Source: a virus | IMG/VR virus record: IMGVR_UViG_3300027770_001980 | Coordinates: 1-64,000 of that record | Length of the DNA stretch: 64,000 bases | Reading direction: 5' to 3' (one strand) | Program-made: the position numbers and the translations under genes | Shown here: piece after piece, positions 1 through 64,000 of the stretch | Layout: every line of letters starts with the position of its first letter | Numbering within the stretch: position 1 is the stretch's first letter | Notes under the pieces: generated by a model | Databases searched by the model: none | What the model saw: only the letters and a program-made list of their open reading frames with translations | Told to the model about the DNA's origin: nothing

Positions 1-228
1 GAAAGAAAATTTACCTGCGGCAAGACTAAATTTGTTCTCGAAGCATTAACTAAAAATGCCAAGGAAAAACCAATTTGGGCCGGCAAAGATGAGGAAACAG
101 GAACTGATACAGTGCTCATGGTAAATCTCGAAACCCTAACTTGGACTGTGGTACAATACGATAAAGAAATGGCCTGTGTACTACAAAACGGAGAAGGATT
201 CAAGATCAGAAGCAAGACGTTGGAATAG
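1..228 (+). CDS. Hypothetical protein, C-terminal part
   Basis: An open frame runs in from the left edge and stops at TAG 226-228, leaving 75 residues. The visible part is lysine- and glutamate-rich and ends RSKTLE. No domain is recognised. The start lies outside the window. It is separated from the next gene by an ATAAATA motif and a sigma70-like promoter, so it probably ends a different transcription unit. Confidence 0.6.
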   Translation, partial: ERKFTCGKTKFVLEALTKNAKEKPIWAGKDEETGTDTVLMVNLETLTWTVVQYDKEMACVLQNGEGFKIRSKTLE

Positions 229-231
229 ATG

Positions 232-239
232 AATAAATA
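232..239 (+). promoter_or_regulatory. ATAAATA late-promoter-like motif
   Basis: AATAAATA, one base from the T4 late promoter TATAAATA, three bases upstream of the TTGACA box. Motif reading only. Confidence 0.35.
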
Positions 240-241
240 GG

Positions 242-270
242 TTGACATTTTAATAGTACATCTGTATTAT
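242..270 (+). promoter_or_regulatory. Sigma70-like promoter
   Basis: TTGACA (242-247), 17-nt spacer, TATTAT (265-270). It drives the cassette starting at 283. The expected start site near 277 leaves a leader of only a few bases and no clear Shine-Dalgarno. Confidence 0.75.
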
Positions 271-282
271 TAATGCATTATT

Positions 283-1824
283 ATGATTCAATCAATACCA
301 ATACAATTTAAAAAAACATTATCTCTAAAAAATCGTCATGTGGGATTAATCATTCCGCCATCGCCATTCTTATTGGATGAACGTGTATTTGTTAGTTTGG
401 GTATATTACGTGTCGCGGCAAGTTTAGAAGCCCAGGGAGTTGATGTAGGCGTATTGGATCTATCTGGTGTAAGTAATTATACCGAAGCATTAGAAACCTA
501 TATATCTGATGCTAAAATAGAATGGGTAGGAATTACATCAACCACGCCGCAGTTGCCAGCGGCAGTTAAATTAGCAAAATTAATAAAAGAAAAAGCACCA
601 TCATTACCAATTGTATTAGGTGGACCCCATGTGACTCTAACATATAGTGCTGTTAAAGTTGAACAAAAAGCCGGCATTATAAATGGCAGAGCAAGAAAAG
701 CTGCTAATTTATTAGAGTCATATTTCGACTATCTGGTATCAGGGGATGGCGAACTTGCTGTGTTAGAAATTTTTAAAGAAGATTGCCCCAAGGTTGTTGA
801 TGGCGACGACAACAGAGGCGATTTATTCATGACCGATGAAATATATGAAGAAACAGATATGCCGGCAAGGCATTTAGTTGATCTATCAAGTTATCATTAT
901 AGTATAGAAGGATTTCCTGCTACCAGCTTAATCGCACAATTAGGATGTCCATTTAAATGCGGATTTTGCGGAGGAAGGAATTCCAGAAGTTTAAGACTAA
1001 TCCGCACACGTAGCGAATTTTCTATTATCGAAGAAGTACGTTGGTTATATGAAAACTACGGTTATACTGGATTTATGTTCTACGATGATGAACTTAATGT
1101 TAGTAAAACTTTTATTAAATTATTAAATGGCCTATATGATTTACAAAAAGAACTCGGAGTTGAATTTCGACTTAGAGGATTTGTAAAAGCCGAATTGTTT
1201 AATGAAGCTCAAGCCGAGGCTATGTATAGAGCAGGGTTTCGTTGGATACTAAGTGGGTTTGAAGCAGCTAATCCCAGAATATTAAAGAACATTGAGAAGG
1301 TAGCAACCTTAGAAGATAATTCTCGGGTAGTTGAAATAGCACATAAGTACGGTCTAAAAGTAAAAGCATTAATGAGTGTTGGGCATCCAGGGGAAACCAA
1401 AGAGTCCATTTTAGATATAAAAGATTGGTTGATTCAGATGAAAGTTGATGATTTTGATTGTACAGTAATTACAACTTATCCAGGAACTCCATATTATGAT
1501 TTAGCTGTGCCCGATCCTACTAAACCTGGAGTATGGACATACACACACAAGAATGGTGATAAGCTTCATGCCTATGCACTGGATCATACCACTACAGCCG
1601 ATTATTATAAAGGTGATCCTAATGGAGGATACACCGCTTACGTTTTCACCGATACATTATCAGCAGAAGAAATCGTTAGTCTTAGAGACGAGGTTGAACG
1701 TGATGTTAGAGAAGCATTGAATATTCCATTTAATCCAGGCGGTGTATCTGTAAGGTTTGAACATAGTATGGGGCAAGGATTACCGGATGCTATATACAGA
1801 GAATCTAAATTGGTGAAAGAATGA
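283..1824 (+). CDS. Radical SAM protein with cobalamin-binding-like N-terminus
   Basis: This is a 513-residue protein of the B12-binding-domain radical SAM type. The first ~200 residues look like a cobalamin-binding Rossmann region (GITSTTPQLP, VLGGPHVT). The radical SAM core follows, with the cluster motif C222-x3-C226-x2-C229 (CPFKCGFC) that would hold the 4Fe-4S cluster used to cleave S-adenosylmethionine. Family members methylate or rearrange unactivated carbons in lipids, cofactors and natural products; the substrate cannot be read here. The start ATG lies just downstream of the promoter at 242-270. The stop overlaps the next gene as ATGA, so it is co-translated with the glycosyltransferase, HAD/nucleotidyltransferase and methyltransferase genes. 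This suggests a small-molecule or glycan modification role. Confidence 0.85.
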   Translation: MIQSIPIQFKKTLSLKNRHVGLIIPPSPFLLDERVFVSLGILRVAASLEAQGVDVGVLDLSGVSNYTEALETYISDAKIEWVGITSTTPQLPAAVKLAKLIKEKAPSLPIVLGGPHVTLTYSAVKVEQKAGIINGRARKAANLLESYFDYLVSGDGELAVLEIFKEDCPKVVDGDDNRGDLFMTDEIYEETDMPARHLVDLSSYHYSIEGFPATSLIAQLGCPFKCGFCGGRNSRSLRLIRTRSEFSIIEEVRWLYENYGYTGFMFYDDELNVSKTFIKLLNGLYDLQKELGVEFRLRGFVKAELFNEAQAEAMYRAGFRWILSGFEAANPRILKNIEKVATLEDNSRVVEIAHKYGLKVKALMSVGHPGETKESILDIKDWLIQMKVDDFDCTVITTYPGTPYYDLAVPDPTKPGVWTYTHKNGDKLHAYALDHTTTADYYKGDPNGGYTAYVFTDTLSAEEIVSLRDEVERDVREALNIPFNPGGVSVRFEHSMGQGLPDAIYRESKLVKE

Positions 1825-2594
1825 GCAGAACATTAAAAATAATCTTAAGAACTTGTGGCAGTGTCCACGCCATACACGGTAACAGATACATCAATAAACC
1901 TAAACCGGAAATCATCAATGTATGTGTAAGCAGTCTAATCAACAGCATCAATCAAGTAACCAATCACAATATTGATTTGGTTGTTTTGGATGATCATAGT
2001 TCTCCGGAAGTAGTTGCTGATATCAAAAAAATATTAGGATACTGTAAATTTCCAAACAATTTTATCAGCGTGACCGATGGTACAGGAAATGGTCACACCA
2101 TGCGTAAGGTGTTTGAACAAGTAGAACAATCAACTGATCTTTGGTTACATATCGAAGATGATTACTTACACTTTCCGGAAAGCATACGAGATATGATTGA
2201 CACAGTTGATCAATTAGAGTCTAACACAGGGCAGCATGTGGCAATCAATCCACACGACGACATATGGCGATATACCAATCAGATATACGAAAGTTTTATC
2301 TTGTTAGGTCCATATCGTCATTATAGAACAGTCAAACATACCACATACACTTGTATGGCTACTCGTTCTATCTATGACAAGTATCGTAATCACTTCCAAG
2401 ATATCGTTACTCTTACAGAGCAGAGAGCAGATTGGGTAGAAGATAAGACTATCAACATGGTATGGAATAAGCCCGATGTCATGTTGTTCTCGCCCATCCC
2501 AAGTCTCGCATTGCATCTAATGGAAGAGAGTGGTAAGGATCCCTACATAGATGTCGAAGCATTATGGAACAGCGTTCCTAAACTATGGCAATGA
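1821..2594 (+). CDS. GT-A fold glycosyltransferase-like protein
   Basis: A 257-residue protein with features of family-2 (GT-A) glycosyltransferases. It has a hydrophobic strand ending in a conserved acidic turn (LVVLDDHSS, about residue 55) and a DxD-like site (HIEDDYLHF, about residue 115) that would bind a divalent metal and nucleotide sugar. No signal peptide or membrane segment is visible, so it should be cytoplasmic. The start ATG overlaps the previous stop (ATGA), and the stop overlaps the next start. The donor and acceptor cannot be deduced. Assignment rests on fold motifs, not overall similarity. Confidence 0.65.
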   Translation: MSRTLKIILRTCGSVHAIHGNRYINKPKPEIINVCVSSLINSINQVTNHNIDLVVLDDHSSPEVVADIKKILGYCKFPNNFISVTDGTGNGHTMRKVFEQVEQSTDLWLHIEDDYLHFPESIRDMIDTVDQLESNTGQHVAINPHDDIWRYTNQIYESFILLGPYRHYRTVKHTTYTCMATRSIYDKYRNHFQDIVTLTEQRADWVEDKTINMVWNKPDVMLFSPIPSLALHLMEESGKDPYIDVEALWNSVPKLWQ

Positions 2595-3967
2595 ATAAAT
2601 TAATCATATTCGACCTCGACGGGGTTTTAATAGACAGCAGAGAATTGCATTACTTCAGTCTTAATGAAGCATTGCATAGTATAGATCCAAAATATGTAAT
2701 AGGTAGGGATGAGCATCTATCTACATATGATGGACTTAACACTACAAGAAAGTTAAAGTTACTTTCTGAAACTAAATCATTACCTATTGAATGCCATGAT
2801 ATGGTATGGCAACGAAAACAATTGGCCACATTCGATTTGATTAAAAAATTTGATATTGATTACAAGTTAGTAGATATTTTTTCAAAACTTAAAGCATCTG
2901 GGTATATGATTGCAGTGGCCAGTAACAGTATAAGAGAAACTGTTAAACTTAGCCTATTAAGGATAGGGGTGATGGAATACGTTGATTATTATATTAGTAA
3001 TCAAGATGTTGTCCATGCTAAACCGTATCCTGAAATGTATTGGCAATGTATGACAGCGTTGAAAGTATTACCCAAAAACACACTCATCATAGAAGATAGT
3101 CACATCGGTAGACAAGCAGCCATGGATAGTGGTGCGGTATTATTGGCTGTAGAAAATCCAAATGATGTAACATGGGGGAAAATTAATTCAAGATTACAAC
3201 GTATGAATTCGCAAATGACATCAAATACTATCCCTTGGAAAGATAGCCGATTAAATGTTTTGGTGCCTATGGCAGGTGCAGGCAGTAGATTTGCCCAACA
3301 AGGATATACCTTTCCAAAACCATTGATTGAAGTTAATGGTAAGCCTATGATACAAGTGGTGGTGGAAAATTTAAACATAGAGGCTCATTACATTTTTATT
3401 GTACAGCAAGAGCACTATGAGAAGTACAATCTTAAATATCTTCTCAATCTCATTGCTCCAGGATGTGACATTGTACAGGTTAATGGAATCACTGAAGGTG
3501 CGGCATGTTCAACATTATTGGCCAAAGATTATATCAATAATGATGCTCCTTTGGTAATGGCCAATAGTGATCAATATGTAGAATGGAATAGTAACGAGTG
3601 CATGTATGCATTTTCAGCAGATGATATTGACGGCGGCATCTTAACTTTTGAAGCAAGCCATCCTAAATGGAGTTATGCGAAAATAGGTCAGGATGGATTT
3701 GTAAATGAAGTAGCCGAAAAGAAAGTTATCAGCAATGAAGCTACGGTGGGGGTCTATTATTGGAAGCACGGCAGTGATTATGTTAAATATGCCGAAGACA
3801 TGATTGCTAAGAATATTCGTGTAAATAATGAATTCTATGTTTGCCCTGTATTCAATCAAGCGATCAAAGACCATAAGAAGATCAAAGTGAAACGCATTAA
3901 TCGAATGTGGGGTATAGGTACCCCGGAAGATTTAAACAATTTTTTACAAAATTATAAAGGAAAATAA
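2591..3967 (+). CDS. HAD phosphatase fused to nucleotidyltransferase
   Basis: This is a two-domain fusion of 458 residues. The N-terminal ~200 residues are a HAD-superfamily hydrolase, with motif I DLDGVLID at the very start and a later IEDSHIG motif. From about residue 220 a sugar-phosphate nucleotidyltransferase begins, with the signature MAGAGSRF followed by PKPLIEVNGKPMI, the usual nucleotide-binding and catalytic lysine region. Such a pair could dephosphorylate a sugar phosphate and activate a sugar phosphate with NTP. ATG 2591 is preferred because it gives the ATGA overlap used throughout this operon; ATG 2585, two codons earlier, is possible. The next gene starts two bases after the stop. 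Confidence 0.8.
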   Translation: MNKLIIFDLDGVLIDSRELHYFSLNEALHSIDPKYVIGRDEHLSTYDGLNTTRKLKLLSETKSLPIECHDMVWQRKQLATFDLIKKFDIDYKLVDIFSKLKASGYMIAVASNSIRETVKLSLLRIGVMEYVDYYISNQDVVHAKPYPEMYWQCMTALKVLPKNTLIIEDSHIGRQAAMDSGAVLLAVENPNDVTWGKINSRLQRMNSQMTSNTIPWKDSRLNVLVPMAGAGSRFAQQGYTFPKPLIEVNGKPMIQVVVENLNIEAHYIFIVQQEHYEKYNLKYLLNLIAPGCDIVQVNGITEGAACSTLLAKDYINNDAPLVMANSDQYVEWNSNECMYAFSADDIDGGILTFEASHPKWSYAKIGQDGFVNEVAEKKVISNEATVGVYYWKHGSDYVKYAEDMIAKNIRVNNEFYVCPVFNQAIKDHKKIKVKRINRMWGIGTPEDLNNFLQNYKGK

Positions 3968-3968
3968 A

Positions 3969-4559
3969 ATGAAAACAATTATCGAGGTAGGAGCAAATAA
4001 TGGACATGATACACTTCAATTTTTAAATGACACAAATAACAATGTTTTTTGCTTTGAACCTACTGTAGAATTACAAGTAGTATTACATAACAAATATAAA
4101 CATTTTAAAAACTTTCATCTAATCTCAGCTGCGGTTGATATCAATAACGGATTCCAATGGTTTAATATCGCCGGACAAGCAGATTGGGGATGTTCATCAC
4201 TATATGAATTTTCTGAAAATTTAGAACAGACATGGCCGGGCAGGCCCGATTTTAAAACTACAGATCAATATAAAGTAATGACCATGCGTCTGGATACTTT
4301 TTTTGAAAATTATAATATTACAGAAGTAGATTATTTGTGGATAGACGCTCAGGGAAATGATTTTAAAGTTTTGCAGAGTCTCGGAGATAAGATAAACATG
4401 GTTAAGAATGGTAAATGTGAAGCTGCCTATGAGACTGTTTTATATAAAAATACCAATAATAATGCTCATGATATTAAGGCATGGTTAGAGGAACGGAATT
4501 TTGAATGTCATTTCGAAAGTATATCACATGAGGCCGATGTGCATTTTAGAAGAAAATGA
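3969..4559 (+). CDS. FkbM-family methyltransferase
   Basis: A 196-residue S-adenosylmethionine-dependent O-methyltransferase of the FkbM type. The N-terminus IEVGANNGHDT is the glycine-rich SAM-binding loop, FCFEP is the acidic strand-2 position, and VDYLWIDAQGNDFKVL matches the conserved IDxQGxE-like region of FkbM proteins. Family members methylate hydroxyls of sugars and polyketides. It starts one base after the nucleotidyltransferase, and its stop overlaps the next gene's ATG, fitting a sugar-modification operon. The acceptor is unknown. Confidence 0.8.
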   Translation: MKTIIEVGANNGHDTLQFLNDTNNNVFCFEPTVELQVVLHNKYKHFKNFHLISAAVDINNGFQWFNIAGQADWGCSSLYEFSENLEQTWPGRPDFKTTDQYKVMTMRLDTFFENYNITEVDYLWIDAQGNDFKVLQSLGDKINMVKNGKCEAAYETVLYKNTNNNAHDIKAWLEERNFECHFESISHEADVHFRRK

Positions 4560-5011
4560 AACTAATCGCACATAGGGGACTAACCTACGGTCCAGATGTT
4601 AATCTCGAAAATCGACCTGAACAAATCGAACTGGCATTAAGTCAAGGGTTCGATTGTGAAATTGACCTCTGGGTAGTTAATTCAGAGTTCTATCTGGGGC
4701 ATGATAGACCAGACTACCCAGTTGATAAAAAATTCTTAGACAAATTTGGACTATGGATCCATGCCAAGAACCTACCAGCATTGCGGTGGTTAACTGATAC
4801 CAGCCTGTGCTACTTCTGGCATGAGAATGACGAATTCACATTGACCAGTAATAAACTTATATGGACTTATCCTGGTAAGGAATTAACTCAACGTAGCATA
4901 GCAGTATTGCCAGAGTGGCATGATCCTGAGTTCAACAACTTGCCAACTAACTGTTATGGAATTTGTAGTGACTTTGTTGTGAAAATACAACAAAAACAGG
5001 TTGACATATAG
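4556..5011 (+). CDS. Glycerophosphodiester phosphodiesterase-like protein
   Basis: This 151-residue protein opens with LIAHRG, the hallmark first strand of glycerophosphodiester phosphodiesterases, and continues with ENRPEQIELAL and CEIDLWV, equivalent to the ENT and E-D metal-binding motifs. At 151 residues it is shorter than typical GDPDs (about 240), so it may be a compact member of this TIM-barrel family or lack part of the barrel. The last codons (5000-5011) overlap a sigma70-like promoter. It ends the cassette begun at 283. Confidence 0.65.
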   Translation: MKLIAHRGLTYGPDVNLENRPEQIELALSQGFDCEIDLWVVNSEFYLGHDRPDYPVDKKFLDKFGLWIHAKNLPALRWLTDTSLCYFWHENDEFTLTSNKLIWTYPGKELTQRSIAVLPEWHDPEFNNLPTNCYGICSDFVVKIQQKQVDI

Positions 5012-5029
5012 AACATATCCACATACAAT
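5001..5029 (+). promoter_or_regulatory. Sigma70-like promoter (first of tandem pair)
   Basis: TTGACA (5001-5006), 17-nt spacer, TACAAT (5024-5029). It lies over the end of the upstream gene and is preceded by CAAAAACAGG, as is the second promoter 95 bp downstream. A CACATACxCAGCA leader follows both. Confidence 0.75.
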
Positions 5030-5095
5030 TAGTCACATACACAGCAGCAAAGTCAAAAATATTTTTGTTTTTTTGTTCAAAAATGCAAAAACAGG

Positions 5096-5124
5096 TTGAC
5101 AGCGATGCTAAATAAATGTATAAT
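5096..5124 (+). promoter_or_regulatory. Sigma70-like promoter (second of tandem pair)
   Basis: TTGACA (5096-5101), 17-nt spacer, TATAAT (5119-5124). A perfect consensus, with the same flanks as the promoter at 5001. Confidence 0.85.
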
Positions 5125-5182
5125 TAACACATACGCAGCAATAATGCAGTGTATGAAACTTAAAGGTAAATTGGAAAGTAAA

Positions 5183-5329
5183 ATGAACAACGTATCGTAT
5201 ATTAGACAACATTGCTCAATAGCCAAACAGGCAGGCTTTATGCCCTCTGCTTGGTTAGCGATTAATAGTCTGTCATATGATCGCACACCAGAGGGGAATA
5301 CCCCGGGGTCCCAGGAGACCAGAGTGTAA
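5183..5329 (+). CDS. Small hypothetical protein
   Basis: A 48-residue frame starting MNNVSYIRQHCS with a modest ribosome site (GGAAAG) seven bases upstream. It lies between the tandem promoters and a strong terminator, so it would be the only coding region of a short early transcript. An upstream TTG start would lie inside the promoter and is rejected. No domain is recognised. The last third overlaps a GC-rich stretch that may instead be RNA structure. Confidence 0.45.
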   Translation: MNNVSYIRQHCSIAKQAGFMPSAWLAINSLSYDRTPEGNTPGSQETRV

Positions 5330-5353
5330 TAAAATACACGCTAACTCCAAAGG

Positions 5354-5388
5354 ACCCCAGGACTAAACACCCTGGGGTTTTTGCTTTT
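5354..5388 (+). terminator. Rho-independent terminator
   Basis: Stem ACCCCAGG (5354-5361) with CCTGGGGT (5371-5378), then TTTTGCTTTT. It ends the short transcript from the tandem promoters. Confidence 0.8.
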
Positions 5389-5395
5389 CGAGTGT

Positions 5396-5473
5396 GAAGA
5401 TACAGGTAACGAGGACCTGACAGCGCACTATAAACATGCTGTAAACGGGCGGTGACGAGGATGGCTTATCTTC
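5396..5473 (+). ncRNA. Cloverleaf-like structured segment
   Basis: GAAGATA (5396-5402) pairs exactly with TATCTTC (5467-5473). It encloses a CAGGT/ACCTG hairpin and an ACAGC/GCTGT hairpin. The length is tRNA-like, but there is no T-loop consensus and no CCA. No known class is recognised. Confidence 0.35.
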
Positions 5474-5497
5474 TTGTAGATAAAAAAATTCGTCATA

Positions 5498-5584
5498 TTA
5501 AAGCATATACTTGCCTGACTGTAAACGTCGTGGTAAACTACTAGAGAAAGGGGTTCGAATCCCCGGGACTGGTATGTGCTTTAA
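5498..5584 (+). ncRNA. Long-stem tRNA-like element (element B0)
   Basis: A 13-bp stem (5498-5510 with 5572-5584, one G-U) encloses a 61-nt core. The core holds a tRNA-type T arm (GGGG TTCGAAT CCCC) and a GACTGTAAACGTC stretch resembling a tRNA-Tyr anticodon arm. No D arm, normal acceptor stem or CCA is present. Its ends resemble the GTGTTTT-type stems of the other B elements. Confidence 0.5.
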
Positions 5585-5649
5585 TATACACACTCGTTCT
5601 GAGTACATAGTACAAAGAGGCAGAAAGATAAACTGCTAGAGTGTGTTTT

Positions 5650-5735
5650 GGAGACGTGGCAGAGAGGTTGATTGCACCAGACTGTAAATCTGGCCCGTAA
5701 AAAGCACGATGGTTCGAATCCATCCGTCTCCACCA
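5650..5735 (+). tRNA. tRNA-Tyr(GTA)
   Basis: 86 nt, class II. Acceptor GGAGACG/CGTCTCC, anticodon arm CCAGA CTGTAAA TCTGG (GTA at 5684-5686), T arm GATGG TTCGAAT CCATC, encoded CCA. Confidence 0.95.
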
Positions 5736-5741
5736 TATTTC

Positions 5742-5817
5742 GGGGGATTGGTATACTTGGCTAACACACCTGGTTTGCAACCAGGAGCAAACGGTTCGAA
5801 TCCGTTATCCTCCACCA
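5742..5817 (+). tRNA. tRNA-Ala(TGC)
   Basis: Acceptor GGGGGAT/ATCCTCC with one G-U, anticodon arm CCTGG TTTGCAA CCAGG, T arm AACGG TTCGAAT CCGTT, CCA encoded. The AAGTTT spacer follows. Confidence 0.95.
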
Positions 5818-5822
5818 AGTTT

Positions 5823-5896
5823 GCTCTGTTAGTATAATGGTATTACACCTGTTTTGTAATCAGGTTACGGCAGTTCGATTCTGTCACGGAGCACCA
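5823..5896 (+). tRNA. tRNA-Thr(TGT)
   Basis: Acceptor GCTCTGT/ACGGAGC, anticodon loop TTTGTAA with a T-T mismatch closing the stem, T loop TTCGATT, CCA encoded. A second Thr(TGT) lies at 16617. Confidence 0.9.
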
Positions 5897-5902
5897 AGTT
5901 AC

Positions 5903-5977
5903 GGCCTCATCATATAGTGGTTATTATACCGGCCTGTCTAGTCGGATATCGGAGTTCGATTCTCCGTGGGGTCGCCA
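5903..5977 (+). tRNA. tRNA-Asp(GTC)
   Basis: Acceptor GGCCTCA/TGGGGTC, anticodon arm CCGGC CTGTCTA GTCGG, T arm CGGAG TTCGATT CTCCG, discriminator G as usual for Asp, CCA encoded. Confidence 0.93.
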
Positions 5978-5982
5978 GTTTT

Positions 5983-6039
5983 AGGATAGCAACAGCAAAC
6001 TCAAAAATTTCAATGTTTATGAAACCAAAATGCTATCCT
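5983..6039 (+). repeat. Recurrent stem element A1 (AGGATAGCA...TGCTATCCT)
   Basis: A 9-bp perfect stem AGGATAGCA (5983-5991)/TGCTATCCT (6031-6039) with ACAGCAAA just inside the 5' arm and GTTTTATTAT just outside the 3' arm. Nearly the same arms recur at 7151, 11105 and 18518, each directly upstream of a tRNA or promoter. Confidence 0.7.
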
Positions 6040-6049
6040 GTTTTATTAT

Positions 6050-6124
6050 ACTCCGGTCGTCTAGTGGCTAGGACGCCAGCCTTTCAAGTTGGAGAAGCGG
6101 GATCGAAACCCGTTCGGAGTACCA
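6050..6124 (+). tRNA. tRNA-Glu(TTC)
   Basis: Acceptor ACTCCGG/TCGGAGT, anticodon arm CCAGC CTTTCAA GTTGG, T arm GCGGG ATCGAAA CCCGT, CCA encoded. Confidence 0.93.
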
Positions 6125-6132
6125 AGTTTTAT

Positions 6133-6210
6133 CTGTGTGTGAGAAAGTCTGGTTAATCTACTCGCCTTGGAAGTGAGAAATCGTAGGTTCAAATCCTACC
6201 ACACAGACCA
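6133..6210 (+). tRNA. tRNA-Pro(TGG)
   Basis: Acceptor CTGTGTG/CACACAG perfect, anticodon arm CTCGC CTTGGAA GTGAG, T arm GTAGG TTCAAAT CCTAC, CCA encoded. Confidence 0.92.
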
Positions 6211-6215
6211 TATAT

Positions 6216-6290
6216 GCCGTTGTAGTCCTCTGGGAGGGCACTGGATTGTCTATCCAATTAAGGCGGGTTCGATTCCCGTCGACGGCGCCA
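6216..6290 (+). tRNA. tRNA-Asp(GTC), second copy
   Basis: Acceptor GCCGTTG/CGACGGC, anticodon loop TTGTCTA on a TGGA/TCCA stem with a C-A mismatch at the outer pair, T arm GCGGG TTCGATT CCCGT, discriminator G, CCA encoded. Confidence 0.85.
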
Positions 6291-6297
6291 AGTTTAT

Positions 6298-6373
6298 GTC
6301 CCATTCATCTAGAGGCCTAGGATAGTACCCTTTCACGGTATTCACAGCGGTTCGAATCCGCTATGGGACGCCA
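6298..6373 (+). tRNA. tRNA-Glu(TTC), second copy
   Basis: Acceptor GTCCCAT/ATGGGAC perfect, anticodon arm GTACC CTTTCAC GGTAT, T arm AGCGG TTCGAAT CCGCT, CCA encoded. Confidence 0.9.
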
Positions 6374-6380
6374 AGTTTAT

Positions 6381-6451
6381 GCGCTGGATTGACATTGCGA
6401 GTTGGATTTGAAGCCAAACGCAGACAGGTTTGATTCCTGTCAGGTGCACCA
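6381..6451 (+). tRNA. Degenerate tRNA, anticodon unresolved
   Basis: T arm ACAGG TTTGATT CCTGT, acceptor GCGCTGG/CAGGTGC with one G-A mismatch, and CCA are present. The D arm is reduced. The anticodon region TTGG ATTTGAAG CCAA has an 8-nt loop, so TTG, TGA or GAA cannot be told apart. It may be non-functional. Confidence 0.55.
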
Positions 6452-6458
6452 AGTTTAT

Positions 6459-6535
6459 GCGTGGTTAGCTCAGTTTGGTAGAGCATCGGGTTGCCAACTC
6501 GAAGGTCGCAGGTTCGAACCCTGTACCCCGCACCA
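6459..6535 (+). tRNA. tRNA-Gly(GCC)
   Basis: Acceptor GCGTGGT/ACCCCGC with one T-C mismatch, anticodon arm TCGGG TTGCCAA CTCGA, T arm GCAGG TTCGAAC CCTGT, CCA encoded. Confidence 0.9.
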
Positions 6536-6544
6536 AAAATTTAT

Positions 6545-6622
6545 GTCTAGGTGGCGGAGTGGCCCAACGCGACAGTCTGCAAAACTGTAACACCGTCGGT
6601 TCAAATCCGACCCTAGATTCCA
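6545..6622 (+). tRNA. tRNA-Cys(GCA)
   Basis: Acceptor GTCTAGG/CCTAGAT, anticodon arm ACAGT CTGCAAA ACTGT, T arm GTCGG TTCAAAT CCGAC, discriminator T as expected for Cys, CCA encoded. Confidence 0.93.
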
Positions 6623-6626
6623 ATAT

Positions 6627-6703
6627 GCGTGGTTAGTGTTTAACGGCGAGCACGGTTGGCTTCCACCCAGCAAGAAGGAGTTCGAATCTCCTACCCCGCA
6701 CCA
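6627..6703 (+). tRNA. tRNA-Gly(TCC)
   Basis: Acceptor GCGTGGT/ACCCCGC with the same T-C mismatch as the Gly(GCC) gene at 6459, anticodon arm GTTGG CTTCCAC CCAGC, T arm AGGAG TTCGAAT CTCCT, CCA encoded. Confidence 0.9.
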
Positions 6704-7068
6704 AGTTTTGTAAGTGTCAGCAAGAGAAAGACTCGCTAGGAAGATTCTTCGAAGGTCGACCCAGTGTAAAAGTAGATCCGGTTCGAATCCGGCTTGGCTA
6801 CGGAGCGTCTATGTCGAGTATCCCGAGTGACTTACCTCCTCCCGTCCGGACTTGCATGAATCGGGTGAATGGTTGCGATTACAGAGGTGCAACTACTTAC
6901 AAATTCAATAAGTAAGAATCAAGTGGAAAGCAAGAGCCACAAAGTAAATAGTAGACTATCATGCTACCGCGGTAGTCTTTGCAGTGTATACTGCGTCGGT
7001 AAAGTGTAACAGCGGAATCGAGAAACACTGGGGTAAGAGTCCCAACGTAGCGGTAAGCAGAAATTTAT
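6704..7068 (+). other. Gene-free structured stretch inside tRNA array
   Basis: There are 365 bases without a convincing gene. It holds one isolated T-arm-like hairpin (CCGG TTCGAAT CCGG near 6780) without a matching 5' acceptor. Other hairpins are GTTGC/GCAAC (near 6873), CTTAC/GTAAG (6895-6915), GTGG/CCAC, GCAGT/ACTGC (near 6980) and GCTACC/GGTAGT. GTAAGT (6710) can pair with ACTTAC (6829). It may be a decayed tRNA or an unknown RNA. Confidence 0.4.
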
Positions 7069-7144
7069 TCCGCAGTAGCTCAGTCGGTAGAGTAGTTGAC
7101 TGTTAATCAATTGGTCCCTGGTTCGAGCCCAGGCTGTGGAGCCA
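7069..7144 (+). tRNA. tRNA-Asn(GTT)
   Basis: Acceptor TCCGCAG/CTGTGGA, anticodon arm GTTGA CTGTTAA TCAAT, T arm CCTGG TTCGAGC CCAGG, discriminator G, CCA encoded. Confidence 0.94.
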
Positions 7145-7150
7145 AGTTTA

Positions 7151-7210
7151 AGGATGCTAACCGCAAATTTATACTCTGAACTTTTAATTCAACCAGTAAA
7201 AATGCATCCT
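7151..7210 (+). repeat. Recurrent stem element A2
   Basis: AGGATGC (7151-7157) with GCATCCT (7204-7210). ACCGCAAA follows the 5' arm and GTTTTATTTT follows the 3' arm, as in A1, A3 and A4. Confidence 0.65.
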
Positions 7211-7222
7211 GTTTTATTTTGT

Positions 7223-7298
7223 TGGGGTGTCGCCTAGTGGCCTAAGGCAACGGTCTTTGAAATCGTCATCATGAGTTCGAATCTCATCTCCCCTGCCA
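7223..7298 (+). tRNA. tRNA-Gln(TTG)
   Basis: The TGGGGTG start with a weak 1-72 pair is typical of bacterial Gln. Anticodon arm ACGGT CTTTGAA ATCGT, T arm ATGAG TTCGAAT CTCAT, discriminator G, CCA encoded. Confidence 0.9.
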
Positions 7299-7317
7299 AA
7301 CATATTAGGAGAATGCA

Positions 7318-7446
7318 ATGGCTCACAAGCAACAAGGTATTCTAACAAAGAGTCCCCAATGGTGGAAGCACCTCAAGGACTGGAAACGTGTGTTCTGGAA
7401 ATCAGAACGCCAAGCACAGAAACGTAACATTAAACAAGGAGAATGA
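7318..7446 (+). CDS. Small basic hypothetical protein in tRNA array
   Basis: A 42-residue basic, tryptophan-rich peptide (MAHKQQGILTK, then WWKHLKDWKRVFW). AGGAGA lies 7 bases before the ATG, a strong ribosome site. It is embedded between tRNA-Gln and tRNA-Lys and is immediately followed by a 7-codon frame with its own AAGGAGA site. The composition suggests nucleic-acid or membrane-surface binding, but no family is recognised. Confidence 0.65.
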   Translation: MAHKQQGILTKSPQWWKHLKDWKRVFWKSERQAQKRNIKQGE

Positions 7447-7447
7447 C

Positions 7448-7471
7448 ATGAAACGTTCAGGTAAACGATAG
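7448..7471 (+). CDS. Possible 7-residue peptide (leader-like)
   Basis: ATG to TAG encodes MKRSGKR, preceded by AAGGAGA at ideal spacing. Its stop touches the base of a 16-bp hairpin at 7471. This is the layout of a leader peptide or of a decayed gene; translation is unproven. Confidence 0.3.
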   Translation: MKRSGKR

Positions 7472-7510
7472 TGTCAATCTTAGATCCCGTATATGGTCTA
7501 GGGTTGGCAC
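7471..7510 (+). other. 16-bp hairpin
   Basis: The 5' arm 7471-7486 pairs with 7495-7510 through 16 pairs including several G-U, with an 8-nt loop CCGTATAT. No T tract follows, so it is not a standard terminator. It could be a processing site. Confidence 0.55.
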
Positions 7511-7537
7511 ATTAAAGACAATTTAATATGCAATCAA

Positions 7538-7611
7538 CCCTCACAAACATTAAGGTGATGTAACCGGCTCTTAACCGGTAAAACACGGATCGTTACCGTG
7601 GTGTGGGACCA
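7538..7611 (+). tRNA. tRNA-Lys(CTT)
   Basis: Anticodon arm ACCGG CTCTTAA CCGGT, D arm ACAT/ATGT, T arm CACGG ATCGTTA CCGTG, acceptor CCCTCAC/GTGTGGG with one T-T mismatch, CCA encoded. Confidence 0.8.
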
Positions 7612-7617
7612 ATATAT

Positions 7618-7691
7618 GGGATCGTAACTTAAAAGTAAAGTATCGGACTTTTAATCCGACTAAGAAGGGGCAGTACCTTCCGGTCTCACCA
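7618..7691 (+). tRNA. tRNA-Lys(TTT) with atypical T loop
   Basis: Acceptor GGGATCG/CGGTCTC, anticodon arm TCGGA CTTTTAA TCCGA. The T arm GAAGG GGCAGTA CCTTC lacks the TTC motif. Its ACCA end is also the first four bases of hairpin element B1. Confidence 0.8.
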
Positions 7692-7770
7692 TATAAAAAC
7701 ACATTGTCCTAGGCTGTGACCTAGTCCATCAGAAGTCCTTTGAGACAGAAACAATGTGTTTCTATATGGT
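7688..7770 (+). repeat. Long inverted-repeat element B1
   Basis: 20-nt arms 7688-7707 and 7751-7770 pair at 19 of 20 positions, with one A-C mismatch. The 5' arm begins with the ACCA end of the preceding tRNA-Lys. The arms carry the shared signature ACACAT...ATGTGT. The core contains a CTAGG/CCTAG hairpin. Confidence 0.75.
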
Positions 7771-7826
7771 AAAGAAGAAGCCGACATGGAAAGGTAGTGC
7801 AAAGGTATACAGTTGGTCTGGTTCGA

Positions 7827-7912
7827 AACAGAGTAAACTGATTGTATAATGAGCGTAGCACAACCCGCATCGCACGGGTAGTTAGTGGGTTCGATTCCCA
7901 TCTTTGTTATCA
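7827..7912 (+). tRNA. Degenerate tRNA-like gene
   Basis: T arm GTGGG TTCGATT CCCAT; acceptor AACAGAG/CTTTGTT pairs; the hairpin ACCCG CATCGCA CGGGT sits at the anticodon position but has A instead of T before TCG. The 3' end reads TCA instead of CCA and the D arm is unclear. Probably decayed. Confidence 0.4.
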
Positions 7913-8027
7913 TACATGAACACATTCAACGGTAAACAGGATACCTGGCAACTGGACGCAGGGGCTATCCCGAAGATGTAGGGCACTACCACCGTAAAGT
8001 CAGGAAATGAGTGTGTTCCTATATGGT
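7909..8027 (+). repeat. Long inverted-repeat element B2
   Basis: 5' arm 7909-7927 (GAACACATTC inside) pairs with 8009-8027 (GAGTGTGTTC inside) at 17 of 19 positions. It joins the 3' end of the degenerate tRNA to the first bases of tRNA-His. The core has an ACGGT/ACCGT stem. Confidence 0.7.
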
Positions 8028-8100
8028 GTCTTTAGTGTAGTGGCCTGCACCCTGCTCTGTGAAAGCGGTAGTACCGGATCGATACCGGTAAGGCACCCCA
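8026..8100 (+). tRNA. tRNA-His(GTG)
   Basis: Acceptor GTGTCTT/AAGGCAC, with G at 8025 available as G-1 opposite C73 as in His tRNAs. Anticodon arm CTGCT CTGTGAA AGCGG, T arm ACCGG ATCGATA CCGGT, CCA encoded. Confidence 0.93.
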
Positions 8101-8111
8101 ATATTTATTGT

Positions 8112-8140
8112 AGAGCATAAATACATTTATAAGGTGCTCT
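8112..8140 (+). promoter_or_regulatory. Hairpin containing ATAAATA motif, leader of HNH gene
   Basis: AGAGCA (8112-8117) pairs with TGCTCT (8135-8140), and ATAAAT (8117-8122) can pair with ATTTAT (8125-8130). CATAAATA (8116-8123) lies in the 5' arm, and the AAGG ribosome site lies between the arms. A transcript starting within the hairpin would lose the 5' arm and expose the ribosome site. Confidence 0.55.
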
Positions 8141-8143
8141 GCA

Positions 8144-8527
8144 ATGTTAAACTCAATATGTAAAAATTGTTCAAAAGAATTTATTAAAGGTCGAAATACA
8201 ACAGGGACATACTGTTCACTACCTTGCACTTTTGAATCTCAAAAAAAAGAAAGAAGAGAAAATTTCTTAGAAGGAAAAATGGTTAACCGTGGATTAATGA
8301 AACAACATATGGTTGATATTCACAGTTGGCAATGTATGTGTTGTAAAAACACTGAATGGTTAGGAGTGCCAATTCCGTTGGAGTTGGATCACATTGATGG
8401 TAATGCAGGAGACAATCGACCTGAAAATTTGCGATTGCTATGTCCAAACTGCCATGCACAGACTCCAACACATAAAGCAAAGAATAAAGGCAATGGCCGC
8501 GGGAGTCGCGGATTGCCCTGGTATTAA
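8144..8527 (+). CDS. HNH homing endonuclease
   Basis: A 127-residue endonuclease of the HNH type. N-terminal CKNCSKEF and CSLPC form a probable zinc site. The catalytic region is CMCCKNTEW...LELDHIDGNAGDNRPENLRLLCPNCHAQT, with the LDHIDG and N-x8-CPNCH parts of the beta-beta-alpha-metal nuclease. It is inserted between tRNA-His and tRNA-Ile and starts two bases before the latter ends its spacer, typical of a mobile gene targeting tRNA-array DNA. It has its own ATAAATA/hairpin leader, so it is probably expressed late and silenced on early read-through RNA. Confidence 0.88.
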   Translation: MLNSICKNCSKEFIKGRNTTGTYCSLPCTFESQKKERRENFLEGKMVNRGLMKQHMVDIHSWQCMCCKNTEWLGVPIPLELDHIDGNAGDNRPENLRLLCPNCHAQTPTHKAKNKGNGRGSRGLPWY

Positions 8528-8529
8528 TT

Positions 8530-8603
8530 CCTCTTGTAGTTAAATGGTATAACGGCCTCTTGATAAGTGGTTATTACAAGTTCGATTCTTGTCGAGAGGA
8601 CCA
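8530..8603 (+). tRNA. tRNA-Ile(GAT)
   Basis: Acceptor CCTCTTG/CGAGAGG, anticodon loop TTGATAA on a GCCTC/GTGGT stem with one T-T mismatch, T arm ACAAG TTCGATT CTTGT, CCA encoded. Confidence 0.85.
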
Positions 8604-8610
8604 AGTTTAC

Positions 8611-8685
8611 GCCTGGTTAGTTCAGCGGAAGAACGTCTGCCCGATTAGCGGAATGTTGTAGGTTCGACTCCTACACCGGGTACCA
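8611..8685 (+). tRNA. tRNA-Ile(GAT)-like with C33
   Basis: Acceptor GCCTGGT/ACCGGGT, anticodon arm TCTGC CCGATTA GCGGA, T arm GTAGG TTCGACT CCTAC, CCA encoded. Position 33 is C rather than the near-universal T, so the anticodon reading GAT is less certain. Confidence 0.75.
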
Positions 8686-8692
8686 AATCAAT

Positions 8693-8767
8693 GCGCCCGT
8701 AGTATAATGGATAATACACTAGGCTACGAACTTAGGAATGGTGGTTCGATTCCATCCGGGCGCACCA
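8693..8767 (+). tRNA. tRNA-Arg(ACG)
   Basis: Acceptor GCGCCCG/CGGGCGC perfect, anticodon arm CTAGG CTACGAA CTTAG, T arm GGTGG TTCGATT CCATC, CCA encoded. Confidence 0.95.
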
Positions 8768-8775
8768 ATAGTTAA

Positions 8776-8865
8776 GGAAGCGTGGCAGAGCCCGGCTTAT
8801 TGCAGCAGTCTTGAAAACTGCCGACCCGAAAGGGTCCGTGAGTTCGAATCTCACCGCTTCCGCCA
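8776..8865 (+). tRNA. tRNA-Ser(TGA)
   Basis: Class II, 90 nt. Acceptor GGAAGCG/CGCTTCC, anticodon arm GCAGT CTTGAAA ACTGC, variable arm GACCC/GGGTC, T arm GTGAG TTCGAAT CTCAC, discriminator G, CCA encoded. Confidence 0.95.
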
Positions 8866-8869
8866 ATAC

Positions 8870-8877
8870 AATAAATA
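8870..8877 (+). promoter_or_regulatory. ATAAATA late-promoter-like motif
   Basis: AATAAATA six bases upstream of the ATG at 8883. The close spacing would make the mRNA nearly leaderless. Confidence 0.35.
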
Positions 8878-8882
8878 AGTCT

Positions 8883-9626
8883 ATGCGAATACATGAACTT
8901 ATTGTAGAAACTACTGAGGAAGATCGTGCTATCATTAGCCTTGCTGATGTTATCTATAAGGATCTACAGCAATATGCTGATACAGAATTAGACTACGATG
9001 AAACAGGTGTGATGCACATTGGACGCATCGGTGATCTGTTTGATACTCCGATTCCCGGACTTGATCGCGTGAGATTAGAAATATCTTCAGATGAGTCCAT
9101 AGTGGATCTGGCACGTAGACTTCACGGTAAGGCTACACCGTCAGATAGTCATTTTGGACAATGGGATCCTATGGAGAAGGCGATATCTTTAAATGCTGAT
9201 TACTTGAGCTCTAATCGTATGCGTAGTGTCATAGCACATGAATTAAGACATGCCATGGACGATATGAAATCGTTGAATAGGGCTAACCAAAGTACACGAT
9301 ATCGTACAGCAAGGAAGCCCGAGCATCAAGCAGATAAAGATGGTGCTTATCAAGCACAACCTGCAGAAATCAATGCTAGGTTTATCGAAGCGTTGAATGT
9401 GTTAGTGCCCGTCATACCAAAGTTGGCAAATTTAGAACCTGCTGCATTTAGAACAAAGATGACAGCATATATAAACAAAGCATTTGAACTTAAAGACATC
9501 GCAGATTATTATCCAGAAAAGACAGCAAGTCCACACTATAAGAGATTGCTGCAACGAGCATGGGCTTTTATTGAAAAAGAGCTGGCTCACATACGATCAC
9601 AAACAGTTGACACAGCGGCGGAATAA
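8883..9626 (+). CDS. Putative zinc metallopeptidase-like protein (HELRH)
   Basis: A 247-residue protein starting MRIHELIVETTEED, an N-terminus like those of many virion-associated phage proteins. Residues 119-123 (VIAHELRHAMDD) are a classical HExxH zinc-peptidase site in a predicted helix; no third ligand is certain. The start at 8883 is chosen over an upstream in-frame ATG because the latter lies inside tRNA-Ser. The last codons overlap the promoter at 9607. It may process virion or host proteins; substrate unknown. Confidence 0.6.
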   Translation: MRIHELIVETTEEDRAIISLADVIYKDLQQYADTELDYDETGVMHIGRIGDLFDTPIPGLDRVRLEISSDESIVDLARRLHGKATPSDSHFGQWDPMEKAISLNADYLSSNRMRSVIAHELRHAMDDMKSLNRANQSTRYRTARKPEHQADKDGAYQAQPAEINARFIEALNVLVPVIPKLANLEPAAFRTKMTAYINKAFELKDIADYYPEKTASPHYKRLLQRAWAFIEKELAHIRSQTVDTAAE

Positions 9627-9635
9627 GTATATAAT
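9607..9635 (+). promoter_or_regulatory. Sigma70-like promoter for tRNA block
   Basis: TTGACA (9607-9612) inside the end of the upstream gene, 17-nt spacer, TATAAT (9630-9635). The predicted start coincides with the first base of the tRNA at 9642. Confidence 0.82.
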
Positions 9636-9641
9636 ATACTT

Positions 9642-9750
9642 GCGACCGTGAGTGGAACATGGCAGACCTCCGGACCGGGGATTCTCGGCGAGGGATGGGG
9701 CGAAGTCTTAGACACAGCCTTTGTAGGTTCAAACCCTACCGGTCGTACCA
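9642..9750 (+). tRNA. Oversized tRNA, anticodon unresolved
   Basis: 109 nt. Acceptor GCGACCG/CGGTCGT, T arm GTAGG TTCAAAC CCTAC, discriminator A and CCA are sound. The D region (GTGGAACATGGCAGAC) is Leu-like. The GC-rich middle does not give a standard 5-bp/7-nt anticodon arm, so an insertion or unusual variable arm is likely. Confidence 0.55.
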
Positions 9751-9762
9751 GTTAAGAATTAA

Positions 9763-9851
9763 GGAATGGTCCCATAATGGTATTGGAGCAGATTGCTAAT
9801 CTGTCGGTCGTTTAATACGGCTTCCGAGTTCGAGTCTCGGTCATTCCGCCA
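9763..9851 (+). tRNA. tRNA-Ser(GCT)
   Basis: Class II, 89 nt. Acceptor GGAATGG/TCATTCC, anticodon arm GCAGA TTGCTAA TCTGT, T arm CCGAG TTCGAGT CTCGG, discriminator G, CCA encoded. A broken copy lies beyond the next gene at 10674. Confidence 0.94.
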
Positions 9852-9872
9852 AGTTGATAAAAGAAGAATTAT

Positions 9873-10670
9873 ATGATTTTAGATTGTGTTACATTTTTTA
9901 ATGAGTTAGAATTATTAGAGGGTAGATTAGAATACCTGTATGATACCGTAGACTATTTTATCATAGTTGAAAGTGATACAACTCATAGTGGTCACCCTAA
10001 ACCTTTAAACTATTTGCCTAACATACAGAGATATAAAAAATATCTGGACAAGATAATTTATTTTCCGTATCCGGCAGAAATTAAAGATCTAAATATCGAT
10101 CAAACTCTTGATAAATTTGATTACGATTCCGCACATTGGAAAATAGAGAAAAGACAAAGAAGTCATATTCTTAATGCGATAAAATTTTTCAAGGATGACG
10201 ATATAGTATTGATCAGTGATGTTGATGAGATTCCTTCTAAATCTGCTATCGAGATAGCATCCGAGCAGTTAGGAAAATCAGCAGCAGCATTTTCATTATC
10301 ACAGGATTTTTTCTTTTATAATTTTGCTCAGAGGCAAAGTTTTCCGTGGAAAGGTACTGTTGTTTCTACAAACAAATTTGTTCAACAACAAGGTCCGCAG
10401 TGGCTTCGTGATATGCGTTGGGATATTCCAACAATATTTCAAGGTGGATATCATTTGAGCTACTGGGGTGATCCAGAACGTATCGCAACTAAGATACAGA
10501 ACTTTGCACATCAGGAACTCAACAAAGAAACCTTTACAGATACCGAACGTATAAAAGAAAGAATTAAATCAGGTAACGATCCGTTTGATCGTCAACCATT
10601 GATTCCTGTAGAACCGGAATCAATTCCAAAAGACATTTATGACATATTCAACAAATATGGCAGTAGTTAA
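9873..10670 (+). CDS. Family 17-like glycosyltransferase
   Basis: A 265-residue protein closely resembling GT17 (beta-1,4-N-acetylglucosaminyltransferase-like) enzymes: N-terminal DCVTFFNELELLEGRLEYL, then FIIVESDTTHSGHPKPL, then a helix with RQRS and LISDVDEIPS, the acidic D-x-D-E site. No signal peptide is present, so action is cytoplasmic, probably on phage DNA, virion protein or a nucleotide-linked sugar. The gene is flanked by an intact tRNA-Ser(GCT) on the left and a broken tRNA-Ser(GCT) on the right, as if inserted next to or into that tRNA. Confidence 0.8.
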   Translation: MILDCVTFFNELELLEGRLEYLYDTVDYFIIVESDTTHSGHPKPLNYLPNIQRYKKYLDKIIYFPYPAEIKDLNIDQTLDKFDYDSAHWKIEKRQRSHILNAIKFFKDDDIVLISDVDEIPSKSAIEIASEQLGKSAAAFSLSQDFFFYNFAQRQSFPWKGTVVSTNKFVQQQGPQWLRDMRWDIPTIFQGGYHLSYWGDPERIATKIQNFAHQELNKETFTDTERIKERIKSGNDPFDRQPLIPVEPESIPKDIYDIFNKYGSS

Positions 10671-10673
10671 TTT

Positions 10674-10763
10674 GTATCTCTGGTGTAATGGTATTGGAGC
10701 GGATTGCTAATCCGTCGAGTTGCGAAAGCAGCTTTCTGAGTTCGAGTCTCAGTCATTCCGCCA
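10674..10763 (+). pseudogene. tRNA-Ser(GCT) pseudogene
   Basis: It shares long blocks with tRNA-Ser(GCT) at 9763: TAATGGTATTGGAGC, an anticodon arm with TTGCTAA, and GTCATTCCGCCA at the end. The 5' acceptor strand (GTATCTC) no longer pairs with TCATTCC. The broken edge touches the stop of the glycosyltransferase gene. Confidence 0.7.
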
Positions 10764-10770
10764 AATAAAT

Positions 10771-10847
10771 GAGTCAGTAGTTCCAATTGGCAGAACGTTG
10801 GTCTCCAAAACCAAATGTTGTAGGTTCAAATCCTACCTGGCTCGCCA
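10771..10847 (+). tRNA. tRNA-Trp(CCA)
   Basis: Acceptor GAGTCAG/CTGGCTC, anticodon arm TTGGT CTCCAAA ACCAA, T arm GTAGG TTCAAAT CCTAC, discriminator G, CCA encoded. Confidence 0.94.
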
Positions 10848-10871
10848 AACAAAGATAGTAAATAATAGTAT

Positions 10872-10945
10872 GCGGGTATGATGTAAAGGTAACCTGAAAC
10901 CTTGCCAAGGTTTATTTGAGAGTTCGATTCTCTCTACCCGCTCCA
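10872..10945 (+). tRNA. tRNA-Gly(GCC), second copy
   Basis: Acceptor GCGGGTA/TACCCGC perfect, anticodon arm AAACC TTGCCAA GGTTT, T arm GAGAG TTCGATT CTCTC, discriminator T as common for Gly, CCA encoded. Confidence 0.95.
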
Positions 10946-11059
10946 AATAGGCCGGACCTGTATCCATATTCCGGCTCCGCTGACGCGAAAACAGGATGGG
11001 CTGCGCTCACGGGGTTTGATTGTTTCCCGACACAACAATAACAATCACCAAACATATGG

Positions 11060-11104
11060 CCTCACCCTCTAGCAACATAGTTCTACGGTGAGGTTTTCTT
11101 TTTT
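11060..11104 (+). terminator. Rho-independent terminator
   Basis: CCTCACC (11060-11066) with GGTGAGG (11087-11093), 20-nt loop, then TTTTCTTTTTT. Upstream, 10950-11040 has a GCCGG/CCGGC hairpin and GC-rich sequence without a gene. Confidence 0.7.
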
Positions 11105-11164
11105 AGGATAGCAACAGCAAACATTTAAAAACTTTTCTTGAACAAAAGCCAAAAATGCTATCCT
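11105..11164 (+). repeat. Recurrent stem element A3
   Basis: AGGATAGCA (11105-11113) with TGCTATCCT (11156-11164), ACAGCAAAC after the 5' arm, GTTTTATTATG after the 3' arm: nearly identical arms to A1. Confidence 0.7.
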
Positions 11165-11174
11165 GTTTTATTAT

Positions 11175-11250
11175 GCCATAGTAGCTCCAATGGTAGAGCA
11201 GCGGACTGAAAATTCGTGTGTTGCTGGTTCGAATCCAGCCTATGGTACCA
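11175..11250 (+). tRNA. tRNA-Phe(GAA)
   Basis: Acceptor GCCATAG/CTATGGT, anticodon arm GCGGA CTGAAAA TTCGT, T arm GCTGG TTCGAAT CCAGC, discriminator A, CCA encoded. Confidence 0.95.
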
Positions 11251-11258
11251 ATTTATAA

Positions 11259-11266
11259 TATAAATA
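11259..11266 (+). promoter_or_regulatory. TATAAATA late-promoter-like motif
   Basis: Exact T4 late-promoter octamer. The ATG of the next gene is only five bases downstream, so the mRNA would have almost no leader. Confidence 0.55.
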
Positions 11267-11271
11267 TTTTT

Positions 11272-11991
11272 ATGAAAATTGCAATATTACTATCCGGACA
11301 ACCAAGATTTACTCAAGAGTTTCAATTATTTTTAGATAATTTAGTAGGTTATGATCAAGCAGATTGGTTTGTTTACATGACCAATAATAATCACGATCCT
11401 TTTAAAGATAATCGCATTAAAATTCCAGAGACCTGGATAAATTATGAAATAGATTGGGCCAGAGAGACTATAACAAGAAATCTTCCTCCTAACAATTTTC
11501 TCAGACGTTTCGAAATATCGAATGTACACGAACAAATTTTTCCAACTCTTCGAGAAGAACATCTATCTGGTAATCAAGCTATTTTCAAAATGCACTATAA
11601 TATATTTAAAACAAATCAATTAAGAGAAGAATATGAAACCTCTTATAATTTTAAATACGATGCAATTGTTAGAGCCCGCCCCGATGTTGGACTTAATCAG
11701 ATAATAGATCTTCGAAAATTTGATTTGTCGACCAGGGGAGTCTTTATGCCTTGCCCTTTTTATGGACACCCAGGGAGAGAGTCTAATGATTTGATTGGAT
11801 TTGGTAATTCGGAGGTCATGTCTATTTACAGTAATGCCTTACATCATTTCAAAGAATATAGTGATGCTGGAGAAATAGTTTGCCCTGAAACACTATTATC
11901 ACGGCACTTGATTACAAATAATGTATCACGTATAAAATCTGATTTTAGTCACATTTTTCGAACTCTGCCTTTAGATCCTAAATGGTTTTGA
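11272..11991 (+). CDS. Glycosyltransferase-like protein, paralogue 1
   Basis: A 239-residue member of a three-copy family in this window (also 17160 and 22469). Shared features are the N-terminus MKIAILLSGQPRF, then GYDQADWFVYMTN, a YNIFKTNQLREEYE helix, and FKYDAIVRARPDVG, whose R-x-R-x-D resembles the acidic site of nucleotide-sugar transferases. The C-terminus ends LPLDPKWF. ATG 11272 is chosen because the sequence upstream belongs to tRNA-Phe and because family similarity begins here. Donor and acceptor are unknown; the glycosyltransferase call is an inference from motif layout. Confidence 0.6.
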   Translation: MKIAILLSGQPRFTQEFQLFLDNLVGYDQADWFVYMTNNNHDPFKDNRIKIPETWINYEIDWARETITRNLPPNNFLRRFEISNVHEQIFPTLREEHLSGNQAIFKMHYNIFKTNQLREEYETSYNFKYDAIVRARPDVGLNQIIDLRKFDLSTRGVFMPCPFYGHPGRESNDLIGFGNSEVMSIYSNALHHFKEYSDAGEIVCPETLLSRHLITNNVSRIKSDFSHIFRTLPLDPKWF

Positions 11992-12010
11992 GTGTCTGAA
12001 CTAATTACAT

Positions 12011-12097
12011 GGAAGATAGAAGTGCCGGGCACTAAGCAACTTGGAAAGTTGTTCCACTCTGAAAGGGGTGACAGTTCGACTCTGTTATCTTCCTCCA
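12011..12097 (+). tRNA. tRNA-Ser(GGA)
   Basis: Class II, 87 nt. Acceptor GGAAGAT/ATCTTCC, anticodon arm GCAAC TTGGAAA GTTGT, variable arm CACTCT/AGGGGTG, T loop TTCGACT, CCA encoded. Confidence 0.93.
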
Positions 12098-12117
12098 ACA
12101 CACTAAAGGAGCATAAC

Positions 12118-12180
12118 ATGTTAGTAATAGGATTATTAGTAATCATGGGTATGCTCTATTTGATTATTAGAAAGTTATAA
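12118..12180 (+). CDS. 20-residue hydrophobic peptide
   Basis: ATG preceded by AAAGGAG at good spacing encodes MLVIGLLVIM..., one membrane-spanning stretch ending in RKL. It is placed between tRNA-Ser(GGA) and tRNA-Met. Very short single-helix phage peptides exist, but function and translation are unproven. Confidence 0.4.
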   Translation: MLVIGLLVIMGMLYLIIRKL

Positions 12181-12181
12181 T

Positions 12182-12257
12182 GGTAGAGTAGCATAGCGGC
12201 TAATGCACCAGCTTCATACGCTGTCGATCGTGGGTTCGAGTCCCACCTCTACTACCA
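12182..12257 (+). tRNA. tRNA-Met(CAT)
   Basis: Acceptor GGTAGAG/CTCTACT, anticodon loop TTCATAC on CAGC/GCTG, T arm GTGGG TTCGAGT CCCAC, CCA encoded. Elongator Met or lysidine-type Ile cannot be told apart. Confidence 0.85.
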
Positions 12258-12263
12258 ATCAAT

Positions 12264-12382
12264 GTCGTTGTCGTCTAATGGTAGGACGCTTATAAAAGGT
12301 TATCCTGTTAAGGATACAGTCAGCACAATCAAATTCCATGTCAAGGAAGAGATCTGGGTTCGAATCCCAGCTGCGACCCCCA
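12264..12382 (+). tRNA. Oversized tRNA, possibly Asp(GTC) with insertion
   Basis: Acceptor GTCGTTG/CTGCGAC, D arm GTC/GAC, T arm CTGGG TTCGAAT CCCAG. About 40 extra bases, including a TATCC/GGATA hairpin, sit between the D arm and a TTCC ATGTCAA GGAA arm that would give GTC. The end reads CCCCA. Confidence 0.45.
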
Positions 12383-12388
12383 GTTTAT

Positions 12389-12464
12389 GTACATGAGCCC
12401 GAAGATTGAGGGTACCGTTAATTGAGACGGCGAAAGGCGATTGAGATGATACCCATGTACGCCA
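12389..12464 (+). ncRNA. tRNA-shaped RNA without T-arm consensus
   Basis: 76 nt with a perfect GTACATG/CATGTAC acceptor, G discriminator, encoded CCA and the usual AGTTT spacer. A CCC/GGG D-like arm and a CCGT/ACGG arm follow. The T-arm position has no TTCRA; instead ATTGAG occurs three times (in each arm). Confidence 0.45.
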
Positions 12465-12623
12465 AGTTTCGAGATAGACGTAGAGATCGAGTCCCCTGTA
12501 CGCTAGTGCCCTATTTCTTGAGCATGACACACCAGTAGCAGTATCGGGTCAAGCAAAACTCTCTCATACGAGACAAACCAATGAGTCCTTGAGAAAGATA
12601 GTTGGAGGCTCGAAAACCTATAT
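12465..12623 (+). other. Gene-free structured stretch
   Basis: No tRNA or CDS could be assigned. GAGATAG (near 12470) pairs with CTATTTC (near 12513), CTTGA with TCAAG, and TCTC ATAC GAGA forms a hairpin. An isolated AGG CTCGAAAA CCT resembles a decayed T arm near 12606. Confidence 0.35.
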
Positions 12624-12709
12624 GCTCTGGTGCAGGGAATTGGAAGACCGGCAACGTTGAGAACGTTGTGACCTAACAGGTGTGGGTTCGAGTCCCACCC
12701 AGAGCACCA
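12624..12709 (+). tRNA. tRNA-Leu(GAG)
   Basis: Class II. Acceptor GCTCTGG/CCAGAGC perfect, anticodon arm CAACG TTGAGAA CGTTG, variable arm ACCT/AGGT, T arm GTGGG TTCGAGT CCCAC, CCA encoded. Confidence 0.94.
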
Positions 12710-12713
12710 ATTT

Positions 12714-12787
12714 AGTTCCTTAGTTTAATGGCAGAACACTACCTCGACACGGTGACAATGAAAGTTCGATTCTTTCAGGAACTACCA
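12714..12787 (+). tRNA. tRNA-Val(GAC) with C33
   Basis: Acceptor AGTTCCT/AGGAACT perfect, anticodon loop TCGACAC on TACC/GGTG, T arm GAAAG TTCGATT CTTTC, CCA encoded. Position 33 is C. Its last 30 bases are repeated exactly at 12876. Confidence 0.8.
12758..12787 (+). repeat. 30-bp direct repeat, copy 1 (tRNA-Val 3' half)
   Basis: The 3' part of tRNA-Val from the variable loop through CCA. Identical over 30 bases to 12876-12905. Confidence 0.9.
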
Positions 12788-12878
12788 TATATAAAAACAT
12801 ATTAGGCCCTCGGTCGTAGACTTGAGTTGCGGGTATAGTGCCTTCCAAGCCGTGGACTCGAATGTGTTTTTATATATG
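12786..12878 (+). repeat. Long inverted-repeat element B3
   Basis: 5' arm 12786-12803 pairs with 12861-12878 over 18 positions with one G-U. The arms match the B1 and B4 arms in type (AAAAACA...TGTTTTT). It sits between the two copies of the tRNA-Val 3' half. Confidence 0.8.
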
Positions 12879-12905
12879 AAAGTTCGATTCTTTCAGGAAC
12901 TACCA
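12876..12905 (+). pseudogene. Orphan tRNA-Val 3' half (30-bp direct repeat, copy 2)
   Basis: An exact second copy of 12758-12787, including T arm, acceptor 3' strand and CCA, without any 5' half. It is directly downstream of element B3. Confidence 0.85.
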
Positions 12906-12906
12906 A

Positions 12907-12981
12907 CTCTCTATAGTTCAATGGATAGAACACATTCCTCCTAAGAATGGGATGCAGGTTCGATTCCTGCTGGAGAGACCA
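12907..12981 (+). tRNA. tRNA-Arg(CCT)
   Basis: Acceptor CTCTCTA/TGGAGAG, anticodon arm CATTC CTCCTAA GAATG, T arm GCAGG TTCGATT CCTGC, CCA encoded. Confidence 0.94.
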
Positions 12982-12993
12982 AATAAATATTAT

Positions 12994-13070
12994 GCCCCGT
13001 TACGCTAATTGGTAGTGCGGATTCTCTCAAAAGGAGTTGGCTGTCTGTTCGAATCAGACACGGGGTACCA
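12994..13070 (+). tRNA. tRNA with CAA anticodon on class I body
   Basis: Acceptor GCCCCGT/ACGGGGT, anticodon arm ATTCT CTCAAAA GGAGT, T arm GTCTG TTCGAAT CAGAC, CCA encoded. CAA is a Leu anticodon, but the variable loop is only about five bases, whereas Leu tRNAs are class II. The loop is one base from the Met loop CTCATAA. Confidence 0.8.
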
Positions 13071-13075
13071 CTTAT

Positions 13076-13150
13076 CGGTCTTTAGTGAAATGGATATCAT
13101 CTTTGTCTTCGAAACAAAAGTTGTGGGTTCGATCCCTGCAAGACCGGCCA
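13076..13150 (+). tRNA. tRNA-Arg(TCG)
   Basis: Acceptor CGGTCTT/AAGACCG perfect, anticodon arm TTTGT CTTCGAA ACAAA, T loop TTCGATC, discriminator G, CCA encoded. Confidence 0.93.
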
Positions 13151-13154
13151 ATCT

Positions 13155-13228
13155 GCTCCTATAGGTAAATGGTATACCAGCACTTTGGTAAAGTGCAATT
13201 ACAAGTTCGATTCTTGTTAGGAGCACCA
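13155..13228 (+). tRNA. tRNA-Thr(GGT)
   Basis: Acceptor GCTCCTA/TAGGAGC perfect, anticodon arm GCACT TTGGTAA AGTGC, T arm ACAAG TTCGATT CTTGT, CCA encoded. Confidence 0.95.
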
Positions 13229-13236
13229 AAAAAAAC

Positions 13237-13265
13237 TTGACACACCGACAGAAATACAGTATAAT
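13237..13265 (+). promoter_or_regulatory. Sigma70-like promoter
   Basis: TTGACA (13237-13242), 17-nt spacer, TATAAT (13260-13265), then ACAGCAAAC in the leader. It drives tRNA-Leu(TAA) and downstream genes. Confidence 0.87.
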
Positions 13266-13330
13266 TACTACATAGACAGCAAACGATAGAGTTAGTTGTT
13301 GTGTGTTCATTAACAATACAAGTTGGTTTT

Positions 13331-13414
13331 GCGGGTGTGGTGGAATGGTATACACAGCAGACTTAAAATCTGCCGCTGAAAAGCATGCCGGTTCGAGTCC
13401 GGCCACCCGCACCA
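13331..13414 (+). tRNA. tRNA-Leu(TAA)
   Basis: Class II. Acceptor GCGGGTG/CACCCGC, anticodon arm GCAGA CTTAAAA TCTGC, T arm GCCGG TTCGAGT CCGGC, CCA encoded. Its ACCA is shared with element B4. Confidence 0.95.
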
Positions 13415-13519
13415 TATTGAAACACATTGTGGAGAGCACTGTGTAGATTGAGAAGGTTTGATTCCGACTCACTACATCACTCGGTATCCTGCGGCCGCAA
13501 CAGTGTGCTTCAATATGGT
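13411..13519 (+). repeat. Long inverted-repeat element B4
   Basis: 20-nt arms 13411-13430 and 13500-13519 pair at 19 of 20 positions. The 5' arm begins with ACCA of tRNA-Leu. The core has TGTAG/CTACA, a GG TTTGATT CC T-arm-like hairpin and the palindrome TGCGGCCGCA. Confidence 0.75.
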
Positions 13520-13520
13520 G

Positions 13521-13643
13521 TTATATTAAAATATACTTTTCGTCTCCAGTAGCCCAAACCCGGGGGAATCGCATATTGAGAATGTGCATAGCACAACGGT
13601 ACAGCAAGCATAAGACACTTGTTGGAAGTATGTTTTAATATGA
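13521..13643 (+). repeat. Long inverted-repeat element B5
   Basis: 13523-13538 pairs with 13626-13641 over 16 positions with one G-U. The core contains GCATA TTGAGAA TGTGC, which looks like a tRNA-Leu(GAG) anticodon arm, so the core may derive from a tRNA. Confidence 0.7.
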
Positions 13644-13647
13644 TTCC

Positions 13648-13681
13648 CTGGCGTTCGTATAATGGATAATACAGGGGATTT
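13648..13681 (+). pseudogene. 5' half of split tRNA-Arg(TCT)
   Basis: CTGGCGT acceptor strand, a GTA/TAC D arm (GTATAATGGATAATAC) and GGGGATTT up to the anticodon loop. All seven acceptor bases pair with ACGCCGG at 14480, the 3' half. The interruption falls in the anticodon loop. Confidence 0.75.
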
Positions 13682-13683
13682 AG

Positions 13684-13691
13684 TATAAATA
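13684..13691 (+). promoter_or_regulatory. TATAAATA late-promoter-like motif
   Basis: Exact octamer directly after the split point and eight bases upstream of tRNA-Arg(TCT); it could transcribe that tRNA and the endonuclease gene. Confidence 0.5.
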
Positions 13692-13698
13692 GATATAT

Positions 13699-13775
13699 GC
13701 GACTGTAGCTCAGTTGGATAGAGTACCCGGCTTCTACCCGGATTGTCGGGGGTTCGAATCCCTCCAGTCGCACCA
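13699..13775 (+). tRNA. tRNA-Arg(TCT)
   Basis: Acceptor GCGACTG/CAGTCGC perfect, anticodon loop CTTCTAC on CCGG/CCGG, T arm GGGGG TTCGAAT CCCTC, CCA encoded. It lies inside the module that splits another tRNA-Arg(TCT). Confidence 0.94.
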
Positions 13776-13790
13776 TTTAGTAGAAAATGT

Positions 13791-14429
13791 ATGTATCAAA
13801 AACTAACAAACTGTAAGCATTGTAATATCTCTTTAGAGAGTATGAATGCCAACGAAAGGGCAAACCATTCGAGATGGTGTACATCAAACCCTAAACGGGT
13901 TGAATATGTAAATGCGCTGGCCAAGCATAGAGAAAATATTGTCGCTCCTCGAAATCAATTTGTTAAAGCAAAAGACGAGGGACGACCTGTTCCAAAAGGA
14001 ACAATGACCGGAAAACCCGGAACGATGTTAGGTAAGAAACATTCTCTGGAAACAAAGCAACATCTTAAAGAAAAAGCGTTAGCAAGCCCACATAGAAGAT
14101 TAGTTAGGTCCATTAGAAAATATACACAAAAGGATGGAACTATTGTTAATTTAGATTCTTCTTGGGAAGAAGCATTGGCAATTCGCCTTGATGAACTTAA
14201 TGTTAATTGGATCCGACCCAAGCCGATAAAATGGATAGATGACAATGGTATAACCCATAACTATTTTCCAGACTTTTATCTTGTTGATTTCGACGTATAT
14301 TTAGATCCAAAAAATCCTTATGCTATTAAGGCACAGGAAAGCAAAATAAAATGTTTGACAAAACAGATAAAAAATCTTATAATCATAAGAGGATTAGAAG
14401 AGTGTAAAAATTATACCCCTATAGTTTAA
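13791..14429 (+). CDS. Homing endonuclease (PD-(D/E)xK-like) splitting tRNA-Arg
   Basis: A 212-residue protein. The N-terminus has a CKHCN...C zinc-knuckle-like part. The middle has a NUMOD3-like segment (GKKHSLETKQHLKEKA). The C-terminal half (SSWEEALAIRLDEL, then YFPDFYL, then DVYLDPKNP) matches phage endonucleases with a PD-(D/E)xK-like core: E, PDF and D-x-K. ATG 13791 is used because upstream in-frame codons are tRNA sequence. The stop falls within a tRNA-like 5' segment (14414-14445) that precedes the 3' half of the split tRNA-Arg(TCT). Together with its linked intact tRNA-Arg(TCT) it looks like a mobile unit that interrupts the resident tRNA and supplies a substitute. Confidence 0.75.
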   Translation: MYQKLTNCKHCNISLESMNANERANHSRWCTSNPKRVEYVNALAKHRENIVAPRNQFVKAKDEGRPVPKGTMTGKPGTMLGKKHSLETKQHLKEKALASPHRRLVRSIRKYTQKDGTIVNLDSSWEEALAIRLDELNVNWIRPKPIKWIDDNGITHNYFPDFYLVDFDVYLDPKNPYAIKAQESKIKCLTKQIKNLIIIRGLEECKNYTPIV

Positions 14430-14488
14430 TGGTAAAACGGCGGATTTCTACTCCCTAAATAGCAGTTCGATTCTGTTACGCCGGACCA
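14414..14488 (+). pseudogene. 3' half of split tRNA-Arg(TCT) joined to a foreign 5' segment
   Basis: From the anticodon loop onward (CTACTCCC, T arm AGCAG TTCGATT CTGTT, ACGCCGG, ACCA) it completes the 5' half at 13648. The contiguous 5' sequence (CCCCTATAGTTTAATGG) looks tRNA-like but its acceptor does not pair. GGATTT occurs at both junctions. Confidence 0.7.
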
Positions 14489-14499
14489 AAGATTTTATT

Positions 14500-14589
14500 G
14501 CGAGCGAGACTTGGAGTCCGAGGGGTCTTATATGCCCTTTCCGCCAGATTAGCGGCTTTGAGAGAGTTCGATTCTCTCCGCTCGTACCA
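14500..14589 (+). tRNA. Class II tRNA with TAT anticodon
   Basis: Acceptor GCGAGCG/CGCTCGT, D arm GACT/AGTC, anticodon arm GGGGT CTTATAT GCCCT (TAT), long variable arm CCGC CAGATTA GCGG, T arm GAGAG TTCGATT CTCTC, CCA encoded. TAT reads the Ile codon ATA, but the long variable arm is of Leu/Ser/Tyr type. Confidence 0.7.
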
Positions 14590-14638
14590 CCTATCACAAT
14601 TAGGTTCTTTTGTTAAAATATCATATAATTAATATATT

Positions 14639-15340
14639 ATGAACAATGAAAAACATCAACCTATTACAGTGGTAGTGCCTACCATGTGGAGACATTCTCC
14701 ATTTTTAGATTTTGCACAGGACTTCTTAGAATTAAATGTAGTCGAACATTTAATCATCATCGACAATGATATCTCAAGAAGACCCAACCATCCGGTATTG
14801 ACCAATTCCAAAATAACTATTTTTGAATTTGGAAAAAATATATTTGTCAATCCTGCTTGGAACTTAGGAGTCAACAACAGCAAAACTAATATTGTTTGCA
14901 TATTGAATGATGATTTAAATTTTGATATCAGATTATTCAATAGAGTATCTAAGTTTATTAAACCTGATATGGGTGCAATAGGATTGAGTAACGGAATAGC
15001 AGAATTTGGACAAACAATTTTAACTGACGGAATGATCAATTTTGAACCATTTCATGGACAGATATGTGAAGGATTTGGTAATCTCATGTTTGTACATAAA
15101 TCTACATGGAAAGATATACCCGAAGGGTTGAATATCGCATATGGAGATAATTTCATTTTCGAACAAAATCTTTACAACAATCGAACAAACTATTTTATTG
15201 TTAATATGTTTCATCACCATGCAGCATCTACCACAGTTAAAGAAGTATTAAAAGATAAAGATGTGAAAGATGTTTTTTGGCTACGAGAAAGTCTTCTATA
15301 TAAAGACATCAAGGTCAAATTAATGAATAGAACATTTTAG
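14639..15340 (+). CDS. Family 2-like glycosyltransferase
   Basis: A 233-residue GT-A type protein. It has VVVPTMWR at the N-terminus, LIIIDND at the first acidic strand, FGKNIFVNPAWNLGV (the conserved N-x-G region) and CILNDDLNFD as the D-x-D-like metal site. MFHHH near the end may supply the general base or metal ligand. Cytoplasmic, no signal peptide. It is an insertion within the tRNA array between the TAT tRNA and tRNA-Met. Substrates unknown. Confidence 0.7.
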   Translation: MNNEKHQPITVVVPTMWRHSPFLDFAQDFLELNVVEHLIIIDNDISRRPNHPVLTNSKITIFEFGKNIFVNPAWNLGVNNSKTNIVCILNDDLNFDIRLFNRVSKFIKPDMGAIGLSNGIAEFGQTILTDGMINFEPFHGQICEGFGNLMFVHKSTWKDIPEGLNIAYGDNFIFEQNLYNNRTNYFIVNMFHHHAASTTVKEVLKDKDVKDVFWLRESLLYKDIKVKLMNRTF

Positions 15341-15350
15341 AAAGAATAGT

Positions 15351-15425
15351 GGGCTTTTAGCTTAATGGTAAAGCAGTCGACTCATAATCGATTGAGTGTA
15401 GGTTCAATTCCTACAAAGCCCACCA
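15351..15425 (+). tRNA. tRNA-Met(CAT)
   Basis: Acceptor GGGCTTT/AAAGCCC perfect, anticodon arm GTCGA CTCATAA TCGAT, T arm GTAGG TTCAATT CCTAC, CCA encoded. Fully paired 1-72, so elongator-type. Confidence 0.92.
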
Positions 15426-15434
15426 TATCTCAAA

Positions 15435-15455
15435 GTTAGAGATAAATACTCTAAC
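15435..15455 (+). promoter_or_regulatory. Inverted repeat with ATAAATA loop, leader of HNH gene
   Basis: GTTAGAG and CTCTAAC are perfect 7-bp arms around a loop that is exactly ATAAATA. The CGGAG ribosome site begins two bases later and the ATG is at 15467. Confidence 0.6.
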
Positions 15456-15466
15456 CGGAGCACGTA

Positions 15467-15895
15467 ATGTTAAAAGAATATACATGTAAAGATTGTGGTA
15501 AAGAAGGAAAAGAAAATTTTTATCAATATCGATATCAATGCAAATCTTGTTGGAATAAACGCACATATCAATCAAGTAGAGATAAATTAGATTTACTCAT
15601 ACACGAAAGAGGCGGAAAATGCGAAAGATGTGGATACAATAAATGCATGGATGCTTTACAGTGGCATCATATAGATCCTACAATTAAAGAGTTTGGAATA
15701 AGCAAACAACGAGGTGCATCGATAGAAGTATTACGAAAAGAAATTGATAAGTGTTCTTTATTATGTGCAAACTGTCATGTCGAGGTACATGCAGAAATGC
15801 GAAATAAAGGATATAAAGTTGTCAGAATTACCCATCCAGAATTTAAAGAAAGATATTTTTCTGGTAAGGGATTTTTAGATTTAATGCGGGTGTGA
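15467..15895 (+). CDS. HNH homing endonuclease
   Basis: A 142-residue protein. N-terminal CKDCG and CKSCW form a zinc ribbon. The HNH core is CERCGYNKCMDALQWHHIDPT followed by LLCANCHVEVHAE, with two zinc-binding Cys pairs and the catalytic HH. The leader carries the clearest ATAAATA hairpin of the window. The last ten bases overlap the 5' acceptor of tRNA-Leu(TAG), so the C-terminal residues are encoded by tRNA sequence. This suggests the gene arrived with, or was fitted exactly to, the tRNA. Confidence 0.88.
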   Translation: MLKEYTCKDCGKEGKENFYQYRYQCKSCWNKRTYQSSRDKLDLLIHERGGKCERCGYNKCMDALQWHHIDPTIKEFGISKQRGASIEVLRKEIDKCSLLCANCHVEVHAEMRNKGYKVVRITHPEFKERYFSGKGFLDLMRV

Positions 15896-15972
15896 TGAAA
15901 TTGGTAGACTTCCGGTCCTTAGAAGTCCGGGTTCGAAAGAGCGTGCTGGTTCGAGTCCAGTCACCCGCACCA
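15886..15972 (+). tRNA. tRNA-Leu(TAG)
   Basis: Class II. Acceptor GCGGGTG/CACCCGC, anticodon loop CTTAGAA on CGGTC/GTCCG with one T-T mismatch, T arm GCTGG TTCGAGT CCAGT, CCA encoded. Its start overlaps the HNH gene by 10 bases. Confidence 0.88.
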
Positions 15973-15979
15973 TTATAGG

Positions 15980-16008
15980 TTGACAACTTACCTACATAGT
16001 TGTATAAT
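15980..16008 (+). promoter_or_regulatory. Sigma70-like promoter
   Basis: TTGACA (15980-15985), 17-nt spacer, TATAAT (16003-16008). It drives the three-gene operon with the omega homologue. Confidence 0.88.
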
Positions 16009-16029
16009 TAATTTTAATAAAAGGAAAGT

Positions 16030-16206
16030 ATGAAAACAACTGCAACATTTCGATTGAATAAGCGTTTCAAAACACTTATCTCTGCTATGCCATTTAAGAG
16101 CCAAGAACAACGTGACCATTTTCGTCACATGATGATCGAGGCACAGGTAGCAGCAAATACCATTGTCAAGAGTTCTAAGGACCGTAACAACAACCGAGGT
16201 GAATAA
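16030..16206 (+). CDS. Small basic hypothetical protein
   Basis: 58 residues, MKTTATFRLNKRFKTL..., with AAAGGAAAG ahead of the ATG. Basic and probably helical (QEQRDHFRHMMIEAQ). First gene of an operon with the omega homologue; its stop overlaps the next ATG (TAATG). The position suggests a transcription- or nucleic-acid-related role, but no family is recognised. Confidence 0.6.
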   Translation: MKTTATFRLNKRFKTLISAMPFKSQEQRDHFRHMMIEAQVAANTIVKSSKDRNNNRGE

Positions 16207-16430
16207 TGAAAACTCCAGATTTTGTTAACAGTCTTGACACCGACAAGTGTGTGTCTAACATTGGTAGCCGATTTGATTTAGTTATTGTTGCTGCTATTCG
16301 TGCCCGCGAGTTGAATCGTGGTCATAGAAAAATGGTCAATAGTCCAAATGGTAATATTGTTAGTGCTCTGCAAGAAATCGAAGCAGGACACATTGGGCGT
16401 GATTACTTGCGAAAGGTTCGTCGACCATGA
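16206..16430 (+). CDS. rpoZ: RNA polymerase omega subunit homologue
   Basis: 74 residues resembling bacterial RpoZ. The core NIGSRFDLVIVAAIRARELNRG corresponds to the conserved helix of omega (xIGNRFDLVLVAARRARQ in Escherichia coli), followed by ALQEIEAGHIGRDYL, matching ALREIEEGLI. Omega folds and stabilises the beta-prime subunit and affects sigma choice. A phage copy could enter host polymerase and shift promoter use, or support a modified holoenzyme for the ATAAATA promoters. It is translationally coupled to both neighbours and driven by a strong early-type promoter. The family assignment is firm on the motif; the role is inferred. Confidence 0.85.
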   Translation: MKTPDFVNSLDTDKCVSNIGSRFDLVIVAAIRARELNRGHRKMVNSPNGNIVSALQEIEAGHIGRDYLRKVRRP

Positions 16431-16603
16431 GCAAAGGTTCCAGACAGCGTCCAACAGATCTAAATAAGTTTCGATCAAACTACGATGCTATCTTCCGAAA
16501 GCCTTCTCCAAAAGAAGTAGATGATGCTCAAGCAGAAGATGAAGCATTCAAGAGAGTTGAAGAACAGCAATCACAAGTTCGAGACAGTGACCAAGGCGGC
16601 TAA
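16427..16603 (+). CDS. Small hypothetical protein
   Basis: 58 residues starting MSKGSRQRPTDLNKF, then NYDAIFRKPSPKE, with an acidic glutamine-rich tail. The start overlaps the previous stop (ATGA). Short proteins beginning MxKGSxxRPxD...NWDAIF are common in tailed phages, from general knowledge, but have no known function. Third gene of the omega operon. Confidence 0.7.
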   Translation: MSKGSRQRPTDLNKFRSNYDAIFRKPSPKEVDDAQAEDEAFKRVEEQQSQVRDSDQGG

Positions 16604-16616
16604 TAAATAGAGATGC

Positions 16617-16690
16617 GCCCTACTAGTACAATGGTAGTACACTGGTTTTGTAATCCTGTGATGGCAGTTCGATTCTGTCGTAGGGCACCA
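16617..16690 (+). tRNA. tRNA-Thr(TGT), second copy
   Basis: Acceptor GCCCTAC/GTAGGGC perfect, anticodon loop TTTGTAA with mismatches in the stem as in the copy at 5823, T arm GGCAG TTCGATT CTGTC, CCA encoded. Confidence 0.85.
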
Positions 16691-16698
16691 AGAGATAT

Positions 16699-16772
16699 GC
16701 GGGGTTCGTAAAATGGTATTACCTTAGCCTTCCAAGCTAAAGTCAGGAGTTCGATTCTCCTACCCCGCTCCA
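16699..16772 (+). tRNA. tRNA-Gly(TCC), second copy
   Basis: Acceptor GCGGGGT/ACCCCGC, anticodon arm TTAGC CTTCCAA GCTAA, T arm AGGAG TTCGATT CTCCT, discriminator T, CCA encoded. Its last bases are also the end of the opposing HNH gene. Confidence 0.93.
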
Positions 16773-17041
16773 AGTCTATGCAATATGTTTAGTGCTCTAT
16801 TACGCAGCCGTTGAGTAAACTCCGACTCTGATAACACGCCTTTAGCAAGATTACACTTGCGACATGTTACTTGTAAGTTATTGAAATCAGTGGTGCCACC
16901 TTGTGATTCTGGAATGACATGATCCATATGTATTTCAGAGTCTGACAAATCGTCATCACAATAAACACAGTAGAGGCCATCGCGTTCAATAACTCTACGG
17001 CGTAGATTTAATGGTATGCGTTCTTTTTTTTGTAGCATCAA
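16760..17041 (-). CDS. HNH endonuclease (minus strand)
   Basis: 93 residues: RVIERDGLYCVYCDDDL, IHMDHVIPESQGGTTDFNNLQVTCRKCN, a textbook minimal HNH domain with two CxxC zinc pairs, catalytic DH and the asparagine. It may be a homing nuclease or an HNH of the packaging/repair type. It points against the tRNAs, and its stop (TAG on the minus strand at 16760-16762) lies inside tRNA-Gly(TCC), so its last codons are complementary to the tRNA acceptor. An extra Met precedes the likely start. Confidence 0.85.
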   Translation of the reverse strand: MMLQKKERIPLNLRRRVIERDGLYCVYCDDDLSDSEIHMDHVIPESQGGTTDFNNLQVTCRKCNLAKGVLSESEFTQRLRNRALNILHRLGAG

Positions 17042-17076
17042 AAATATTTAGTAAATAGAGTTTTAATGTATTAAGA

Positions 17077-17151
17077 GCCTGGTTAGCTCAGGGGGAGAGC
17101 GGCTGCTTTACACGCAGCGGGTCGGCGGTTCGAAACCGTCACCGGGTACCA
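17077..17151 (+). tRNA. tRNA-Val(TAC)
   Basis: Acceptor GCCTGGT/ACCGGGT, anticodon arm GCTGC TTTACAC GCAGC, T arm GGCGG TTCGAAA CCGTC, CCA encoded. Confidence 0.94.
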
Positions 17152-17159
17152 GTTTTATT

Positions 17160-17891
17160 TTAAATCCATCTTGGATCCAATGGTAAATCTCTCAGAGAAT
17201 TATCAAAATTTCCGGGTGTATAAGAAATTTTGTTTGAATTTAAATGATGTCCAAGAATAGCTTCTGGACCAAAATCCAATACTTGTTTTTCATATTCTTC
17301 AAGATGATTTATGACATCCGAATAGATTGTCATAACATCAGAGTTTCCAAATGCAAATTGATCGTTTGACTGAGAAACCTCTCCATACCATCTATTGCCA
17401 GGCATGATAACAACTTGAGAACTTAGATCATAATTGTTGATATTTAATTCAATTGGTAATCCAATATCAGTTCGTGTTCTAATTACTGCATCATATTTAA
17501 AATTATTCTCTTGTTCGTAGTTTACTCTTAACTGATTAACCTTGTATAGATTATAATACATATTGAATATATTATCGGTACCTATACCTCGATAATCTCG
17601 AACAGGAGGCCATTGTTGAAGATGAACATCGGATATTTCAAATTTTTTAAGAAAATTGTTGTTTGGTAAATTTTCAATTATTTTGGATGTAGCCCATTCA
17701 ATGTCATAATTAATCCATTTATCGTGAGGTGGAATAATATGAGAATTTTTTATTTTTAAGTCTTCTCTGGTAGGACTGTTGGTAAGATACACAAACCAAT
17801 CTGCCTGATTGTAACCTTTTAAATTATTTAGAAAATTTCTGAGGTCGCCGGTGAATCTCGGTTCTCCAGGAAGTAGTATAGCTATTCTCAT
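17160..17891 (-). CDS. Glycosyltransferase-like protein, paralogue 2
   Basis: 243 residues of the family also found at 11272 and 22469: N-terminus MRIAILLPGEPRFTGDL, GYNQADWFVYLTN, a VNQLRVNYEQ helix, FKYDAVIRTRTDIG acidic site, FGNSDVMTIYSD, and C-terminus LPLDPRWI. Unlike its plus-strand relative it lies on the minus strand between tRNA-Val and a membrane protein gene. CATAAATA sits six bases before its ATG, the same arrangement as paralogue 1. Function as a glycosyltransferase is inferred. Confidence 0.6.
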   Translation of the reverse strand: MRIAILLPGEPRFTGDLRNFLNNLKGYNQADWFVYLTNSPTREDLKIKNSHIIPPHDKWINYDIEWATSKIIENLPNNNFLKKFEISDVHLQQWPPVRDYRGIGTDNIFNMYYNLYKVNQLRVNYEQENNFKYDAVIRTRTDIGLPIELNINNYDLSSQVVIMPGNRWYGEVSQSNDQFAFGNSDVMTIYSDVINHLEEYEKQVLDFGPEAILGHHLNSNKISYTPGNFDNSLRDLPLDPRWI

Positions 17892-17897
17892 AAATAA

Positions 17898-17905
17898 TAT
17901 TTATG
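17898..17905 (-). promoter_or_regulatory. ATAAATA late-promoter-like motif (minus)
   Basis: CATAAATA on the minus strand, six bases upstream of the ATG of the gene at 17160-17891. Confidence 0.45.
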
Positions 17906-17922
17906 TTAGCATATAACGATGA

Positions 17923-18159
17923 TTGATTGATTATTTATTGGCTTTTTTTGCTATCTTCTTCACTGACATCTTTTATACATATTACTTGAAGGCTGTGCAT
18001 GAAGAGCAAACACTAAAGGCCAGTTGCTGGGCAACGATAGTCTATGTGGTTGCGGCAGTGGCAATTATAGAGTATAATAGTAATCATATGTTATTGATTC
18101 CAGCGGCAGCGGGTGCATTTTGTGGCACTTGGGTTGGAATGAAAATTAGAAAGAGATAA
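17923..18159 (+). CDS. Small two- or three-helix membrane protein
   Basis: 78 residues with hydrophobic segments at about 3-20, 35-50 and 56-73 and a basic end KIRKR. It begins at TTG because the only nearby ATG is followed by an in-frame stop. Inner-membrane location is predicted. Similar short membrane proteins occur in many large phages without assigned function. It directly precedes tRNA-Pro. Confidence 0.65.
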   Translation: MIDYLLAFFAIFFTDIFYTYYLKAVHEEQTLKASCWATIVYVVAAVAIIEYNSNHMLLIPAAAGAFCGTWVGMKIRKR

Positions 18160-18160
18160 T

Positions 18161-18239
18161 CTCCGGTTCGCCTAACCTGGTTATGGCACCTCGTTTGGGA
18201 CGAGGAATAATGTGAGTTCGAATCCCACACTGGAGACCA
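18161..18239 (+). tRNA. tRNA-Pro(TGG), second copy
   Basis: Acceptor CTCCGGT/ACTGGAG, anticodon arm CCTCG TTTGGGA CGAGG, T loop TTCGAAT with one A-C mismatch in the stem, CCA encoded. Confidence 0.92.
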
Positions 18240-18438
18240 AAGAACAGCGGATAAGTTACATTATCCAGTATGAGTCGCTAAGGTAGGTACCTAATCCTTA
18301 GGGCAAGTAATAGTACACAATAGCGATGTAACAGGAAGTAGTGATCTACTCACCGGGACGGGCCTCAAAACGAATCCCACCAAGTTAACTCGCCATGGCA
18401 CACGGCGTACAATAGGACAAATTGTGTGGCACGAATAT
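18240..18438 (+). other. Gene-free structured stretch
   Basis: No gene. Hairpins GGATAA GTTACA TTATCC (18248-18265) and CTAAGG...CCTTAG with an inner TAGGTACCTA palindrome (near 18280) are visible. TCGCTA (near 18272) pairs with TAGCGA (near 18321). A TCCCACCA that resembles a tRNA end lies near 18380. Confidence 0.35.
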
Positions 18439-18512
18439 TGCGGGATAGAGTAACGGTAATTCAGAAGTCTCATAAGCTTCAAATCTTGGTTCGATTCCAG
18501 GTCCCGCTTCCA
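18439..18512 (+). tRNA. tRNA-Met(CAT), possible initiator type
   Basis: Anticodon arm GAAGT CTCATAA GCTTC, T arm CTTGG TTCGATT CCAGG, acceptor TGCGGGA/TCCCGCT with an unpaired first position as in bacterial initiator tRNAs, CCA encoded. An alternative 7-bp register leaves an extra T before CCA. Confidence 0.8.
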
Positions 18513-18517
18513 GTTTT

Positions 18518-18623
18518 AGGATGCATCCAGCAAACACTTTTTGCCACCAAAATCAGGCAGGCCGTGCAATTGGGCACCGTAGTTGAAATAGGGGTTCGAT
18601 TCCCGGCGATACTACAGCATCCT
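18518..18623 (+). repeat. Recurrent stem element A4 with tRNA-like core
   Basis: AGGATGC (18518-18524) pairs with GCATCCT (18617-18623), with CAGCAAAC after the 5' arm and GTTTT after the 3' arm. The longer core contains a T arm (GGGG TTCGATT CCC) and a GTGC/GCAC hairpin. Confidence 0.65.
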
Positions 18624-18639
18624 GTTTTCCCAAATTGTC

Positions 18640-18668
18640 TTGACAAGACGCGAGTTTTGTTATACAAT
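18640..18668 (+). promoter_or_regulatory. Sigma70-like promoter
   Basis: TTGACA (18640-18645), 17-nt spacer, TACAAT (18663-18668). It is directly ahead of the Y-RNA-like segment and the vWA gene. Confidence 0.82.
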
Positions 18669-18699
18669 ATGTACATGTTAAGAAATTAACAGTAAGTTT

Positions 18700-18833
18700 T
18701 AGGTTAGGTACAGCAACTATTCATTACTATGGACTGCTACTTATCACATTCGGACATCAAACTCCGAATTTAAGTAGATAGAGGAGTTTCGATAAGTCTC
18801 CTCGATAAAAATAAAAAGTAGACAACTAACCTG
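18700..18833 (+). ncRNA. Candidate Y-RNA-like structured RNA
   Basis: AGGTTAG (18701-18707) pairs with CTAACCT (18826-18832), closing a 134-nt structure. Inside are a long hairpin, CTACTTA/TAAGTAG (18737-18743 with 18771-18777) extended by ATTCGGA/TCCGAAT (18748-18754 with 18763-18769), and a GAGGAG/CTCCTC hairpin (18781-18786 with 18798-18803). It lies between its own promoter and a TROVE/vWA-like gene, the position expected of a Ro-associated RNA. No sequence match to known Y RNAs is claimed. Confidence 0.45.
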
Positions 18834-18841
18834 TTGAATAT

Positions 18842-18892
18842 AGAATGTTAACAGCAATCTTATATTTCATTTATATCGAAAATAAAATACAT
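18842..18892 (+). promoter_or_regulatory. Leader hairpin before vWA gene
   Basis: AGAATGT pairs with ACATTCT across about 37 nt. TAACAGCAA follows the 5' arm, the same layout as the A elements. The GAAAGG ribosome site comes immediately after the 3' arm. Confidence 0.4.
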
Positions 18893-18910
18893 TCTGAAAG
18901 GTAAATTAAA

Positions 18911-20326
18911 ATGAACGCATTTGTAAACGCAATCGCAAACCAAGAAGCCCGTACTGCCAATGGCATGAAGGCTCGTAAGTCAACCGCCAACAAGTGTGTT
19001 GACCTGTTCTACAACATCGGTGCAAGCCGTGGTAAGAACATCATCCCTGCATTCACTGCGGCTTATGTTGAAAACTTTGACATGGCTCTGCGTATCGCAC
19101 AATGGGCTCGTGATGTCCGTGGTGGTGCAGGCGAACGTGAACTATTCCGTAGTGTACTTGTACACTTGGAAAAGACTGATCCAGATGCCGCTATGGCTCT
19201 GTTGAAGAAGATCCCAGAAGTGGGTCGTTGGGATGACATCTTTGTCTTTCAAACTCCTGCGTTGAAGTCTGCTGCTTACACAATGTTGGGTGACGCACTA
19301 CGTGCATCAAACGGATTGGCAGCTAAGTGGACACCACGTAAGGGCAAGATCGCAGCAGAAGTCCGTGAGTTCTTCGGAATGAGCCCAAAGTTCTACCGTA
19401 AGAGTCTTGTGGCTCTGACCAAGGTCGTTGAAACACAAATGTGTGCCAAGGACTGGGACAACATCAACTTCAGTCACGTACCAAGCGTGGCTGCTCGTAA
19501 CTACAAGAAGGCTTTCGGACGTAACACTCCAAAGTTTGCTGAGTACGTGGCTGCATTGGTTAAGGGCACACCTGGTGTGAAGGTTAACGCTAACGCGATT
19601 TTCCCACACGATGTGTTGAAGGGTCTAATTGGTTCGTACAACCGTACCAAGTTGTCTAAGACAGATCTGGATCACATCACTGCACAATGGAACGCTTTGC
19701 CAAACTACGTTGGAGATGCCAGCATCCTTCCAATCGTGGACGTAAGCGGCTCTATGAGTTGCAAGGCAGGTGGTGAAGGTACTGTTACCTGTATGGATAT
19801 TTCTGTTAGCCTTGGCTTGTACTTGGCTGATAAGAACAAGGGCGTGTTCAAGGACACATTCTTGACATTCAGTGACAAGCCTGATTTGATGACTCTTAAG
19901 GGCGACATCGTCCAAAAGTTGGATCAAATGGAAACAAGCGACTGGGGTATGAGCACAAATCTACACGCAGCATTTGAAAAGATTCTGAGTGTGGCAGTTA
20001 AGGGCAATGCTCCTCAAGAAGACATGCCAGCAATGGTACTAATCTTGAGCGACATGCAATTTAACCAATGTGTTAAGCATGACGACAGTGCCATGGAAAT
20101 GATCGAACGCAAGTTCGAAGCAGCCGGATACACTTGTCCAAAGGTTGTTTTCTGGAACCTAAACAGTTCTGGCAATGTACCAGTCAAGTCAGATAAGAGC
20201 GGTGCCGCTCTTGTAAGTGGATTTAGTCCAGCAATCATGGCCAGCTTGCTGGGTGCGGATGTGGAACAATTCACTCCAGAAGGTATCATGCGTAAGACTG
20301 TAATGGTTCCACGCTACGATCTGTAA
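18911..20326 (+). CDS. TROVE/DUF2828-like RNA-binding vWA protein
   Basis: 471 residues. The first ~270 are alpha-helical with the segment ARDVRGGAGERELFR, typical of TROVE/DUF2828 proteins, the HEAT-repeat ring of Ro60 relatives. A von Willebrand A domain follows, with the metal site D277-V-S279-G-S281 (IVDVSGSMS) and a later TNLHAAFE and LILSDMQF. Bacterial Ro proteins bind Y RNAs and assist RNA decay or repair. Start ATG 18911 has GAAAGG upstream. A promoter and a structured RNA precede it and a strong terminator follows, so it is a self-contained unit. Which of TROVE or DUF2828 fits best would need a profile search. Confidence 0.8.
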   Translation: MNAFVNAIANQEARTANGMKARKSTANKCVDLFYNIGASRGKNIIPAFTAAYVENFDMALRIAQWARDVRGGAGERELFRSVLVHLEKTDPDAAMALLKKIPEVGRWDDIFVFQTPALKSAAYTMLGDALRASNGLAAKWTPRKGKIAAEVREFFGMSPKFYRKSLVALTKVVETQMCAKDWDNINFSHVPSVAARNYKKAFGRNTPKFAEYVAALVKGTPGVKVNANAIFPHDVLKGLIGSYNRTKLSKTDLDHITAQWNALPNYVGDASILPIVDVSGSMSCKAGGEGTVTCMDISVSLGLYLADKNKGVFKDTFLTFSDKPDLMTLKGDIVQKLDQMETSDWGMSTNLHAAFEKILSVAVKGNAPQEDMPAMVLILSDMQFNQCVKHDDSAMEMIERKFEAAGYTCPKVVFWNLNSSGNVPVKSDKSGAALVSGFSPAIMASLLGADVEQFTPEGIMRKTVMVPRYDL

Positions 20327-20347
20327 CAGTTATAGAGATATAACTCC

Positions 20348-20383
20348 AAACCCTGCCAACCTCGGTTGACAGGGTTTTTTTTT
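20348..20383 (+). terminator. Strong terminator overlapping a promoter
   Basis: AAACCCTG (20348-20355) pairs with CAGGGTTT (20369-20376 region), with an inner CAACC/GGTTG, then nine T. The descending arm contains the TTGACA of the next promoter. Confidence 0.9.
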
Positions 20384-20394
20384 GAGTGTATAAT
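20366..20394 (+). promoter_or_regulatory. Sigma70-like promoter, leaderless
   Basis: TTGACA (20366-20371) inside the terminator hairpin, 17-nt spacer, TATAAT (20389-20394). The gene's ATG is seven bases after the -10 box, at the expected start site. Confidence 0.85.
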
Positions 20395-20400
20395 ATAGTC

Positions 20401-20628
20401 ATGTATAAAGTAACTTATGACAACATAGAAATAAACTGTTCTTCATTGGAAGAAGCAATGTCTTTCTCAAAGAAGACTAACAAATTTGTAAACATCAAAG
20501 GTCCGGACTTCGAAGTCTGTGGTATATTCGGTGTTGACAGTGTTCGGGATGGTAAGACACCAGATGGAGTAGCATACACATGGAACAAGGCCAGCCGCAT
20601 TGGCCGTGTCCAGAAAGCACTTGTATAA
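20401..20628 (+). CDS. Small hypothetical protein, leaderless mRNA
   Basis: 75 residues, MYKVTYDNIEINCSSLEEAMSF..., mixed alpha/beta. ATG 20401 is chosen because it coincides with the predicted transcription start; a GTG at 20386 would lie inside the -10 box. No ribosome-binding site is possible, so translation would initiate on a leaderless message. No domain is recognised. Confidence 0.65.
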   Translation: MYKVTYDNIEINCSSLEEAMSFSKKTNKFVNIKGPDFEVCGIFGVDSVRDGKTPDGVAYTWNKASRIGRVQKALV

Positions 20629-20632
20629 AATC

Positions 20633-21193
20633 ATGGATAAAAATCTCGAATCTTATGTAAGAGTATATACAGATGTGTTTAGCCATGATTTTTGTAAACA
20701 AGCCGTAGAAGAACTAAAAAATTCAAATTTTGAAATTCATAGATTTTATGACCCTAAAAAAAATTCATATCAATCATTTGATAAAGAATTATCGGTAAGC
20801 AATTATAAAATTTCAAGAGAGGTAGAATTATATGAAGGAGTATGGAATTCCTTACAAAATTATGTATATGATTTTAAATTTCCATGGTTCGCCGGATGGA
20901 ATGGTTTCCTTGAAATACGATTCAACCAGTACAAAATAAATACCCAAATGGCAGAACATTGTGATCACATTCATAGCATGTTTGATGGACAGAGAAAAGG
21001 AATACCGGTTTTGAGCGTGGTAGGAGTATTAAACGACGATTACGAAGGTGGTGAGTTTATTATGTGGCAGGACACCAAAATAGAACTTATAACCGGAGAT
21101 GTTTTGATATTTCCTTCTAATTTCTTGTACCCCCACCGTGTAAATGAAGTAACCAAAGGTACACGTAATACATTTGTATCCTGGGTATGGTAA
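20633..21193 (+). CDS. 2-oxoglutarate/Fe(II) oxygenase (prolyl hydroxylase-like)
   Basis: 186 residues with the double-stranded beta-helix signature of 2OG-Fe(II) oxygenases. H-x-D appears in AEHCDHIHSM, the distal iron-binding His in YPHRV, and the 2OG-anchoring Arg a few residues on (GTRNTF). YEGGEFIMW is the typical EGGEL strand. T4-like phages often carry such P4H-like proteins; substrates may be virion proteins or nucleic acid. ATG 20633 follows the upstream stop by two bases; an in-frame ATG at 20600 lies in the previous gene. Confidence 0.82.
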   Translation: MDKNLESYVRVYTDVFSHDFCKQAVEELKNSNFEIHRFYDPKKNSYQSFDKELSVSNYKISREVELYEGVWNSLQNYVYDFKFPWFAGWNGFLEIRFNQYKINTQMAEHCDHIHSMFDGQRKGIPVLSVVGVLNDDYEGGEFIMWQDTKIELITGDVLIFPSNFLYPHRVNEVTKGTRNTFVSWVW

Positions 21194-21202
21194 GGATGAA
21201 TC

Positions 21203-21397
21203 ATGAAAATTAATAGAATAGTTAACGAACACTTAAAGGCTTACCAAATTACCCAACAGACTTTGGAAAAGCAAAAGGAACAACAGTTCCAACATGCTGT
21301 AGAAAAGAAAAGACTGGATAGGATTGAGGAAACCCGAGTCGAAAGAGCCAAAAGATTAGGACTGGATAAAGGTACTAATGTAGATTTAGATTGTTAA
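21203..21397 (+). CDS. Small coiled-coil protein
   Basis: 64 residues, highly charged with heptad-like helices (QTLEKQKEQQFQHAVEKKRLDRIEE). AAGGATG lies before the start, and it is nine bases after the oxygenase. Likely a helical adaptor; no family recognised. Confidence 0.65.
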   Translation: MKINRIVNEHLKAYQITQQTLEKQKEQQFQHAVEKKRLDRIEETRVERAKRLGLDKGTNVDLDC

Positions 21398-21411
21398 CAG
21401 AAAGGTAAATC

Positions 21412-21648
21412 ATGACATATAGAACAATTACCACAGATGTTGAAGTTGACTTGTCAGAGTTCGACACTGAGGATCTTATCGAAGAGTTAGAAGACCGGGG
21501 AGAATGGCCCGGAATCAGTTCCGGTGACGTTCAATTTGATGCTAAAGAATTGCTGGAAACAATCTGGAAGAAGCGTCGACTGGGAAACCACGATTACCAA
21601 ACAGAACTGGACCAGTTGATCTATGCTGTATTAGGTCATGTCATATAA
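21412..21648 (+). CDS. Small acidic hypothetical protein
   Basis: 78 residues. Acidic N-terminal half (VEVDLSEFDTEDLIEELEDRG) and helical C-terminal half. GAAAGG upstream of ATG. The stop overlaps the next start as TAATG, indicating coupled translation. Function not recognised. Confidence 0.7.
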   Translation: MTYRTITTDVEVDLSEFDTEDLIEELEDRGEWPGISSGDVQFDAKELLETIWKKRRLGNHDYQTELDQLIYAVLGHVI

Positions 21649-21761
21649 TGTATATTACCAACCAGCGCGGCGACATTAAATTGCCATATGAACCCGGATT
21701 GTTAGAATGGTTGAATGAGAAATATCCATATTCAAAATATCGTATCGTAGAAAGTAAATAA
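21648..21761 (+). CDS. 37-residue hypothetical protein
   Basis: MYITNQRGDIKLPYEPGLLEWLNEK... encoded between two TAATG overlaps (21646-21650 and 21759-21763). The tight packing on both sides is the main evidence that it is translated. No domain. Confidence 0.55.
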   Translation: MYITNQRGDIKLPYEPGLLEWLNEKYPYSKYRIVESK

Positions 21762-22222
21762 TGCCAAAATTGTATATGTTGGTTGGAGTGCCGTGTTCCG
21801 GTAAAAGTTCGTGGCATTGTGATCAAGAATGGCTGCAGGATGCTGCTTATATCTCCACAGATCGCTATGTTGAAGAATACGCTAAGAATGCAGGCAAGAC
21901 CTACAGCGAAGTCTTTAAAGAAGTCATGCCCGAATGCGTGAAATACATGACCGGAGATGTTGTCCATGCCCGTGAAGCAGGGCAAGATATCGTTTGGGAT
22001 CAGACCAGCACCACTGTGGCGAGTCGTGCTCGTAAGTTCAAGATGTTGCCCGATTACTATTCTATCGCAGTGGTATTCCGTACCCCTCCTCGAGATGAAT
22101 TGGATGTGCGACTGTCAGGCCGTCCTGGCAAGCATATTCCAAAATCGGTCATCGACAGCATGATCGAAGGATGGGAAGAACCCTCTATGGACGAAGGCTT
22201 TAAGGAAATTTGGTATGTCTAA
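21761..22222 (+). CDS. P-loop kinase (polynucleotide kinase-like)
   Basis: 153 residues with a Walker A motif GVPCSGKSS at residues 8-16, WDQTST as the probable Walker B/lid region and a C-terminal RLSGRPGKHIP segment with lid arginines. This is the layout of the kinase domain of T4 polynucleotide kinase and related small zeta-toxin/PNK-type kinases. Substrate could be nucleic-acid 5' ends or a metabolite. It is coupled to both neighbours by overlapping stop/start codons. Confidence 0.75.
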   Translation: MPKLYMLVGVPCSGKSSWHCDQEWLQDAAYISTDRYVEEYAKNAGKTYSEVFKEVMPECVKYMTGDVVHAREAGQDIVWDQTSTTVASRARKFKMLPDYYSIAVVFRTPPRDELDVRLSGRPGKHIPKSVIDSMIEGWEEPSMDEGFKEIWYV

Positions 22223-22472
22223 AGCAGAAATCGTACATAAAGACAAACTAGGACGAGTATTGAACATTGGAGATGCAGTTTGCTATCCGGATCGTAATAG
22301 TCTCGAGTTTGGAACTGTTAGGAAAATCAATCCCAAAATGATCACAGTTTGGGAAATGGGGTCTCACAGCACATGGTACACAGGCAGTAGAAAATACCCT
22401 CAGGATCTAATTAAAGTAGAGGGTCCAGAAGTTACTATGTATTTGCTCAAAATGAATGCTGCTGGCAATTAA
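22215..22472 (+). CDS. Small hypothetical protein
   Basis: 85 residues. The region VLNIGDAVCYPDRNSLEFGTVRKI looks like a small SH3/KOW-type beta barrel as in several phage accessory proteins. It overlaps the kinase gene by eight bases and converges on the minus-strand gene at 22469, sharing its last four bases. Function unknown. Confidence 0.65.
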   Translation: MSKAEIVHKDKLGRVLNIGDAVCYPDRNSLEFGTVRKINPKMITVWEMGSHSTWYTGSRKYPQDLIKVEGPEVTMYLLKMNAAGN

Positions 22473-23287
22473 TGCCAGCTTGGATCATCTATAACGGTTC
22501 GACATAGTTGTCTAAATCCACCGCGTTGATAAGAAATATTATTCACAGTTAAATGATAACCTAACAACGTTTCTGGTCCAAGGTCTACTCCTCGATCATT
22601 ATACATTTTTATATGATTTACAAGATCAGTATATATGGTCATATTATCCGAGTTACCAAATGCAAATTGATCATTGATAGGAGTAGATGATCCATGCCAA
22701 TCGTTATCAGGCAGGATTATAGTATTAGGACCTAAATTAAAATTTCTTAAATCTACTTCATTTAATAATGCACTATCTGCCCTTGTCCTAATCACTAAGT
22801 CATATTTAAAATTATGTAATTTTTCATATTCGGTTCTTAGTTGATTCGATTTGAATATATTGTAGAATTGCGAAAATATCCTGCGAGGGGTATACCATTT
22901 CATGAGATCTGATTTTCCATACTTCTCGTATAACGATACCACATCCGGCCAGGTTTGACTTTCAACATCCGATATTTCAAATCCTTTAATAGAATTATTA
23001 GAAGGAAGGTGTTCTGTTATCTTATCGATAGCCCATTTTTTACCATAATTTGCCCACGAATTGGGTATAGTGCCGTGATGAAAACGTGGAGAGTTTTTCT
23101 CCCATTCCTCATCGGTATGTAAAGTGGGATCCCACTTTACTGTTTTATAAGAAGGATCGGGTGGTGTATAGTTATTAGTTAGATAACAAAACCAATCTGC
23201 TTGATCGTATCCTTTTAAATTATTTACAAATATACGAAAGTCTCCGGTGAATCTGGGTTCACCCGGTAATAAAATTGCTATTCTCAT
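22469..23287 (-). CDS. Glycosyltransferase-like protein, paralogue 3
   Basis: 272 residues, the longest of the three-member family (see 11272 and 17160). N-terminus MRIAILLPGEPRFTGDF, GYDQADWFCYLTN, then an insertion of about 30 residues relative to the others, FKYDLVIRTRADSA acidic site, FGNSDNMTIYTD, and end DDPSWH. An AATTAAATA-like motif precedes the ATG at the same distance as in its paralogues. A glycosyltransferase role is inferred from the motif layout. Confidence 0.6.
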   Translation of the reverse strand: MRIAILLPGEPRFTGDFRIFVNNLKGYDQADWFCYLTNNYTPPDPSYKTVKWDPTLHTDEEWEKNSPRFHHGTIPNSWANYGKKWAIDKITEHLPSNNSIKGFEISDVESQTWPDVVSLYEKYGKSDLMKWYTPRRIFSQFYNIFKSNQLRTEYEKLHNFKYDLVIRTRADSALLNEVDLRNFNLGPNTIILPDNDWHGSSTPINDQFAFGNSDNMTIYTDLVNHIKMYNDRGVDLGPETLLGYHLTVNNISYQRGGFRQLCRTVIDDPSWH

Positions 23288-23339
23288 GAAGTATTTAATT
23301 AAACACTATTCTTTCAATATAAAGTTTGAAAGTGTTTGG

Positions 23340-23368
23340 TTGACATCTAACGGTTTTTACTGTATAAT
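23340..23368 (+). promoter_or_regulatory. Sigma70-like promoter
   Basis: TTGACA (23340-23345), 17-nt spacer, TATAAT (23363-23368), 20 bases before the phosphoesterase ATG with AAAGGAAA as ribosome site. Confidence 0.87.
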
Positions 23369-23388
23369 AATAACATAAAGGAAACATC

Positions 23389-23979
23389 ATGCCAGCAGTA
23401 TTTTTAGTCAGTGACACACATTTTGGACACAAAGGTGTATGCCACTTCACACGGAATGACGGTGTGACCAAATTACGCCCATGGGATACGCCTGAGGAAA
23501 TGGACGAGGCCATGGTCAAGTCCTGGAACGAACGTGTGGGTCCCAAAGACAAAGTCTACCATTTAGGTGATGTTGTTATCAACCGTAAATCGTTGGTCAC
23601 CATGTCCAGATTAAATGGAGACAAGGTGTTAATCCGCGGCAACCACGATATCTTTCCAGATGATGAGTATCGCAAGTATTTCCGTGAATTACGGGCATAC
23701 CATGTGGTTGAAGGAATGATCATGAGCCACATCCCTATACATGAAGAATCATTGGGGAGGTTTGGTGTGAACATCCATGGTCACTTGCATGCCAACAGGG
23801 TCATGAAGCGTGGCCCAGCTGCTGGTGAATTTGTTACTCAAGTTGTTGATCCACGGTATCATTGTGTATGCGTAGAGCATACTGACTTCGCTCCTATCTT
23901 ATTTGAAGATGTTAAAAAGCGTATCGTCGATGAAGGTGGCGAGATTGGGTTTAGGAGCGGCAACGGTCCTACAATGTAA
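23389..23979 (+). CDS. Calcineurin-like metallophosphoesterase
   Basis: 196 residues with the full metallophosphatase motif series: SDTHFGH near the start, HLGDVV, IRGNHD, MSHIP and NIHGHLH, providing the two-metal site. Close relatives are small phage and bacterial phosphoesterases acting on nucleotides, RNA ends or phosphoproteins. Cytoplasmic. It has its own strong promoter. Confidence 0.9.
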   Translation: MPAVFLVSDTHFGHKGVCHFTRNDGVTKLRPWDTPEEMDEAMVKSWNERVGPKDKVYHLGDVVINRKSLVTMSRLNGDKVLIRGNHDIFPDDEYRKYFRELRAYHVVEGMIMSHIPIHEESLGRFGVNIHGHLHANRVMKRGPAAGEFVTQVVDPRYHCVCVEHTDFAPILFEDVKKRIVDEGGEIGFRSGNGPTM

Positions 23980-23988
23980 ACAAGGTAG

Positions 23989-24017
23989 TTGACATCTTGA
24001 TAAAACCGTGCTATAAT
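23989..24017 (+). promoter_or_regulatory. Sigma70-like promoter
   Basis: TTGACA (23989-23994), 17-nt spacer, TATAAT (24012-24017). It drives the duplicated pair at 24048 and 24284. Confidence 0.87.
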
Positions 24018-24047
24018 ATTGTTTTAACTAAGCGATTTCGGAGTTGA

Positions 24048-24287
24048 ATGATGAACGAACGAATTAAACAACTTGCTCTACAGGCTGGATTTAATGAATA
24101 TATCAATGAAAATTTATGGCCTGAAGAACAACCTGAGTTTAATAACCTAATGGAAAAGTTTGCCGAGTTAATTGTTCAGGAATGTATTGATATTATTGCC
24201 CCTTATTCTGTTAGAATGATTAAACCAGGTGAAAGATACCTACACCCTATTCAAGAAATACAAAAAAATTTCGGAGTTGAAGAATGA
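24048..24287 (+). CDS. Duplicated small protein, copy 1
   Basis: 79 residues. Shares with the next gene the central MEKFAELIVQECIDI helix and the C-terminus FGVEE. TTTCGGAGTTGAATG both ends each unit and carries the ribosome site. Two adjacent ATG codons (24048, 24051) are possible starts. Such short helical phage proteins are common; function unknown. Confidence 0.7.
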   Translation: MMNERIKQLALQAGFNEYINENLWPEEQPEFNNLMEKFAELIVQECIDIIAPYSVRMIKPGERYLHPIQEIQKNFGVEE

Positions 24288-24541
24288 ACAAACAAATTCA
24301 AAAACTTTATGATCAGGCTGACAAGTTTGCCAAAGAGAATCGCACACAAAACATTGCTGCCCCAGGCAACAACTACTTTGAACTGTTTCACGAAAAGTTC
24401 GCCGAGTTGATTGTTCGGGAATGTGTTGACAGGGTAACATCAAAGGCAAATGGGTGGGGTGATATGACTGGGTTTGCGATCAAAGAATCTATCCTAGATT
24501 GTGCTAAAGATTTGAAAGAACATTTCGGAGTTGAAGAATGA
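24284..24541 (+). CDS. Duplicated small protein, copy 2
   Basis: 85 residues, MNKQIQKLYDQADKFAKEN, HEKFAELIVRECVDR, ending HFGVEE. Overlaps copy 1 by four bases (ATGA) and the next gene likewise. Tandem duplication of copy 1, diverged mainly in the middle. Confidence 0.7.
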   Translation: MNKQIQKLYDQADKFAKENRTQNIAAPGNNYFELFHEKFAELIVRECVDRVTSKANGWGDMTGFAIKESILDCAKDLKEHFGVEE

Positions 24542-24762
24542 TAGAAATTTTTATTCCCGTGCTGTTCATGTGCCTGAATGGCAACTGTGAGTTTATGCAG
24601 GCAAAGATACATTATCGCAACGAAGAAAAATGCAGAGAATCAATCGAAGAACAGAAAACCTATATGCTTACTATGGTCAAAAAGACCGGGAAGAAGGAAT
24701 TTGATGTTTTAGAGGGCACTTGTATTAATGCCAAAGTTGACGATATGAAAAATAAAGTATAA
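24538..24762 (+). CDS. Small protein with possible secretion signal
   Basis: 74 residues. The N-terminus MIEIFIPVLFMCLNGNCEF is hydrophobic and could be a signal or anchor, followed by a charged region with two further cysteines (KCRESIEEQ, EGTCINA). Possibly periplasmic with disulfides. Overlaps the previous gene by ATGA. Confidence 0.6.
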   Translation: MIEIFIPVLFMCLNGNCEFMQAKIHYRNEEKCRESIEEQKTYMLTMVKKTGKKEFDVLEGTCINAKVDDMKNKV

Positions 24763-24775
24763 ACACCGAAATCAC

Positions 24776-24804
24776 TTGACATCATTAACTTTATAGTTTA
24801 TACT
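24776..24804 (+). promoter_or_regulatory. Sigma70-like promoter
   Basis: TTGACA (24776-24781), 17-nt spacer, TATACT (24799-24804). Leader of about 40 nt with AGAAGGAGG before the hydrolase ATG at 24852. Confidence 0.82.
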
Positions 24805-24851
24805 GGTAGATTGTTGATAACTACTTAACCGCTAACCAGAAGGAGGTCTTT

Positions 24852-25421
24852 ATGACTACTATCGAGCTAGAACGGGGAGAAAAAGATACAGGATCAGTCG
24901 CAAAAATACTCAATTGGGTGTTAATGATTGTGGCTCTTGTGTGTAGTGTATGGCTGCTAAACTGGGCAGTTGAAGATAAATTTTCCCGAAGTGATGTGCC
25001 TGAAAATTCTACAGTCACAGCAGAAATGCGAGAACGACAATTAGGTTGTCTTGCTAAAAATATATATTACGAAGCCGGAGGTGAACCTTTCGAAGGAAAG
25101 ATTGCTGTGGCACAAGTTACTATGAATCGTGTAAACAGCGGCCAATTTCCCGGCGATGTTTGTAAAGTCATTTACCAAAAGAATGTATTCTACGAAAAGG
25201 TAGTTTGCCAATTCAGTTGGGTTTGCGATCGTGTATCCGCATTTAAACCCGCTAATGGCAACAACTATGACGAAAGCATGGTTGCCGCACAGAAGGTGCT
25301 ATTAGAGGATTACCGTCTTCCGAGCCTGAAAGAAGCATTGTATTACCATGCTGACTATATAAACCCAGGGTGGAAGAAAGAGAAAGTTGCGAAAATCGGA
25401 CATCACATTTTTTACAAGTAA
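24852..25421 (+). CDS. SleB-like cell wall hydrolase with membrane anchor
   Basis: 189 residues. Residues ~17-36 form one transmembrane or uncleaved signal segment (ILNWVLMIVALVCSVWLLNW). The rest matches the SleB/Hydrolase_2 family: NIYYEAGGEPFEGKIAVAQVTMNRV with the catalytic Glu, then QFSWVCD and ALYYHADYINPGW. Such enzymes cleave peptidoglycan, probably as lytic transglycosylases. Apart from the late lysis cassette, its own early-type promoter suggests use in entry, remodelling or superinfection exclusion. Strong AGGAGG ribosome site. Confidence 0.88.
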   Translation: MTTIELERGEKDTGSVAKILNWVLMIVALVCSVWLLNWAVEDKFSRSDVPENSTVTAEMRERQLGCLAKNIYYEAGGEPFEGKIAVAQVTMNRVNSGQFPGDVCKVIYQKNVFYEKVVCQFSWVCDRVSAFKPANGNNYDESMVAAQKVLLEDYRLPSLKEALYYHADYINPGWKKEKVAKIGHHIFYK

Positions 25422-25430
25422 GGAAATATT

Positions 25431-25757
25431 ATGAGCTCACCATTTTTGGATTATGTAGAACGCATTCCAAATAAAATCTATGTGTTTCTGGATGAACATC
25501 TTGGACACATCAGTGCCAGAACTTTGGGCTGGATCACTATCATCCTGCTACACTTTGCCAGTATTCCTACACTATTAGCAGTGTTGATGGCTAAAAGTGA
25601 TAGATTGCCTCCTATCGATCTAATGGTGTTTGTTTGGGCTGCTTTGATCACATTGTTCTTCAAGAGCTTGATTGAACGAAATACTTTGTATATCGCGACA
25701 ATCTGTATGGGATTTGCGGCACAGACTTTCTTGATGGGACTAATCCTTTTCAAATAA
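25431..25757 (+). CDS. Small integral membrane protein
   Basis: 108 residues with about three hydrophobic helices (LGWITIILLHFASIPTLLAVL, LMVFVWAALITLFF, LYIATICMGFAAQTFLMGLILF). GGAAATATT precedes the ATG. It directly follows the SleB-like hydrolase, so it may assist its membrane location or act holin-like. No family recognised. Confidence 0.7.
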   Translation: MSSPFLDYVERIPNKIYVFLDEHLGHISARTLGWITIILLHFASIPTLLAVLMAKSDRLPPIDLMVFVWAALITLFFKSLIERNTLYIATICMGFAAQTFLMGLILFK

Positions 25758-25763
25758 TAAATA
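25756..25763 (+). promoter_or_regulatory. ATAAATA motif within short inverted repeat
   Basis: AATAAATA between TCAA (25750-25753) and TTGA (25765-25768), four bases before ATG 25768. Confidence 0.35.
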
Positions 25764-25767
25764 CTTG

Positions 25768-26019
25768 ATGCAAATCAAGGAACTACTCGCCGAAAAGACT
25801 TTGCCCACACCCACTGCCAGTCAGTGTTCGATTGGGCATTCTCGTTTGAGCAATGTGCGTTATTCACAATGCGTCAGTCATGGATTATTGGCACATGACA
25901 GTGATCATACTGCTGGAACTGGAAAACAAGGTGTTAAAGGTTCCGGAGTGAAACTAAAAGGCAAAAAGATGAAAAGTGCTCGCCACGGTGGAACAGTCAA
26001 AGACTACAGCGGCAAGTAA
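25768..26019 (+). CDS. Small basic hypothetical protein
   Basis: 83 residues, MQIKELLAEK..., ending in a very basic GVKLKGKKMKSARHGGTVKDYSGK. The N-terminus resembles those of virion-associated proteins of this phage type. ATG 25768 is preferred to the preceding TTG. An ATAAATA motif suggests late expression. It might bind DNA or RNA; not recognised. Confidence 0.6.
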   Translation: MQIKELLAEKTLPTPTASQCSIGHSRLSNVRYSQCVSHGLLAHDSDHTAGTGKQGVKGSGVKLKGKKMKSARHGGTVKDYSGK

Positions 26020-26388
26020 TCAATCGTCATCCATATTAAAGGTATCAACTGCCTTCTTCAACAATTCCTTGTGTGTTAGTCCAGCATATCTGTCATCCAA
26101 CTCATAGAATTTTTCTTCCTTGATATCGGGTAATTCAACACCCAACATCTCCATAAGTTCAAGATAACTGATTTCTTCACAGCGTAGTTGACTTACCCAT
26201 ATGCAGGTAATGAACATACACATGAATACGATTCGTTGATCGTCGACATAATTTTCATTACACCAATCTTGTGTTTTCTCAAGATAATGCGCGATGTCTT
26301 CTATGCGATCCTCTAATTGAGCAATCCATGCTTTAGTGTGTTCTCTGGACCAATAGTTCATACTCTGAAACTCTCTCCACATCCGCAT
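26020..26388 (-). CDS. Hypothetical protein linked to isc genes
   Basis: 122 residues, helical, with a central hydrophobic cysteine-containing stretch (RIVFMCMFITCIWVSQ) and an acidic C-terminus ending NMDDD. It is the third gene of a minus-strand operon after iscU and iscA and overlaps iscA by about 30 bases. The association suggests an iron-sulfur related or simply co-transcribed function; no family recognised. Confidence 0.6.
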   Translation of the reverse strand: MRMWREFQSMNYWSREHTKAWIAQLEDRIEDIAHYLEKTQDWCNENYVDDQRIVFMCMFITCIWVSQLRCEEISYLELMEMLGVELPDIKEEKFYELDDRYAGLTHKELLKKAVDTFNMDDD

Positions 26389-26681
26389 CTGTCCCTCTCG
26401 TTAGGATTCTTGAATTCAAATCCTTCGTTAAGACCTTGTCTCACATAATCTATTTCCATATTTTGAAGATAGACTTCATGCTTGATATCAACTACAACAG
26501 CGAAGCTCGGTTGGATATAATTGATAACACCAGGCTCGGGCTCAAATTTATCGATGTATTCTAACACATAGGCCAGTCCGGAACAGCCTGTTGTTTTCAC
26601 TCCTACCTTGATACCAACCCCTCCACGCTGTTCTAACAAGCGTTTGATCTTATTCGTGGCTGCATCAGTTAGCGTGATCAT
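26358..26681 (-). CDS. iscA: A-type iron-sulfur carrier (IscA-like)
   Basis: 107 residues of the HesB/IscA family: N-terminal ITLTDAATNKIKRLL, then GIKVGVKTTGCSGLAY with the first conserved cysteine, and the C-terminal CGCGESF pair. These three cysteines bind iron or a transient Fe-S cluster for transfer to target proteins. It overlaps iscU by 17 bases. Phage IscA-like genes are known in aquatic phages; carrying IscU as well is less usual. Confidence 0.92.
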   Translation of the reverse strand: MITLTDAATNKIKRLLEQRGGVGIKVGVKTTGCSGLAYVLEYIDKFEPEPGVINYIQPSFAVVVDIKHEVYLQNMEIDYVRQGLNEGFEFKNPNERDRCGCGESFRV

Positions 26682-27051
26682 GCTTTTCTCGATAGTCCTT
26701 TACCGCCGCTTTGATCGCATCCTCTGCAAGTATTGAACAATGAATTTTAACTGGGGGGAGGGCAAGTTCATTAGCGATTTCGCTATTTTTGATGCTGCCC
26801 GCTTGATCAAGACTCATCCCTTTAACCATTTCAGTAATGAGCGAACTGCTGGCAATGGCACTACCGCAACCGTATGTCTTGAATCGTGCATCTGTGATGA
26901 TACCATCCTTACCGACTTTGATTTGTAGTTTCATCACATCCCCACAAGCAGGTGCTCCCACCATACCTGTGCCAATTGTATCGTCGATATCAAATTTACC
27001 TACATTGCGTGGGTTTTCATAATGGTCAATCACTTTGTCGCTGTAAGCCAT
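26665..27051 (-). CDS. iscU: Iron-sulfur cluster scaffold (IscU-like)
   Basis: 128 residues starting MAYSDKVIDHYENPRNVGKF, the classical IscU N-terminus. Conserved ligands are visible in GAPACGDVMKLQI, YGCGSAIASSS and KIHCSILAEDA. IscU assembles 2Fe-2S clusters from a cysteine desulfurase; no desulfurase is in this window, so host IscS would be needed. ATG 27051 is chosen from AAAGGAAG at good spacing; upstream in-frame codons are leader sequence. An exact TATAAATA lies upstream on the minus strand. Confidence 0.93.
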   Translation of the reverse strand: MAYSDKVIDHYENPRNVGKFDIDDTIGTGMVGAPACGDVMKLQIKVGKDGIITDARFKTYGCGSAIASSSLITEMVKGMSLDQAGSIKNSEIANELALPPVKIHCSILAEDAIKAAVKDYREKHDHAN

Positions 27052-27082
27052 AGTATCTTCCTTTTTTGTTGTATTGCCAAGG

Positions 27083-27090
27083 TATTTATA
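27083..27090 (-). promoter_or_regulatory. TATAAATA late-promoter-like motif (minus)
   Basis: TATTTATA on the plus strand, i.e. TATAAATA reading toward iscU, 32 bases from its ATG. Confidence 0.5.
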
Positions 27091-27108
27091 GTATAATAAA
27101 TTGTGGTA

Positions 27109-27116
27109 CATAAATA
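27109..27116 (+). promoter_or_regulatory. ATAAATA late-promoter-like motif
   Basis: CATAAATA, within CATAAATATATATG, 23 bases before ATG 27139 and followed by AAAGGAG. Confidence 0.4.
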
Positions 27117-27138
27117 TATATGCTATCAAAGGAGCACT

Positions 27139-27864
27139 ATGGTCCCTACAGTCGATTGGTCATCGTTGGATCGAAAAGGCCTCGCCGAGTATATTTGGTC
27201 GCTGGCTCCGAAAATAATAAACCAACCTCTAAGTGTTGATCAATTCCACGGTATGATATATCGCCGTTTGAAAAAGCATCTTCCATTACGCATCACTAAA
27301 ACACGATACGATAAAGTAGAACCCAACACTGTATTCGTTGGTGGATGCTATTACAGCATATGGGACCAAAAGAATAAGAACTGTATCGAATTGTCATTGT
27401 TTTACAATCCCGTTGATAACCATTTAAAGATCAATGCCCGTAAATTTCAAAGAATATGCATAGTGATTGCAGACACAATACTGCATGAAATCATACATAT
27501 GAGACAATTCCGCAGACGTGATTTCAAAGATCTCCCAGATTATCCCAGCACAGCACGGAGAGCATCTAAACGAGAAGAACAGAGTTATTTGGGCAACAGT
27601 GACGAAATTGATGCATATGGATTCAACATAGCCTGCGATCTAATGGATAGATATCAACAAAATACCAACGATGTAGTCAAACATTTGAATCTGGATCAAC
27701 GAGACAAACGATTAAAATGTGACGAATGGTATATGTATCTCAAGGCATTTGATCACGATCACGATCATCCCATCATCAAAAAAGTAAAGAAGAAGGTTTT
27801 ACAATATCTACCAAATGCCATAATTGGTAAACCATATCGAGATCGGTATTGGATAAATCAATAA
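27139..27864 (+). CDS. Putative zinc metalloprotein (HEIIH)
   Basis: 241 residues. H116-E-I-I-H120 in ADTILHEIIHMRQF is a zinc-peptidase motif as in SprT-like proteins, followed by a charged helical region and YLGNSDEIDAYGF, whose E-x-x-A-Y could supply the third ligand. An aspartate/histidine cluster (DHDHDHP) lies near residue 213. AAAGGAG precedes ATG. Probable cytoplasmic protease or structural zinc protein; substrate unknown. Confidence 0.6.
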   Translation: MVPTVDWSSLDRKGLAEYIWSLAPKIINQPLSVDQFHGMIYRRLKKHLPLRITKTRYDKVEPNTVFVGGCYYSIWDQKNKNCIELSLFYNPVDNHLKINARKFQRICIVIADTILHEIIHMRQFRRRDFKDLPDYPSTARRASKREEQSYLGNSDEIDAYGFNIACDLMDRYQQNTNDVVKHLNLDQRDKRLKCDEWYMYLKAFDHDHDHPIIKKVKKKVLQYLPNAIIGKPYRDRYWINQ

Positions 27865-27893
27865 TTGACATAGTATAACATTCATGCTATACT
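27865..27893 (+). promoter_or_regulatory. Sigma70-like promoter, leaderless
   Basis: TTGACA (27865-27870), 17-nt spacer, TATACT (27888-27893). The next ATG (27900) lies seven bases after the -10 box. Confidence 0.8.
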
Positions 27894-27899
27894 GTTAGC

Positions 27900-28130
27900 A
27901 TGACATTTAAAACTCACCAAAGTCGGATACGAACTATTAAACCAGGTGATCCGCGATTTAACATTGTGGATAAATTTGTCACCGCTCCTCGAGCAGGATT
28001 TGAGATCAGTCAACGATGTCCGGAAAATTATCGTGACCTATTACAGGAATGTATTGGGCATGGTTGGATCAAACCTGTTGCTCATGTGCATGAGCGAGAA
28101 TTACTTTTTATGGGACTCAGTCAAGAATGA
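27900..28130 (+). CDS. Small hypothetical protein, leaderless mRNA
   Basis: 76 residues, MTFKTHQSRIRTIKPGDPRF, CPENYRDLLQECIGHGWIKPVAHVHERELLFMGL. No ribosome-binding site; the ATG is at the predicted transcription start. It overlaps the dehydrogenase gene by four bases (ATGA). No family recognised. Confidence 0.65.
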   Translation: MTFKTHQSRIRTIKPGDPRFNIVDKFVTAPRAGFEISQRCPENYRDLLQECIGHGWIKPVAHVHERELLFMGLSQE

Positions 28131-28981
28131 ATATGCAGATGCCAGGCACCATGGGAGGTGCTAAACTAAACTTTGATAGACCAAAATACGATAGTATAGG
28201 AATTATAGGTCTAGGATTTGTGGGCACTGCCATCGAACGTTCTTTAGAATTTGATACAAAACTTGTCATCATGGATCCTGCCAAAGGCCATAATGCTACA
28301 TATAAAGATCTAATGGAATGTAGTGGAATCTTTGTATGTGTACCAACTCCGCAAGACGACGACGGTACTTGCGATACCAGTATAGTGGAGGAAATCCTAA
28401 ACAATTTATATGCTTGTAGATATCAAGGTGTCATTATCAGTAAATGCACAGCACCACCCGATCAGTATGACCTATGGAATCTACAACATCCCAATTTAGT
28501 TCATGCTCCAGAATTCCTTACTGCTGCCAATGCCAATGATGATTATGCGGTGGGCAAATTTGCTTTTGTTGGTGGCCGGGTTCCTGCTTATGTACGAGAG
28601 GCAGAAAGAATCATCCGCATGTCACAACGCAGTTTAGAAACCGTTGTTCATTGTACCGCAGGTGAAGCGGCAATGGCCAAATATGCCATCAATACGTTTA
28701 TGGCCACTAAAGTTGTGTTTATGAACGAGATACAAGAACTATGTTCTAAAACTGGCGTAGACTATAATCGGGTTGCTCATATGGTTGTACAAGACAATAG
28801 GATTGGTAAAAGCCATATGCAGGTGCCAGGGCCAGATGGTGCTTATGGATTTGGAGGTGCATGTTTCCCCAAAGATACCAGTGCCTTGTTGAAATATGCC
28901 GAACAGAATGGTTCCGTAATGAATGTTCTTGATGCAGCGGTAAAGAAAAATACAATACTTAGGTTGACGGAACCTAAATAA
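28127..28981 (+). CDS. ugd: UDP-glucose 6-dehydrogenase-like protein (short form)
   Basis: 284 residues. The Rossmann NAD site IGIIGLGFVGTAI opens the protein, followed by FVCVPTP. YAINTFMATKVVFMNEI is the central helix and YGFGGACFPKDTSAL contains the catalytic cysteine (usual FGGSCFPKD). These are hallmarks of UDP-sugar dehydrogenases, which oxidise C6 to a uronic acid. At 284 residues it lacks the C-terminal UDP-binding domain of full-length enzymes (about 400), so it may be a phage-specific short type. Together with the epimerase at 42811 it could feed UDP-glucuronate to UDP-xylose. Confidence 0.82.
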   Translation: MNMQMPGTMGGAKLNFDRPKYDSIGIIGLGFVGTAIERSLEFDTKLVIMDPAKGHNATYKDLMECSGIFVCVPTPQDDDGTCDTSIVEEILNNLYACRYQGVIISKCTAPPDQYDLWNLQHPNLVHAPEFLTAANANDDYAVGKFAFVGGRVPAYVREAERIIRMSQRSLETVVHCTAGEAAMAKYAINTFMATKVVFMNEIQELCSKTGVDYNRVAHMVVQDNRIGKSHMQVPGPDGAYGFGGACFPKDTSALLKYAEQNGSVMNVLDAAVKKNTILRLTEPK

Positions 28982-29011
28982 CAATGTATTATAAAGCATT
29001 GGAGAATAAAA

Positions 29012-29815
29012 TTGACAGAAGAAAATAGAGTGTTTAAACCAGATCCGTTGTTATCAAACGAGTCTGAAGAGTTTGTTCCGTTAGAAGGACAAAGAATTTA
29101 TGTGAAGAAGAAAGATGCTCCCCAAGGTACATATCTTAGCACAGCCTTGCGAGAAAGGATGAAAACAGATGGTAAGAGATTCTGGGCAGGAGATAATGTC
29201 AGTGACTATATTACCGAATTGGACAAGGAACACCTGATCAACGAAGCAACAGCAGCATTTGAAAAGGTCTTAGATACATTGCTAATCGATCGTGAAAATG
29301 ATCCTAACAGCAAGGGCACGGCACGACGTTTGGCCAAGATGTATTTCAATGAAATCATGGCTGGTAGATATGAACCGGGTCCGGATGCAACCGCATTTCC
29401 GAATGATAGTGATGACAGATATGAAGGCATGTTAGTAGTTCGTAGTGAACTGAAATCCATGTGTAGTCATCATCACCAACCTGTTAGTGGTGTGGCTTAT
29501 ATCGGAATATTGGCCGCACAGAAGTTAATAGGATTAAGTAAGTATACACGCATCGCACAATGGTGTGCTAGACGCGGTACTCTACAAGAAGAACTTTGTA
29601 ACGACATTGCTCGTGAAATCATGAAAGCCACAGACAGCCAAAATGTTGCAGTCTATATCCAGGCCACTCATGGTTGCTGTGAGAACCGTGGTATAATGGC
29701 ACATAGTAGTCTAACCCAAACTACTGTATTGCGCGGCGCATTTAAAGATGATGCCAGCGTTAAGAAAGAGTTCTTTGACAATATCAAACTACAGCAAGAA
29801 TTCGCTCCGAGATAA
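29012..29815 (+). CDS. folE: GTP cyclohydrolase I
   Basis: 267 residues. The C-terminal ~190 match GTP cyclohydrolase I: MCSHHHQPVSGVAYIGI, GLSKYTRIAQWCARRGTLQEEL, and ATHGCCENRGI with the zinc-binding Cys and His residues. The enzyme converts GTP to dihydroneopterin triphosphate, first step of folate and of 7-deazaguanine synthesis. The N-terminal ~75 residues are extra. The start is TTG with TTGGAGAA upstream; no ATG fits. A QueD-like gene at 42043 suggests the 7-deazaguanine route. Confidence 0.9.
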   Translation: MTEENRVFKPDPLLSNESEEFVPLEGQRIYVKKKDAPQGTYLSTALRERMKTDGKRFWAGDNVSDYITELDKEHLINEATAAFEKVLDTLLIDRENDPNSKGTARRLAKMYFNEIMAGRYEPGPDATAFPNDSDDRYEGMLVVRSELKSMCSHHHQPVSGVAYIGILAAQKLIGLSKYTRIAQWCARRGTLQEELCNDIAREIMKATDSQNVAVYIQATHGCCENRGIMAHSSLTQTTVLRGAFKDDASVKKEFFDNIKLQQEFAPR

Positions 29816-29840
29816 AACCTAATAACATATAAGGATAAAA

Positions 29841-30605
29841 ATGAAAAAAGGTAAACTAAACATTCCAAGTCGCACCCCTATTGCAAATGCAGCTGGTGCT
29901 ATGCAACCACCATCCAGCTATATGCAAGCGGCAATGGGTCAACAGCAACAACCAATGCAAGCTCAGCGGCCATCCGGACAACGTCCAAGCGTTATGATCG
30001 CTGTTCCTGCTATGGAAATGGTTAATGCAGAATTTGCACAACATTTAGCAATGGCGGCTGCTAATATGGTTGCTAATGGAATTAAAATCAACTGTGCATT
30101 TAACATTGGATCAGTTATTACTATTGCTCGTCGTAATCTTGTTGATATCTTTATGAAATCAGACTTTGAGTATATCTGGTGGGTTGACAGTGATATGAAA
30201 TTTCCAATTGATGCACCATTACGTTTATTGAATCGTAACAAACCAATCGTAGGTGCTAACTATCGTCGTCGTCGTTTCCCTAATCCCAACTTCACCGGTA
30301 TGAGTGGTGGTGCAGGCACATTTACTGAATTTCAAACAACTGACAATAGTCCAGCAATGGAACTAATCGATGTTCTACCACATGGTATGGTATTGTGCAA
30401 ACGTGAAGTATATGAGAAGATTCCACAACCACATTACTTACAAGAATATATTCCTCACCTAAATCTCGAAATTGGTGAAGACATTTTCTTCTGTCAACAA
30501 GCACAGAAGGCAGGATATCAGTTGTGGTGTGATCAAGAACTAAGCCGCGAAATTGCACACATTGGTATTTTCCACTTTAACTACAACCTGAGTGTGCCTA
30601 AATAA
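29841..30605 (+). CDS. GT-A glycosyltransferase-like protein
   Basis: 254 residues with a low-complexity glutamine/proline-rich N-terminus (to about residue 48), then VMIAVPAMEMV, FNIGSVITIARRNLVDIF and YIWWVDSDMKF, the D-x-D metal site. GEDIFFCQQAQKAGYQLWCD is typical of the acceptor-side acidic motif. AAGGATAAA precedes ATG. Cytoplasmic. The donor and acceptor are unknown. It follows folE closely. Confidence 0.75.
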   Translation: MKKGKLNIPSRTPIANAAGAMQPPSSYMQAAMGQQQQPMQAQRPSGQRPSVMIAVPAMEMVNAEFAQHLAMAAANMVANGIKINCAFNIGSVITIARRNLVDIFMKSDFEYIWWVDSDMKFPIDAPLRLLNRNKPIVGANYRRRRFPNPNFTGMSGGAGTFTEFQTTDNSPAMELIDVLPHGMVLCKREVYEKIPQPHYLQEYIPHLNLEIGEDIFFCQQAQKAGYQLWCDQELSREIAHIGIFHFNYNLSVPK

Positions 30606-30619
30606 AAGAAAGGATTCCT

Positions 30620-30784
30620 ATGTTTGAATCTATTGAAATACGCAAAGTTAAAAACGGTGTTATCGTTACTTTGCGTAGCGACGACGATGAAGATCAAGAA
30701 TACGTTTATGATACCGATCGCAAGGCTATCAAATTCGTAAAAGATCTTCTTGACGTCAAAACTAAAGAGCAAGCCCCGGCTTGA
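30620..30784 (+). CDS. Small hypothetical protein
   Basis: 54 residues, MFESIEIRKVKNGVIVTLRSDDDEDQEYVYDTDRKAIKFVKDLLD..., a beta-then-helix pattern. AAAGGATT lies upstream of ATG, it is 14 bases after the glycosyltransferase and six bases before the next gene. Unknown. Confidence 0.65.
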   Translation: MFESIEIRKVKNGVIVTLRSDDDEDQEYVYDTDRKAIKFVKDLLDVKTKEQAPA

Positions 30785-30790
30785 TAAATT

Positions 30791-31276
30791 ATGACAGTTA
30801 AGAAAAAATATGCGGTAGGTGATACTGTTTGGATATACGGTATTAATAGACTTGATAACAAGTCTGTACAGGGTACTGTAATAAAAGTGTTTACCATTGA
30901 TTACGGCAACTATAATAAAGAGCCGAATTATCTTGTAGAAGTTCCTACCGAGATTGAACCATTGTTAGAAGTCCGTACATGGCATACTATTAGTCAAACC
31001 AAAGATGGCCATGTTGGCGGTATCCGTGATGCTTTTAGTAATACAGACGCTGCACATAAAATGTTGTTAAGAACCGGCGTGGCGATTATTTCAACAGATG
31101 ATGAAGTATCTGAAGATGGTACAGAAACTACCAATGAAGACGATATGTATGACGATGGACCAAGTCCTGAGCAAATTCATGCTGCTATGCTACGTTCACA
31201 AGAGTCCGGAACTGTTCCTCCCATGAGTCCTACCAAGTCATCTAAACGTCGATACTTTAAGAAAAAGAAAGTATGA
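30791..31276 (+). CDS. Hypothetical protein with SH3/KOW-like N-terminus
   Basis: 161 residues: N-terminal beta-rich KYAVGDTVWIYGINRLDNKSVQGTVIKV resembles small SH3/KOW modules. The middle is acidic (EDGTETTNEDDMYDDG) and the end strongly basic (KSSKRRYFKKKKV). Overlaps the next gene by four bases. Possibly nucleic-acid binding; not recognised. Confidence 0.65.
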   Translation: MTVKKKYAVGDTVWIYGINRLDNKSVQGTVIKVFTIDYGNYNKEPNYLVEVPTEIEPLLEVRTWHTISQTKDGHVGGIRDAFSNTDAAHKMLLRTGVAIISTDDEVSEDGTETTNEDDMYDDGPSPEQIHAAMLRSQESGTVPPMSPTKSSKRRYFKKKKV

Positions 31277-31587
31277 CAACCGATCCATGGCAGCATATGC
31301 TTCGGCAACTCGAACCAAAATATCACAATTGGAAATATCTTTTGGAAAAGGATTCTGTTTTTGTAGTTAACATTCATAAACTTGGAAAGTTAGGATGGCG
31401 TATTCGAATTACAGAACAGAACGGGTTTACCTATCCCGAAGGGCTCGATGAATGTGTTGAATGGGCTACTGAACAATTAGCATCATGGCCCGACTGTAAA
31501 AAGATGGCATGGGATATGTGGGACTTTAAGCATCGTAGGGATGCTGAAAAATTTAAAACATTGTTTACATTAAAATGGGCAAGGTAA
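31273..31587 (+). CDS. Hypothetical protein
   Basis: 104 residues rich in tryptophan and charged residues (WQHMLRQLEPKYHNWKYLLEKD, CKKMAWDMWDFKHRRDAEKF). Mixed alpha/beta, no signal. ATGA overlap with the previous gene and a 13-base overlap with the next, so co-translated. No family recognised. Confidence 0.7.
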   Translation: MTTDPWQHMLRQLEPKYHNWKYLLEKDSVFVVNIHKLGKLGWRIRITEQNGFTYPEGLDECVEWATEQLASWPDCKKMAWDMWDFKHRRDAEKFKTLFTLKWAR

Positions 31588-31886
31588 GATGGGAACGATC
31601 CTACGATGGCGACCAAGTTGTCATCAAAGAGATTCATAAGGCTGTGGTTCATCGTTTTCGATTAGGTGATGTAGAAGACCCGGACTTGTATGCTGCTCAA
31701 CCTTTATACGAATGGGAAAAGAGTGACCCGGGCCAGTTTGTCATGAAACATGCCGTAGATAAACCGGAATGGCATAGGCATCTTGATCAGTTTAGTTACG
31801 GATATGAATATGCTATAGTAGCAGAGTTAGAGATGAAGAAGTTAAGTGAGTTTTATTTAAGGTGGGGACCGGTGGGGAAATTATAA
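31575..31886 (+). CDS. Hypothetical protein
   Basis: 103 residues, KVRWERSYDGDQVVIKEIHKAVVHRF, then LYEWEKSDPGQFVMKHA. Soluble, mixed composition. Overlaps the preceding gene by 13 bases and sits 12 bases before the glycosyltransferase at 31899. Function unknown. Confidence 0.7.
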   Translation: MGKVRWERSYDGDQVVIKEIHKAVVHRFRLGDVEDPDLYAAQPLYEWEKSDPGQFVMKHAVDKPEWHRHLDQFSYGYEYAIVAELEMKKLSEFYLRWGPVGKL

Positions 31887-31898
31887 AAAGGAACAATA

Positions 31899-32867
31899 AT
31901 GAAAATACTATTTCACAATAATCAACTCGATATAAGAGGTACCACAGTATCTGTAACCGATTATGCAAGGTATAATCAAGAAATATTAGGTAATGAGAGT
32001 ATTATCTGCTACGATGCTACTATAAGACCAGATGGAAACAACGGAACAGATCCCGGGGTACGCGAAGGACTTGAAAACTCATTTAAAATAATTGGTCACC
32101 AAGGACCCGATGATGTTAAAAAAATCATCGATCGAGAAAAAATCGATTTTGCTTATTTCCAAAGAGGTGGGTGGCCTGAATTTATACCAGATAATTGCAA
32201 AACTGGAGTACATGCAGTATTTCAATGTAATGACCCACACGGTGATATATATGCCTATATATCAGAATGGTTATCTGAGGCCATGGCACAAAAGCACGGG
32301 ATATCTCCTCGACCGTGGGTTCCATACCCTGTATATCTTCCACCTCCTACAAGAAATTATAGAGAGGATTGGGGTATTCGCCCGGACCAATTTATTTTTG
32401 GTAGGCACGGTGGACGTTTTACTTTCGATTTAGGATTTGTTCAGAAACAAATTGCTTATCTGTTAGATACTCGAGATGATTTTGTTTTTGTATTCATGGG
32501 AACAGACCCTTGGATAAATCATCCTAATGTTAGATTTTTAAATCCAGTACATGATCTACAAACCAAATCTAATATCATAAACACCTGGGATGCAATGATA
32601 CACGGCAGATCACATGGGGAAAGTTTTGGTGCAGCGGTGGCAGAAGCATTGTTTTTAAATAAACCTGTACTATCGTGGGAGGGAGGAAATGATCTACATC
32701 ATGCTAAAGTTTTAAATAATTCCGGTTTACTTTATTCAGAAAATACACTTTGGGAAAAAATGAATAACATACGAGAATTGGCCAAGAAAGAAGATTGGTC
32801 AAAACGAGTAGAACAATTTAAACCAGCAGTGGTGATGGATAGATTTGATAAAGTTTTTTTAAGGTAA
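31899..32867 (+). CDS. GT-B glycosyltransferase (family 4-like)
   Basis: 322 residues of the GT-B glycosyltransferase group. N-terminal ILFHNNQLDIRGTTVSVTDYARYN is the acceptor-side Rossmann start. The C-terminal half has FGRHGGRFTFD, IINTWDAMIHGRSHGESFGAAVAEALFLNKPVL with the E-x7-E nucleotide-sugar motif of GT4 enzymes, and a closing helix. AAAAGGAA precedes ATG. No membrane segment. Substrate unknown; one of at least seven candidate glycosyltransferases here. Confidence 0.82.
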   Translation: MKILFHNNQLDIRGTTVSVTDYARYNQEILGNESIICYDATIRPDGNNGTDPGVREGLENSFKIIGHQGPDDVKKIIDREKIDFAYFQRGGWPEFIPDNCKTGVHAVFQCNDPHGDIYAYISEWLSEAMAQKHGISPRPWVPYPVYLPPPTRNYREDWGIRPDQFIFGRHGGRFTFDLGFVQKQIAYLLDTRDDFVFVFMGTDPWINHPNVRFLNPVHDLQTKSNIINTWDAMIHGRSHGESFGAAVAEALFLNKPVLSWEGGNDLHHAKVLNNSGLLYSENTLWEKMNNIRELAKKEDWSKRVEQFKPAVVMDRFDKVFLR

Positions 32868-32871
32868 TATA

Positions 32872-33054
32872 ATGGAAGCACAATTTAAAGTAGGTGATCT
32901 TGTTGAAAAGGTTGGTGGTGACTACACATTCGTGGGTCATGTAGTAGCAGTATTTGCTAAACTAAGTGGAGCAATTCGTTTGGTCGTTGAAGATGATCGC
33001 GGTGTTCTTCATGTATATAGCGAAAAGATTCTTCGTTTGGTGGAGGCACAATGA
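32872..33054 (+). CDS. Small KOW/SH3-like protein
   Basis: 60 residues: FKVGDLVEKVGGDYTFVGHVVAVFAKLSGAIRLVVEDDRGVLHVYSEKIL, a compact five-strand barrel pattern seen in many phage proteins. ATGA overlap with the next gene. Function unknown, probably nucleic-acid or protein binding. Confidence 0.75.
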   Translation: MEAQFKVGDLVEKVGGDYTFVGHVVAVFAKLSGAIRLVVEDDRGVLHVYSEKILRLVEAQ

Positions 33055-33410
33055 CCAATCCTTTTCGTGATCAAGAAAAATTTATGAGGGCTTGCGACCA
33101 AAGTGTCACAGGTGATCAAAAACAATACGATATGTACATCAGTCTAATTGAAGAAGAAGTTAACGAACTACAAGAAGCAGAAGATGATACAGAAACATTA
33201 GATGCACTTATTGATATACTTGTGGTCACCATTGGTGCTATCCATAGTATGGGTGCAGATGGTGAAGGTGCTTGGAAAGAAGTTATGGCAACTAACTTTG
33301 CCAAAATAGATCGAGAGACAGGTAAGGTACGCAAACGTGAGGATGGAAAAGTCTTAAAGCCTATTGGGTGGACACCTCCTGAGTTATCTCCATTTGTAAG
33401 GAAAGAATGA
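33051..33410 (+). CDS. MazG-like nucleotide pyrophosphohydrolase
   Basis: 119 residues of the all-alpha NTP-PPase type: YISLIEEEVNELQEAEDDTETLDALIDILVVTIGAIHSM shows the E-x-x-E and E/D-x-x-D metal ligands of MazG. Such enzymes hydrolyse (d)NTPs to monophosphates, sanitising pools or, in phages, possibly lowering alarmone. Overlaps both neighbours by four bases. Confidence 0.85.
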   Translation: MTNPFRDQEKFMRACDQSVTGDQKQYDMYISLIEEEVNELQEAEDDTETLDALIDILVVTIGAIHSMGADGEGAWKEVMATNFAKIDRETGKVRKREDGKVLKPIGWTPPELSPFVRKE

Positions 33411-33658
33411 TGGCAACTAAAAAGAAATCCAAAGTAATCGAATCTGCTGATGTAGCAGAAATGATTAATAAGCCTTCGGGCGGTTGGCCCATGATGAATC
33501 AAGGTACACATCTAACAGTAAAAACATTCGAAGATGGTAGAACTGAACTAATTTGGAACGATGCGGCATTGACACAAGAAGTTAATGCTGCTATACTAAG
33601 TACAGAGAATAAAACTATAGCGATTACATCAGAATCAAAACGTAAAAAAGTAAAATAA
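33407..33658 (+). CDS. Small hypothetical protein
   Basis: 83 residues. Basic ends (MATKKKSK, SESKRKKVK) and a middle HLTVKTFEDGRTELIWNDAALTQEVNAAIL typical of small conserved phage proteins of unknown role. Two tandem ATG codons at the start; overlaps the MazG-like gene. Confidence 0.7.
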   Translation: MMATKKKSKVIESADVAEMINKPSGGWPMMNQGTHLTVKTFEDGRTELIWNDAALTQEVNAAILSTENKTIAITSESKRKKVK

Positions 33659-33659
33659 A

Positions 33660-34388
33660 ATGTCAACAACAAAACAGGAAAACTATCCAAGCGATAAATC
33701 TTTTTGGCACGGATTTGATGAATTCTACGAAAAGTATTTTGAAAATAGAACATTTAATAACATTGCCGAAATTGGGGCTGCAGGTGGAGCATCGATCAGG
33801 TGGTTGTTGGAACGTTTTCCTAACAGTCACATTTATGGTGCAGACATTATTGGACGCACAAATAAATGCCCGGTTGACGACCGATATAAATTATTTCAAA
33901 TAGATCAAAGTAATGTTGAACAATTAAAATATTTCCTAACTCAAGCATCATATGATCTTATTATTGAAGATGGTTCCCATCATCCTGCCCATCAGATATT
34001 AAGTTTAATTGAGGGTATCAAGGTACTTGTACCTAAAGGTATCTATATATTAGAGGATATTCATACCAGTATGAGTGCAATCGCTTCCGGAAATGCCGGA
34101 AACGCATTATCAGTATTGTTGGGTATTCAGCATTACAGGAGATTAAATATTTCAATTGATAGAGGTATTGCTCAAAAAATATCTTACAATAGTTTAATGT
34201 CTATAGATGAGGTCTTACTATTAGAAGAACATATTGACACAATAGAACTATACAAGAGATCACGTCTGCCCGATTGGTGTGCTGTTTGTAAATCTATAGA
34301 CTTTAATTTTAGTCAGTTTAGATGCGGATGTGGAACAGGAATTTTTAGCTACGATGATAGCATGACCTTTGTTATCGTTAAAAAATAA
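33660..34388 (+). CDS. Class I methyltransferase (CmcI-like)
   Basis: 242 residues. IAEIGAAGGASIRWLLERFP is the SAM-binding loop, YGADIIG the strand-2 acid, and YDLIIEDGSHHPAHQ with PKGIYILEDIH matches CmcI/macrocin-type sugar or antibiotic methyltransferases. The C-terminal part has Cys pairs (CAVC, CGCG) that may bind zinc. A glycan-modification role fits the neighbours. Starts one base after the previous stop. Confidence 0.75.
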   Translation: MSTTKQENYPSDKSFWHGFDEFYEKYFENRTFNNIAEIGAAGGASIRWLLERFPNSHIYGADIIGRTNKCPVDDRYKLFQIDQSNVEQLKYFLTQASYDLIIEDGSHHPAHQILSLIEGIKVLVPKGIYILEDIHTSMSAIASGNAGNALSVLLGIQHYRRLNISIDRGIAQKISYNSLMSIDEVLLLEEHIDTIELYKRSRLPDWCAVCKSIDFNFSQFRCGCGTGIFSYDDSMTFVIVKK

Positions 34389-34410
34389 TTATATTAACAG
34401 GAGACAGAAA

Positions 34411-34623
34411 ATGGCAACAGCAAAATCGGTAAGCAATCTCAGCGACAAACTGGTAAAAGTAAATGAGAATTTCTCAATCAATATGTATGACAATGGCTTC
34501 ATGATTGAAGTCGGCGGTCGTAATAAAAAAGGCGATTATACCAATGCTAAAATCATGTGCTCAAATGTTGAGCAACTTGTAGCATTGGTAGCAGAAGCCT
34601 GCTCAATGGAACGTGACTCATAA
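34411..34623 (+). CDS. Small hypothetical protein
   Basis: 70 residues, MATAKSVSNLSDKLVKVNENFSINMYDNGFMIEVGGRNKKGDY..., beta-rich then a helix. ATG 34411 is chosen from AGGAGA seven bases upstream. The stop overlaps the next start (TAATG). Common phage small-protein pattern, no function. Confidence 0.7.
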   Translation: MATAKSVSNLSDKLVKVNENFSINMYDNGFMIEVGGRNKKGDYTNAKIMCSNVEQLVALVAEACSMERDS

Positions 34624-34907
34624 TGCAGATTAAAATCGCAGGTATCAAGTATGATATCATACTTAAATCAAGTGAAGAGATGCATGGTGGAATTGGCCTG
34701 GCTAATTTTAACACACAAGAAATTTGGGTCAATGAAACATTTTCTTCTCAAACTAAAACAATAGCATATTGGCATGAGACTATACATATCTTAAGTGATT
34801 CATATAATCTCAAATTAAATGAAGAGAACGTCAAATATTTGACTCATGCACTTATAGCATTGCTCGAAGATAACCCTGGAATAGTTGAACAATTTAAAGG
34901 AAATTAA
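34623..34907 (+). CDS. ImmA/IrrE-like metallopeptidase
   Basis: 94 residues with H51-E-T-I-H55 in AYWHETIHILSD, preceded by FNTQEIWVNETFSSQTKTIAYW. This is the pattern of small ImmA/IrrE-type zinc peptidases often found in mobile elements, where they cleave repressors. Short and single-domain. Substrate unknown. Coupled by TAATG to the upstream gene. Confidence 0.75.
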   Translation: MQIKIAGIKYDIILKSSEEMHGGIGLANFNTQEIWVNETFSSQTKTIAYWHETIHILSDSYNLKLNEENVKYLTHALIALLEDNPGIVEQFKGN

Positions 34908-34908
34908 A

Positions 34909-35415
34909 ATGGCAATCTGGACCGTTAGCACATACTACAAAAAATCTTGTCAAGAAGTTGAACATTGGGTCCGCCAAAATGGTGATGGTAAAATAATCAC
35001 AACCAACGGATTCCGTTTTGGTGAATGGACTGTGGAAACTACAGACGACAATCCTCCGGAGTTTGAATTCACTTATGTTCCAGGCGGTGATGGTCGTCGA
35101 GACAGCCTCGACATGTGCAACCTTGAAGGCAACAACATCGAAAGTTCAGAACTTGTTGAAATGTTCGACGGTGGTTGCTGGTTTGAAACTGATTTCTATG
35201 ACCTTGATGATGCGGAACAAGAAGAACTTGAAAACTTCATCGAAGAAAACAGCATCTATGATTTAGAGGATCGCGAAGATGATCCATGGTATCCGGATGA
35301 AACTGAATGGTGGATATGGGGACCTATTGAGATTAAGAACGCTGACGGCGACCGTGTGCGTATCATTATTGCAGACGACGACGGCAATGTCGTTGATTTT
35401 AAAGACGAAGAATAA
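34909..35415 (+). CDS. Very acidic hypothetical protein
   Basis: 168 residues with acidic and tryptophan-rich segments (DLDDAEQEELENFIEENS, DREDDPWYPDETEWWIWG, IIADDDGNVVDFKDEE). The strong negative charge is reminiscent of DNA mimics, but that is only a suggestion. ATG 34909 is used; TAATG couples it to the next gene. Confidence 0.7.
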   Translation: MAIWTVSTYYKKSCQEVEHWVRQNGDGKIITTNGFRFGEWTVETTDDNPPEFEFTYVPGGDGRRDSLDMCNLEGNNIESSELVEMFDGGCWFETDFYDLDDAEQEELENFIEENSIYDLEDREDDPWYPDETEWWIWGPIEIKNADGDRVRIIIADDDGNVVDFKDEE

Positions 35416-36260
35416 TGGCACAACACAGTAACTATTGGAGTTGTAGTCCTTTCGCAGATTGGATCCGAGGTACTACCAAATTAAAAATGGGTACCAGCGA
35501 AGAATGGCACGAGTGGGAATCTCGTGCAAAACGAGATTATCCCATCCGTTGGTGGATTGCAGAAGAAGGTCTTGGGCATCTACAAGACTTCGTTACATGG
35601 CCCGTAAGGAAAATATATGATATCAAATACTACATTAACAACCGTTGGATTAGTCACACTCATGCTCTTACCGCTCATCCCCGGGATATTAAGCCGGGTG
35701 AATGGAGGGATGTGGGCAACCGCTTTCTGCCTTGCTTATTCAATGAGTTGGTTGATTTTGTTGAAATAGAACAAGCCTGGCATCACATTGCCTGGAACGA
35801 TGAATCCAAAGAGAAGTTCAAAGCACCATTCTGGGCCAGTGGTTGGTTCCGTTGGAGAACTTGGCGTTGTCCCGAAGCAGGTATTGCTTCACTTGATTGG
35901 TCAATGAGTTTGGTTTGGGACAAGGACTGGGGTGTAGACGAAACAAGTCCAGAATTTGGCAAGCCTACCAGTCAAGCAATCCGTGCTAAGGAAATCAAAG
36001 AACTATATCTATGGTGGACCACTGTATATCCTGCTCGACCAGATCCCATGGATGCCAGTGGGTGGAGTGAATACTGCGATCGTCTGCGTATAGAACAAGG
36101 TAGTGACCGCTGGATTGGAATGAAATCAAAGAGCCCCGAGACCGAAAAGATGGGAAAGAAAGCACTCAAACTATCACAAAAGATTGAAGAGGCCTACGAT
36201 AAAGAAGATGAGGCTATGATGATTCGTTTGATTAAGATAAGAGATAGCCTATGGACCTAA
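35415..36260 (+). CDS. Tryptophan-rich hypothetical protein
   Basis: 281 residues with many Trp and His residues (YPIRWWIAEEG, EQAWHHIAWNDESKE, ASGWFRWRTWRCPEAG). No hydrophobic membrane helices and no signal peptide. The pattern HHIAW with nearby acids could bind metal. Proteins of this look occur widely in large T4-like phages without known function. Overlaps the next small gene by ten bases. Confidence 0.75.
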   Translation: MAQHSNYWSCSPFADWIRGTTKLKMGTSEEWHEWESRAKRDYPIRWWIAEEGLGHLQDFVTWPVRKIYDIKYYINNRWISHTHALTAHPRDIKPGEWRDVGNRFLPCLFNELVDFVEIEQAWHHIAWNDESKEKFKAPFWASGWFRWRTWRCPEAGIASLDWSMSLVWDKDWGVDETSPEFGKPTSQAIRAKEIKELYLWWTTVYPARPDPMDASGWSEYCDRLRIEQGSDRWIGMKSKSPETEKMGKKALKLSQKIEEAYDKEDEAMMIRLIKIRDSLWT

Positions 36261-36421
36261 GTTGCCCTAAATGCGATACAAAATCATACTCTTCTGAATA
36301 TGATACTTACTACTGCGAATCTTGTAACGAGTGGTTAGAGGACATCTGCACAGACCGAGATTGTAAATTTTGTAATAGTAGACCTGCCAAGCCCAATGAC
36401 CGACATATCCAGGAGTCCTAA
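36251..36421 (+). CDS. Small zinc-ribbon protein
   Basis: 56 residues with three Cys pairs: CPKCDT near the N-terminus, CESCNEW, and CTDRDCKFCNSRP. Likely two zinc-binding sites. It overlaps the preceding gene by ten bases and the following one by 26, so all three are coupled. Possibly nucleic-acid or protein binding. Confidence 0.65.
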   Translation: MDLSCPKCDTKSYSSEYDTYYCESCNEWLEDICTDRDCKFCNSRPAKPNDRHIQES

Positions 36422-36983
36422 TCGGCATACCTTTCAAAGAGACAACTATATCAAACGTTGTCTCGAGGAAGGCAAAAGTCTCGACGATCCAAATGTTAAA
36501 GCTATGATTGATATGTATAACAGTTGGGCGCTTAGAGATGAAGAAAATCTAACCGACACCGAGTGGCAAGAGAACAATATGGAGTTCGATATGCGTAGTG
36601 CCGACTGGATGGTTGCCAAGGTCCGCGAAAGTCGAGTCTACGCTCAACACCTCTATGCTGCCATGTGCAATAATGAGTTCCAAAAACTCGAAGTGTTCCC
36701 TATTCTTAAAGACCAGCGTTGGAGTGCCAGTTGGAGATATGCTGGTGGCATAGTAGCGGACATGCGCGGAGAAGGTGATTACATCGATTGGTATTGCTCT
36801 GGTATTGGAAATAGCGATCCGTTAGAGGACGGTGAATGGGAACGAATGACCGCTGAGCAGCAAACCGTCTATAAAGAAAAAGAAGCATCTGTCGGCGAAG
36901 GCATGATCACTGATGAGATCAAAGATGACCTAAAGCGGTTAGGTTGGATATTCCGTGACGGCGATTTTGATGACATGCGATGA
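36396..36983 (+). CDS. Hypothetical protein
   Basis: 195 residues: helical N-terminus (RDNYIKRCLEEGKSLDDPNVKAMIDMYNSW) and a C-terminal part with SASWRYAGGIVADMRGEGDYIDWYCSG. Acidic and soluble. Overlaps both neighbours. Conserved-looking phage protein without recognisable domain. Confidence 0.75.
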   Translation: MTDISRSPNRHTFQRDNYIKRCLEEGKSLDDPNVKAMIDMYNSWALRDEENLTDTEWQENNMEFDMRSADWMVAKVRESRVYAQHLYAAMCNNEFQKLEVFPILKDQRWSASWRYAGGIVADMRGEGDYIDWYCSGIGNSDPLEDGEWERMTAEQQTVYKEKEASVGEGMITDEIKDDLKRLGWIFRDGDFDDMR

Positions 36984-37270
36984 GTAAACCTGTTGTCCTG
37001 ACCGAAGATCAATGGGCTAAAGTATACGATATCATTGCCAAAACCTATCCACATAGTGTGTTGTTAATACGCAACAGGATGAAGGAAGTTCTGGGTTTCA
37101 CTGTACGCAGACATGCAGAATGGCTCAAATATGATGGAGAGGATCACGAATTTGTCCCTCGACATTCATACAAAGAACTGATATGTTTAGATTTCTACAA
37201 TGAGCCAAAAAGAACCATGTTTTTGTTGAGATATTCGGACATAATTGGTAAAACCACTCTTGACAATTAG
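36980..37270 (+). CDS. Hypothetical protein
   Basis: 96 residues, LTEDQWAKVYDIIAKTYPHSVLLIRNRMKEVLGFTVRRHAEWL, mostly helical then beta. ATGA overlap with the previous gene. The last codons overlap the TTGACA of the promoter at 37260, ending this operon. Confidence 0.75.
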   Translation: MSKPVVLTEDQWAKVYDIIAKTYPHSVLLIRNRMKEVLGFTVRRHAEWLKYDGEDHEFVPRHSYKELICLDFYNEPKRTMFLLRYSDIIGKTTLDN

Positions 37271-37288
37271 ACAAAATCGCTGTATAAT
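37260..37288 (+). promoter_or_regulatory. Sigma70-like promoter
   Basis: TTGACA (37260-37265), 17-nt spacer, TATAAT (37283-37288), then AACAGCAA in the leader and TTGGAG before ATG 37322. Confidence 0.87.
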
Positions 37289-37321
37289 TACTATATTGAA
37301 CAGCAACACTTGGAGTAATAT

Positions 37322-38524
37322 ATGGTAACAGCAGTTAAAAAAGTAGCAGTAAAGAAGGTTCGCGTAACTTCGCAAAGCATTCGTGAAAATGCCAAACGCG
37401 ATTTGAGCCCAAAATGGGACGGTGCTGGAGACATGAGCCCAACTGAATATGCTGCTTATTTCCGCGAAGCAATGAAATACTACCGTTTGGAAAGTTCTGG
37501 CAAAGAACTCAAGCCAAAAGTCATCGATTGGATGGGTCGTAACGATTACACCCGTGATCAAATACAAGCATTCAAGAAAACTAAAGAGTGGCGTTGTAAC
37601 CTGACCATGGGTGCTATCGCAAGTTGCTTGCTCAAAGGTATGCCAGCAACTAAACAAGGTTGGAACAACAATGCAAGTTCTGCAGAATGGCTCAAAGAGC
37701 AAATCGCCGATGCTGTAGAAGCAGGCAAGTGGGATATTGAGGAAGTCGAAGCGGTTAAGACTGCCAAAGCAGTGGCGCCAGTTATGAACATCCAAGATCG
37801 CATCCGTGAGCAGGCAGTGGGCATGAGCGATGAGATCGATGCTGCTATCGATTCGTGGATCGTTGATCCTAATGCTTTTGATCCCAAAGCATTCAAGATG
37901 GTTAGTCTGTTGCGTGGCAAGGGTGCCAAGGCAGCACAGGCTCGCTATATCAAAGGTTTCTTTGCTAACGGTCTGGCAGAACTCAAAGAACTCGCCAGTG
38001 GACATGCTGATGACCAATTGAAAGAAGGTTATCGACATGTTAGTCGTAAGAATGTCAACAAGTTGATCGAGTTCTACGAAAGCATTGCACAGGCTTGCGA
38101 GCAGATTGCCGCAGAAGCCAAAGTGTTGAAGAAGCCCCGTGCTAAAAAGGTCAAGCCCGCAGAGGAATTGGTCAAGCGTATCAAGTTTAAGATGACTGAT
38201 GACAAGTTGGGTGTGGCTTCAGTGCCGGCTGCTGGTTTGATTGGTGCCCAGGCTGCTATTGTTTACAATTCCAAGACTCGCAAGTTTGGTATGTATATCG
38301 CTAAAACTTCAGCAGGCTTGAATGTTAAAGGTACCAGCATCATCGACTTTACTGAGAAATCAGTACAGAAAACTTTGCGTAAGCCTGCAGAACAGTTGAA
38401 AGACTTTAAACTGCAAAATACGCAACGGCGTGTTGAGACTTGGTTGGGTGCCATCAAGGCCACTGATACTATGTTGAATGGACGCATGAATGCAGACATC
38501 ATGATCTTAAAAGTGTTCAAGTGA
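37322..38524 (+). CDS. Conserved-type phage protein of unknown function
   Basis: 400 residues. Basic start (VTAVKKVAVKKVRVTSQ), helical middle with KPKVIDWMGRNDYTRDQIQAFKKTKEWRC and a repeated-helix region (EIDAAIDSWIVDPNAFDPKAFKMVSLLRG). The C-terminal third is beta-rich (KFKMTDDKLGVASVPAAGLIGAQ). Lysine/alanine-rich; a DNA-associated role is plausible but not shown. It has its own early-type promoter. A 283-codon frame on the opposite strand here is a shadow. Confidence 0.8.
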   Translation: MVTAVKKVAVKKVRVTSQSIRENAKRDLSPKWDGAGDMSPTEYAAYFREAMKYYRLESSGKELKPKVIDWMGRNDYTRDQIQAFKKTKEWRCNLTMGAIASCLLKGMPATKQGWNNNASSAEWLKEQIADAVEAGKWDIEEVEAVKTAKAVAPVMNIQDRIREQAVGMSDEIDAAIDSWIVDPNAFDPKAFKMVSLLRGKGAKAAQARYIKGFFANGLAELKELASGHADDQLKEGYRHVSRKNVNKLIEFYESIAQACEQIAAEAKVLKKPRAKKVKPAEELVKRIKFKMTDDKLGVASVPAAGLIGAQAAIVYNSKTRKFGMYIAKTSAGLNVKGTSIIDFTEKSVQKTLRKPAEQLKDFKLQNTQRRVETWLGAIKATDTMLNGRMNADIMILKVFK

Positions 38525-38661
38525 TCAACAGAGATATTATTTTAGCGGTAAGAGAAATGACTGATCGTCATTTCACAGTATCGGATATTGCTGCTAAACT
38601 TAATATCGGCGTTGAACTTGTTCAAATGGCTATTGATTTTATTAACAATATGTTAACATAG
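38521..38661 (+). CDS. Small helix-turn-helix-like protein
   Basis: 46 residues from GTG 38521, which overlaps the previous stop as GTGA. FTVSDIAAKLNIGVELVQMAIDFI has the spacing of a helix-turn-helix. Possibly a small DNA-binding regulator. The overlap and the motif are the evidence. Confidence 0.5.
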   Translation: MINRDIILAVREMTDRHFTVSDIAAKLNIGVELVQMAIDFINNMLT

Positions 38662-38668
38662 GTGTAAT

Positions 38669-39025
38669 ATGACAGGCTGGAATACAATCAAAAATCTTCG
38701 AGATATTGAAGCACGGGCAGACTTGCTGGGTATGATGTTGGCACCTTACCGTCATGATGATCGTTATGGCGAAAATGTAGCACTGGTGCCCAAGGATCAG
38801 AACTCATTGCCCATCTACACCCGTGATGCTCAGCTATTTGCTGGCTCACTCGAAGGTGCTAATCATTTCATGCAAGGTATCATGTGGGCACGAGATTACG
38901 ATCTTTTCACCATTGATAAAAATCTCAATGCCAAGCGAGCTCGAAAAGAACAAGACCTGCGTAATAAAGAATTGATGGAAATTATTAAAAATAGTGATAA
39001 GCGAGATAAAAATGAAACTGTCTGA
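38669..39025 (+). CDS. Hypothetical protein
   Basis: 118 residues: MTGWNTIKNLRDIEARADLLGMMLAPYRHDDRYGENVALVPKD, with a charged helical C-terminus (RARKEQDLRNKELMEIIKN). GGTGTAAT precedes ATG. It overlaps the next gene by 14 bases. Unknown function. Confidence 0.75.
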   Translation: MTGWNTIKNLRDIEARADLLGMMLAPYRHDDRYGENVALVPKDQNSLPIYTRDAQLFAGSLEGANHFMQGIMWARDYDLFTIDKNLNAKRARKEQDLRNKELMEIIKNSDKRDKNETV

Positions 39026-39428
39026 TCATAGTAAACAACGACTGCAGGCGACTTTTACTGAATGGGGCGTGGACGAATTGGACTACATGGGCCCTATGTA
39101 TGAATATTTGATCAATGGATTTGAGCCAGGTAGTTTCTTTACTGCGGTGTTGGCTAATAACTTCATGGATGCCGTGAGGTCCAGCCATCCTGCTAACACT
39201 ATTCCTGCTCTTAAAAAATTAGCAGGATGGATTACTGAACACATGCCCAAGCAAGCCTGGGGCAGTTACAATCAAGTGAAATCCTGGCTGGCCTTGGCAG
39301 ATCACGAGCGTAGAGCAATATTGGAAGAATGTCGTCTGATCTATACGACCAAACAGGAAGTCATGTTGATCTTGAAGGGTATGCCTGTCATACACACTGA
39401 TGATTTTTTGAGAATGGAGAATTGCTAA
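39012..39428 (+). CDS. Hypothetical protein
   Basis: 138 residues, MKLSDHSKQRLQATFTEWGVDELDYMGPMYEYLINGFEPGSFF, all-helical appearance. ATG 39012 is chosen over an upstream in-frame ATG because it restores the usual short overlap and starts with a conserved-looking MKLSDHS. No domain recognised. Confidence 0.7.
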   Translation: MKLSDHSKQRLQATFTEWGVDELDYMGPMYEYLINGFEPGSFFTAVLANNFMDAVRSSHPANTIPALKKLAGWITEHMPKQAWGSYNQVKSWLALADHERRAILEECRLIYTTKQEVMLILKGMPVIHTDDFLRMENC

Positions 39429-39429
39429 T

Positions 39430-39720
39430 ATGAGCACAGAAGAAGATAAATTCAAACACAGCCGGCGATTGCTCAAAGACGATAATGCTGTAAAGAAACA
39501 GACTAAGATTGCTAAAACTTTTGGAGTGCCGGTTAAGGAGCCACATAAGTTTGCTAAACAACATGCTATGGATTGCGGTAATCCACAATGTTTGCTTTGC
39601 TCAAGTGAAAAAGTTTTAGGAAGAAAGACTATTAAAGAAAGACGATTTGATCAAGATGTGGATACACCTTCCGACCGACGCAGTAATGGAGTAAAACCCA
39701 ATGAAGAAGATCTACTATGA
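39430..39720 (+). CDS. Small protein with cysteine cluster
   Basis: 96 residues. KQHAMDCGNPQCLLCSSEKVLGRKT places three cysteines (C-x4-C-x2-C) in a zinc-finger-like turn. The remainder is basic and polar. Overlaps the next gene by 20 bases. Could bind nucleic acid; unproven. Confidence 0.7.
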   Translation: MSTEEDKFKHSRRLLKDDNAVKKQTKIAKTFGVPVKEPHKFAKQHAMDCGNPQCLLCSSEKVLGRKTIKERRFDQDVDTPSDRRSNGVKPNEEDLL

Positions 39721-40156
39721 AAAAGTCGGCGCACGGTATGTTCCCGTAGCCGAATATGATAGCGAATACTTGGATAGTTTCTCCAAAGGTACTCACATTG
39801 TCATGTGCTATCCAGGTGGACAAAGTCGTAGATACAACATCGATCCTGACTATGCTGGAATGATTGCCGCCGGGCGTGTGGCCGAAGAAGCCATGGGCAA
39901 GGCCATGTATGACGCCAGTCAACTGAAGCCAAGCAAGAAACCAATTACATCTGGACAACGACGAGCATGGCGGAAACTGGCCAAAGAGTTTGGTGAGGAA
40001 CTATATCAATTGAATGGAGTCAGCACACACGATATTGTCCAAGAAGGCCTAAAGGCTTTACATAAGGAAGCAGATGTGTTATACTCTAATCCAGCAGTGA
40101 AAAAAGCATACGATCACTTTATTTTAATGTGTAAACTAACCAAGGAACAATCATGA
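39701..40156 (+). CDS. Hypothetical protein
   Basis: 151 residues: KKIYYEKVGARYVPVAEYDSEYLDSFSKGTHIVMCYPGGQSRRY then a helical region (AMGKAMYDASQLK, SGQRRAWRKLAKEFGEELYQLNG). A type frequently seen in large phages, function unknown. ATGA overlap with the next gene. Confidence 0.75.
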   Translation: MKKIYYEKVGARYVPVAEYDSEYLDSFSKGTHIVMCYPGGQSRRYNIDPDYAGMIAAGRVAEEAMGKAMYDASQLKPSKKPITSGQRRAWRKLAKEFGEELYQLNGVSTHDIVQEGLKALHKEADVLYSNPAVKKAYDHFILMCKLTKEQS

Positions 40157-40689
40157 TCACTCTTAAAGATTTTATGGAAACAGTCAACTACCGTATCACA
40201 GAAGGTAGCAACTATGGCTGGAGTTGTTTTGGATTCAATGCCTATATATTGGATTATTGGAATGGTGACCATAGTGGTTACAGCATGGTCATCACATTTG
40301 ATACTAAAACTCAAGTGGTTTACATGGTAGAGGCACACGATTTTAAAAATCAGAGAGCATATCGTATGATCAACCCTGCCTTCACAGCGGCACACGATAC
40401 TGAAGTTAAGACCCGTGGTATTGAAGATCAAGCATGGGAAGATGATAACGGCGAGCCTGTCAAATACACTGATCTCGATGTAGATGCTGACTTCTTAGAA
40501 AAGGCTCGTGCTATCGTTGCTGGTGAAGACTACGATACTCGTGTCCAGATTTCAGTTGATTTCACGAATGAAGAACTATTGCAGTATGCTATAATGGCAC
40601 ATGAACAAGATATCACCCTGAATGCACTTATCGAAGGTGCTCTTCGTGATATGATTGACCGCCACGATTTATTGAAAGAATGGAAGTAA
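40153..40689 (+). CDS. Hypothetical protein with ribbon-helix-helix-like end
   Basis: 178 residues. The N-terminal ~95 are mixed alpha/beta. The C-terminus VQISVDFTNEELLQYAIMAHEQDITLNALIEGALRDMID has the strand-helix-helix pattern of ribbon-helix-helix DNA-binding domains (ITLNALIEGALR). Regulatory role possible. Overlaps previous gene; the next starts immediately. Confidence 0.7.
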   Translation: MITLKDFMETVNYRITEGSNYGWSCFGFNAYILDYWNGDHSGYSMVITFDTKTQVVYMVEAHDFKNQRAYRMINPAFTAAHDTEVKTRGIEDQAWEDDNGEPVKYTDLDVDADFLEKARAIVAGEDYDTRVQISVDFTNEELLQYAIMAHEQDITLNALIEGALRDMIDRHDLLKEWK

Positions 40690-40962
40690 ATGACATTGCC
40701 CGATGAACGCTATCGTGCGGTCATGGAAACTATGCGTTTCCTTACAGATTTACAATCCACAGAAGTATATCCCAGGGTGCCTAAAATAGTGAGGAAACAT
40801 GCCCTAAGCCTGTTGCGTCATTATCCCAGTGCTTGGGATATGAAGGTAGCATCTGAGAATGCGCCAAATATATTCCAAAAAGAAATGGAACCACTTTATC
40901 GTATGGTTAAGAAATACGATATGGAAAAGAAAGAACAGAATGAAAATCGGCCTGAGTTATAG
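40690..40962 (+). CDS. Hypothetical protein
   Basis: 90 residues, MTLPDERYRAVMETMRFLTDLQSTEVYPRVPKIVRKHALSLLRHYPS, helical. A short conserved-looking phage protein (BPSL0761-like pattern), function unknown. Starts at the base after the previous stop and overlaps the next gene by 23 bases. Confidence 0.7.
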   Translation: MTLPDERYRAVMETMRFLTDLQSTEVYPRVPKIVRKHALSLLRHYPSAWDMKVASENAPNIFQKEMEPLYRMVKKYDMEKKEQNENRPEL

Positions 40963-41362
40963 TCGTTGTATCCGAGACATCGTCGACGGTGTTGTGGATA
41001 TCGATGATGTATTAGTAGTCATCTCCCGTACCAACTTTGATCCCAAAGATGACGAGCAGTGGGCGGGCATTTGGGCGGGCTATCACGACCGTAGCGGAGG
41101 ATGGAGCAATAGCGAATGGTACGGCTATCCAGACACCGACGAAGTTAAATTCCGCGATGTAACAATCAAACTATGGGATGCTGGTAAGTTCCATCAACCT
41201 CGCAAGTTCGGAGCAAACCCTGCTCGCCGTCCAGAATACTGGTTAGAGACTTGTTTGCCAAGCAGTGAGTTAGAGCGTAATCCAGCAGCCAAGATCGCAT
41301 GGAATAACTTCCAAGTGGTTGCAGGATTGACCAATGTGACATTAGACAAAGATTATCAATAA
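40940..41362 (+). CDS. Hypothetical protein
   Basis: 140 residues from ATG 40940: MKIGLSYSRCIRDIVDGVVDIDDVLVVISRTNFDPKDDEQW, then a tryptophan-rich part. Longer in-frame extension upstream lies in the preceding gene and is rejected. Immediately upstream of clpP by nine bases, so probably in the same operon. Unknown. Confidence 0.72.
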   Translation: MKIGLSYSRCIRDIVDGVVDIDDVLVVISRTNFDPKDDEQWAGIWAGYHDRSGGWSNSEWYGYPDTDEVKFRDVTIKLWDAGKFHQPRKFGANPARRPEYWLETCLPSSELERNPAAKIAWNNFQVVAGLTNVTLDKDYQ

Positions 41363-41371
41363 GGACATATT

Positions 41372-41956
41372 ATGTTAGTACCAATGGTAGTAGAGAAGAC
41401 AGGTCAAGGCGAACGAGCCTTTGACATTTTTAGTAGATTATTGAACGAAAGAATTGTATTCCTAAATGGAGGAGTGGACGATCACAGTAGCAATCTTGTA
41501 GTGGCACAGATGCTACATTTAGAGAGTGCCGATAGTGAGAAGGATATCCACTTTTATATCAACAGCCCCGGTGGCGTGATTACCAGTGGCATGGCTATCT
41601 ACGATGTCATGCAATTTGTCAAACCAGATGTATGCACTTATGTCATGGGTCAAGCCTGTAGCATGGGCAGTTTCTTGGCACAGGCAGGAGCTAAAGATAA
41701 GCGTTATATCTTACCACATGCTCGCCATATGATACACCAACCCAGTGGTGGTGCTCGTGGTATGCAGAGTGACATTGAGATCCAATACAAAGAAATCACA
41801 CAGATGAAGAAGATGTTGACAGACTTGTATGTTCAACATAATACGGCAGGCAAGACCTATGCTGACTTCGAGCGTGATATGGATCGTGATACATTTATGA
41901 GTGCTGAAGAAGCATTGGCATATGGATTGGTTGACAAAATTATCGATAAGCGTTAA
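41372..41956 (+). CDS. clpP: ATP-dependent Clp protease proteolytic subunit
   Basis: 194 residues, a complete ClpP. Ser97 in [10 protein letters not shown], His122 in [10 protein letters not shown] and Asp173 in [18 protein letters not shown] form the catalytic triad; [18 protein letters not shown] is the oxyanion-loop region. ClpP forms a two-ring chamber and needs a Clp ATPase, probably from the host since none is in this window. Phage ClpP is thought to act as virion maturation protease or host-protein degrader; both are inferences. AAGGACA precedes ATG. Confidence 0.95.
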
Positions 41957-41962
41957 ACTTAC

Positions 41963-41970
41963 GATAAATA
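41963..41970 (+). promoter_or_regulatory. ATAAATA late-promoter-like motif
   Basis: GATAAATA within the small palindrome GATAAATATC, downstream of clpP and 73 bases before the next ATG. Confidence 0.3.
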
Positions 41971-42042
41971 TCAACAGCGGTCTCCGAGCATCAACCCGCT
42001 ATACAAATTCTGCTGCCTATGCTATAACATAGGAGAAAAAGC

Positions 42043-42549
42043 ATGTCAACATTACAACCTGTACAATATAAGTACACCAGCACCAAAGAATACATCGACG
42101 CATTTCCATGCGCCTATCGACAATGGAGAGCCGATAGTCATTGCAATATGAATCACGGTTATTCATTTAGTATGAAGTTTTACTTTGGAACCAACGAGTT
42201 AGATGTCCGTAATTGGGCGGCAGACTATGGAGGATTGAAGGAACTTAAAAAAATCCTCGAAGATCAATTTGATCATACTACATTGGTCGCTTACGATGAT
42301 CCAGAACTCGAGTTCTATAAAGAAATGGAACGCCGCAAGTTAGCCAAACTTACAATCCTACCAAGATTAGGTTGTGAGAGTCTGGCAGACATGCTGTACA
42401 AGTATGTAAATGGTGTTTATATTCCAGACTACTGGGGTGAAGGTGAGAGTAAGCGTCTATGGTGCTATCGCGTAGAAGTTCGCGAGACACAGGCTAATAT
42501 GGCTTTCCGTGAAGGACATCGTGAGTGGAATGAGGATCTGTTTGAATGA
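42043..42549 (+). CDS. QueD/6-pyruvoyl-tetrahydropterin synthase-like protein
   Basis: 168 residues with the QueD/PTPS outline: DAFPCAYRQW at strand 1, CNMNHGYSFSMKFYF (usual C-x3-HGH), NWAADYGGLKELKKILEDQFDHTTLV (usual V-x-DFxxLK...LDHxxLN) and CESLADMLYKYV near the end. QueD converts dihydroneopterin triphosphate, the FolE product, to carboxytetrahydropterin. Two of the three usual zinc histidines are tyrosine here (AYR for AHR, HGY for HGH), while the catalytic Cys is kept, so activity may be altered. AGGAGAAA precedes ATG. Confidence 0.75.
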   Translation: MSTLQPVQYKYTSTKEYIDAFPCAYRQWRADSHCNMNHGYSFSMKFYFGTNELDVRNWAADYGGLKELKKILEDQFDHTTLVAYDDPELEFYKEMERRKLAKLTILPRLGCESLADMLYKYVNGVYIPDYWGEGESKRLWCYRVEVRETQANMAFREGHREWNEDLFE

Positions 42550-42818
42550 ACGATAAAGAAAAAGAAGTAATGGACATTCTTCAAGAGGAATGTGCCGAAG
42601 TGATCCAAGCGGTTAGTAAATGTAGCCGCTTTGGTATCGACAATTACAAACCCGGCAAACCCTTAACCAACAGAGAGCACCTTGAAGAAGAACTCGGTGA
42701 CCTGTTGGCTATGGTTGATATCATGCTGGAACAAGGCATTGTAAGTATGGCCAAGTTAGATGAAGCCAAAGCAAATAAAAAACACAAACTCAGGAAATGG
42801 TCTACCATTTATGACTAA
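42546..42818 (+). CDS. MazG-like nucleotide pyrophosphohydrolase, second
   Basis: 90 residues: [21 protein letters not shown], then [17 protein letters not shown], giving the E-x-x-E and E-x-x-D metal-binding helices of the MazG superfamily. Shorter than the protein at 33051 and only distantly similar. Overlaps both neighbours by a few bases. Probably hydrolyses nucleoside triphosphates. Confidence 0.82.
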
Positions 42819-43740
42819 AAAAGTATTAGTAACAGGTGGGGCTGGTTTCTTAGGAAGCCATCTTTGTGATAGATTAGTAGCACAGGGTCATCATGTTCTA
42901 TGTGTTGACAACTACTTTACGGGTAGTAAGAAAAACATTGAACATCTGTTGGATCATAAGAACTTCGAAGTGATCCGACAAGACATTTGTATTCCACTAT
43001 ATGTCGAAGTAGATGAGATTTACAATCTCGCTTGTCCAGCAAGTCCACAGCATTATCAGCACGATCCAATCCAAACAATGAAAACATCAGTTATTGGGGC
43101 TTTCAATATGCTGGGTTTGGCCAAACGTACCGGTGCTAAGATTCTACAGGCCAGTACAAGTGAGTGTTATGGTGATCCAACTGTGCATCCACAACCTGAA
43201 GAATATTGGGGTAACGTGAATCCTGTAGGAATACGTAGTTGTTACGATGAAGGTAAACGTGCTGCTGAAACATTGTTTATGGACTATCACCGTAAACATA
43301 ATGTCGATACTCGAATCATGCGTATCTTCAATACCTACGGTCCGAGGATGGCAGAAGGTGACGGCCGAGTAGTCAGTAACTTCATTGTGCAGGCTCTGCG
43401 TGGTGAAGATATCACCATTTACGGTGACGGAAGTCAAACTCGCAGTTTCTGTTACTATGAAGATAACTTAGATGGTATGATGGCGCTAATGGCGAGTGAT
43501 TATCATGACCCAGTTAACATCGGCAATCCTGATGAGTTTACCATAAAAGAACTGGCCGAAGCTGTAGTTTATATGATCAAAAGCCCCAGTAAAATCATAT
43601 ATTTGCCCTTGCCACAGGATGATCCAAAACAAAGAAAACCCGATATCGCCAGAGCGAAAGAGATTTTAAATTGGGAACCCTCGGTACTGTTAGCAATTGG
43701 ATTGGATAAAACGATTGACTATTTCCGTGAAATCGTGTAA
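42811..43740 (+). CDS. NAD-dependent sugar epimerase/UDP-glucuronate decarboxylase-like
   Basis: 309 residues of the extended SDR family. [16 protein letters not shown] is the NAD-binding loop, [12 protein letters not shown] the catalytic Ser/Thr region and [11 protein letters not shown] the Y-x3-[24 protein letters not shown] and [10 protein letters not shown] are characteristic of UDP-xylose synthases (UXS), which decarboxylate UDP-glucuronate. With the dehydrogenase at 28127 this could make UDP-xylose for phage glycosyltransferases. ATG 42811 is preferred; it overlaps the MazG-like gene by eight bases. Confidence 0.88.
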
Positions 43741-43749
43741 AATAATACT

Positions 43750-43866
43750 ATGAACTATACTATTCGCTGGCAACAATTTTATCACAATTGGCAACCTATT
43801 GAGTTACCGATTACTGATTTTACTGAAGCATTGGCGGTTATTAACATGATTAAGGCAAAGAAATGA
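43750..43866 (+). CDS. 38-residue hypothetical protein
   Basis: MNYTIRWQQFYHNWQPIELPITDFTEALAVINMIKAKK, short alpha/beta. Starts nine bases after the epimerase stop and overlaps the next gene by ATGA. The packing supports translation; function unknown. Confidence 0.55.
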   Translation: MNYTIRWQQFYHNWQPIELPITDFTEALAVINMIKAKK

Positions 43867-44042
43867 CAACTACAGCAACATCCTGGACAGTTACATTAGA
43901 AGAAGCAGACGACGGTAGCGGCGACCTTGTCATGCCATTGCCCGAAGAGTTCTTAGCCATGCAAGGATGGAAAGAAGGCGATACGCTGGATTGGCAAGAT
44001 AACGAAGACGGTTCATGGACTCTATCGAAAGTTGAAAAATGA
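43863..44042 (+). CDS. AbrB-like small protein
   Basis: 59 residues: SWTVTLEEADDGSGDLVMPLPEEFLAMQGWKEGDTLDWQDNEDGSWTLSKV. The order (strand, PLPEEFL, GWKEGDTLDW, strand) is that of swapped-hairpin AbrB/SpoVT domains, DNA-binding antitoxin-like regulators. No toxin partner is seen. Overlaps the previous gene by four bases. Confidence 0.65.
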   Translation: MTTTATSWTVTLEEADDGSGDLVMPLPEEFLAMQGWKEGDTLDWQDNEDGSWTLSKVEK

Positions 44043-44082
44043 CTAATTCCACCGAGATGTGATCATTCCTTTTTTCCAACCT

Positions 44083-44841
44083 TTAAAGAATTTTATTTTT
44101 ACATTGGTTACCGTGCCATCTTTTATACATAGACGGACTTGCTAGTTTGTTACAGTGTCCGCATTTAATCTTAGGAATATTTTTCAATTTTTGTTTATGT
44201 TCTTCGGATAATTTTTTACCTTTTAATTTTTCTGATATTGCTTTCTTATGATCTTCTGATTTTAATATCCCCTTATTGTAAGAATGCCCGGCATTTTTAT
44301 TAGATATTAATTTTTTAGATTCGTCTGAATGAGTCTTTCCAAACATAAAATTATTTTCACCCGAATTAGATTTAGAAATTTTTTGTTTATGGGCATCTGT
44401 TAACACTTTTCCAGAATTCCATGGTTGTTTTCCTAAGTGAGCATTAGACATTCTTTGTCTAGACTCAAGTGAATGAAATTTTCCATACATTGGATTCCCT
44501 GATCTGGACATAGCCATAGACTGTTCGTTTGCAAATATTTTCCTCGAGTTCTCATACAACTTTGATCTATATCTATTTTGATAAGGATTGTTAAGATTTG
44601 ATAGCGCATTGAGCGCAAAAATCATCGATCTTTTATTTTTTCCAAAAGTAATTTTAGTTAATAATAGATGGCAAATAAAATGTTCTTTGGCAGTTAGGTC
44701 TACTAAATTTTCTTTATTGTTTGACCCTCCCATTGACCTTGGAATAATATGATGTGATTCAACATATCCGTCGATAACTCTTGACTTTGCCCTATATATG
44801 ATGTTATAATAATATTTGAAATACTTATTTTCGACGAACAT
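44083..44841 (-). CDS. HNH homing endonuclease with NUMOD3 repeats
   Basis: 252 residues on the minus strand. The N-terminal HNH core is GYVESHHIIPRSMGGSNNKENLVDLTAKEHFICHLLL. It is followed by at least three NUMOD3 DNA-binding repeats (GNPMYGKFHSLESRQRMS, ENNFMFGKTHSDESKKLIS, KGKKLSEEHKQKLKN), and a terminal zinc-finger-like CGHCNKL...GNQC. This is a free-standing homing endonuclease. An exact TATAAATA lies 20 bases upstream and GGGAG is the ribosome site. It is oriented against its neighbours, as expected for an insertion. Confidence 0.9.
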   Translation of the reverse strand: MFVENKYFKYYYNIIYRAKSRVIDGYVESHHIIPRSMGGSNNKENLVDLTAKEHFICHLLLTKITFGKNKRSMIFALNALSNLNNPYQNRYRSKLYENSRKIFANEQSMAMSRSGNPMYGKFHSLESRQRMSNAHLGKQPWNSGKVLTDAHKQKISKSNSGENNFMFGKTHSDESKKLISNKNAGHSYNKGILKSEDHKKAISEKLKGKKLSEEHKQKLKNIPKIKCGHCNKLASPSMYKRWHGNQCKNKIL

Positions 44842-44860
44842 TGCAATCTCCCTGTGTGTT

Positions 44861-44868
44861 TATTTATA
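44861..44868 (-). promoter_or_regulatory. TATAAATA late-promoter-like motif (minus)
   Basis: TATTTATA on the plus strand. It reads toward the HNH/NUMOD3 gene whose ATG ends at 44841. Confidence 0.55.
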
Positions 44869-44894
44869 CTAACGAAGTCCTACTTGTTTACAAA

Positions 44895-45914
44895 ATGACA
44901 ATCAAAAAAATTGGGTTTGCTTGCAAAATTTCAGAATTTAATTCTAAAAATGAAGTAGTATCTATCCCAGAATATAATTCTAGAAGCACTACAGTCTCTT
45001 GGTTAAATAGACAGAGTAAAGATGTTGCTGAAACAAAATTGTGGGAATTAATGGAACACAATATTGAAGCGGCTAAAAAGGCGGTAGAATATGTTGGAAA
45101 TTTGGAAAAAAGTCTTAGGTGTTTTCGCCTTAGTAGCGATATGCTGCCTGTTTATACCCAGTCTGATTGGAGTTATTTCTGGCGTAGGAATGATGTTCGC
45201 GACTATTGTGATCGCAATCTTCTCGTTGTTGGGGATAGTGCTCGTAGCAATAATGTACGCCTTAGCTTTCATCCTGGGCAGTTCACTGTTCTTGCTTCTA
45301 TTAATCCCGGTATTGTTGACAGGTCTATAGATGAGTTCGAATATCACGCCGATCTCGCCCGCTGGATGGGTTTTGGAAAATCGTTCCAAGATTTCAAAAT
45401 CAACGTCCACATATCGGGTAAAGAAGGCCCTGATGGTATCCGCCGCGCCTACAACCGACTTAGCACCGAAGCCCGTAATTGTATTACGATTGAAAACGAA
45501 GAGAACGCATGGGGATTAAATGATTGTCTTACACTTACTGATATCTTACCTATCGTCCTTGATGTCCATCATCATTGGATCAACTCGGGAGAATATATTT
45601 CCCCTAATGACCCGCGTGTTCAACAAGTTATTAATAGTTGGAGGGGTGTTCGCCCTACTATGCATTACAGTGTTAGCCGCGAAGATATACTCCCAGGCTT
45701 TTCCACTGTTGATCGCCCAGAGTTGGAGTTATTGCTAGAAGATGGATACAAAAAGCAGAAACTCAGAGCACATTCTGATTTCTACTGGAATACAGCAGTG
45801 AACGAATGGGCACTGAGCTTTTTGGATCGATTCGACATCATGGCAGAGAGTAAAGGCAAGAATTTAGCCAGCTTCGCATTGCACGAGCAGGCTAAACAAT
45901 TAGGCCTTCTGTGA
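44895..45914 (+). CDS. uvsE: UV damage endonuclease (UVDE family)
   Basis: 339 residues of the UVDE TIM-barrel family: MTIKKIGFACKI start, SSDMLPVYT, LSFHPGQFTVLAS with conserved His, CITIENEENAWG, ILPIVLDVHHHWI and RAHSDFYW, giving the His/Glu/Asp metal ligands. The enzyme nicks 5' to UV photoproducts in an ATP-independent repair route, cytoplasmic. A phage copy could protect DNA in sunlit water. ATG 44895 is used; the upstream extension is leader. Converges on the minus-strand gene at 45900 with a 15-base overlap. The +1 frame inside (45091-45330) encodes a strikingly hydrophobic stretch. Confidence 0.9.
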   Translation: MTIKKIGFACKISEFNSKNEVVSIPEYNSRSTTVSWLNRQSKDVAETKLWELMEHNIEAAKKAVEYVGNLEKSLRCFRLSSDMLPVYTQSDWSYFWRRNDVRDYCDRNLLVVGDSARSNNVRLSFHPGQFTVLASINPGIVDRSIDEFEYHADLARWMGFGKSFQDFKINVHISGKEGPDGIRRAYNRLSTEARNCITIENEENAWGLNDCLTLTDILPIVLDVHHHWINSGEYISPNDPRVQQVINSWRGVRPTMHYSVSREDILPGFSTVDRPELELLLEDGYKKQKLRAHSDFYWNTAVNEWALSFLDRFDIMAESKGKNLASFALHEQAKQLGLL

Positions 45915-46253
45915 TTTAGTTTTCTTTTCAGCTTTAACAACTGTTAATTTAGGAGCCTTGGCTTTTGCCGGGGCTTTTTCTTTAACAGGTTTTTCCGCAA
46001 CTACTGCTACCTTAGGGGTACGTGGTTTACGTGGCTTCTTGGCAGGTTCCGCAACAACTTCAGGAGCAGTAACTGCTGGTGGAATAAATTCCAATGTAGT
46101 CATTCCCTGAGTTGGAGGAACATCATATGCATGAGACACTGGTGGTTCAACTTTATATGGTGCAGCAGGTGTAGTCACTGCATCTAATGGATGAGCAAAA
46201 TTACGTTCACTTGCGGGTTTACCTACGAAAAACTCTTTGATTTTTTTAAACAT
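45900..46253 (-). CDS. Lysine/alanine/proline-rich protein
   Basis: 117 residues. MFKKIKEFFVGKPASERNF start, a proline-rich middle, and a C-terminus of repeated basic blocks (AKKPRKPRTPKVAVV, KPVKEKAPAKAKAPKL, KKTKSQKA) like histone H1 tails. Possibly DNA-compacting or low-complexity linker protein. GGAAATG is the ribosome site on the minus strand. Codes opposite to its neighbours. Confidence 0.7.
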   Translation of the reverse strand: MFKKIKEFFVGKPASERNFAHPLDAVTTPAAPYKVEPPVSHAYDVPPTQGMTTLEFIPPAVTAPEVVAEPAKKPRKPRTPKVAVVAEKPVKEKAPAKAKAPKLTVVKAEKKTKSQKA

Positions 46254-46326
46254 GATTCATTTCCTTTAAGAATTAAATGTTACTATTATTTACCTCGGCT
46301 AAATATCTGACAATAAAAATATATAT

Positions 46327-46536
46327 ATGATTGATCAAAATGACGAGGAAGTACACGATTATGATGACGAATTTGGACCCGGAGACTTTGGTTTTGTGAT
46401 AGGACCAGATGGGGAATTAAAAAGTATGATGATTCCAGAGGATTTAATGGAAGATCCTCCAAAAAATATCAAAAGAATAATGAAAATATTTGGTATACGT
46501 GATCTTCAAGAGGTCACAATTAAAACTCTGCACTAA
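46327..46536 (+). CDS. Small acidic hypothetical protein
   Basis: 69 residues, MIDQNDEEVHDYDDEFGPGDFGFVIGPDGELKSMMIPEDL then a basic helix. It begins shortly after AATAAAAATATATAT with little ribosome site. It precedes the fibre gene. Unknown. Confidence 0.65.
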   Translation: MIDQNDEEVHDYDDEFGPGDFGFVIGPDGELKSMMIPEDLMEDPPKNIKRIMKIFGIRDLQEVTIKTLH

Positions 46537-46554
46537 TTTCAAGTTAATATTTAA

Positions 46555-46579
46555 GTACCTAAATTAATAAATAAGGTAT
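46555..46579 (+). promoter_or_regulatory. Inverted repeat with ATAAATA loop, fibre gene
   Basis: GTACCT/AGGTAT arms around AAATTAATAAATA (ATAAATA 46567-46573). 24 bases before the tail-fibre ATG. Confidence 0.5.
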
Positions 46580-46602
46580 AGATTAACTATGGACACCAAA
46601 TT

Positions 46603-49551
46603 ATGACCGTAAGAGCACCCCTATCAGAAGTTTTAGCAGACCCAGGGCTAACCAATCCCACATTAGCAGACACACTTTTTATAGTCGCTCAGGGTGGGGT
46701 AGAGCAAAAACTTACTGCGACTCGTGCAGGTTTATTGTTGAGTAACACCGGTTATGTAGGAAGTCGAGGATATACTGGATTTACTGGCAGTTATGGATAT
46801 ACTGGAAGTCGAGGATATACTGGAAGTACCGGTTATGTAGGAAGTCGAGGATATGCCGGAAGTTATGGATATACTGGAAGTTATGGATACACTGGTTCAA
46901 GAAGTACAGCAACCGGATATACTGGTAGTTATGGTTATTCGGGTAGTAGGGGATTCAGTTATGCGGGTAGTAGAGGAATAACCGGATATGCCGGTAGTAA
47001 AGGTGATCAAGGACCTCCAGGAAATAGCGTTCCAAATCCATACTCTAATACAACAACAAATATTGCCGGAGGAATAGCTGGAAATATACCTATACAACGA
47101 GCTACCAGTTCAACAGCATTTATATCAACTGGCTCTATAGGCAGTTTATTACAATATCAGGCAGGAAATACTGCCACCTGGGTTAGTACTTCTACTCTTA
47201 AAGTAGGAATTTCCGGAAAAAGTGATCAAATTTACGTAACAAGTCTTCCGGCTTCAGGAAGAACCGGAGATCAATACCTAATGCTATCGAATGGTGTTAG
47301 TGACTATTATGGGGCTGGAATACAATCAGACATAACATATAATGTTACTAATAAGGTATTAACTGTTCCATACGTATCTATAACAAGCACAGACGAATCA
47401 TTGTCAACTATTACCGGTGCATTACAAGTTGTCGGCGGTGTTGGTATAGGTGGTTCTATAAATGTATTCAATACTGCTACAATATTTAATAATACCCCGT
47501 CTATATCTACAGTAACAGGTGCATTGATCGTAACAGGCGGGGGCGGGATCGGAGGTGATTTGTGGGTTGGTGGAATAATCCATGGGACAATATCAGGAAG
47601 TATTTCTTCAGCAAACGATATTAATGGAGGAACCGCTGGACGATTATTATATCAAAGAGCAGTCAATGATACCGACTTTCTAAGTGCTGGAAACAGTGGA
47701 CAAATATTAATTAGTGCAGGAGCATCGGCAAATGGGCCGACATGGACAAATACATCAAGCCTAAGAGTAGGATATGCTACAAATATCATAGGTGGTAGAG
47801 CAGGATATATGCCTTATCAATCCGCAGTTGATGCAACACGATTCCTTGCTATAGGTACAGCAGGATATGTATTAACTGTTAATGCTGCTGGAACCGCTCC
47901 GGAGTGGGCCGAAAATACAGGTGGCGGTGGCGGTAGTGTAAATGTTGATACTGCTAACAATTTAGCAGGTGGACTTTCTGGCGTTATACCTTACCAACAA
48001 CTTGCAGGCTTGACAGGATTTACAGCACAAGGAAATATCGGTGATGTATTAACCAGTGGAGGTACTGGTGAGCCAACTTGGGCCGCTGCCAATAGTGTAA
48101 TAACCGACTTCCAGGGCGGGGCAGCAGGTAGTTTAATTTACCAATCGGCAACTGATAACACGGCATTTTTAGATATCGGAACAGCGGATCAGGTATTGGT
48201 TGTGAATGCAGGTGCAACTGCGCCTCAATGGAAAACATTAACAAGTTTAAATGCCGATTATGCAGGAACTGCTACAAATATAAAAAATGGATCAGCAAGT
48301 CAGATTCCTTACCAGGTAAGTGCAGGCTTAACTGCATTCTTTGGTCCAGGTACCAAAGGACAATTATTAGTTAGTGCTGGTACTACTTCAACTGGTCCTG
48401 TATTTACAAATACGGCCAGTATTATAGTCGGCTATTCTTCAAATATTGTAAATGGAACCATTGGGCAATTATTATATCAATCCAGCACCAGTACTACTGG
48501 TTTCGTTGGACCCGGCACCACAGGACAGCTTTTAGTTAGTCAGGGATCAGCTGCACCACAATATAAAGGTGCATCAACTATAACAGTTGGATACGCAAGT
48601 AATTTAGCAGGCGGTGGTGTAGGACAAATACCTTATCAAAATGGAGTTGGAAGTACAAGATTCACCAACACCGGTACGACCGGGCAAATTCTAATGAGTG
48701 ACGGAGTAAATGGCCCTTATTGGATCAATACCTCAACTTTAAAGTCCAATAGTACCAATTATGCTGATATTGCTGGTTCTCTTACCAATTCGTTAACAAT
48801 CGGTACAGGGTTATCAGGAAGTACAAGCAGTACATATAATGGATCTGCTGCAATTACAATTACCAATGCCGGTGTTACCAGTAATGTAGCAGGTACCGGC
48901 ATTGGAGTAAATAGTTCAACCGGTGCTGTTACTATTACAAACAATGGTGTTACCAGTATAATAGCAGGTACCGCTATTGGGGTAGATAGTTCAACAGGTG
49001 CGGTCACAATTACAAACAATGGTGTAACCAGTGCAGTAGCAGGTACTGGAGTTGGTGTATCAGGATCGACCGGTGCGGTTACATTCAGCATTGGGCAAGC
49101 AGTCGGTACTGGAGATAACGTACAATTTAATAGTTTAGGTGTTGGAACAGCAGGAAGCGGCACCACTGGTGAGATACGTGCTACTAATGAAATTACAGCT
49201 TACTATTCAGACCGTAGACTCAAAGAAAATGTTAAAGTTATTAATAACGCAGTTGAAAAAGTATTAAAATTAAACGGCATTACCTATACACCAAACGATC
49301 TTGCCGAATCATATGGATATGATAAAACTAAAAAATTAGTTGGACTATTTGCCGATGAAGTTGAAGCAGTTTTACCAGAAGCAACACGCCCTGCACCATT
49401 TGATACTGATGAGAATGGAAATAGTAAATCTGGTGAAAATTATAAAACTATTCAATATGAAAAACTTGTTCCATTGTTAATTGAGGCAATAAAAGAATTG
49501 TCCAACGAAATTAATAATTTAAAAAATAAAGCCGGTAATCGTATCCTATAA
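46603..49551 (+). CDS. Tail fibre with collagen-like repeats and S74 chaperone
   Basis: 982 residues. Residues ~45-145 are glycine-rich repeats of the GYTGSRGYTGS type ending in KGDQGPPG, forming a collagen-like triple helix. The long middle has spaced repeats (GQLLVSAG, IPYQ, AGTGIGVNSSTGAVTITN) typical of trimeric beta-helical fibres. The C-terminus (from ~865) is a Peptidase_S74 intramolecular chaperone: TAYYSDRRLKENVKVI contains the Ser-Lys catalytic dyad for self-cleavage after trimerisation, followed by GLFADEVEAVLPEA and YEKLVPLLIEAIKEL. It is the probable host-recognition fibre. An ATAAATA hairpin upstream suggests late expression; the stop overlaps another TATAAATA. Confidence 0.92.
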   Translation: MTVRAPLSEVLADPGLTNPTLADTLFIVAQGGVEQKLTATRAGLLLSNTGYVGSRGYTGFTGSYGYTGSRGYTGSTGYVGSRGYAGSYGYTGSYGYTGSRSTATGYTGSYGYSGSRGFSYAGSRGITGYAGSKGDQGPPGNSVPNPYSNTTTNIAGGIAGNIPIQRATSSTAFISTGSIGSLLQYQAGNTATWVSTSTLKVGISGKSDQIYVTSLPASGRTGDQYLMLSNGVSDYYGAGIQSDITYNVTNKVLTVPYVSITSTDESLSTITGALQVVGGVGIGGSINVFNTATIFNNTPSISTVTGALIVTGGGGIGGDLWVGGIIHGTISGSISSANDINGGTAGRLLYQRAVNDTDFLSAGNSGQILISAGASANGPTWTNTSSLRVGYATNIIGGRAGYMPYQSAVDATRFLAIGTAGYVLTVNAAGTAPEWAENTGGGGGSVNVDTANNLAGGLSGVIPYQQLAGLTGFTAQGNIGDVLTSGGTGEPTWAAANSVITDFQGGAAGSLIYQSATDNTAFLDIGTADQVLVVNAGATAPQWKTLTSLNADYAGTATNIKNGSASQIPYQVSAGLTAFFGPGTKGQLLVSAGTTSTGPVFTNTASIIVGYSSNIVNGTIGQLLYQSSTSTTGFVGPGTTGQLLVSQGSAAPQYKGASTITVGYASNLAGGGVGQIPYQNGVGSTRFTNTGTTGQILMSDGVNGPYWINTSTLKSNSTNYADIAGSLTNSLTIGTGLSGSTSSTYNGSAAITITNAGVTSNVAGTGIGVNSSTGAVTITNNGVTSIIAGTAIGVDSSTGAVTITNNGVTSAVAGTGVGVSGSTGAVTFSIGQAVGTGDNVQFNSLGVGTAGSGTTGEIRATNEITAYYSDRRLKENVKVINNAVEKVLKLNGITYTPNDLAESYGYDKTKKLVGLFADEVEAVLPEATRPAPFDTDENGNSKSGENYKTIQYEKLVPLLIEAIKELSNEINNLKNKAGNRIL

Positions 49552-49554
49552 ATA
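49547..49554 (+). promoter_or_regulatory. TATAAATA late-promoter-like motif
   Basis: Exact octamer overlapping the fibre stop codon, 23 bases before the next ATG-equivalent at 49578. Confidence 0.5.
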
Positions 49555-49577
49555 ATATAAACAACCGGAGTTAAACC

Positions 49578-49910
49578 GTGTCAAGCACAATAACAAATTA
49601 TAGTAATTTAATCGATGTAAATTTTCCTGTACCAGGGGCAGATAATGATACTCAAGGATTTAGGACCAATTTTATTGAGATCCAAGAAGCATTAAAAGTT
49701 GCCAGTAACGAGATAACTGCTCTACAATTGGCTAATAGTAATCCTTCTAACGTCAAGCTGAATAGTTATTCAGCAACAGAACTTAGTAATTTAGGAACCA
49801 ACCTCGATGATGGTACTATGGTGTTTTTAGCCAGTGGGTATAATAGACCCGCATATTTCCATTCCGGTACATGGTATATAACTACCGGAACTGCTATTTC
49901 TCTTACATAA
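49578..49910 (+). CDS. Probable virion/fibre-associated protein
   Basis: 110 residues from GTG 49578 with CCGGAG upstream: MSSTITNYSNLIDVNFPVPGADNDTQGFRTNFIEIQEAL, then a helix and a beta-rich end (GTMVFLASGYNRPAYFHSGTWYITTGT). The N-terminal DNDTQGFRxNF segment is common in small fibre-associated proteins of aquatic T4-like phages, from general knowledge. Next to the fibre gene and under a late-type motif. Confidence 0.65.
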   Translation: MSSTITNYSNLIDVNFPVPGADNDTQGFRTNFIEIQEALKVASNEITALQLANSNPSNVKLNSYSATELSNLGTNLDDGTMVFLASGYNRPAYFHSGTWYITTGTAISLT

Positions 49911-50156
49911 ATGTTTCATCCATTGCTTCCGGATTTGTCAACATTAAAAGACGAAGACGTAGACAAAAAAATAACCGAATTAATGCAGAAATATTTCCAA
50001 GCATCGAGATCCGGACAGAGCGGTGTGATGCAACAAATCTCCGTTATTTTGGAATCTTATAAAAACGAACAATATGCCAGGCAAAAAAGAGCCAGCGAGA
50101 AATTGATGCAGAATAGAAATCAAGATCTGGACAGTTTTATCAATGTAGATCGTTGA
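49911..50156 (+). CDS. Small hypothetical protein
   Basis: 81 residues, MFHPLLPDLSTLKDEDVDKKITELMQKYFQASRSGQSGVMQQISVILESYKNEQ..., helical and charged. Starts directly after the previous stop. A helical phage protein of this form is often seen near structural genes; possible chaperone or neck component. Its end overlaps the TTGACA of the next promoter. Confidence 0.7.
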   Translation: MFHPLLPDLSTLKDEDVDKKITELMQKYFQASRSGQSGVMQQISVILESYKNEQYARQKRASEKLMQNRNQDLDSFINVDR

Positions 50157-50181
50157 CATCTTAGAAAAGATAGTATAAACT
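50153..50181 (+). promoter_or_regulatory. Sigma70-like promoter, leaderless
   Basis: TTGACA (50153-50158), 17-nt spacer, TAAACT (50176-50181); an overlapping TATAAA (50174) is an alternative. ATG 50188 is seven bases on. Confidence 0.7.
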
Positions 50182-50187
50182 ACTAAG

Positions 50188-50706
50188 ATGAATATTGATA
50201 AATTTGGTGCTGTATTTGTGTCTGCTGAGGAAATGTTTGATAGCATTTATTCAGGTAAGATCAAAACATTCGATAATATCTACTTAGATAAAACAACCGT
50301 AAATCAATTTAATTCGGCAAAAAATACCAACAGAGATAAATTTGATTCTTTCAAAGAACAAGATCCTAATGATATATCGTTAGAGAAATTTGATACCAAT
50401 TTACAAAACAATTGGTTTATGCCCGAGAAATATAAGAGTTTTGATATCAAAGGGTGGTGTTTAGATTGCTGTACAACACCTACACAAATTGCCCGGGTAA
50501 ATGAAGAATTAGAATTATTTGCCCAATATGATATGATCGACCTGTTGTGTTATCTTAAATACTTGGTAGATACAATGAGAGAGCACAATATAGTATGGGG
50601 AGTAGGTCGTGGTAGTAGCGTAGCCAGTTATTGCTTATACTTGTTAGGTGTTCATAAAATAGACAGTATTAAATACGATCTCGATATTCGAGAATTCTTA
50701 AAATAA
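50188..50706 (+). CDS. DNA polymerase III alpha-like fragment
   Basis: 172 residues. The C-terminal ~60 (LCYLKYLVDTMREHNIVWGVGRGSSVASYCLYLLGVHKIDSIKYDLDIREFL) match the GRGSxxxSxxxYxLGIxxxDPxxYxLxFERFL region at the start of the catalytic palm of DnaE-type polymerases. The catalytic aspartates that follow in DnaE are absent because the protein stops, so it cannot polymerise DNA. It could be a captured fragment reused to bind primer-template or host replisome. Leaderless, with ATG at the predicted start site. Confidence 0.7.
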   Translation: MNIDKFGAVFVSAEEMFDSIYSGKIKTFDNIYLDKTTVNQFNSAKNTNRDKFDSFKEQDPNDISLEKFDTNLQNNWFMPEKYKSFDIKGWCLDCCTTPTQIARVNEELELFAQYDMIDLLCYLKYLVDTMREHNIVWGVGRGSSVASYCLYLLGVHKIDSIKYDLDIREFLK

Positions 50707-50716
50707 GGAGAATTAA

Positions 50717-51019
50717 ATGGGAATTATACATAGAACCATGCAAGGAAAAGTAGTTGACATGGAAAAATTAATGAGCCAACATGAGCTCATGCCAGCCATC
50801 GGTAACGTAAAAGTAAATGCCAGAGGCGACGAATTAGGACCCGGCGGTAAAATTATTAAAAAGCGCGAGGATATCATGGCCGAATATTACGAAAGTAATC
50901 CTAAAGCCGTTCCTGAAAACTCTCGCCCTGTACAGGCAAAACCTCCAAGAGAAGCTCCTGTACAACAAGAGGCAGTGACTCCTACCAGAAAAACAAAGGC
51001 CAATACTGATGAAAGTTAA
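50717..51019 (+). CDS. Hypothetical protein upstream of GroES-like gene
   Basis: 100 residues: MGIIHRTMQGKVVDMEKLMSQHELMPAIGNVKVNARGDELGPGGKIIKKRED then a proline/glutamate/threonine-rich tail. AAGGAGA precedes ATG. Overlaps the next gene by 11 bases. The pattern is common in T4-like phages near virion genes; role unknown. Confidence 0.72.
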   Translation: MGIIHRTMQGKVVDMEKLMSQHELMPAIGNVKVNARGDELGPGGKIIKKREDIMAEYYESNPKAVPENSRPVQAKPPREAPVQQEAVTPTRKTKANTDES

Positions 51020-51347
51020 AGGTAAAATTATTCCGATACGAGATTCGGTAATTGTGTCGGATATGAATTTCGATATGGAGAGAACTACCACTGGACTTTA
51101 TATCCCAACCGACAATGGTAAAACACAAGGTATACACCCTCGATGGGGCCGTGTATGGGCTATTGGTCCTGATCAACAGGATGTTGCTATCGGTGATTGG
51201 GTTTTAGTAGAACATGGTCGATGGACAAGAACTATAGAGTTTGAAGTCGATAATGGTAATATCGTTGAACTACGTAGAGTAGATACTAATGCTATCATGG
51301 CAACTGCTGAGGAAAAACCGCAAGACTGGATGCGGTCCATAGCATAA
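51009..51347 (+). CDS. GroES-like co-chaperonin
   Basis: 112 residues with the co-chaperonin fold pattern. IIPIRDSVIVSDMNFDMERTTTGLYIPTDNGKTQGIHPRWGRVWAIGPDQQDVAIGDWVLVEHGRWTR corresponds to GroES from its first strand (IRPLHDRVIV) through the mobile loop (ERTTTGLYIP, usual ExxTxGGIxLP) to the GD-x-V barrel strands. T4 gp31 plays this role in folding the major capsid protein with host GroEL. No GroEL gene is in the window, so the host ring is presumed partner. Overlaps the preceding gene; a bidirectional terminator follows. Confidence 0.82.
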   Translation: MKVKGKIIPIRDSVIVSDMNFDMERTTTGLYIPTDNGKTQGIHPRWGRVWAIGPDQQDVAIGDWVLVEHGRWTRTIEFEVDNGNIVELRRVDTNAIMATAEEKPQDWMRSIA

Positions 51348-51351
51348 AAAT

Positions 51352-51377
51352 AAAAGGGCTTATTAAGCCCTTTTTTT
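51352..51377. terminator. Bidirectional terminator
   Basis: AAAAGGGCTTA and TAAGCCCTTTT form a near-perfect hairpin followed by T7 and preceded by an A tract. It separates convergent genes ending at 51347 and 51382. Confidence 0.88.
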
Positions 51378-51381
51378 ACGA

Positions 51382-51963
51382 TTAAACAAAATTCTTTTTA
51401 ATTAGTTCTATTATGTTGGGATCTCTCGAAGCAACTCCAAGTCCTGCAGAATGAATAAAATTTATTTTATAGGGCATTTCAAATTCATGAAAAAATCTGC
51501 CAACGTCTGCCGGAAATGCTTCAGTATCATGAAACATAACTACTGACTCATCTTTTAGAAAATCTTTCCAGGTGTTCCAATCATATGTCACTGCATCATA
51601 TGTATGAAATCCATCGATATGTAATATATCAATTTTCTTTTGCCATGTTTTTGCTACCTGATCAAAGAACCCTTTAATAAATGTAATATTATTAAATTCA
51701 TATTTGTCTTTTGTGGTATTAACATATTGGAAAGTATCCCTAATACCTGCATGATAGTCACCTTCGAAACTATCAACACCATATACATTTCCAATACCCA
51801 TTTCGGCAAGATAAAAAGTACTATGTCCAAAATCTACACCTAAATCAACTGTGATATCCGGTCTCATAGTTTTTACTAACCAGTTGGCAAAACTTCTATG
51901 ACCTAACCATGCACTCGGCCGTTCTTGAGTAATTATATCACATGCTAAATGTTTGTTTGACAT
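51382..51963 (-). CDS. Class I SAM-dependent methyltransferase
   Basis: 193 residues. VDLGVDFGHSTFYLAEMG is the SAM-binding loop, VYGVDSFEGD the acidic strand-2 end, IDILHIDGFHTYDAVTYDWNTW the IDG region of methyltransferase_24-type enzymes, and VMFHDTEAF the next strand. These methylate small molecules or sugars. Minus strand, with AAAGGA ribosome site and an exact TATAAATA upstream, so probably expressed late as a single gene. Confidence 0.8.
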   Translation of the reverse strand: MSNKHLACDIITQERPSAWLGHRSFANWLVKTMRPDITVDLGVDFGHSTFYLAEMGIGNVYGVDSFEGDYHAGIRDTFQYVNTTKDKYEFNNITFIKGFFDQVAKTWQKKIDILHIDGFHTYDAVTYDWNTWKDFLKDESVVMFHDTEAFPADVGRFFHEFEMPYKINFIHSAGLGVASRDPNIIELIKKNFV

Positions 51964-51987
51964 AGAATCCTTTATATTGGTATATTA

Positions 51988-51995
51988 TATTTATA
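51988..51995 (-). promoter_or_regulatory. TATAAATA late-promoter-like motif (minus)
   Basis: TATTTATA on the plus strand, 24 bases upstream of the methyltransferase ATG on the minus strand. Confidence 0.55.
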
Positions 51996-52001
51996 AACCC
52001 G

Positions 52002-52030
52002 TTGACTTATAGACTAACAAATTGTATAAT
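52002..52030 (+). promoter_or_regulatory. Sigma70-like promoter, leaderless
   Basis: TTGACT (52002-52007), 17-nt spacer, TATAAT (52025-52030). ATG 52036 begins six bases later. Confidence 0.8.
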
Positions 52031-52035
52031 ATAGT

Positions 52036-52239
52036 ATGAAGACAAGAGAACAAATTATTACCGGTATGTGCATGACTTACAGGCACGATTACGGTTTAGA
52101 CAAACATCCTGACGATGCTGCTTTTGTGGCAGGTATGACCGGATCTCAACGCAAAGCATTATGGAATCAAATGGCACAAATATTTGATAACGACATTTGG
52201 CCACACATGATGTTTCGATACGGGGATGACTGGCGATGA
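52036..52239 (+). CDS. Small hypothetical protein, leaderless mRNA
   Basis: 67 residues, MKTREQIITGMCMTYRHDYGLDKHPDDAAFVAGMTGSQRKALWNQMAQIFDNDIWPHM, helical. ATG lies at the predicted transcription start with no ribosome site. Similar small proteins are seen in T4-like phages; function unknown. Confidence 0.7.
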   Translation: MKTREQIITGMCMTYRHDYGLDKHPDDAAFVAGMTGSQRKALWNQMAQIFDNDIWPHMMFRYGDDWR

Positions 52240-52267
52240 TTAACTTTTGAGATATTACATGTCTGAG

Positions 52268-52292
52268 TATAAATAGTATTTTAGGATACTAT
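52268..52292 (+). promoter_or_regulatory. TATAAATA motif plus hairpin, leader of endonuclease gene
   Basis: Exact TATAAATA (52268-52275). ATAGTAT (52273-52279) pairs with ATACTAT (52286-52292) across a TTTAGG loop that holds the weak ribosome site. ATG 52294 follows directly. Confidence 0.55.
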
Positions 52293-52293
52293 T

Positions 52294-53016
52294 ATGAGCA
52301 AAAAAGCAACCTTATCAGAATTTATAGTAAAAGCAGAAAATATACATAAAAAATTTTATACATATGAAAATGCTGTATATATTGATGCATTAACAAAGTT
52401 ATCTATCACATGCAAAGAACATGGAGAATTCTGGCAAACTCCTGGTGATCATGTTTATGGACACGGATGTCCGCAATGCAAGGCGGTTAAAAGATCATGT
52501 AAATGGACTGATATAATTTTGTTATTTCAAGAAAAACATAATGGGTACTATTCATACGACGAAACTACATACATAAGAAATAGCATAAAAATGAGAATAA
52601 TATGCCCCGTGCATGGAGAATTTTGGCAAAAACCCGAGTTGCATAAAAACGGATCAGGCTGTAAACTATGTACTGCAAGTGGTGGTCCCGGAAAGTATTG
52701 CGAAACAATTTTTAATAGAAATCCTGAACTCAAGTTAAAGAATGGATATTTGTATTTTATAGAATTACATGATGCAGATGGTTCTAAATTTTATAAAATA
52801 GGAATTACTGTTTCAATGAAAAATAGATTTTATAAATTTATAGAAAAAAATAATGGAAAAATATGTTGGATCAATGAAGATACATTATACAACTGTTTTT
52901 TAAAAGAACAATATGTACTTAAAAAATATAAACATGTATCATACATACCTTCCAGTTTAAAAATAGGAGGAAAACACGAATGCTTTTCAAAGGAATTATA
53001 TACAGATGATATTTAA
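52294..53016 (+). CDS. GIY-YIG-like homing endonuclease with zinc repeats
   Basis: 240 residues. Two copies of a zinc-binding repeat, CKEHGEFWQTPGDHVYGHGCPQC and CPVHGEFWQKPELHKNGSGCKLC, each CxxHGxFWQxPxxHxxGxGCxxC, form the DNA-binding part. The C-terminal ~90 residues (GYLYFIELHDADGSKFYKIGIT, then NRFYKF and a conserved E) match the T5orf172/GIY-YIG nuclease group. A free-standing homing endonuclease with late-type leader. Its end overlaps the cytidylyltransferase gene by 11 bases. Confidence 0.82.
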   Translation: MSKKATLSEFIVKAENIHKKFYTYENAVYIDALTKLSITCKEHGEFWQTPGDHVYGHGCPQCKAVKRSCKWTDIILLFQEKHNGYYSYDETTYIRNSIKMRIICPVHGEFWQKPELHKNGSGCKLCTASGGPGKYCETIFNRNPELKLKNGYLYFIELHDADGSKFYKIGITVSMKNRFYKFIEKNNGKICWINEDTLYNCFLKEQYVLKKYKHVSYIPSSLKIGGKHECFSKELYTDDI

Positions 53017-53470
53017 CAAACTCAAAGATCTTAAATCTCAAAATAAAAAAATTGGTATTGTTTTTAGTGCATGGGACCTTTTTCATGCTGGCCATATTGC
53101 TATGTTAGCAGAAGCAAAGAATCATTGTGATTACTTGATTGCAGCATTACAAACTGATCCAACCATTGATCGCCCAGACAGTAAAAATCCACCAATCCAA
53201 ACTATTGTAGAACGACAAATACAGGTCAGCACTAATCGCAATGTGGACGAAGTAGTTGTATATCAGACAGAAAAAGACTTGGAAGACCTCTTGCTTATTT
53301 TGCCTGTTGATGTTAGAATATTAGGTGTAGAGTATAAAGACAAAGACTTCACTGGTAAGGATATTTGTCTCAAGCGCGGAATTGAAATTGTCTACAATGG
53401 ACGAGATCATTCCTTTAGTAGTAGCAGCCTACGCAAGCGTGTGGCAGAAGCAGAAGGAAGAAAGAAATGA
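53006..53470 (+). CDS. Cytidylyltransferase-like nucleotidyltransferase
   Basis: 154 residues. IGIVFSAWDLFHAGHIAMLAEAKNHCDYLIAAL contains the HxGH catalytic motif of cytidylyltransferases such as glycerol-3-phosphate cytidylyltransferase. The second signature (usual RTxGISTT) appears as GRDHSFSSSSLRKRV. It would transfer CMP to a phosphorylated alcohol or sugar, feeding surface or glycan chemistry. Overlaps neighbours on both sides. Confidence 0.85.
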   Translation: MIFNKLKDLKSQNKKIGIVFSAWDLFHAGHIAMLAEAKNHCDYLIAALQTDPTIDRPDSKNPPIQTIVERQIQVSTNRNVDEVVVYQTEKDLEDLLLILPVDVRILGVEYKDKDFTGKDICLKRGIEIVYNGRDHSFSSSSLRKRVAEAEGRKK

Positions 53471-53760
53471 ACTGGTTAAAACGACGACTACGTATTTGGG
53501 CATTTAGCGACAATGAATCCGACCTGATAACATCAAATAAGGTAAGGAAGGGATCCCTTACTATATCCGCCGACGAAACTCTTAGCTCAGACCCATTACG
53601 TCTAAGCATCTATCGTGCCAACGGTGGAATAGTTGTTGAGACTCGTACATATGATCGTCAGAAGGATCGTAATCAAACTCAACTACACATCGTAGGGCAT
53701 GATGAAGATCTCGGTCGCAGTCTAAGTAAAATCATCACCATGGAGTCATTACGTGGATAA
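53467..53760 (+). CDS. Hypothetical protein
   Basis: 97 residues: MNWLKRRLRIWAFSDNESDLITSNKVRKGSLTISADETLSSDPLRLSIYRANGGIVVETRTYDRQKDRNQTQLHIV. Basic amphipathic start, then beta-rich. Widely seen small phage-protein pattern of unknown role. ATGA overlap with the previous gene, eight-base overlap with the next. Confidence 0.72.
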   Translation: MNWLKRRLRIWAFSDNESDLITSNKVRKGSLTISADETLSSDPLRLSIYRANGGIVVETRTYDRQKDRNQTQLHIVGHDEDLGRSLSKIITMESLRG

Positions 53761-54004
53761 GTGTACCATCTGTAAAAAAGAATATAGTCCAGATTGCGAC
53801 TACAATCAAGGACGCTGCCCACATCATCCACCAATGCTGAATATCCAACCCAAAGATACCAGCAAAGGACATTTTTATGTTAGTATTGTAAAGAGTATGT
53901 TTCGTATTGGGGCAGGCGGATGCCTAATGCAAGGCAACTTGTTTTTTGCCGGCTTCTTACTAATCTTTGCGGAAATATTAGGCATTGTCGAGGAGTTAGT
54001 GTAA
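53753..54004 (+). CDS. Zinc-finger plus membrane-segment small protein
   Basis: 83 residues from GTG/ATG at 53753. N-terminal CTICKKEYSPDCDYNQGRCPHHP is a Cys/His cluster likely binding zinc. The C-terminal ~35 residues include a hydrophobic segment (LFFAGFLLIFAEILGIV). Possibly membrane-anchored. It sits in a tightly packed operon leading to the clamp loader. Confidence 0.68.
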   Translation: MDKCTICKKEYSPDCDYNQGRCPHHPPMLNIQPKDTSKGHFYVSIVKSMFRIGAGGCLMQGNLFFAGFLLIFAEILGIVEELV

Positions 54005-54005
54005 A

Positions 54006-54197
54006 ATGTATGATAAAGAAGCAGTAAGAAAACGCATGAATGAATTAATGGAACCAATTGATCGTCAGATTATGATGAGTGATTCCAGAGAAGAATTGTT
54101 GATGTTGGCATGTGCTATGCAACAACGCACAACTGAAATTTTTGATGCCGAACTTGGTGTGAATGGTAGAAAACGAATGTATGAGGATTATGTATGA
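54006..54197 (+). CDS. Small helical hypothetical protein
   Basis: 63 residues, MYDKEAVRKRMNELMEPIDRQIMMSDSREELLMLACAMQQRTTEIFD, entirely helical. Overlaps the clamp-loader gene by four bases, so co-translated with it. The position might suggest a replication accessory role; no family recognised. Confidence 0.7.
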   Translation: MYDKEAVRKRMNELMEPIDRQIMMSDSREELLMLACAMQQRTTEIFDAELGVNGRKRMYEDYV

Positions 54198-55114
54198 TTG
54201 AATTATGGGTCGAGGCATATAGGCCAAAAAAAGTCAGCGACTATGTGTTCAGAGATGACGCACAGCGTAGACAAGTTAACTCTTGGATCAAGGAAGGCAG
54301 TATTCCTCATCTATTGTTGAGCGGTGCGGCTGGCATTGGCAAGACCACGTTGGCCAAAGTTCTATGCAATGAACTCAACATCGAAGAATATGATATATTA
54401 GAGATCAATGCGTCGCGTGATAACAACGTAGAAACGGTACGTGATAAGATCATCAACTTTGTGCAGATGATTCCGTTTGGTCCTTTTAAGGTAGTATTAT
54501 TAGATGAAGCAGATTATCTCACTCCTAACGCACAGGCAATCCTACGAGGAGTTATGGAGACCTACAGTAACCATAGTAGGTTTATTCTTACTTGCAATTA
54601 TCCGAATAGAATTATTCCTGCTCTCCATAGCCGCTGCCAGGGCTTTCACATCGAAAAAACCGATCTAACTGAATACACGGCACGGGTGGCTACTATTCTT
54701 GTAGAAGAGGCTGTAGAGTTTGATCTCGATACATTGGATACATATGTCAAAGTAGCATATCCAGATTTACGTAAATGTATTAATATGGTACAGCAAAATG
54801 TCAGCGACGGTCGACTACAAACTCCCACAGCAGGTGAAGAAGGTGTAAGTGACTACAAGATCGAAATGGTTGAGTTGTTTAAGAAAGGCAAGATTAAAGA
54901 AGCAAGGACATTGCTATGTGGTCGTGCTCGCCCAGAAGAAATGGGTGATATCTTTAGATGGTTATATGACAACTTAGATCTATTTGGCAAGACTGAAGAA
55001 CAGAAAGATTCGGCATTGTTGATCATCAAACAAGGACTGTGTGACCATGCGATTTGTGCCGACAGCGAGATAAATTTAGCAGCAACTTTGACAAAACTGG
55101 CTCGTCTACAATAA
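54194..55114 (+). CDS. Sliding-clamp loader large subunit (gp44/RFC-like)
   Basis: 306 residues of the AAA+ clamp-loader family: Walker A GAAGIGKTT at about residue 45, Walker B VVLLDEADYLT near 100, sensor-1 LTCNYPNRI, and the arginine-finger SRC motif (HSRCQGF) near 153. It uses ATP to open the sliding clamp on primer-template DNA. T4 gp44 is about 319 residues, so length is normal. The partner (gp62-like) and clamp (gp45-like) are not identified here. Strong evidence of a T4-type replisome. Confidence 0.92.
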   Translation: MIELWVEAYRPKKVSDYVFRDDAQRRQVNSWIKEGSIPHLLLSGAAGIGKTTLAKVLCNELNIEEYDILEINASRDNNVETVRDKIINFVQMIPFGPFKVVLLDEADYLTPNAQAILRGVMETYSNHSRFILTCNYPNRIIPALHSRCQGFHIEKTDLTEYTARVATILVEEAVEFDLDTLDTYVKVAYPDLRKCINMVQQNVSDGRLQTPTAGEEGVSDYKIEMVELFKKGKIKEARTLLCGRARPEEMGDIFRWLYDNLDLFGKTEEQKDSALLIIKQGLCDHAICADSEINLAATLTKLARLQ

Positions 55115-55116
55115 AC

Positions 55117-55155
55117 AAACCGCACAGTCGATGCAGGTCGAATACTGTGCGGTTT
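55117..55155. terminator. Bidirectional 12-bp hairpin terminator
   Basis: AAACCGCACAGT (55117-55128) pairs perfectly with ACTGTGCGGTTT (55144-55155). It lies between the convergent clamp-loader and phoH genes. T tracts are short, so termination strength is uncertain. Confidence 0.7.
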
Positions 55156-55176
55156 ATCGTTGTTATTGTAAGTTAG

Positions 55177-55941
55177 TTAATCGCTGGTTTCTTCCTTATA
55201 GATTTTTAATACTTCCTTAACGACTGGATGTCGTTCAATATCTCGAGTTTCAAATCTCGCCATTGCGATCATTCGGCAATCACCTCCTCCATCGAACAAT
55301 CCGCAAAACTCTAGGAGACCGTTTTCACTAGGACGGTCGGCTTGGTTTAAATCTCCAGTAACTACCATACGAGAATTGTTACCAATTCTTGTTAATAGCA
55401 TCTTCATCTGACTCGGTGTAGCATTTTGCATTTCGTCAGCAATGACAAAAGCATTTTTAAATGTTCTACCTCTCATGTATGCCAATGGTGAAATCTCAAT
55501 AGATCCATCCTCTAACATACTGGCTATCTCTTTAGGATGATAGTATTCTTCAAAGACATCAAATATAGGTCTTGTCCAGGGTGCCATTTTGGCATTTAGA
55601 TCCCCGGGTAAAAACCCATGTTCTTCATCTACCGAAACAGCGGGGCGGGTTACAATTATCTTACTGATAGACCCTTCCTTGTACAATTTAATTGCCATCT
55701 GTACGGCCAACATTGTTTTGCCCGTACCGGCTGGGCCGATGGCTAAAATAATGTATTTCTTGGGGTTTTTTAGCAATTCAAGATAGTTCTCTTGACTTAG
55801 GTTACGTGGAACTATATTGACTTGCTGGCTGCGTTTTAAGTAGGTCTTAATTTGTATTAAGTTACTATGTGGTTCTTTATGGAATCGTGGATCTCGTTGT
55901 TCACTCATATCCCTGTCCCTTCTTCTATTAGCTCTAGGCAA
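55177..55941 (-). CDS. phoH: PhoH-like ATPase
   Basis: 255 residues on the minus strand. Walker A AIGPAGTGKTMLAVQMA, then VTRPAVSVDEEHGFLPGDLNAKM and a Walker B region FVIADEMQNATPSQMKMLLTRIG, the PhoH/NACHT-like P-loop signature with the DEMQN motif. PhoH is widespread in aquatic phages; proposed to act in RNA handling or phosphate response. Start TTG is chosen because AAGGAGG lies five bases upstream (55948-55954 on the minus strand); an ATG 11 codons in (55908) is the alternative. Confidence 0.9.
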   Translation of the reverse strand: MPRANRRRDRDMSEQRDPRFHKEPHSNLIQIKTYLKRSQQVNIVPRNLSQENYLELLKNPKKYIILAIGPAGTGKTMLAVQMAIKLYKEGSISKIIVTRPAVSVDEEHGFLPGDLNAKMAPWTRPIFDVFEEYYHPKEIASMLEDGSIEISPLAYMRGRTFKNAFVIADEMQNATPSQMKMLLTRIGNNSRMVVTGDLNQADRPSENGLLEFCGLFDGGGDCRMIAMARFETRDIERHPVVKEVLKIYKEETSD

Positions 55942-56054
55942 TTTTACCTCCTTGGTGAAGATCGACCTGCAACAATATTTAAAAGTTATTTCAAAATACC
56001 CGCTCAAAGGCATTGATTTTGGATCCCGGCTGATTTAAGGGTTAGTATCGGTTG

Positions 56055-56072
56055 AGAATGGATAAATATTCT
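56055..56072 (+). promoter_or_regulatory. Inverted repeat around ATAAAT motif
   Basis: AGAAT and ATTCT arms (56055-56059, 56068-56072) around GGATAAAT. GATAAATA is 56061-56068. ATG 56088 follows. Confidence 0.45.
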
Positions 56073-56087
56073 ATATAGAGAACCCCT

Positions 56088-56609
56088 ATGCACGACATTA
56101 TAGACGTAATTAAAAACCTACAAACACTGAGTGAAAACAATAGTGCATTTAAAGTGCTCAAAGACTTTGAAAGAGTCATTGACGAATTAGATGTTTATGT
56201 GTTTAAAAATTGGGAAGAAGGCGAACTTATCGCCGGACCTGATGTAAATCGCTATGATGTAAAATGTAAGTTTATGTGGACACGCGAAAACATGCCTGAT
56301 CCTAAAGGTGGCAAACGATTAGTAGACTACGGTTGTCAAGTGGTATTTGCTAAAGAATCAGTTATGATTCCACGTAAGATTAAAGAACCAGGTGATTTCC
56401 GTCCTGGCACAAAGAAAGGCAAGATTGATGCACATCCTATTTGGACTGTGACTATTACTATGCCAAAAAAATTAATGCAAGATGTTTATGTGGGTAAAGA
56501 AAACAAAGAGAATAACCGAATGGCAGAATTAATGAAATATAGCCAACAAGATGCAGAAGTTGAAAATACCGCACAGGAATCACCAGAGGAGGCACCAACT
56601 AATGCGTAA
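56088..56609 (+). CDS. Hypothetical, probably virion-related protein
   Basis: 173 residues: MHDIIDVIKNLQTLSENNSAFKVLKDFERVIDELDVYVFKNWEEGELIAGPDVNRYDVKCKFMWT, then beta-rich, with a glutamate-rich tail. The N-terminal helix followed by a WEEGELIxGP turn resembles T4-like neck or structural proteins described only as hypothetical. A late-type motif precedes it. Overlaps the next gene by eight bases. Confidence 0.7.
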   Translation: MHDIIDVIKNLQTLSENNSAFKVLKDFERVIDELDVYVFKNWEEGELIAGPDVNRYDVKCKFMWTRENMPDPKGGKRLVDYGCQVVFAKESVMIPRKIKEPGDFRPGTKKGKIDAHPIWTVTITMPKKLMQDVYVGKENKENNRMAELMKYSQQDAEVENTAQESPEEAPTNA

Positions 56610-57342
56610 TTTAAATGAAGGACTAAGATCCGGAGACCTTGAAAACTATGTTTCGGAACTCTTTACTGTTGACCAATATAGAAGCAAAATGGGCGAAGAC
56701 AGTGATGTTATAGTTTTAGGATTCCATGTGCGTGAAAAGAATCCTGCTATTGATATGATGGAATTTATCGAACGTGGATATGATTTTATTCTCGACGCCG
56801 ACATGAGTGCCGGTGAAGAAAATGACGGACAATATCAAGTGTTTGTTGAAATTGAAAGAACCCCTAATCTCAAAACACAATTGAAAGAATTGTTAGGCGG
56901 AGTTGGACAATTATGTAATTGCAGTGAATGGAGATTCCGCTATCAGAAGTCTAAAAATAGTTTGGAATTTAATGAAGAAAATATTACCGAGGCTATCCCA
57001 ATGACTAAACAAGATTACGAAGGCAAGATTATGGAAATTAAAAATACCGATATTAGAGAATTCTTTGATCAAGGTATAGTCAATGTCGATCTTGCGGAGG
57101 ATAACACACTGATATTCAGCAAACCATATGCTGGCGATATCGCTGCTAAATTTATCGCGATTGGCGATTATGAAGATGTTAAGAATACTGTTCCTGGACC
57201 TATCTCTTTAGATGAGAGCAGCCAAAGCCAAATGTTCTTCTTGACCAAATATATTGGCAATTATGAAATTAATAAAATTGGTAATAAATTCCTAATCAGG
57301 AATGGAGATAGGGCAGTAGTCTTAGAAAAAGATAGGTGGTAA
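56602..57342 (+). CDS. Hypothetical, probably virion-related protein
   Basis: 246 residues from ATG 56602 (GAGGAGG lies upstream): MRNLNEGLRSGDLENYVSELFTVDQYRSKMGEDSDVIVLGFHV. Alpha/beta throughout with YDFILDADMSAGEENDG and FLIRNGDRAVVLEKDRW. Paired with the gene before it and followed by the lysis cassette. No domain recognised; structural role is inferred from context. Confidence 0.7.
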   Translation: MRNLNEGLRSGDLENYVSELFTVDQYRSKMGEDSDVIVLGFHVREKNPAIDMMEFIERGYDFILDADMSAGEENDGQYQVFVEIERTPNLKTQLKELLGGVGQLCNCSEWRFRYQKSKNSLEFNEENITEAIPMTKQDYEGKIMEIKNTDIREFFDQGIVNVDLAEDNTLIFSKPYAGDIAAKFIAIGDYEDVKNTVPGPISLDESSQSQMFFLTKYIGNYEINKIGNKFLIRNGDRAVVLEKDRW

Positions 57343-57343
57343 C

Positions 57344-57805
57344 ATGTGGTTAATGGATTTCATGCCTGACTGGATATTCCACGCAATACTATTGGCAGGT
57401 TCACTGGGCTTAATAGCCAGTTTCATATTAAATTTTATTCCTACTTTCAAACTTTATCATTTACCTCTGCAGGTCATATCTGTATTGCTAATCGCATTAG
57501 GTATTTGGTTCGAAGGTGCTATGAGTAATCAAGCAGAATGGGAGGCTAAGGTTAAAGATTTAGAAGTCAAGGTAGCAGAAGCACAGGCACAAAGCCAAGA
57601 AGAAAATATCAAGATCGTAACTAAAACGGTTAAACAAATACAAGTGATTCGAGAACAAGGACAAAATATTATCACCTATGTGGATAAGGAAGTAGTCAAG
57701 GACCGAGAGGTCGTTAAGTTTGTAGAGAACTGCCCTATTCCCGAAATCATCATCAGCACACATAATGCAGCAGCATTGAATAAAATCATCGAGGATAAGA
57801 AATGA
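57344..57805 (+). CDS. Probable inner-membrane spanin (Rz-like)
   Basis: 153 residues. Two hydrophobic segments near the N-terminus (about 10-30 and 38-58) anchor it in the inner membrane. They are followed by a long coiled coil (EWEAKVKDLEVKVAEAQAQSQEENIKIV) and a C-terminal periplasmic tail. It overlaps the lipoprotein gene by four bases and is followed by the endolysin, the arrangement of i-spanin/o-spanin pairs that fuse inner and outer membranes at lysis. Call rests on topology and order. Confidence 0.72.
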   Translation: MWLMDFMPDWIFHAILLAGSLGLIASFILNFIPTFKLYHLPLQVISVLLIALGIWFEGAMSNQAEWEAKVKDLEVKVAEAQAQSQEENIKIVTKTVKQIQVIREQGQNIITYVDKEVVKDREVVKFVENCPIPEIIISTHNAAALNKIIEDKK

Positions 57806-58092
57806 ACTTGATTAAATTATTCGTCCTGGTAATTTTTATCATACTGGCATTTTTAATGACAGGATGTAGCACTACTGTTCCTGTAACAGCAAGATTCCCA
57901 GATGCACCTGTGTTGATATTAGAAAAATGTCCACCATTGAAAACCATCGAAGGTGAAAAAGTTTCTATCACTGATCTCATTAAAACCGTCACCCAAAATT
58001 ATACTACATATTACGAATGTGCAGAAAAGAATAATGCTTGGGTAGAATGGTATCAAACACAAAAACCAATATTTGAAAAGGTAGGAAAATAA
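57802..58092 (+). CDS. Probable outer-membrane spanin lipoprotein (Rz1-like)
   Basis: 96 residues. A type II signal peptide with lipobox LMTGC gives Cys as the lipidated first residue (about residue 22), then a periplasmic part with further cysteines (LEKCPPLK, YYECAEK) and helix. Would be sorted to the outer membrane and pair with the spanin at 57344. Immediately upstream of the endolysin. Implies a Gram-negative host. Confidence 0.8.
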   Translation: MNLIKLFVLVIFIILAFLMTGCSTTVPVTARFPDAPVLILEKCPPLKTIEGEKVSITDLIKTVTQNYTTYYECAEKNNAWVEWYQTQKPIFEKVGK

Positions 58093-58716
58093 ATGTCAAA
58101 CTTTATTTTAAACAAATCACAGTTATCACAACTTATCCCAGGTAATCCATATATTGATTATTGGTATCACGCATTAGAACAAGCATTGCCGGATTATGAT
58201 ATTAATACTCCAAACCGTGTCGCTGCTTTCATGGCACAATGTGCTCACGAATCCGGTGGGTTTAGAGCACTGAAGGAGAACTTGAATTATCGTGCCGTTA
58301 CGTTAAGAAAAGTATTTCCTAAATATTTCCCCAGTGACGATATCGCTAACGCATATGCAGGTAAACAAGAAATGATCGCTAACCGTGTTTATGGTGGACG
58401 TATGGGCAATGGAGATGAAAATAGTGGAGATGGATTTCGTTATTGTGGACGTGGTTTGATACAACTTACCGGTAAACAAAATTATCAAGCATTTGCCGAC
58501 AGTATTGAAACACCAGTAGAAGATTTGCCAGAATATTTGGCCACATTTGAAGGTGCTGTCCAAAGTGCTTGCTGGTTCTGGGAAAGTAACAATTTAAATC
58601 AATTTGCCGACAAAGGTGATATTTTAACAATGACTAAACGTATCAACGGTGGTACTATTGGTTTAGAGGATCGTATCAAACACTACGAACATGCATTACA
58701 TGTATTAGGAGCATAA
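58093..58716 (+). CDS. GH19-type endolysin
   Basis: 207 residues of the glycoside hydrolase 19 (chitinase-like lysozyme) family. NRVAAFMAQCAHESGGFRALKENLNY contains the catalytic Glu in AHESGGF. GFRYCGRGLIQLTGKQNYQ carries the conserved RGxIQLTG motif, and the C-terminal WFWESNNLNQFAD...TKRINGG is typical. Degrades peptidoglycan at lysis. It has no signal peptide, so release by a holin is expected. Starts at the base after the lipoprotein stop. Confidence 0.93.
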   Translation: MSNFILNKSQLSQLIPGNPYIDYWYHALEQALPDYDINTPNRVAAFMAQCAHESGGFRALKENLNYRAVTLRKVFPKYFPSDDIANAYAGKQEMIANRVYGGRMGNGDENSGDGFRYCGRGLIQLTGKQNYQAFADSIETPVEDLPEYLATFEGAVQSACWFWESNNLNQFADKGDILTMTKRINGGTIGLEDRIKHYEHALHVLGA

Positions 58717-58717
58717 C

Positions 58718-59170
58718 ATGTCAACACAAGAACATGATATTGAAGCATTAGTTAAAGATGTAAAAGAATTACGGGATGCTCAGATGGCTGCTGCCAGTAA
58801 AGGTGGCCTGGTCGAGAAGATAACCTTTGCAGGAATACCCATCATGTTTTCATGCATAGTGTATCTCATGACGGCATTGAGTGCAGCCAGTCATGATCTA
58901 ACTGTGCTACAAAGCAAAATCAATGTGGTAGTGAGTGCCGAAAACAAGGCCATTCCGCCTCAAGGCACCACTATCGAGATGGAAAAGATCAAGGAAGAAG
59001 CAGCACTGGCCCGAGCAGCAATGACCCTGGAGCGTGTGAAAGACTTTGCTGCCATGAGAGAAGAATCAGCATTGAGCCGAGCAAAAATCCGTGAAGACTC
59101 GGCCTTGGCCCGTGCAGATTTGGATAGTCGCATTGATTTACTTGAATACAAAGTATTTGGCAAAAGATAA
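58718..59170 (+). CDS. Membrane/coiled-coil protein, possible holin accessory
   Basis: 150 residues: N-terminal charged helix, one transmembrane segment (TFAGIPIMFSCIVYLMTALSA, about 33-53), then a long charged helix with alanine-rich repeats (EEAALARAAMTLERV, EESALSRAKIREDSALARADL). Single-helix topology behind the endolysin is compatible with a holin or antiholin but the large cytoplasmic/periplasmic coil is unusual. Unassigned. Confidence 0.6.
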   Translation: MSTQEHDIEALVKDVKELRDAQMAAASKGGLVEKITFAGIPIMFSCIVYLMTALSAASHDLTVLQSKINVVVSAENKAIPPQGTTIEMEKIKEEAALARAAMTLERVKDFAAMREESALSRAKIREDSALARADLDSRIDLLEYKVFGKR

Positions 59171-59181
59171 AGGAGCAGAAC

Positions 59182-59718
59182 ATGGCAGACGAAGCAAAAC
59201 CATTATCACGTAGCGAGCGTGAAGCACAGATCAAAGACAAGTCGGGATTAGTCATTGTCTTTATGGCATTATTTTTAGCAGGTAATACCTACATTGCTAA
59301 TAACTTTAGCAGTATTGCTCAAACTAACTTATTAAAAGCCAGTAACACATATGGATTTTATCAATCTAAAAGTATCAAGCAAAGTATTGCTGAAGGGCAA
59401 TTAGAAGATGCCAAACGAGATAAGGACAAAGATCGTATCGCTAAATTAGAAGCAAAGATTGCTCGATATGAAAGTGAACCTGACAAAGGTGAAGGTAAGA
59501 AAGAACTTCTTGAAAAAGCAAGAGCACAAGACGCTGCTCGCGATGAAGCAAGATTGCATACTCCATGGCTAACATTTGCTGGTATGTTATTCCAATTAGC
59601 AATCGTGTTGTTATCTGCCGCTATATTAACTGTCAATAACAACATGTATAGAGCCAGTTGGGTAGTCGGCGGAGTAGGACTGTTTCTAATGGCACAGGGC
59701 TATTGGCTATTCTTTTAA
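59182..59718 (+). CDS. DUF4337-like membrane protein
   Basis: 178 residues with a first hydrophobic helix (LVIVFMALFLAGNTYIANNF), ASNTYGFYQSKSIKQSIAEGQ, a long charged coiled-coil, and two C-terminal helices (WLTFAGMLFQLAIVLLSAAIL, WVVGGVGLFLMAQGYWLF). This order is that of DUF4337 membrane proteins, function unknown. AAAGGAGC precedes ATG. Inner membrane expected. Confidence 0.75.
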   Translation: MADEAKPLSRSEREAQIKDKSGLVIVFMALFLAGNTYIANNFSSIAQTNLLKASNTYGFYQSKSIKQSIAEGQLEDAKRDKDKDRIAKLEAKIARYESEPDKGEGKKELLEKARAQDAARDEARLHTPWLTFAGMLFQLAIVLLSAAILTVNNNMYRASWVVGGVGLFLMAQGYWLFF

Positions 59719-59742
59719 CTAAACTACATACTTAACTTTCCG

Positions 59743-59781
59743 CTCTACCGCTTTAAATAATAGCATACTATTATGGAGCGG
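59743..59781 (+). promoter_or_regulatory. Leader hairpin with TAAATAA motif
   Basis: CCGCTC (59743 region) pairs with GAGCGG (59775-59780), and ATAATAG CATA CTATTAT forms an inner stem. TTTAAATAATA is a late-motif variant; the GGAG ribosome site is inside the stem. Confidence 0.4.
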
Positions 59782-59785
59782 CACA

Positions 59786-59989
59786 ATGTGGATTACAAAA
59801 CCCGGAATAATGATCTCCGCAATCGCGACATTATTCCTTACGACCGCTGATCCACAACCAAAAAGCCCTGATAAAAATAAAGAATACGTATGTGTTCGTT
59901 GGTCAGGTTCCGGTGACTTTAGTCAAAATCAACCCAGCATCTGTTTACAATGGGAACTAAAGGATAAGCCTTGGTTTAGGAAGACTTAA
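59786..59989 (+). CDS. Small secreted-like protein
   Basis: 67 residues. N-terminus MWITKPGIMISAIATLFLTTADP could be a signal peptide. The mature part has two cysteines (EYVCVRWSG, SICLQWEL) that may form a disulfide in the periplasm. Directly followed by the next gene without a gap. Unknown function. Confidence 0.6.
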   Translation: MWITKPGIMISAIATLFLTTADPQPKSPDKNKEYVCVRWSGSGDFSQNQPSICLQWELKDKPWFRKT

Positions 59990-60481
59990 ATGATAGATCC
60001 GTTTACCGCCTTTGCGTTGGCCCAAGGTGCTGTTGCTGGTATCAAACAGGCTGTGAAACTGGGCAAAGACATCAACGGACTCATACACGAGTTTAGTGAT
60101 TTTTATAAGGCCGCAGATGAAGTTCATAATGCCAGTATAAAATTAAAAGTTCAAAGCATCAGGATGAGTGATGCCGAAATTGGAGCACAGGCTTTGAAAA
60201 TGGCTATGGCATCCAGAGCATTAAGACAGCATGAAAAAGAATTAAAAGATATATTGTTCTGGTCCGGCAATGCTGATGTTTACTATGAAATGCAGGCCGA
60301 ACGCAAACGCATGATGGAAGAACGTCAGGCAGAAGAAAAACGTATAGAAGAACAGAAACAAAAAGACCGAGAGATGAAGGCTCAGGCTATAATGGCCACA
60401 CTATGGCTCATGGGAAGCCTTTGTATCGTCATTCCCCTCTGCACTATCCTATTCCAATTAATAACCGTAAAACATCTGTAA
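59990..60481 (+). CDS. Membrane-anchored coiled-coil protein
   Basis: 163 residues: MIDPFTAFALAQGAVAGIKQAVKLGKDINGLIHEFSDFYKAADE, a motif common in proteins of aquatic T4-like phages, then a charged coiled coil (QAERKRMMEERQAEEKRIEEQKQKDREMK) and one C-terminal transmembrane helix (IMATLWLMGSLCIVIPLCTILFQLI). Tail-anchored topology. Function unknown. Confidence 0.72.
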   Translation: MIDPFTAFALAQGAVAGIKQAVKLGKDINGLIHEFSDFYKAADEVHNASIKLKVQSIRMSDAEIGAQALKMAMASRALRQHEKELKDILFWSGNADVYYEMQAERKRMMEERQAEEKRIEEQKQKDREMKAQAIMATLWLMGSLCIVIPLCTILFQLITVKHL

Positions 60482-60493
60482 ATCCTAAAAGTG

Positions 60494-60501
60494 CATAAAT
60501 A
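60494..60501 (+). promoter_or_regulatory. ATAAATA late-promoter-like motif
   Basis: CATAAATA 28 bases before the GTG start at 60529, followed by AGGAGCG ribosome site. Confidence 0.45.
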
Positions 60502-60528
60502 CTGATACACTACACTAGGAGCGTTATC

Positions 60529-62586
60529 GTGATTCAGAAAATAAAAAGTGGCCTCATGGCCGCCTTACTTGCCTTCGCGACCATTGGTCAGGCACAAAAT
60601 GTAATAATAGAAAATGAATATGTTAGAGCAGGTGTTAACTTGTCTACAGGAACGTTGGGCTCAGGGGGTGCCACACGTCCTGGACTACAATACGATAACA
60701 CCGGAACGCATACTTGGCCTTGCAGTAGTTGCCAAGGCGACTATCTAACACCAGGTAGCCCATTTGAAGGCTTTACTGTTAGAATAGAAGATAGTTCAGG
60801 AACATTGATCCGTTCATATACAAATAATAACACCGGAACTAAAAGTATCACAGGTGGTGTTTGGTCAGGAAGTCCTACAGCAGCCAGTGCCATATGGGCT
60901 GCATCTACAGTAGACTTTGATATTACACATACCTACAGTCTACCAAGCGGACAGAAATACATTGATATAAACACACAATTTACTGCATTGGCTGCTATGC
61001 CAAAGTTATATTTTGGTCGTTATATTGACCCGGACGCGATGCCTATGACAGGCGATACCAGTGCTACTGATAACGTATTAGGTTATGGTGCCATCCCTGC
61101 AAAGAACGTGGTATTCTCCGAAGCCACTGTCAGTCGTTATGCATTGGGCTTATACACATCACAAACCACAGGTAGTTATGGTGCAGGTATCAGTTCATCA
61201 TGGTCTACTAATCCAAAAGATTATCTTAATAACACTGGAGGACTAACTGTAGTTAGAGGTGACTATACTATTGGATTAGGATTCATGGTAAGTGGAGTTA
61301 GCATAGGCGACATCGTTAATTTCCAATATGCTTACATATTTGGACCAAATGCATTTAGTGCAGCAGATTCAGCAGTGACAGGTGGTGCCGGTGGTGGAAC
61401 ATCAGGTACAGTACCAGGCGGCGGCACATTAGTCGACGTTGGAAGTGCTACATCATCTGGTGGTAGTTCATCCACTTCTACTCCTACCGTAACTGGCACA
61501 AGCACAGCAACTATTACAGTTTCCGATACTACCGCGGCTTCAACAACATTGCCGGTGGTAAGAGGATCTTTAGCACATCATACAGCAAGCGAAAGTGATA
61601 CTACACAAACTATCGCAAGAGAAACAACAACTACAGTAACAACTCCAATGGAAAGAAGATTGGTCACAAAAGTTAGAACAACTACTACATGGAGTGATGG
61701 TACTACAACTACAAGCGATAGTGCTACTACTACAACTACTACTGTATCAAATTCAGTAGCGACCAGCGTAGCGAATGCAAGTTTCTCCGGACGTATTGAT
61801 CAAGCAAGCCAACTATCCGGTATAAACAAAGATCTATTAAGTGGTATTGCTGTAAATCCATTCCGTGGAGATATGGTAGCAACTGAAGATGGACACTTTT
61901 TCATAGGTGGTGGACAAGCGACATCGGAGATGAAAAAGGGTTATGGTGCCAGCAGCGATTCCTTTAAACTTGGTGGAGATTTGAATATCAATAGTGATTG
62001 GCGTTTGGGTCTAAACTACAACAAAATTGATACTACTCTTACAGGGTCTGATAGCAAGACCAAACAAGATAAACAGGCAGTGGGTCTATACAGCATCTAC
62101 AAAACTGACGGCGATATTGTAATGGTGAATAATTTTAACTATGGACAAAATGACATCAGCAATAGTCGTAGCGTAGGCGGATTGTTCAACAATGCCTATA
62201 CAACAACGGGAAGTGATTTATGGGTTAACCACAGAGTTTATGCTCCTGAAATTGACAATGCAATTCGTCCTTTTGCTGGATATTCTGTAATACATTCAGA
62301 AACAAATGGTTACAAAGAGTCCGGTAGTGTACAAAGTGCAAGAACAGTGGGCAGCACCAGCAGCGATACTGGATATGCAGAAGCAGGCGTTCGTGTTAGC
62401 AAAAGAATCAACGATTTTGCTGTAACAGGCGAATTTGCTATGAATTCTGATACAAAAGTTACTGCTGAAGCAGGTATTACATATTCTCCATACAAAGATA
62501 TGAGTGTTGGTTTATATGGAACTACCCAACAAGGGCTTGAAAATAAGACAGATACGTGGGCTTTAAAAGGTGTAATGAGATTTTAA
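60529..62586 (+). CDS. Secreted outer-membrane beta-barrel protein
   Basis: 685 residues. GTG start with AGGAGC upstream. N-terminal signal peptide MIQKIKSGLMAALLAFATIGQAQ with cleavage near residue 22. Residues ~24-270 are a beta-rich passenger. A Ser/Thr/Gly linker (~280-410) follows, and the last ~270 residues show alternating amphipathic strands (FKLGGDLNINSDWRLGLNYNKI, DTGYAEAGVRVSKRINDFAVTGEFAM). The chain ends MRF, with terminal phenylalanine as used by the BAM machinery to insert outer-membrane barrels. It looks like an autotransporter-type protein encoded by a phage and displayed on the infected cell. A virion role cannot be excluded. Confidence 0.72.
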   Translation: MIQKIKSGLMAALLAFATIGQAQNVIIENEYVRAGVNLSTGTLGSGGATRPGLQYDNTGTHTWPCSSCQGDYLTPGSPFEGFTVRIEDSSGTLIRSYTNNNTGTKSITGGVWSGSPTAASAIWAASTVDFDITHTYSLPSGQKYIDINTQFTALAAMPKLYFGRYIDPDAMPMTGDTSATDNVLGYGAIPAKNVVFSEATVSRYALGLYTSQTTGSYGAGISSSWSTNPKDYLNNTGGLTVVRGDYTIGLGFMVSGVSIGDIVNFQYAYIFGPNAFSAADSAVTGGAGGGTSGTVPGGGTLVDVGSATSSGGSSSTSTPTVTGTSTATITVSDTTAASTTLPVVRGSLAHHTASESDTTQTIARETTTTVTTPMERRLVTKVRTTTTWSDGTTTTSDSATTTTTTVSNSVATSVANASFSGRIDQASQLSGINKDLLSGIAVNPFRGDMVATEDGHFFIGGGQATSEMKKGYGASSDSFKLGGDLNINSDWRLGLNYNKIDTTLTGSDSKTKQDKQAVGLYSIYKTDGDIVMVNNFNYGQNDISNSRSVGGLFNNAYTTTGSDLWVNHRVYAPEIDNAIRPFAGYSVIHSETNGYKESGSVQSARTVGSTSSDTGYAEAGVRVSKRINDFAVTGEFAMNSDTKVTAEAGITYSPYKDMSVGLYGTTQQGLENKTDTWALKGVMRF

Positions 62587-62593
62587 TCCAAAA

Positions 62594-62606
62594 GATAATA
62601 AATATC
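62594..62606 (+). promoter_or_regulatory. Inverted repeat with ATAAA loop
   Basis: GATA ATAAA TATC; AATAAATA is 62597-62604. Ahead of ATG 62630 with TGGAG ribosome site. GTAC arms (62607-62627) nearby may add a second hairpin. Confidence 0.4.
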
Positions 62607-62629
62607 AGTACACTTAACTGGAGTACACT

Positions 62630-63196
62630 ATGGCCGACGAAGAAGTCAAAATGAGCGCAAGCGAGAAGAAAAAAGAAGATTGGATGAATTCAAAATGGCG
62701 TCCAATGATGGGCTGGATGTACATGTCCGTATGTACTTTTGATTTTGTACTTGCACCTGTTATGTGGAGTCTATTACAAAGTCTAAGCCACGGATCTGTG
62801 CAAACACAATGGCAACCATTGACGTTACAAGGTGCTGGTTTATTCCACATCGCAATGGGTGCTGTTCTTGGTATTGCTGCACACGGTCGTACACAGGAAA
62901 AACTAAATGGTGCTAACAACGGTGGAATGCAACTCCCTTCTAATGCAGGAACTACATATGTTCCACCGGGAGCAACACCACAAGCAGGAGGTATGAACAA
63001 TGGCGGATTCAATGTACAAACAAGCAGTCCGTCAGCATTTGGCTCTCAGGCAGCAGGAGGAGTTAGCAACTCCGGTGGATTTGGCGCATCAGCACCAACA
63101 GGCTTTAATAGCAATCCAGGCTTTGGACCGCCTGCGGTTACTACAGGATTTGGAGGAAAACCAGCACCTGTACAACCACCACAACCTTTACTATAA
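62630..63196 (+). CDS. Holin-like membrane protein with Gly/Pro-rich tail
   Basis: 188 residues. An N-terminal charged region (KKKEDWMNSKWRPMMGW), two transmembrane helices (MYMSVCTFDFVLAPVMWSLLQSL; LFHIAMGAVLGIAAHG), then a tail of NNGG/PPG/QAGG repeats. The KWRPxxGW start and two-helix core resemble phage holins of the 3TM/holin_3 type; the Gly/Asn/Pro-rich extension is unusual and might be a scaffold or virion contact. Under a late-type motif. Confidence 0.68.
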   Translation: MADEEVKMSASEKKKEDWMNSKWRPMMGWMYMSVCTFDFVLAPVMWSLLQSLSHGSVQTQWQPLTLQGAGLFHIAMGAVLGIAAHGRTQEKLNGANNGGMQLPSNAGTTYVPPGATPQAGGMNNGGFNVQTSSPSAFGSQAAGGVSNSGGFGASAPTGFNSNPGFGPPAVTTGFGGKPAPVQPPQPLL

Positions 63197-63205
63197 GGAG
63201 TAGGT

Positions 63206-63328
63206 ATGTTAGAAACATTATTTTGGATCATCGTTGGAGCATTTATAGGATGGAATTTTCCACAACCTGCTTATGCTAAAATGCTACAAGAAAAATACTT
63301 ACAAAAGTATATAGATAAATTTAAATAG
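63206..63328 (+). CDS. 40-residue membrane peptide
   Basis: MLETLFWIIVGAFIGWNFPQPAYAKMLQEKYLQKYIDKFK: one transmembrane or signal segment then a basic amphipathic helix. AAGGAGTAGGT precedes ATG, a strong ribosome site. A small phage membrane protein between the holin-like gene and a secreted protein. Confidence 0.65.
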   Translation: MLETLFWIIVGAFIGWNFPQPAYAKMLQEKYLQKYIDKFK

Positions 63329-63336
63329 GAGTTGGT

Positions 63337-63546
63337 ATGAATAAACTATTAGAAATATTGTTATTAAGCATGGTAGTCAGCACAGCATATGCTGGTGGCG
63401 AGATGAAAGAAGTATGCCACGATAAAATGGACAAGGCCGGCAAGCCTGTAATGAAGAACGGTCAGCCCGTTCAAGAGTGTAAGAAAATCAAAGTGCATAA
63501 GAAATTAGAAGGCACCGCGGTTCCAGAGGATAAGAAAAAGAAATAA
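63337..63546 (+). CDS. Small secreted basic protein
   Basis: 69 residues. Signal peptide MNKLLEILLLSMVVSTAYA with cleavage after AYA. The mature region has two cysteines (EVCHDKMDK, QECKKIKVH) and a very basic lysine-rich end (EDKKKK). Periplasmic location expected. AGGAGTTGGT precedes ATG. A terminator/promoter module follows. Function unknown. Confidence 0.68.
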   Translation: MNKLLEILLLSMVVSTAYAGGEMKEVCHDKMDKAGKPVMKNGQPVQECKKIKVHKKLEGTAVPEDKKKK

Positions 63547-63552
63547 AAGTTC

Positions 63553-63581
63553 TTGACATCACTCGGAAGGTATAGTATAAT
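63553..63581 (+). promoter_or_regulatory. Sigma70-like promoter inside a terminator
   Basis: TTGACA (63553-63558), 17-nt spacer, TATAAT (63576-63581). The -10 box lies in the loop of the terminator hairpin. It drives dnaJ. Confidence 0.85.
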
Positions 63582-63599
63582 TACTACTATACCTTTTTT
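63567..63599 (+). terminator. Terminator overlapping the dnaJ promoter
   Basis: AAGGTATAGT (63567-63576) pairs with ACTATACCTT (63586-63595), followed by further T residues. It ends the upstream membrane-protein operon. Confidence 0.8.
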
Positions 63600-63604
63600 C
63601 TATT

Positions 63605-64000
63605 ATGGATCATTATACAACTTTAGGCGTTGACAGAAACGCAGGACCAGAAGACATCAAGCAGGCCTATCGAAAATTGGCCATGAAACATCACCCTGAC
63701 CGAAATGGCGGAGATGATAGCAAATTCAAACAACTACAGGAAGCATACGATACCTTGAGTGATCCGGGCAAACGTCAACAATACGACAACCCAATGCCAC
63801 AAGGTTTCCACGGTGGACCTCCTCCGGGATTTGAAGACATGTTCTCACATATGTTTGGAGGAAATCATCCATTTGGCGACATATTTGGACGTAGGCCACA
63901 ACCTGTGAGAAACAGGAATTTGAATATGCAAACAGATATTACCTTTGAAGAGTCATTCTTTGGTAAGAATCTCATTGCCACTATCCAACTACCGTCGGGT
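63605..64000 (+). CDS. dnaJ: DnaJ-family co-chaperone, N-terminal part
   Basis: 132 residues before the window ends. A J domain ([34 protein letters not shown]) with the essential HPD tripeptide that stimulates DnaK ATPase, then a Gly/Phe-rich segment ([20 protein letters not shown]) and the start of the client-binding beta domain ([11 protein letters not shown]). The layout matches DnaJ class B/CbpA. A host or phage DnaK would be partner. Driven by a promoter embedded in the upstream terminator; ATG follows T-rich leader with little ribosome site. Confidence 0.93.

What the first reader, a model, noticed from the sequence alone, without database searches (positions are those of the whole stretch)
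13648..14488. tRNA-Arg(TCT) split at its anticodon by a module carrying a replacement tRNA-Arg(TCT) and a homing endonuclease
CTGGCGT at 13648 pairs with all seven bases of ACGCCGG near 14480. Joining the 5' part (to GGGGATTT, 13681) with the 3' part (from CTACTCCC) gives a standard arm GGGGA TTTCTAC TCCCT with anticodon TCT. The intervening ~770 bp holds a TATAAATA, an intact tRNA-Arg(TCT) (13699-13775) and an endonuclease gene (13791-14429), plus a foreign tRNA-like 5' segment. GGATTT occurs at both breakpoints. The simplest reading is a mobile unit that cuts the anticodon loop of tRNA-Arg(TCT) and brings its own copy so the phage survives. A cis- or trans-spliced tRNA is a second possibility.
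Basis: partly seen in the sequence, partly recalled or inferred. Interest (0 to 1): 0.85.

Follow-up and report, generated by a model that had tools for sequence, protein, structure and literature searches.

The report
Homing endonuclease carrying a replacement tRNA
In this phage, and in dozens of other phage contigs, a small selfish DNA element has landed in the anticodon loop of an arginine tRNA gene, breaking it, and carries its own nuclease together with a spare copy of the same tRNA, which looks like a natural "cut-and-rescue" gene drive.

Summary
The two halves (13648-13681 and 14448-14488) join into a tRNA-Arg(TCT) that exists uninterrupted in other viral contigs at 73/75 identity. Between them lie TATAAATA, an intact, different tRNA-Arg(TCT), and a 212-aa PD-(D/E)xK-type nuclease gene. 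The 'foreign' 5' segment is half of a tRNA-Ile(TAT), fused to the Arg 3' half at a 6-bp GGATTT shared by both anticodon arms. The arrangement recurs. Of 71 non-redundant nuclease relatives, 43 have a tRNA-Arg(TCT)-like 5' half cut at anticodon base 34/35 just upstream (2 of 129 control stretches), and 65 of 69 have a tRNA-Arg(TCT) beside the gene. In 11 of 12 loci with both remnants the acceptor strands still pair 7/7. Best reading: a homing element that cuts tRNA-Arg(TCT) genes in the anticodon loop and brings an uncut replacement. Cleavage and resistance are inferred. Splicing of the halves is unlikely, because 3' remnants in relatives lack the anticodon 3' strand. Side finding: several replacement tRNAs have an unusual topology, the anticodon arm nested inside the D-arm, supported by covariation; relatives occur unannotated in cultured phages.

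The parts
13648..13681 (+). 5' half of the broken tRNA-Arg(TCT): acceptor, D-arm, anticodon 5' stem, ends at loop base T34
   Evidence: 34/34 identical to the same part of uninterrupted genes L287 and L249; weight-matrix hit 21.1 bits
13676..13681 (+). GGATTT, left copy at the break
13684..13691 (+). TATAAATA, promoter-like (T4-type late promoter consensus)
   Evidence: exact in 30 and within 1 mismatch in 39 of 43 loci with a 5' half, against 1.1% and 13.3% of shuffles. Not enriched in the window as a whole
13699..13775 (+). intact replacement tRNA-Arg(TCT)
   Evidence: ARAGORN, Rfam 65.6 bits; only intact TCT gene of the record
13791..14429 (+). nuclease gene (212 aa): CxxC..H..C zinc-finger-like N-terminus, NUMOD3-like middle, PD-(D/E)xK core HNYFPDFYL...YLDPKN
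14415..14447 (+). 5' half of a tRNA-Ile(TAT), overlapping the end of the nuclease gene; probably donor sequence carried along
   Evidence: best matches tRNA-Ile(TAT) of L313 and L320; relative L004 has an intact tRNA-Ile(TAT) directly after the nuclease gene
14442..14447 (+). GGATTT, right copy: microhomology junction between Ile(TAT) and Arg(TCT)
14448..14488 (+). 3' half of the broken tRNA-Arg(TCT): rest of anticodon loop, T-arm, acceptor, CCA
   Evidence: Rfam partial tRNA hit 14422-14477; matches uninterrupted genes

Best explanation
It is a free-standing homing element with a built-in replacement for the gene it breaks. Shown: a resident tRNA-Arg(TCT) gene is interrupted in its anticodon loop by a unit made of a promoter-like TATAAATA, a different intact tRNA-Arg(TCT) and a nuclease gene, and this unit recurs at the same tRNA position in many phages. 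Inferred: the nuclease recognises the D-loop-to-anticodon stretch of tRNA-Arg(TCT) genes and cuts in the anticodon loop; repair copies the unit in from the donor phage; the broken tRNA is lost, but the incoming tRNA-Arg(TCT), whose stems or layout differ, is not cut and supplies the function. In this phage the right end of the break was joined to donor DNA at GGATTT, inside the tRNA-Ile(TAT) that followed the nuclease gene in the donor. Speculative: the retained 5' half next to the promoter serves as an operator for autorepression, as the homing-site-like operator of I-TevI does (PMC2988022).
For: Uninterrupted target at 73/75. 43 of 71 nuclease loci carry a tRNA-Arg(TCT)-like 5' half ending at base 34/35 (2 of 129 controls). 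Acceptor strands pair 7/7 in 11 of 12 loci with both remnants, against 7 of 132 mismatched combinations. 65 of 69 nucleases have a tRNA-Arg(TCT) beside them. The bare 5' half of L048 finds annotated tRNA-Arg genes in cyanophages. None of 26 loci with six or more tRNAs has a second intact TCT gene. The replacement tRNA changes type repeatedly on the nuclease tree (25 changes, minimum 5) yet stays tRNA-Arg(TCT), which argues for selection on its function. Invariant PD-(D/E)xK residues; endonuclease profile E about 5e-10; folds nearest RecE, Bax1, R2 and PvuRts1I nucleases. The GGATTT junction sits exactly in the anticodon arm.
Against: No cleavage or transfer has been observed. The fold matches are weak (best E 0.007). 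28 of 71 loci lack a clear 5' half, and only about 10 keep a clear 3' half of the broken gene. What makes the replacement uncuttable is not shown; here it shares TGGATA and TTCTAC with the target. A phage lacking this tRNA might live on the host's tRNA, so 'rescue' may be a small benefit. Odd-shaped tRNA-Arg genes also occur in phages without this nuclease nearby, so their shape may have other causes.
Confidence: 0.8

Rival explanations
1. The nuclease gene and its tRNA travel together only because both suit a tRNA array. The insertion is an ordinary intronless homing event, and the tRNA-Arg(TCT) is cargo (for codon usage or against host anticodon nucleases), not a rescue.
For: Phage tRNA arrays can hold homing endonucleases; T4 segB lies between tRNA-Arg and tRNA-Ile and cuts the tRNA region (PMC2988022). 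Phage tRNAs can counter tRNA-cutting defences (PMC13096335). Odd tRNA-Arg genes occur without the nuclease.
Against: The cargo is the same isoacceptor as the broken gene although it was swapped many times. It usually sits a few tens of bases from the nuclease start, and there is no second intact TCT gene.
Confidence: 0.13
2. The two halves are still expressed and spliced, in cis or in trans, into a functional tRNA; the module is an unusual intron.
For: In this window both halves are complete and complementary. One relative, L071, has a group I intron in tRNA-Arg(TCT) at the same site.
Against: No intron family is detected in the window. In L017, L019, L022, L030, L041, L042, L153 and L154 the 3' remnant lacks the anticodon 3' strand, and elsewhere it has decayed. 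An intact tRNA of the same anticodon lies inside.
Confidence: 0.03
3. The broken tRNA is a relic of recombination between tRNA genes at GGATTT, and the nuclease gene is a bystander.
For: The right junction is such a recombination between Ile(TAT) and Arg(TCT).
Against: The left junction recurs at the same anticodon base with the same downstream motif in 43 loci and many tRNA backgrounds, mostly without GGATTT.
Confidence: 0.04

Closest known systems
T4 SegB and other free-standing homing endonucleases of T4-like phages (Seg, Mob)
   Same: Free-standing nuclease gene in a phage tRNA array with its own promoter, spread by repair of a break in a co-infecting phage; SegB lies between tRNA-Arg and tRNA-Ile (PMC2988022).
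   Different: SegB is GIY-YIG and its listed target is a tRNA intergenic region. Here the core is PD-(D/E)xK, the element sits inside the tRNA it presumably cuts, and it brings a replacement tRNA.
Group I introns with homing endonucleases in tRNA anticodon loops (e.g. I-Ssp6803I in tRNA-fMet, from memory), and collaborative homing
   Same: Same kind of insertion position in a tRNA, PD-(D/E)xK nuclease type, insertion made harmless. Relative L071 has a group I intron at the equivalent site of tRNA-Arg(TCT) beside its nuclease gene.
   Different: No intron here; function is kept by a second tRNA gene, not by splicing.
Engineered home-and-rescue (HomeR) gene drives
   Same: A nuclease targets an essential gene and the drive is built to keep that function (PMC7968924, abstract).
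   Different: Engineered with Cas9 in flies; this is natural, in phages, with a tRNA as the replaced gene.
Integrative elements that enter tRNA genes and restore the 3' end (from memory)
   Same: tRNA gene as landing site, tRNA function kept.
   Different: Those use an integrase and rebuild the same gene; here there is no integrase and the replacement is a different tRNA gene.

Membership tests
PD-(D/E)xK homing endonucleases | PD-(D/E)xK catalytic motif | tested here: met
   Invariant P160 D161 ... D172 P173 K174 and E126 across 30 relatives; fold neighbours RecE, R2, PvuRts1I, weak E-values
PD-(D/E)xK homing endonucleases | site-specific DNA cleavage leading to homing | not testable with these tools
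   Only the insertion pattern is known
Homing endonucleases in general | DNA-binding NUMOD-type module | tested here: inconclusive
   NUMOD3 below the cut-off here (14.6 vs 20.4 bits); hits in 15 of 30 relatives, best E 1e-4
GIY-YIG (Seg) or HNH (Mob) free-standing homing endonucleases | GIY-YIG or HNH domain | tested here: not met
   No such Pfam match for this protein or its 30-member alignment
Group I intron with homing endonuclease | group I intron core | tested here: not met
   No RF00028 in the window; present in relative L071
Split or spliced tRNA | both halves complete and joinable in relatives | tested here: not met
   3' remnants of eight relatives lack the anticodon 3' strand
tRNA-targeting integrative element | integrase and restored tRNA end | tested here: not met
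   The only convincing ORF between the halves is the nuclease gene; the broken tRNA is not restored
EDxHD homing endonucleases (I-Bth0305I type) | EDxHD fold and motif | tested here: inconclusive
   None recognised among the 50 listed fold matches, but no direct comparison was made

The most novel reading that the evidence does not exclude
A natural cut-and-rescue gene drive in phages: a nuclease that destroys the most conserved part of tRNA-Arg(TCT) genes, paired with replacement tRNAs that escape it by changed stems, by an intron (L071), or by an unusual tRNA topology in which the anticodon arm is nested in the D-arm. The contest between the two would then have produced tRNAs that depart from the cloverleaf order.
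Probability: 0.4. Interest if true: 0.95.

Novelty: new variant of a known kind. Interest (0 to 1): 0.85.

Why it matters
Cut-and-rescue drives are known as engineered devices; a natural, widespread one would show how such systems evolve, are resisted and decay. It would help explain why phage tRNA arrays contain nuclease genes and broken tRNAs. The replacement tRNAs also offer natural experiments in how far a tRNA can depart from the cloverleaf and, if they work, still carry arginine.

Tried and rejected
No relatives of the nuclease were confirmed in the species-level bacterial and archaeal genome collection, so hosts are unknown. A profile search of solved-structure sequences gave nothing significant. 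TATAAATA is not enriched in the window as a whole, so the promoter reading rests on its conserved place in the element and on a T4-type capsid gene (gp23) in the record. Identity of GC-type 5' halves by nearest tRNA in a small library was ambiguous because the library lacked such genes; a database search with the bare half settled one case as tRNA-Arg, while the L042 query had five anticodon bases added and is weaker evidence. The first automatic alignment of the odd tRNAs mixed subtypes and was redone by subtype.

Full report
OBSERVATION. The window holds the two halves exactly as described: 13648-13681 and 14448-14488. The seven acceptor bases pair (one G-U), the joined anticodon arm is GGGGA TTTCTAC TCCCT, and 766 bp lie between. 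ARAGORN finds the intact tRNA-Arg(TCT) at 13699-13775; the nuclease ORF is 13791-14429. The record (221,356 bases) has all its tRNA-family matches at 5.6-18.5 kb, and 13699 is its only intact TCT gene. It encodes a T4-type major capsid protein gp23 (E 4e-81), so it is a T4-like phage.

EMPTY SITE. A pattern spanning the junction found more than 100 viral contigs with an uninterrupted tRNA-Arg(TCT) of this type. Seven of those examined match the joined halves at 73 of 75 bases, and L287 and L249 are identical to the window over the whole 34-base 5' half. L013 carries a similar intact gene (65/75) next to a divergent relative of the nuclease gene. The interruption is therefore real and derived.

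RECURRENCE. The nuclease protein found 79 loci in viral contigs; a profile query extended these to 71 non-redundant genes. In most, an intact tRNA-Arg(TCT) ends 9-155 bases before the nuclease match. Upstream of it lies a tRNA 5' half that stops in the anticodon loop, followed by TATAAATA. I scored this with a weight matrix from 84 independent intact tRNA-Arg(TCT) genes: 43 of 71 loci exceed the 99th percentile of shuffles, against 2 of 129 control stretches, and the break is at base 34/35. TATAAATA follows exactly in 30 of the 43 and within one mismatch in 39; shuffles give 1.1% and 13.3%. In loci where both remnants are readable the acceptor strands pair 7/7 in 11 of 12; mismatched loci do so in 7 of 132. 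The exception, L040, has halves that do not match. In eight relatives the 3' half begins at or near the nuclease stop codon, after the anticodon 3' strand, which is missing.

TARGET IDENTITY. For the window it is proven by the uninterrupted genes. For L048 the bare 5' half, with no anticodon bases added, hits annotated tRNA-Arg genes of cyanophages. For L042 a query with five anticodon bases added also hits tRNA-Arg. For the other loci the identity rests on the weight matrix and the loop bases CTT(C) at the break.

REPLACEMENT tRNA. On the nuclease tree (69 proteins) the replacement falls into normal cloverleaves (23), a GGTGAAA-type D-arm (16), nested types and others, with 25 changes against a minimum of 5 and a shuffled mean of 40. 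Twelve genes first seemed to lack one. Eight of these have it downstream or on the other strand (L054, L065, L067, L069, L070, L072, L131, L144; L054 by eye). L071 has a tRNA-Arg(TCT) with a group I intron after base 34, the same site (RF00028, 74 bits). So 65 of 69, or 66 counting L071, keep a tRNA-Arg(TCT) next to the nuclease. None of 26 loci with six or more tRNAs has another intact TCT gene. This is what a rescue requires, but it does not prove one.

RIGHT JUNCTION HERE. The segment at 14415-14447 is half a tRNA-Ile(TAT), about 28/30 like an intact gene in L313. Relative L004 (74% identical nuclease) has an intact tRNA-Ile(TAT) directly after the nuclease gene. Arg(TCT) and Ile(TAT) share GGATTT at this point. 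The simplest history: a break in the anticodon loop of the resident Arg gene, repair from a donor of L004-like layout, and a right crossover in GGATTT. This is inference from sequence.

NUCLEASE. N-terminal CxxC and H..C motif, NUMOD3-like middle (below cut-off), C-terminal core with invariant WE, HNYFPDFYL and DPKN. Closest profiles are phage endonuclease families (PHROG 15137, E 5e-10). The AlphaFold model (mean pLDDT 86.5) matches PD-(D/E)xK enzymes best (RecE, Bax1, R2 endonuclease, PvuRts1I; family assignment of these from general knowledge), though weakly (best E 0.007).

NESTED tRNAs. Two groups of replacement tRNAs place the anticodon arm inside the D-arm, so that the D-loop TGGA follows the anticodon arm. 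In group d the named structure pairs 99.5% of cells, with changes on both sides at 14 of 23 pairs, including three pairs of the enclosing D-stem; shifted controls pair 46-52%. In group c the values are 98.8% and 10 of 23, two of them in the D-stem. Similar genes occur in cultured phages (Caulobacter Ccr10, Vibrio PG07, Microbacterium Pumpernickel and Zooman, Nitrincola 1M3-16, Salicola SCTP-2), where no tRNA is annotated at that place. By my reading the Caulobacter and Vibrio ones have anticodon ACG, also arginine. None of the annotated neighbours there is this nuclease, so evasion of it is only one possible reason for the shape.

MECHANISM AND LIMITS. Shown: recurrent interruption of tRNA-Arg(TCT) at one anticodon base by a unit with a nuclease gene and a tRNA-Arg(TCT). 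Inferred: cutting, homing, resistance of the replacement and its benefit. Speculative: the retained 5' half as an operator beside the promoter, suggested by I-TevI (PMC2988022) and by 5' halves surviving far more often than 3' halves (43 vs about 10).

KNOWN OR NEW. The literature searches showed no description of a homing element carrying a replacement for its tRNA target, within the open-access library held and by title, abstract and search passages. I file it as a new variant of homing endonuclease elements.

Noticed in passing
L024, L022, L020, L480, L481, L482, L490, L048, L154, L099, L157 (group c); L045, L056, L102, L156, L495, L500, L070, L131 (group d): tRNA-Arg(TCT) genes whose anticodon arm is nested inside the D-arm, with the D-loop TGGA after the anticodon arm; covariation supports the structure. 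ARAGORN misses them.
   Followed up: yes
L511 901-963 (Caulobacter phage Ccr10), L512 (Vibrio phage PG07), L513 and L516 (Microbacterium phages), L514 (Nitrincola phage 1M3-16), L515 (Salicola phage SCTP-2): The same nested layout in cultured phages, not annotated as tRNA; in Ccr10 and PG07 the loop CTACGAA reads as Arg(ACG).
   Followed up: partly
L071 3665-3856: Group I intron in a tRNA-Arg(TCT) after base 34, the same site that the element uses, next to a nuclease relative. May link this element to intron homing.
   Followed up: partly
L060 3819-3941: tRNA-Arg(TCT) with a 49-nt insertion after loop bases CTT; the insert itself contains a second TCTTCTAAG loop-like stretch. Not explained.
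   Followed up: no
L053, L055, L058, L062, between tRNA-Arg(TCT) and the nuclease gene: D-loop-to-anticodon fragment and TATAAATA-like motif appear on the opposite strand, as if part of the unit was inverted.
   Followed up: no
L005, L008, L021, nuclease gene 3' ends: The nuclease C-terminus is partly encoded by the leftover acceptor end of the broken tRNA (ACGCCGGACCA or ACGCCAGACCA read as T-P-D).
   Followed up: no
window 7691-7770, 7912-8028, 12385-12470, 13412-13521; also L003 upstream of the module: Stretches between tRNA genes with long complementary ends (e.g. ATATTGAAACACATTG ... CAGTGTGCTTCAATAT), like a repeated family of small structured RNAs in the tRNA array.
   Followed up: no
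window 12264-12378 and 7788-7909: tRNA-family matches of 115 and 122 nt (39.3 and 27.1 bits), i.e. tRNA-like stretches with 40-50 extra bases.
   Followed up: no
window 15467-15895 and 16760-17041 (minus): Two more HNH-type nuclease genes in the same tRNA array, between other tRNA genes.
   Followed up: no
window 9873-10670, 11218-11991, 14639-15340, 17160-17891 (minus): Glycosyltransferase-like or related genes interspersed in the tRNA array.
   Followed up: no
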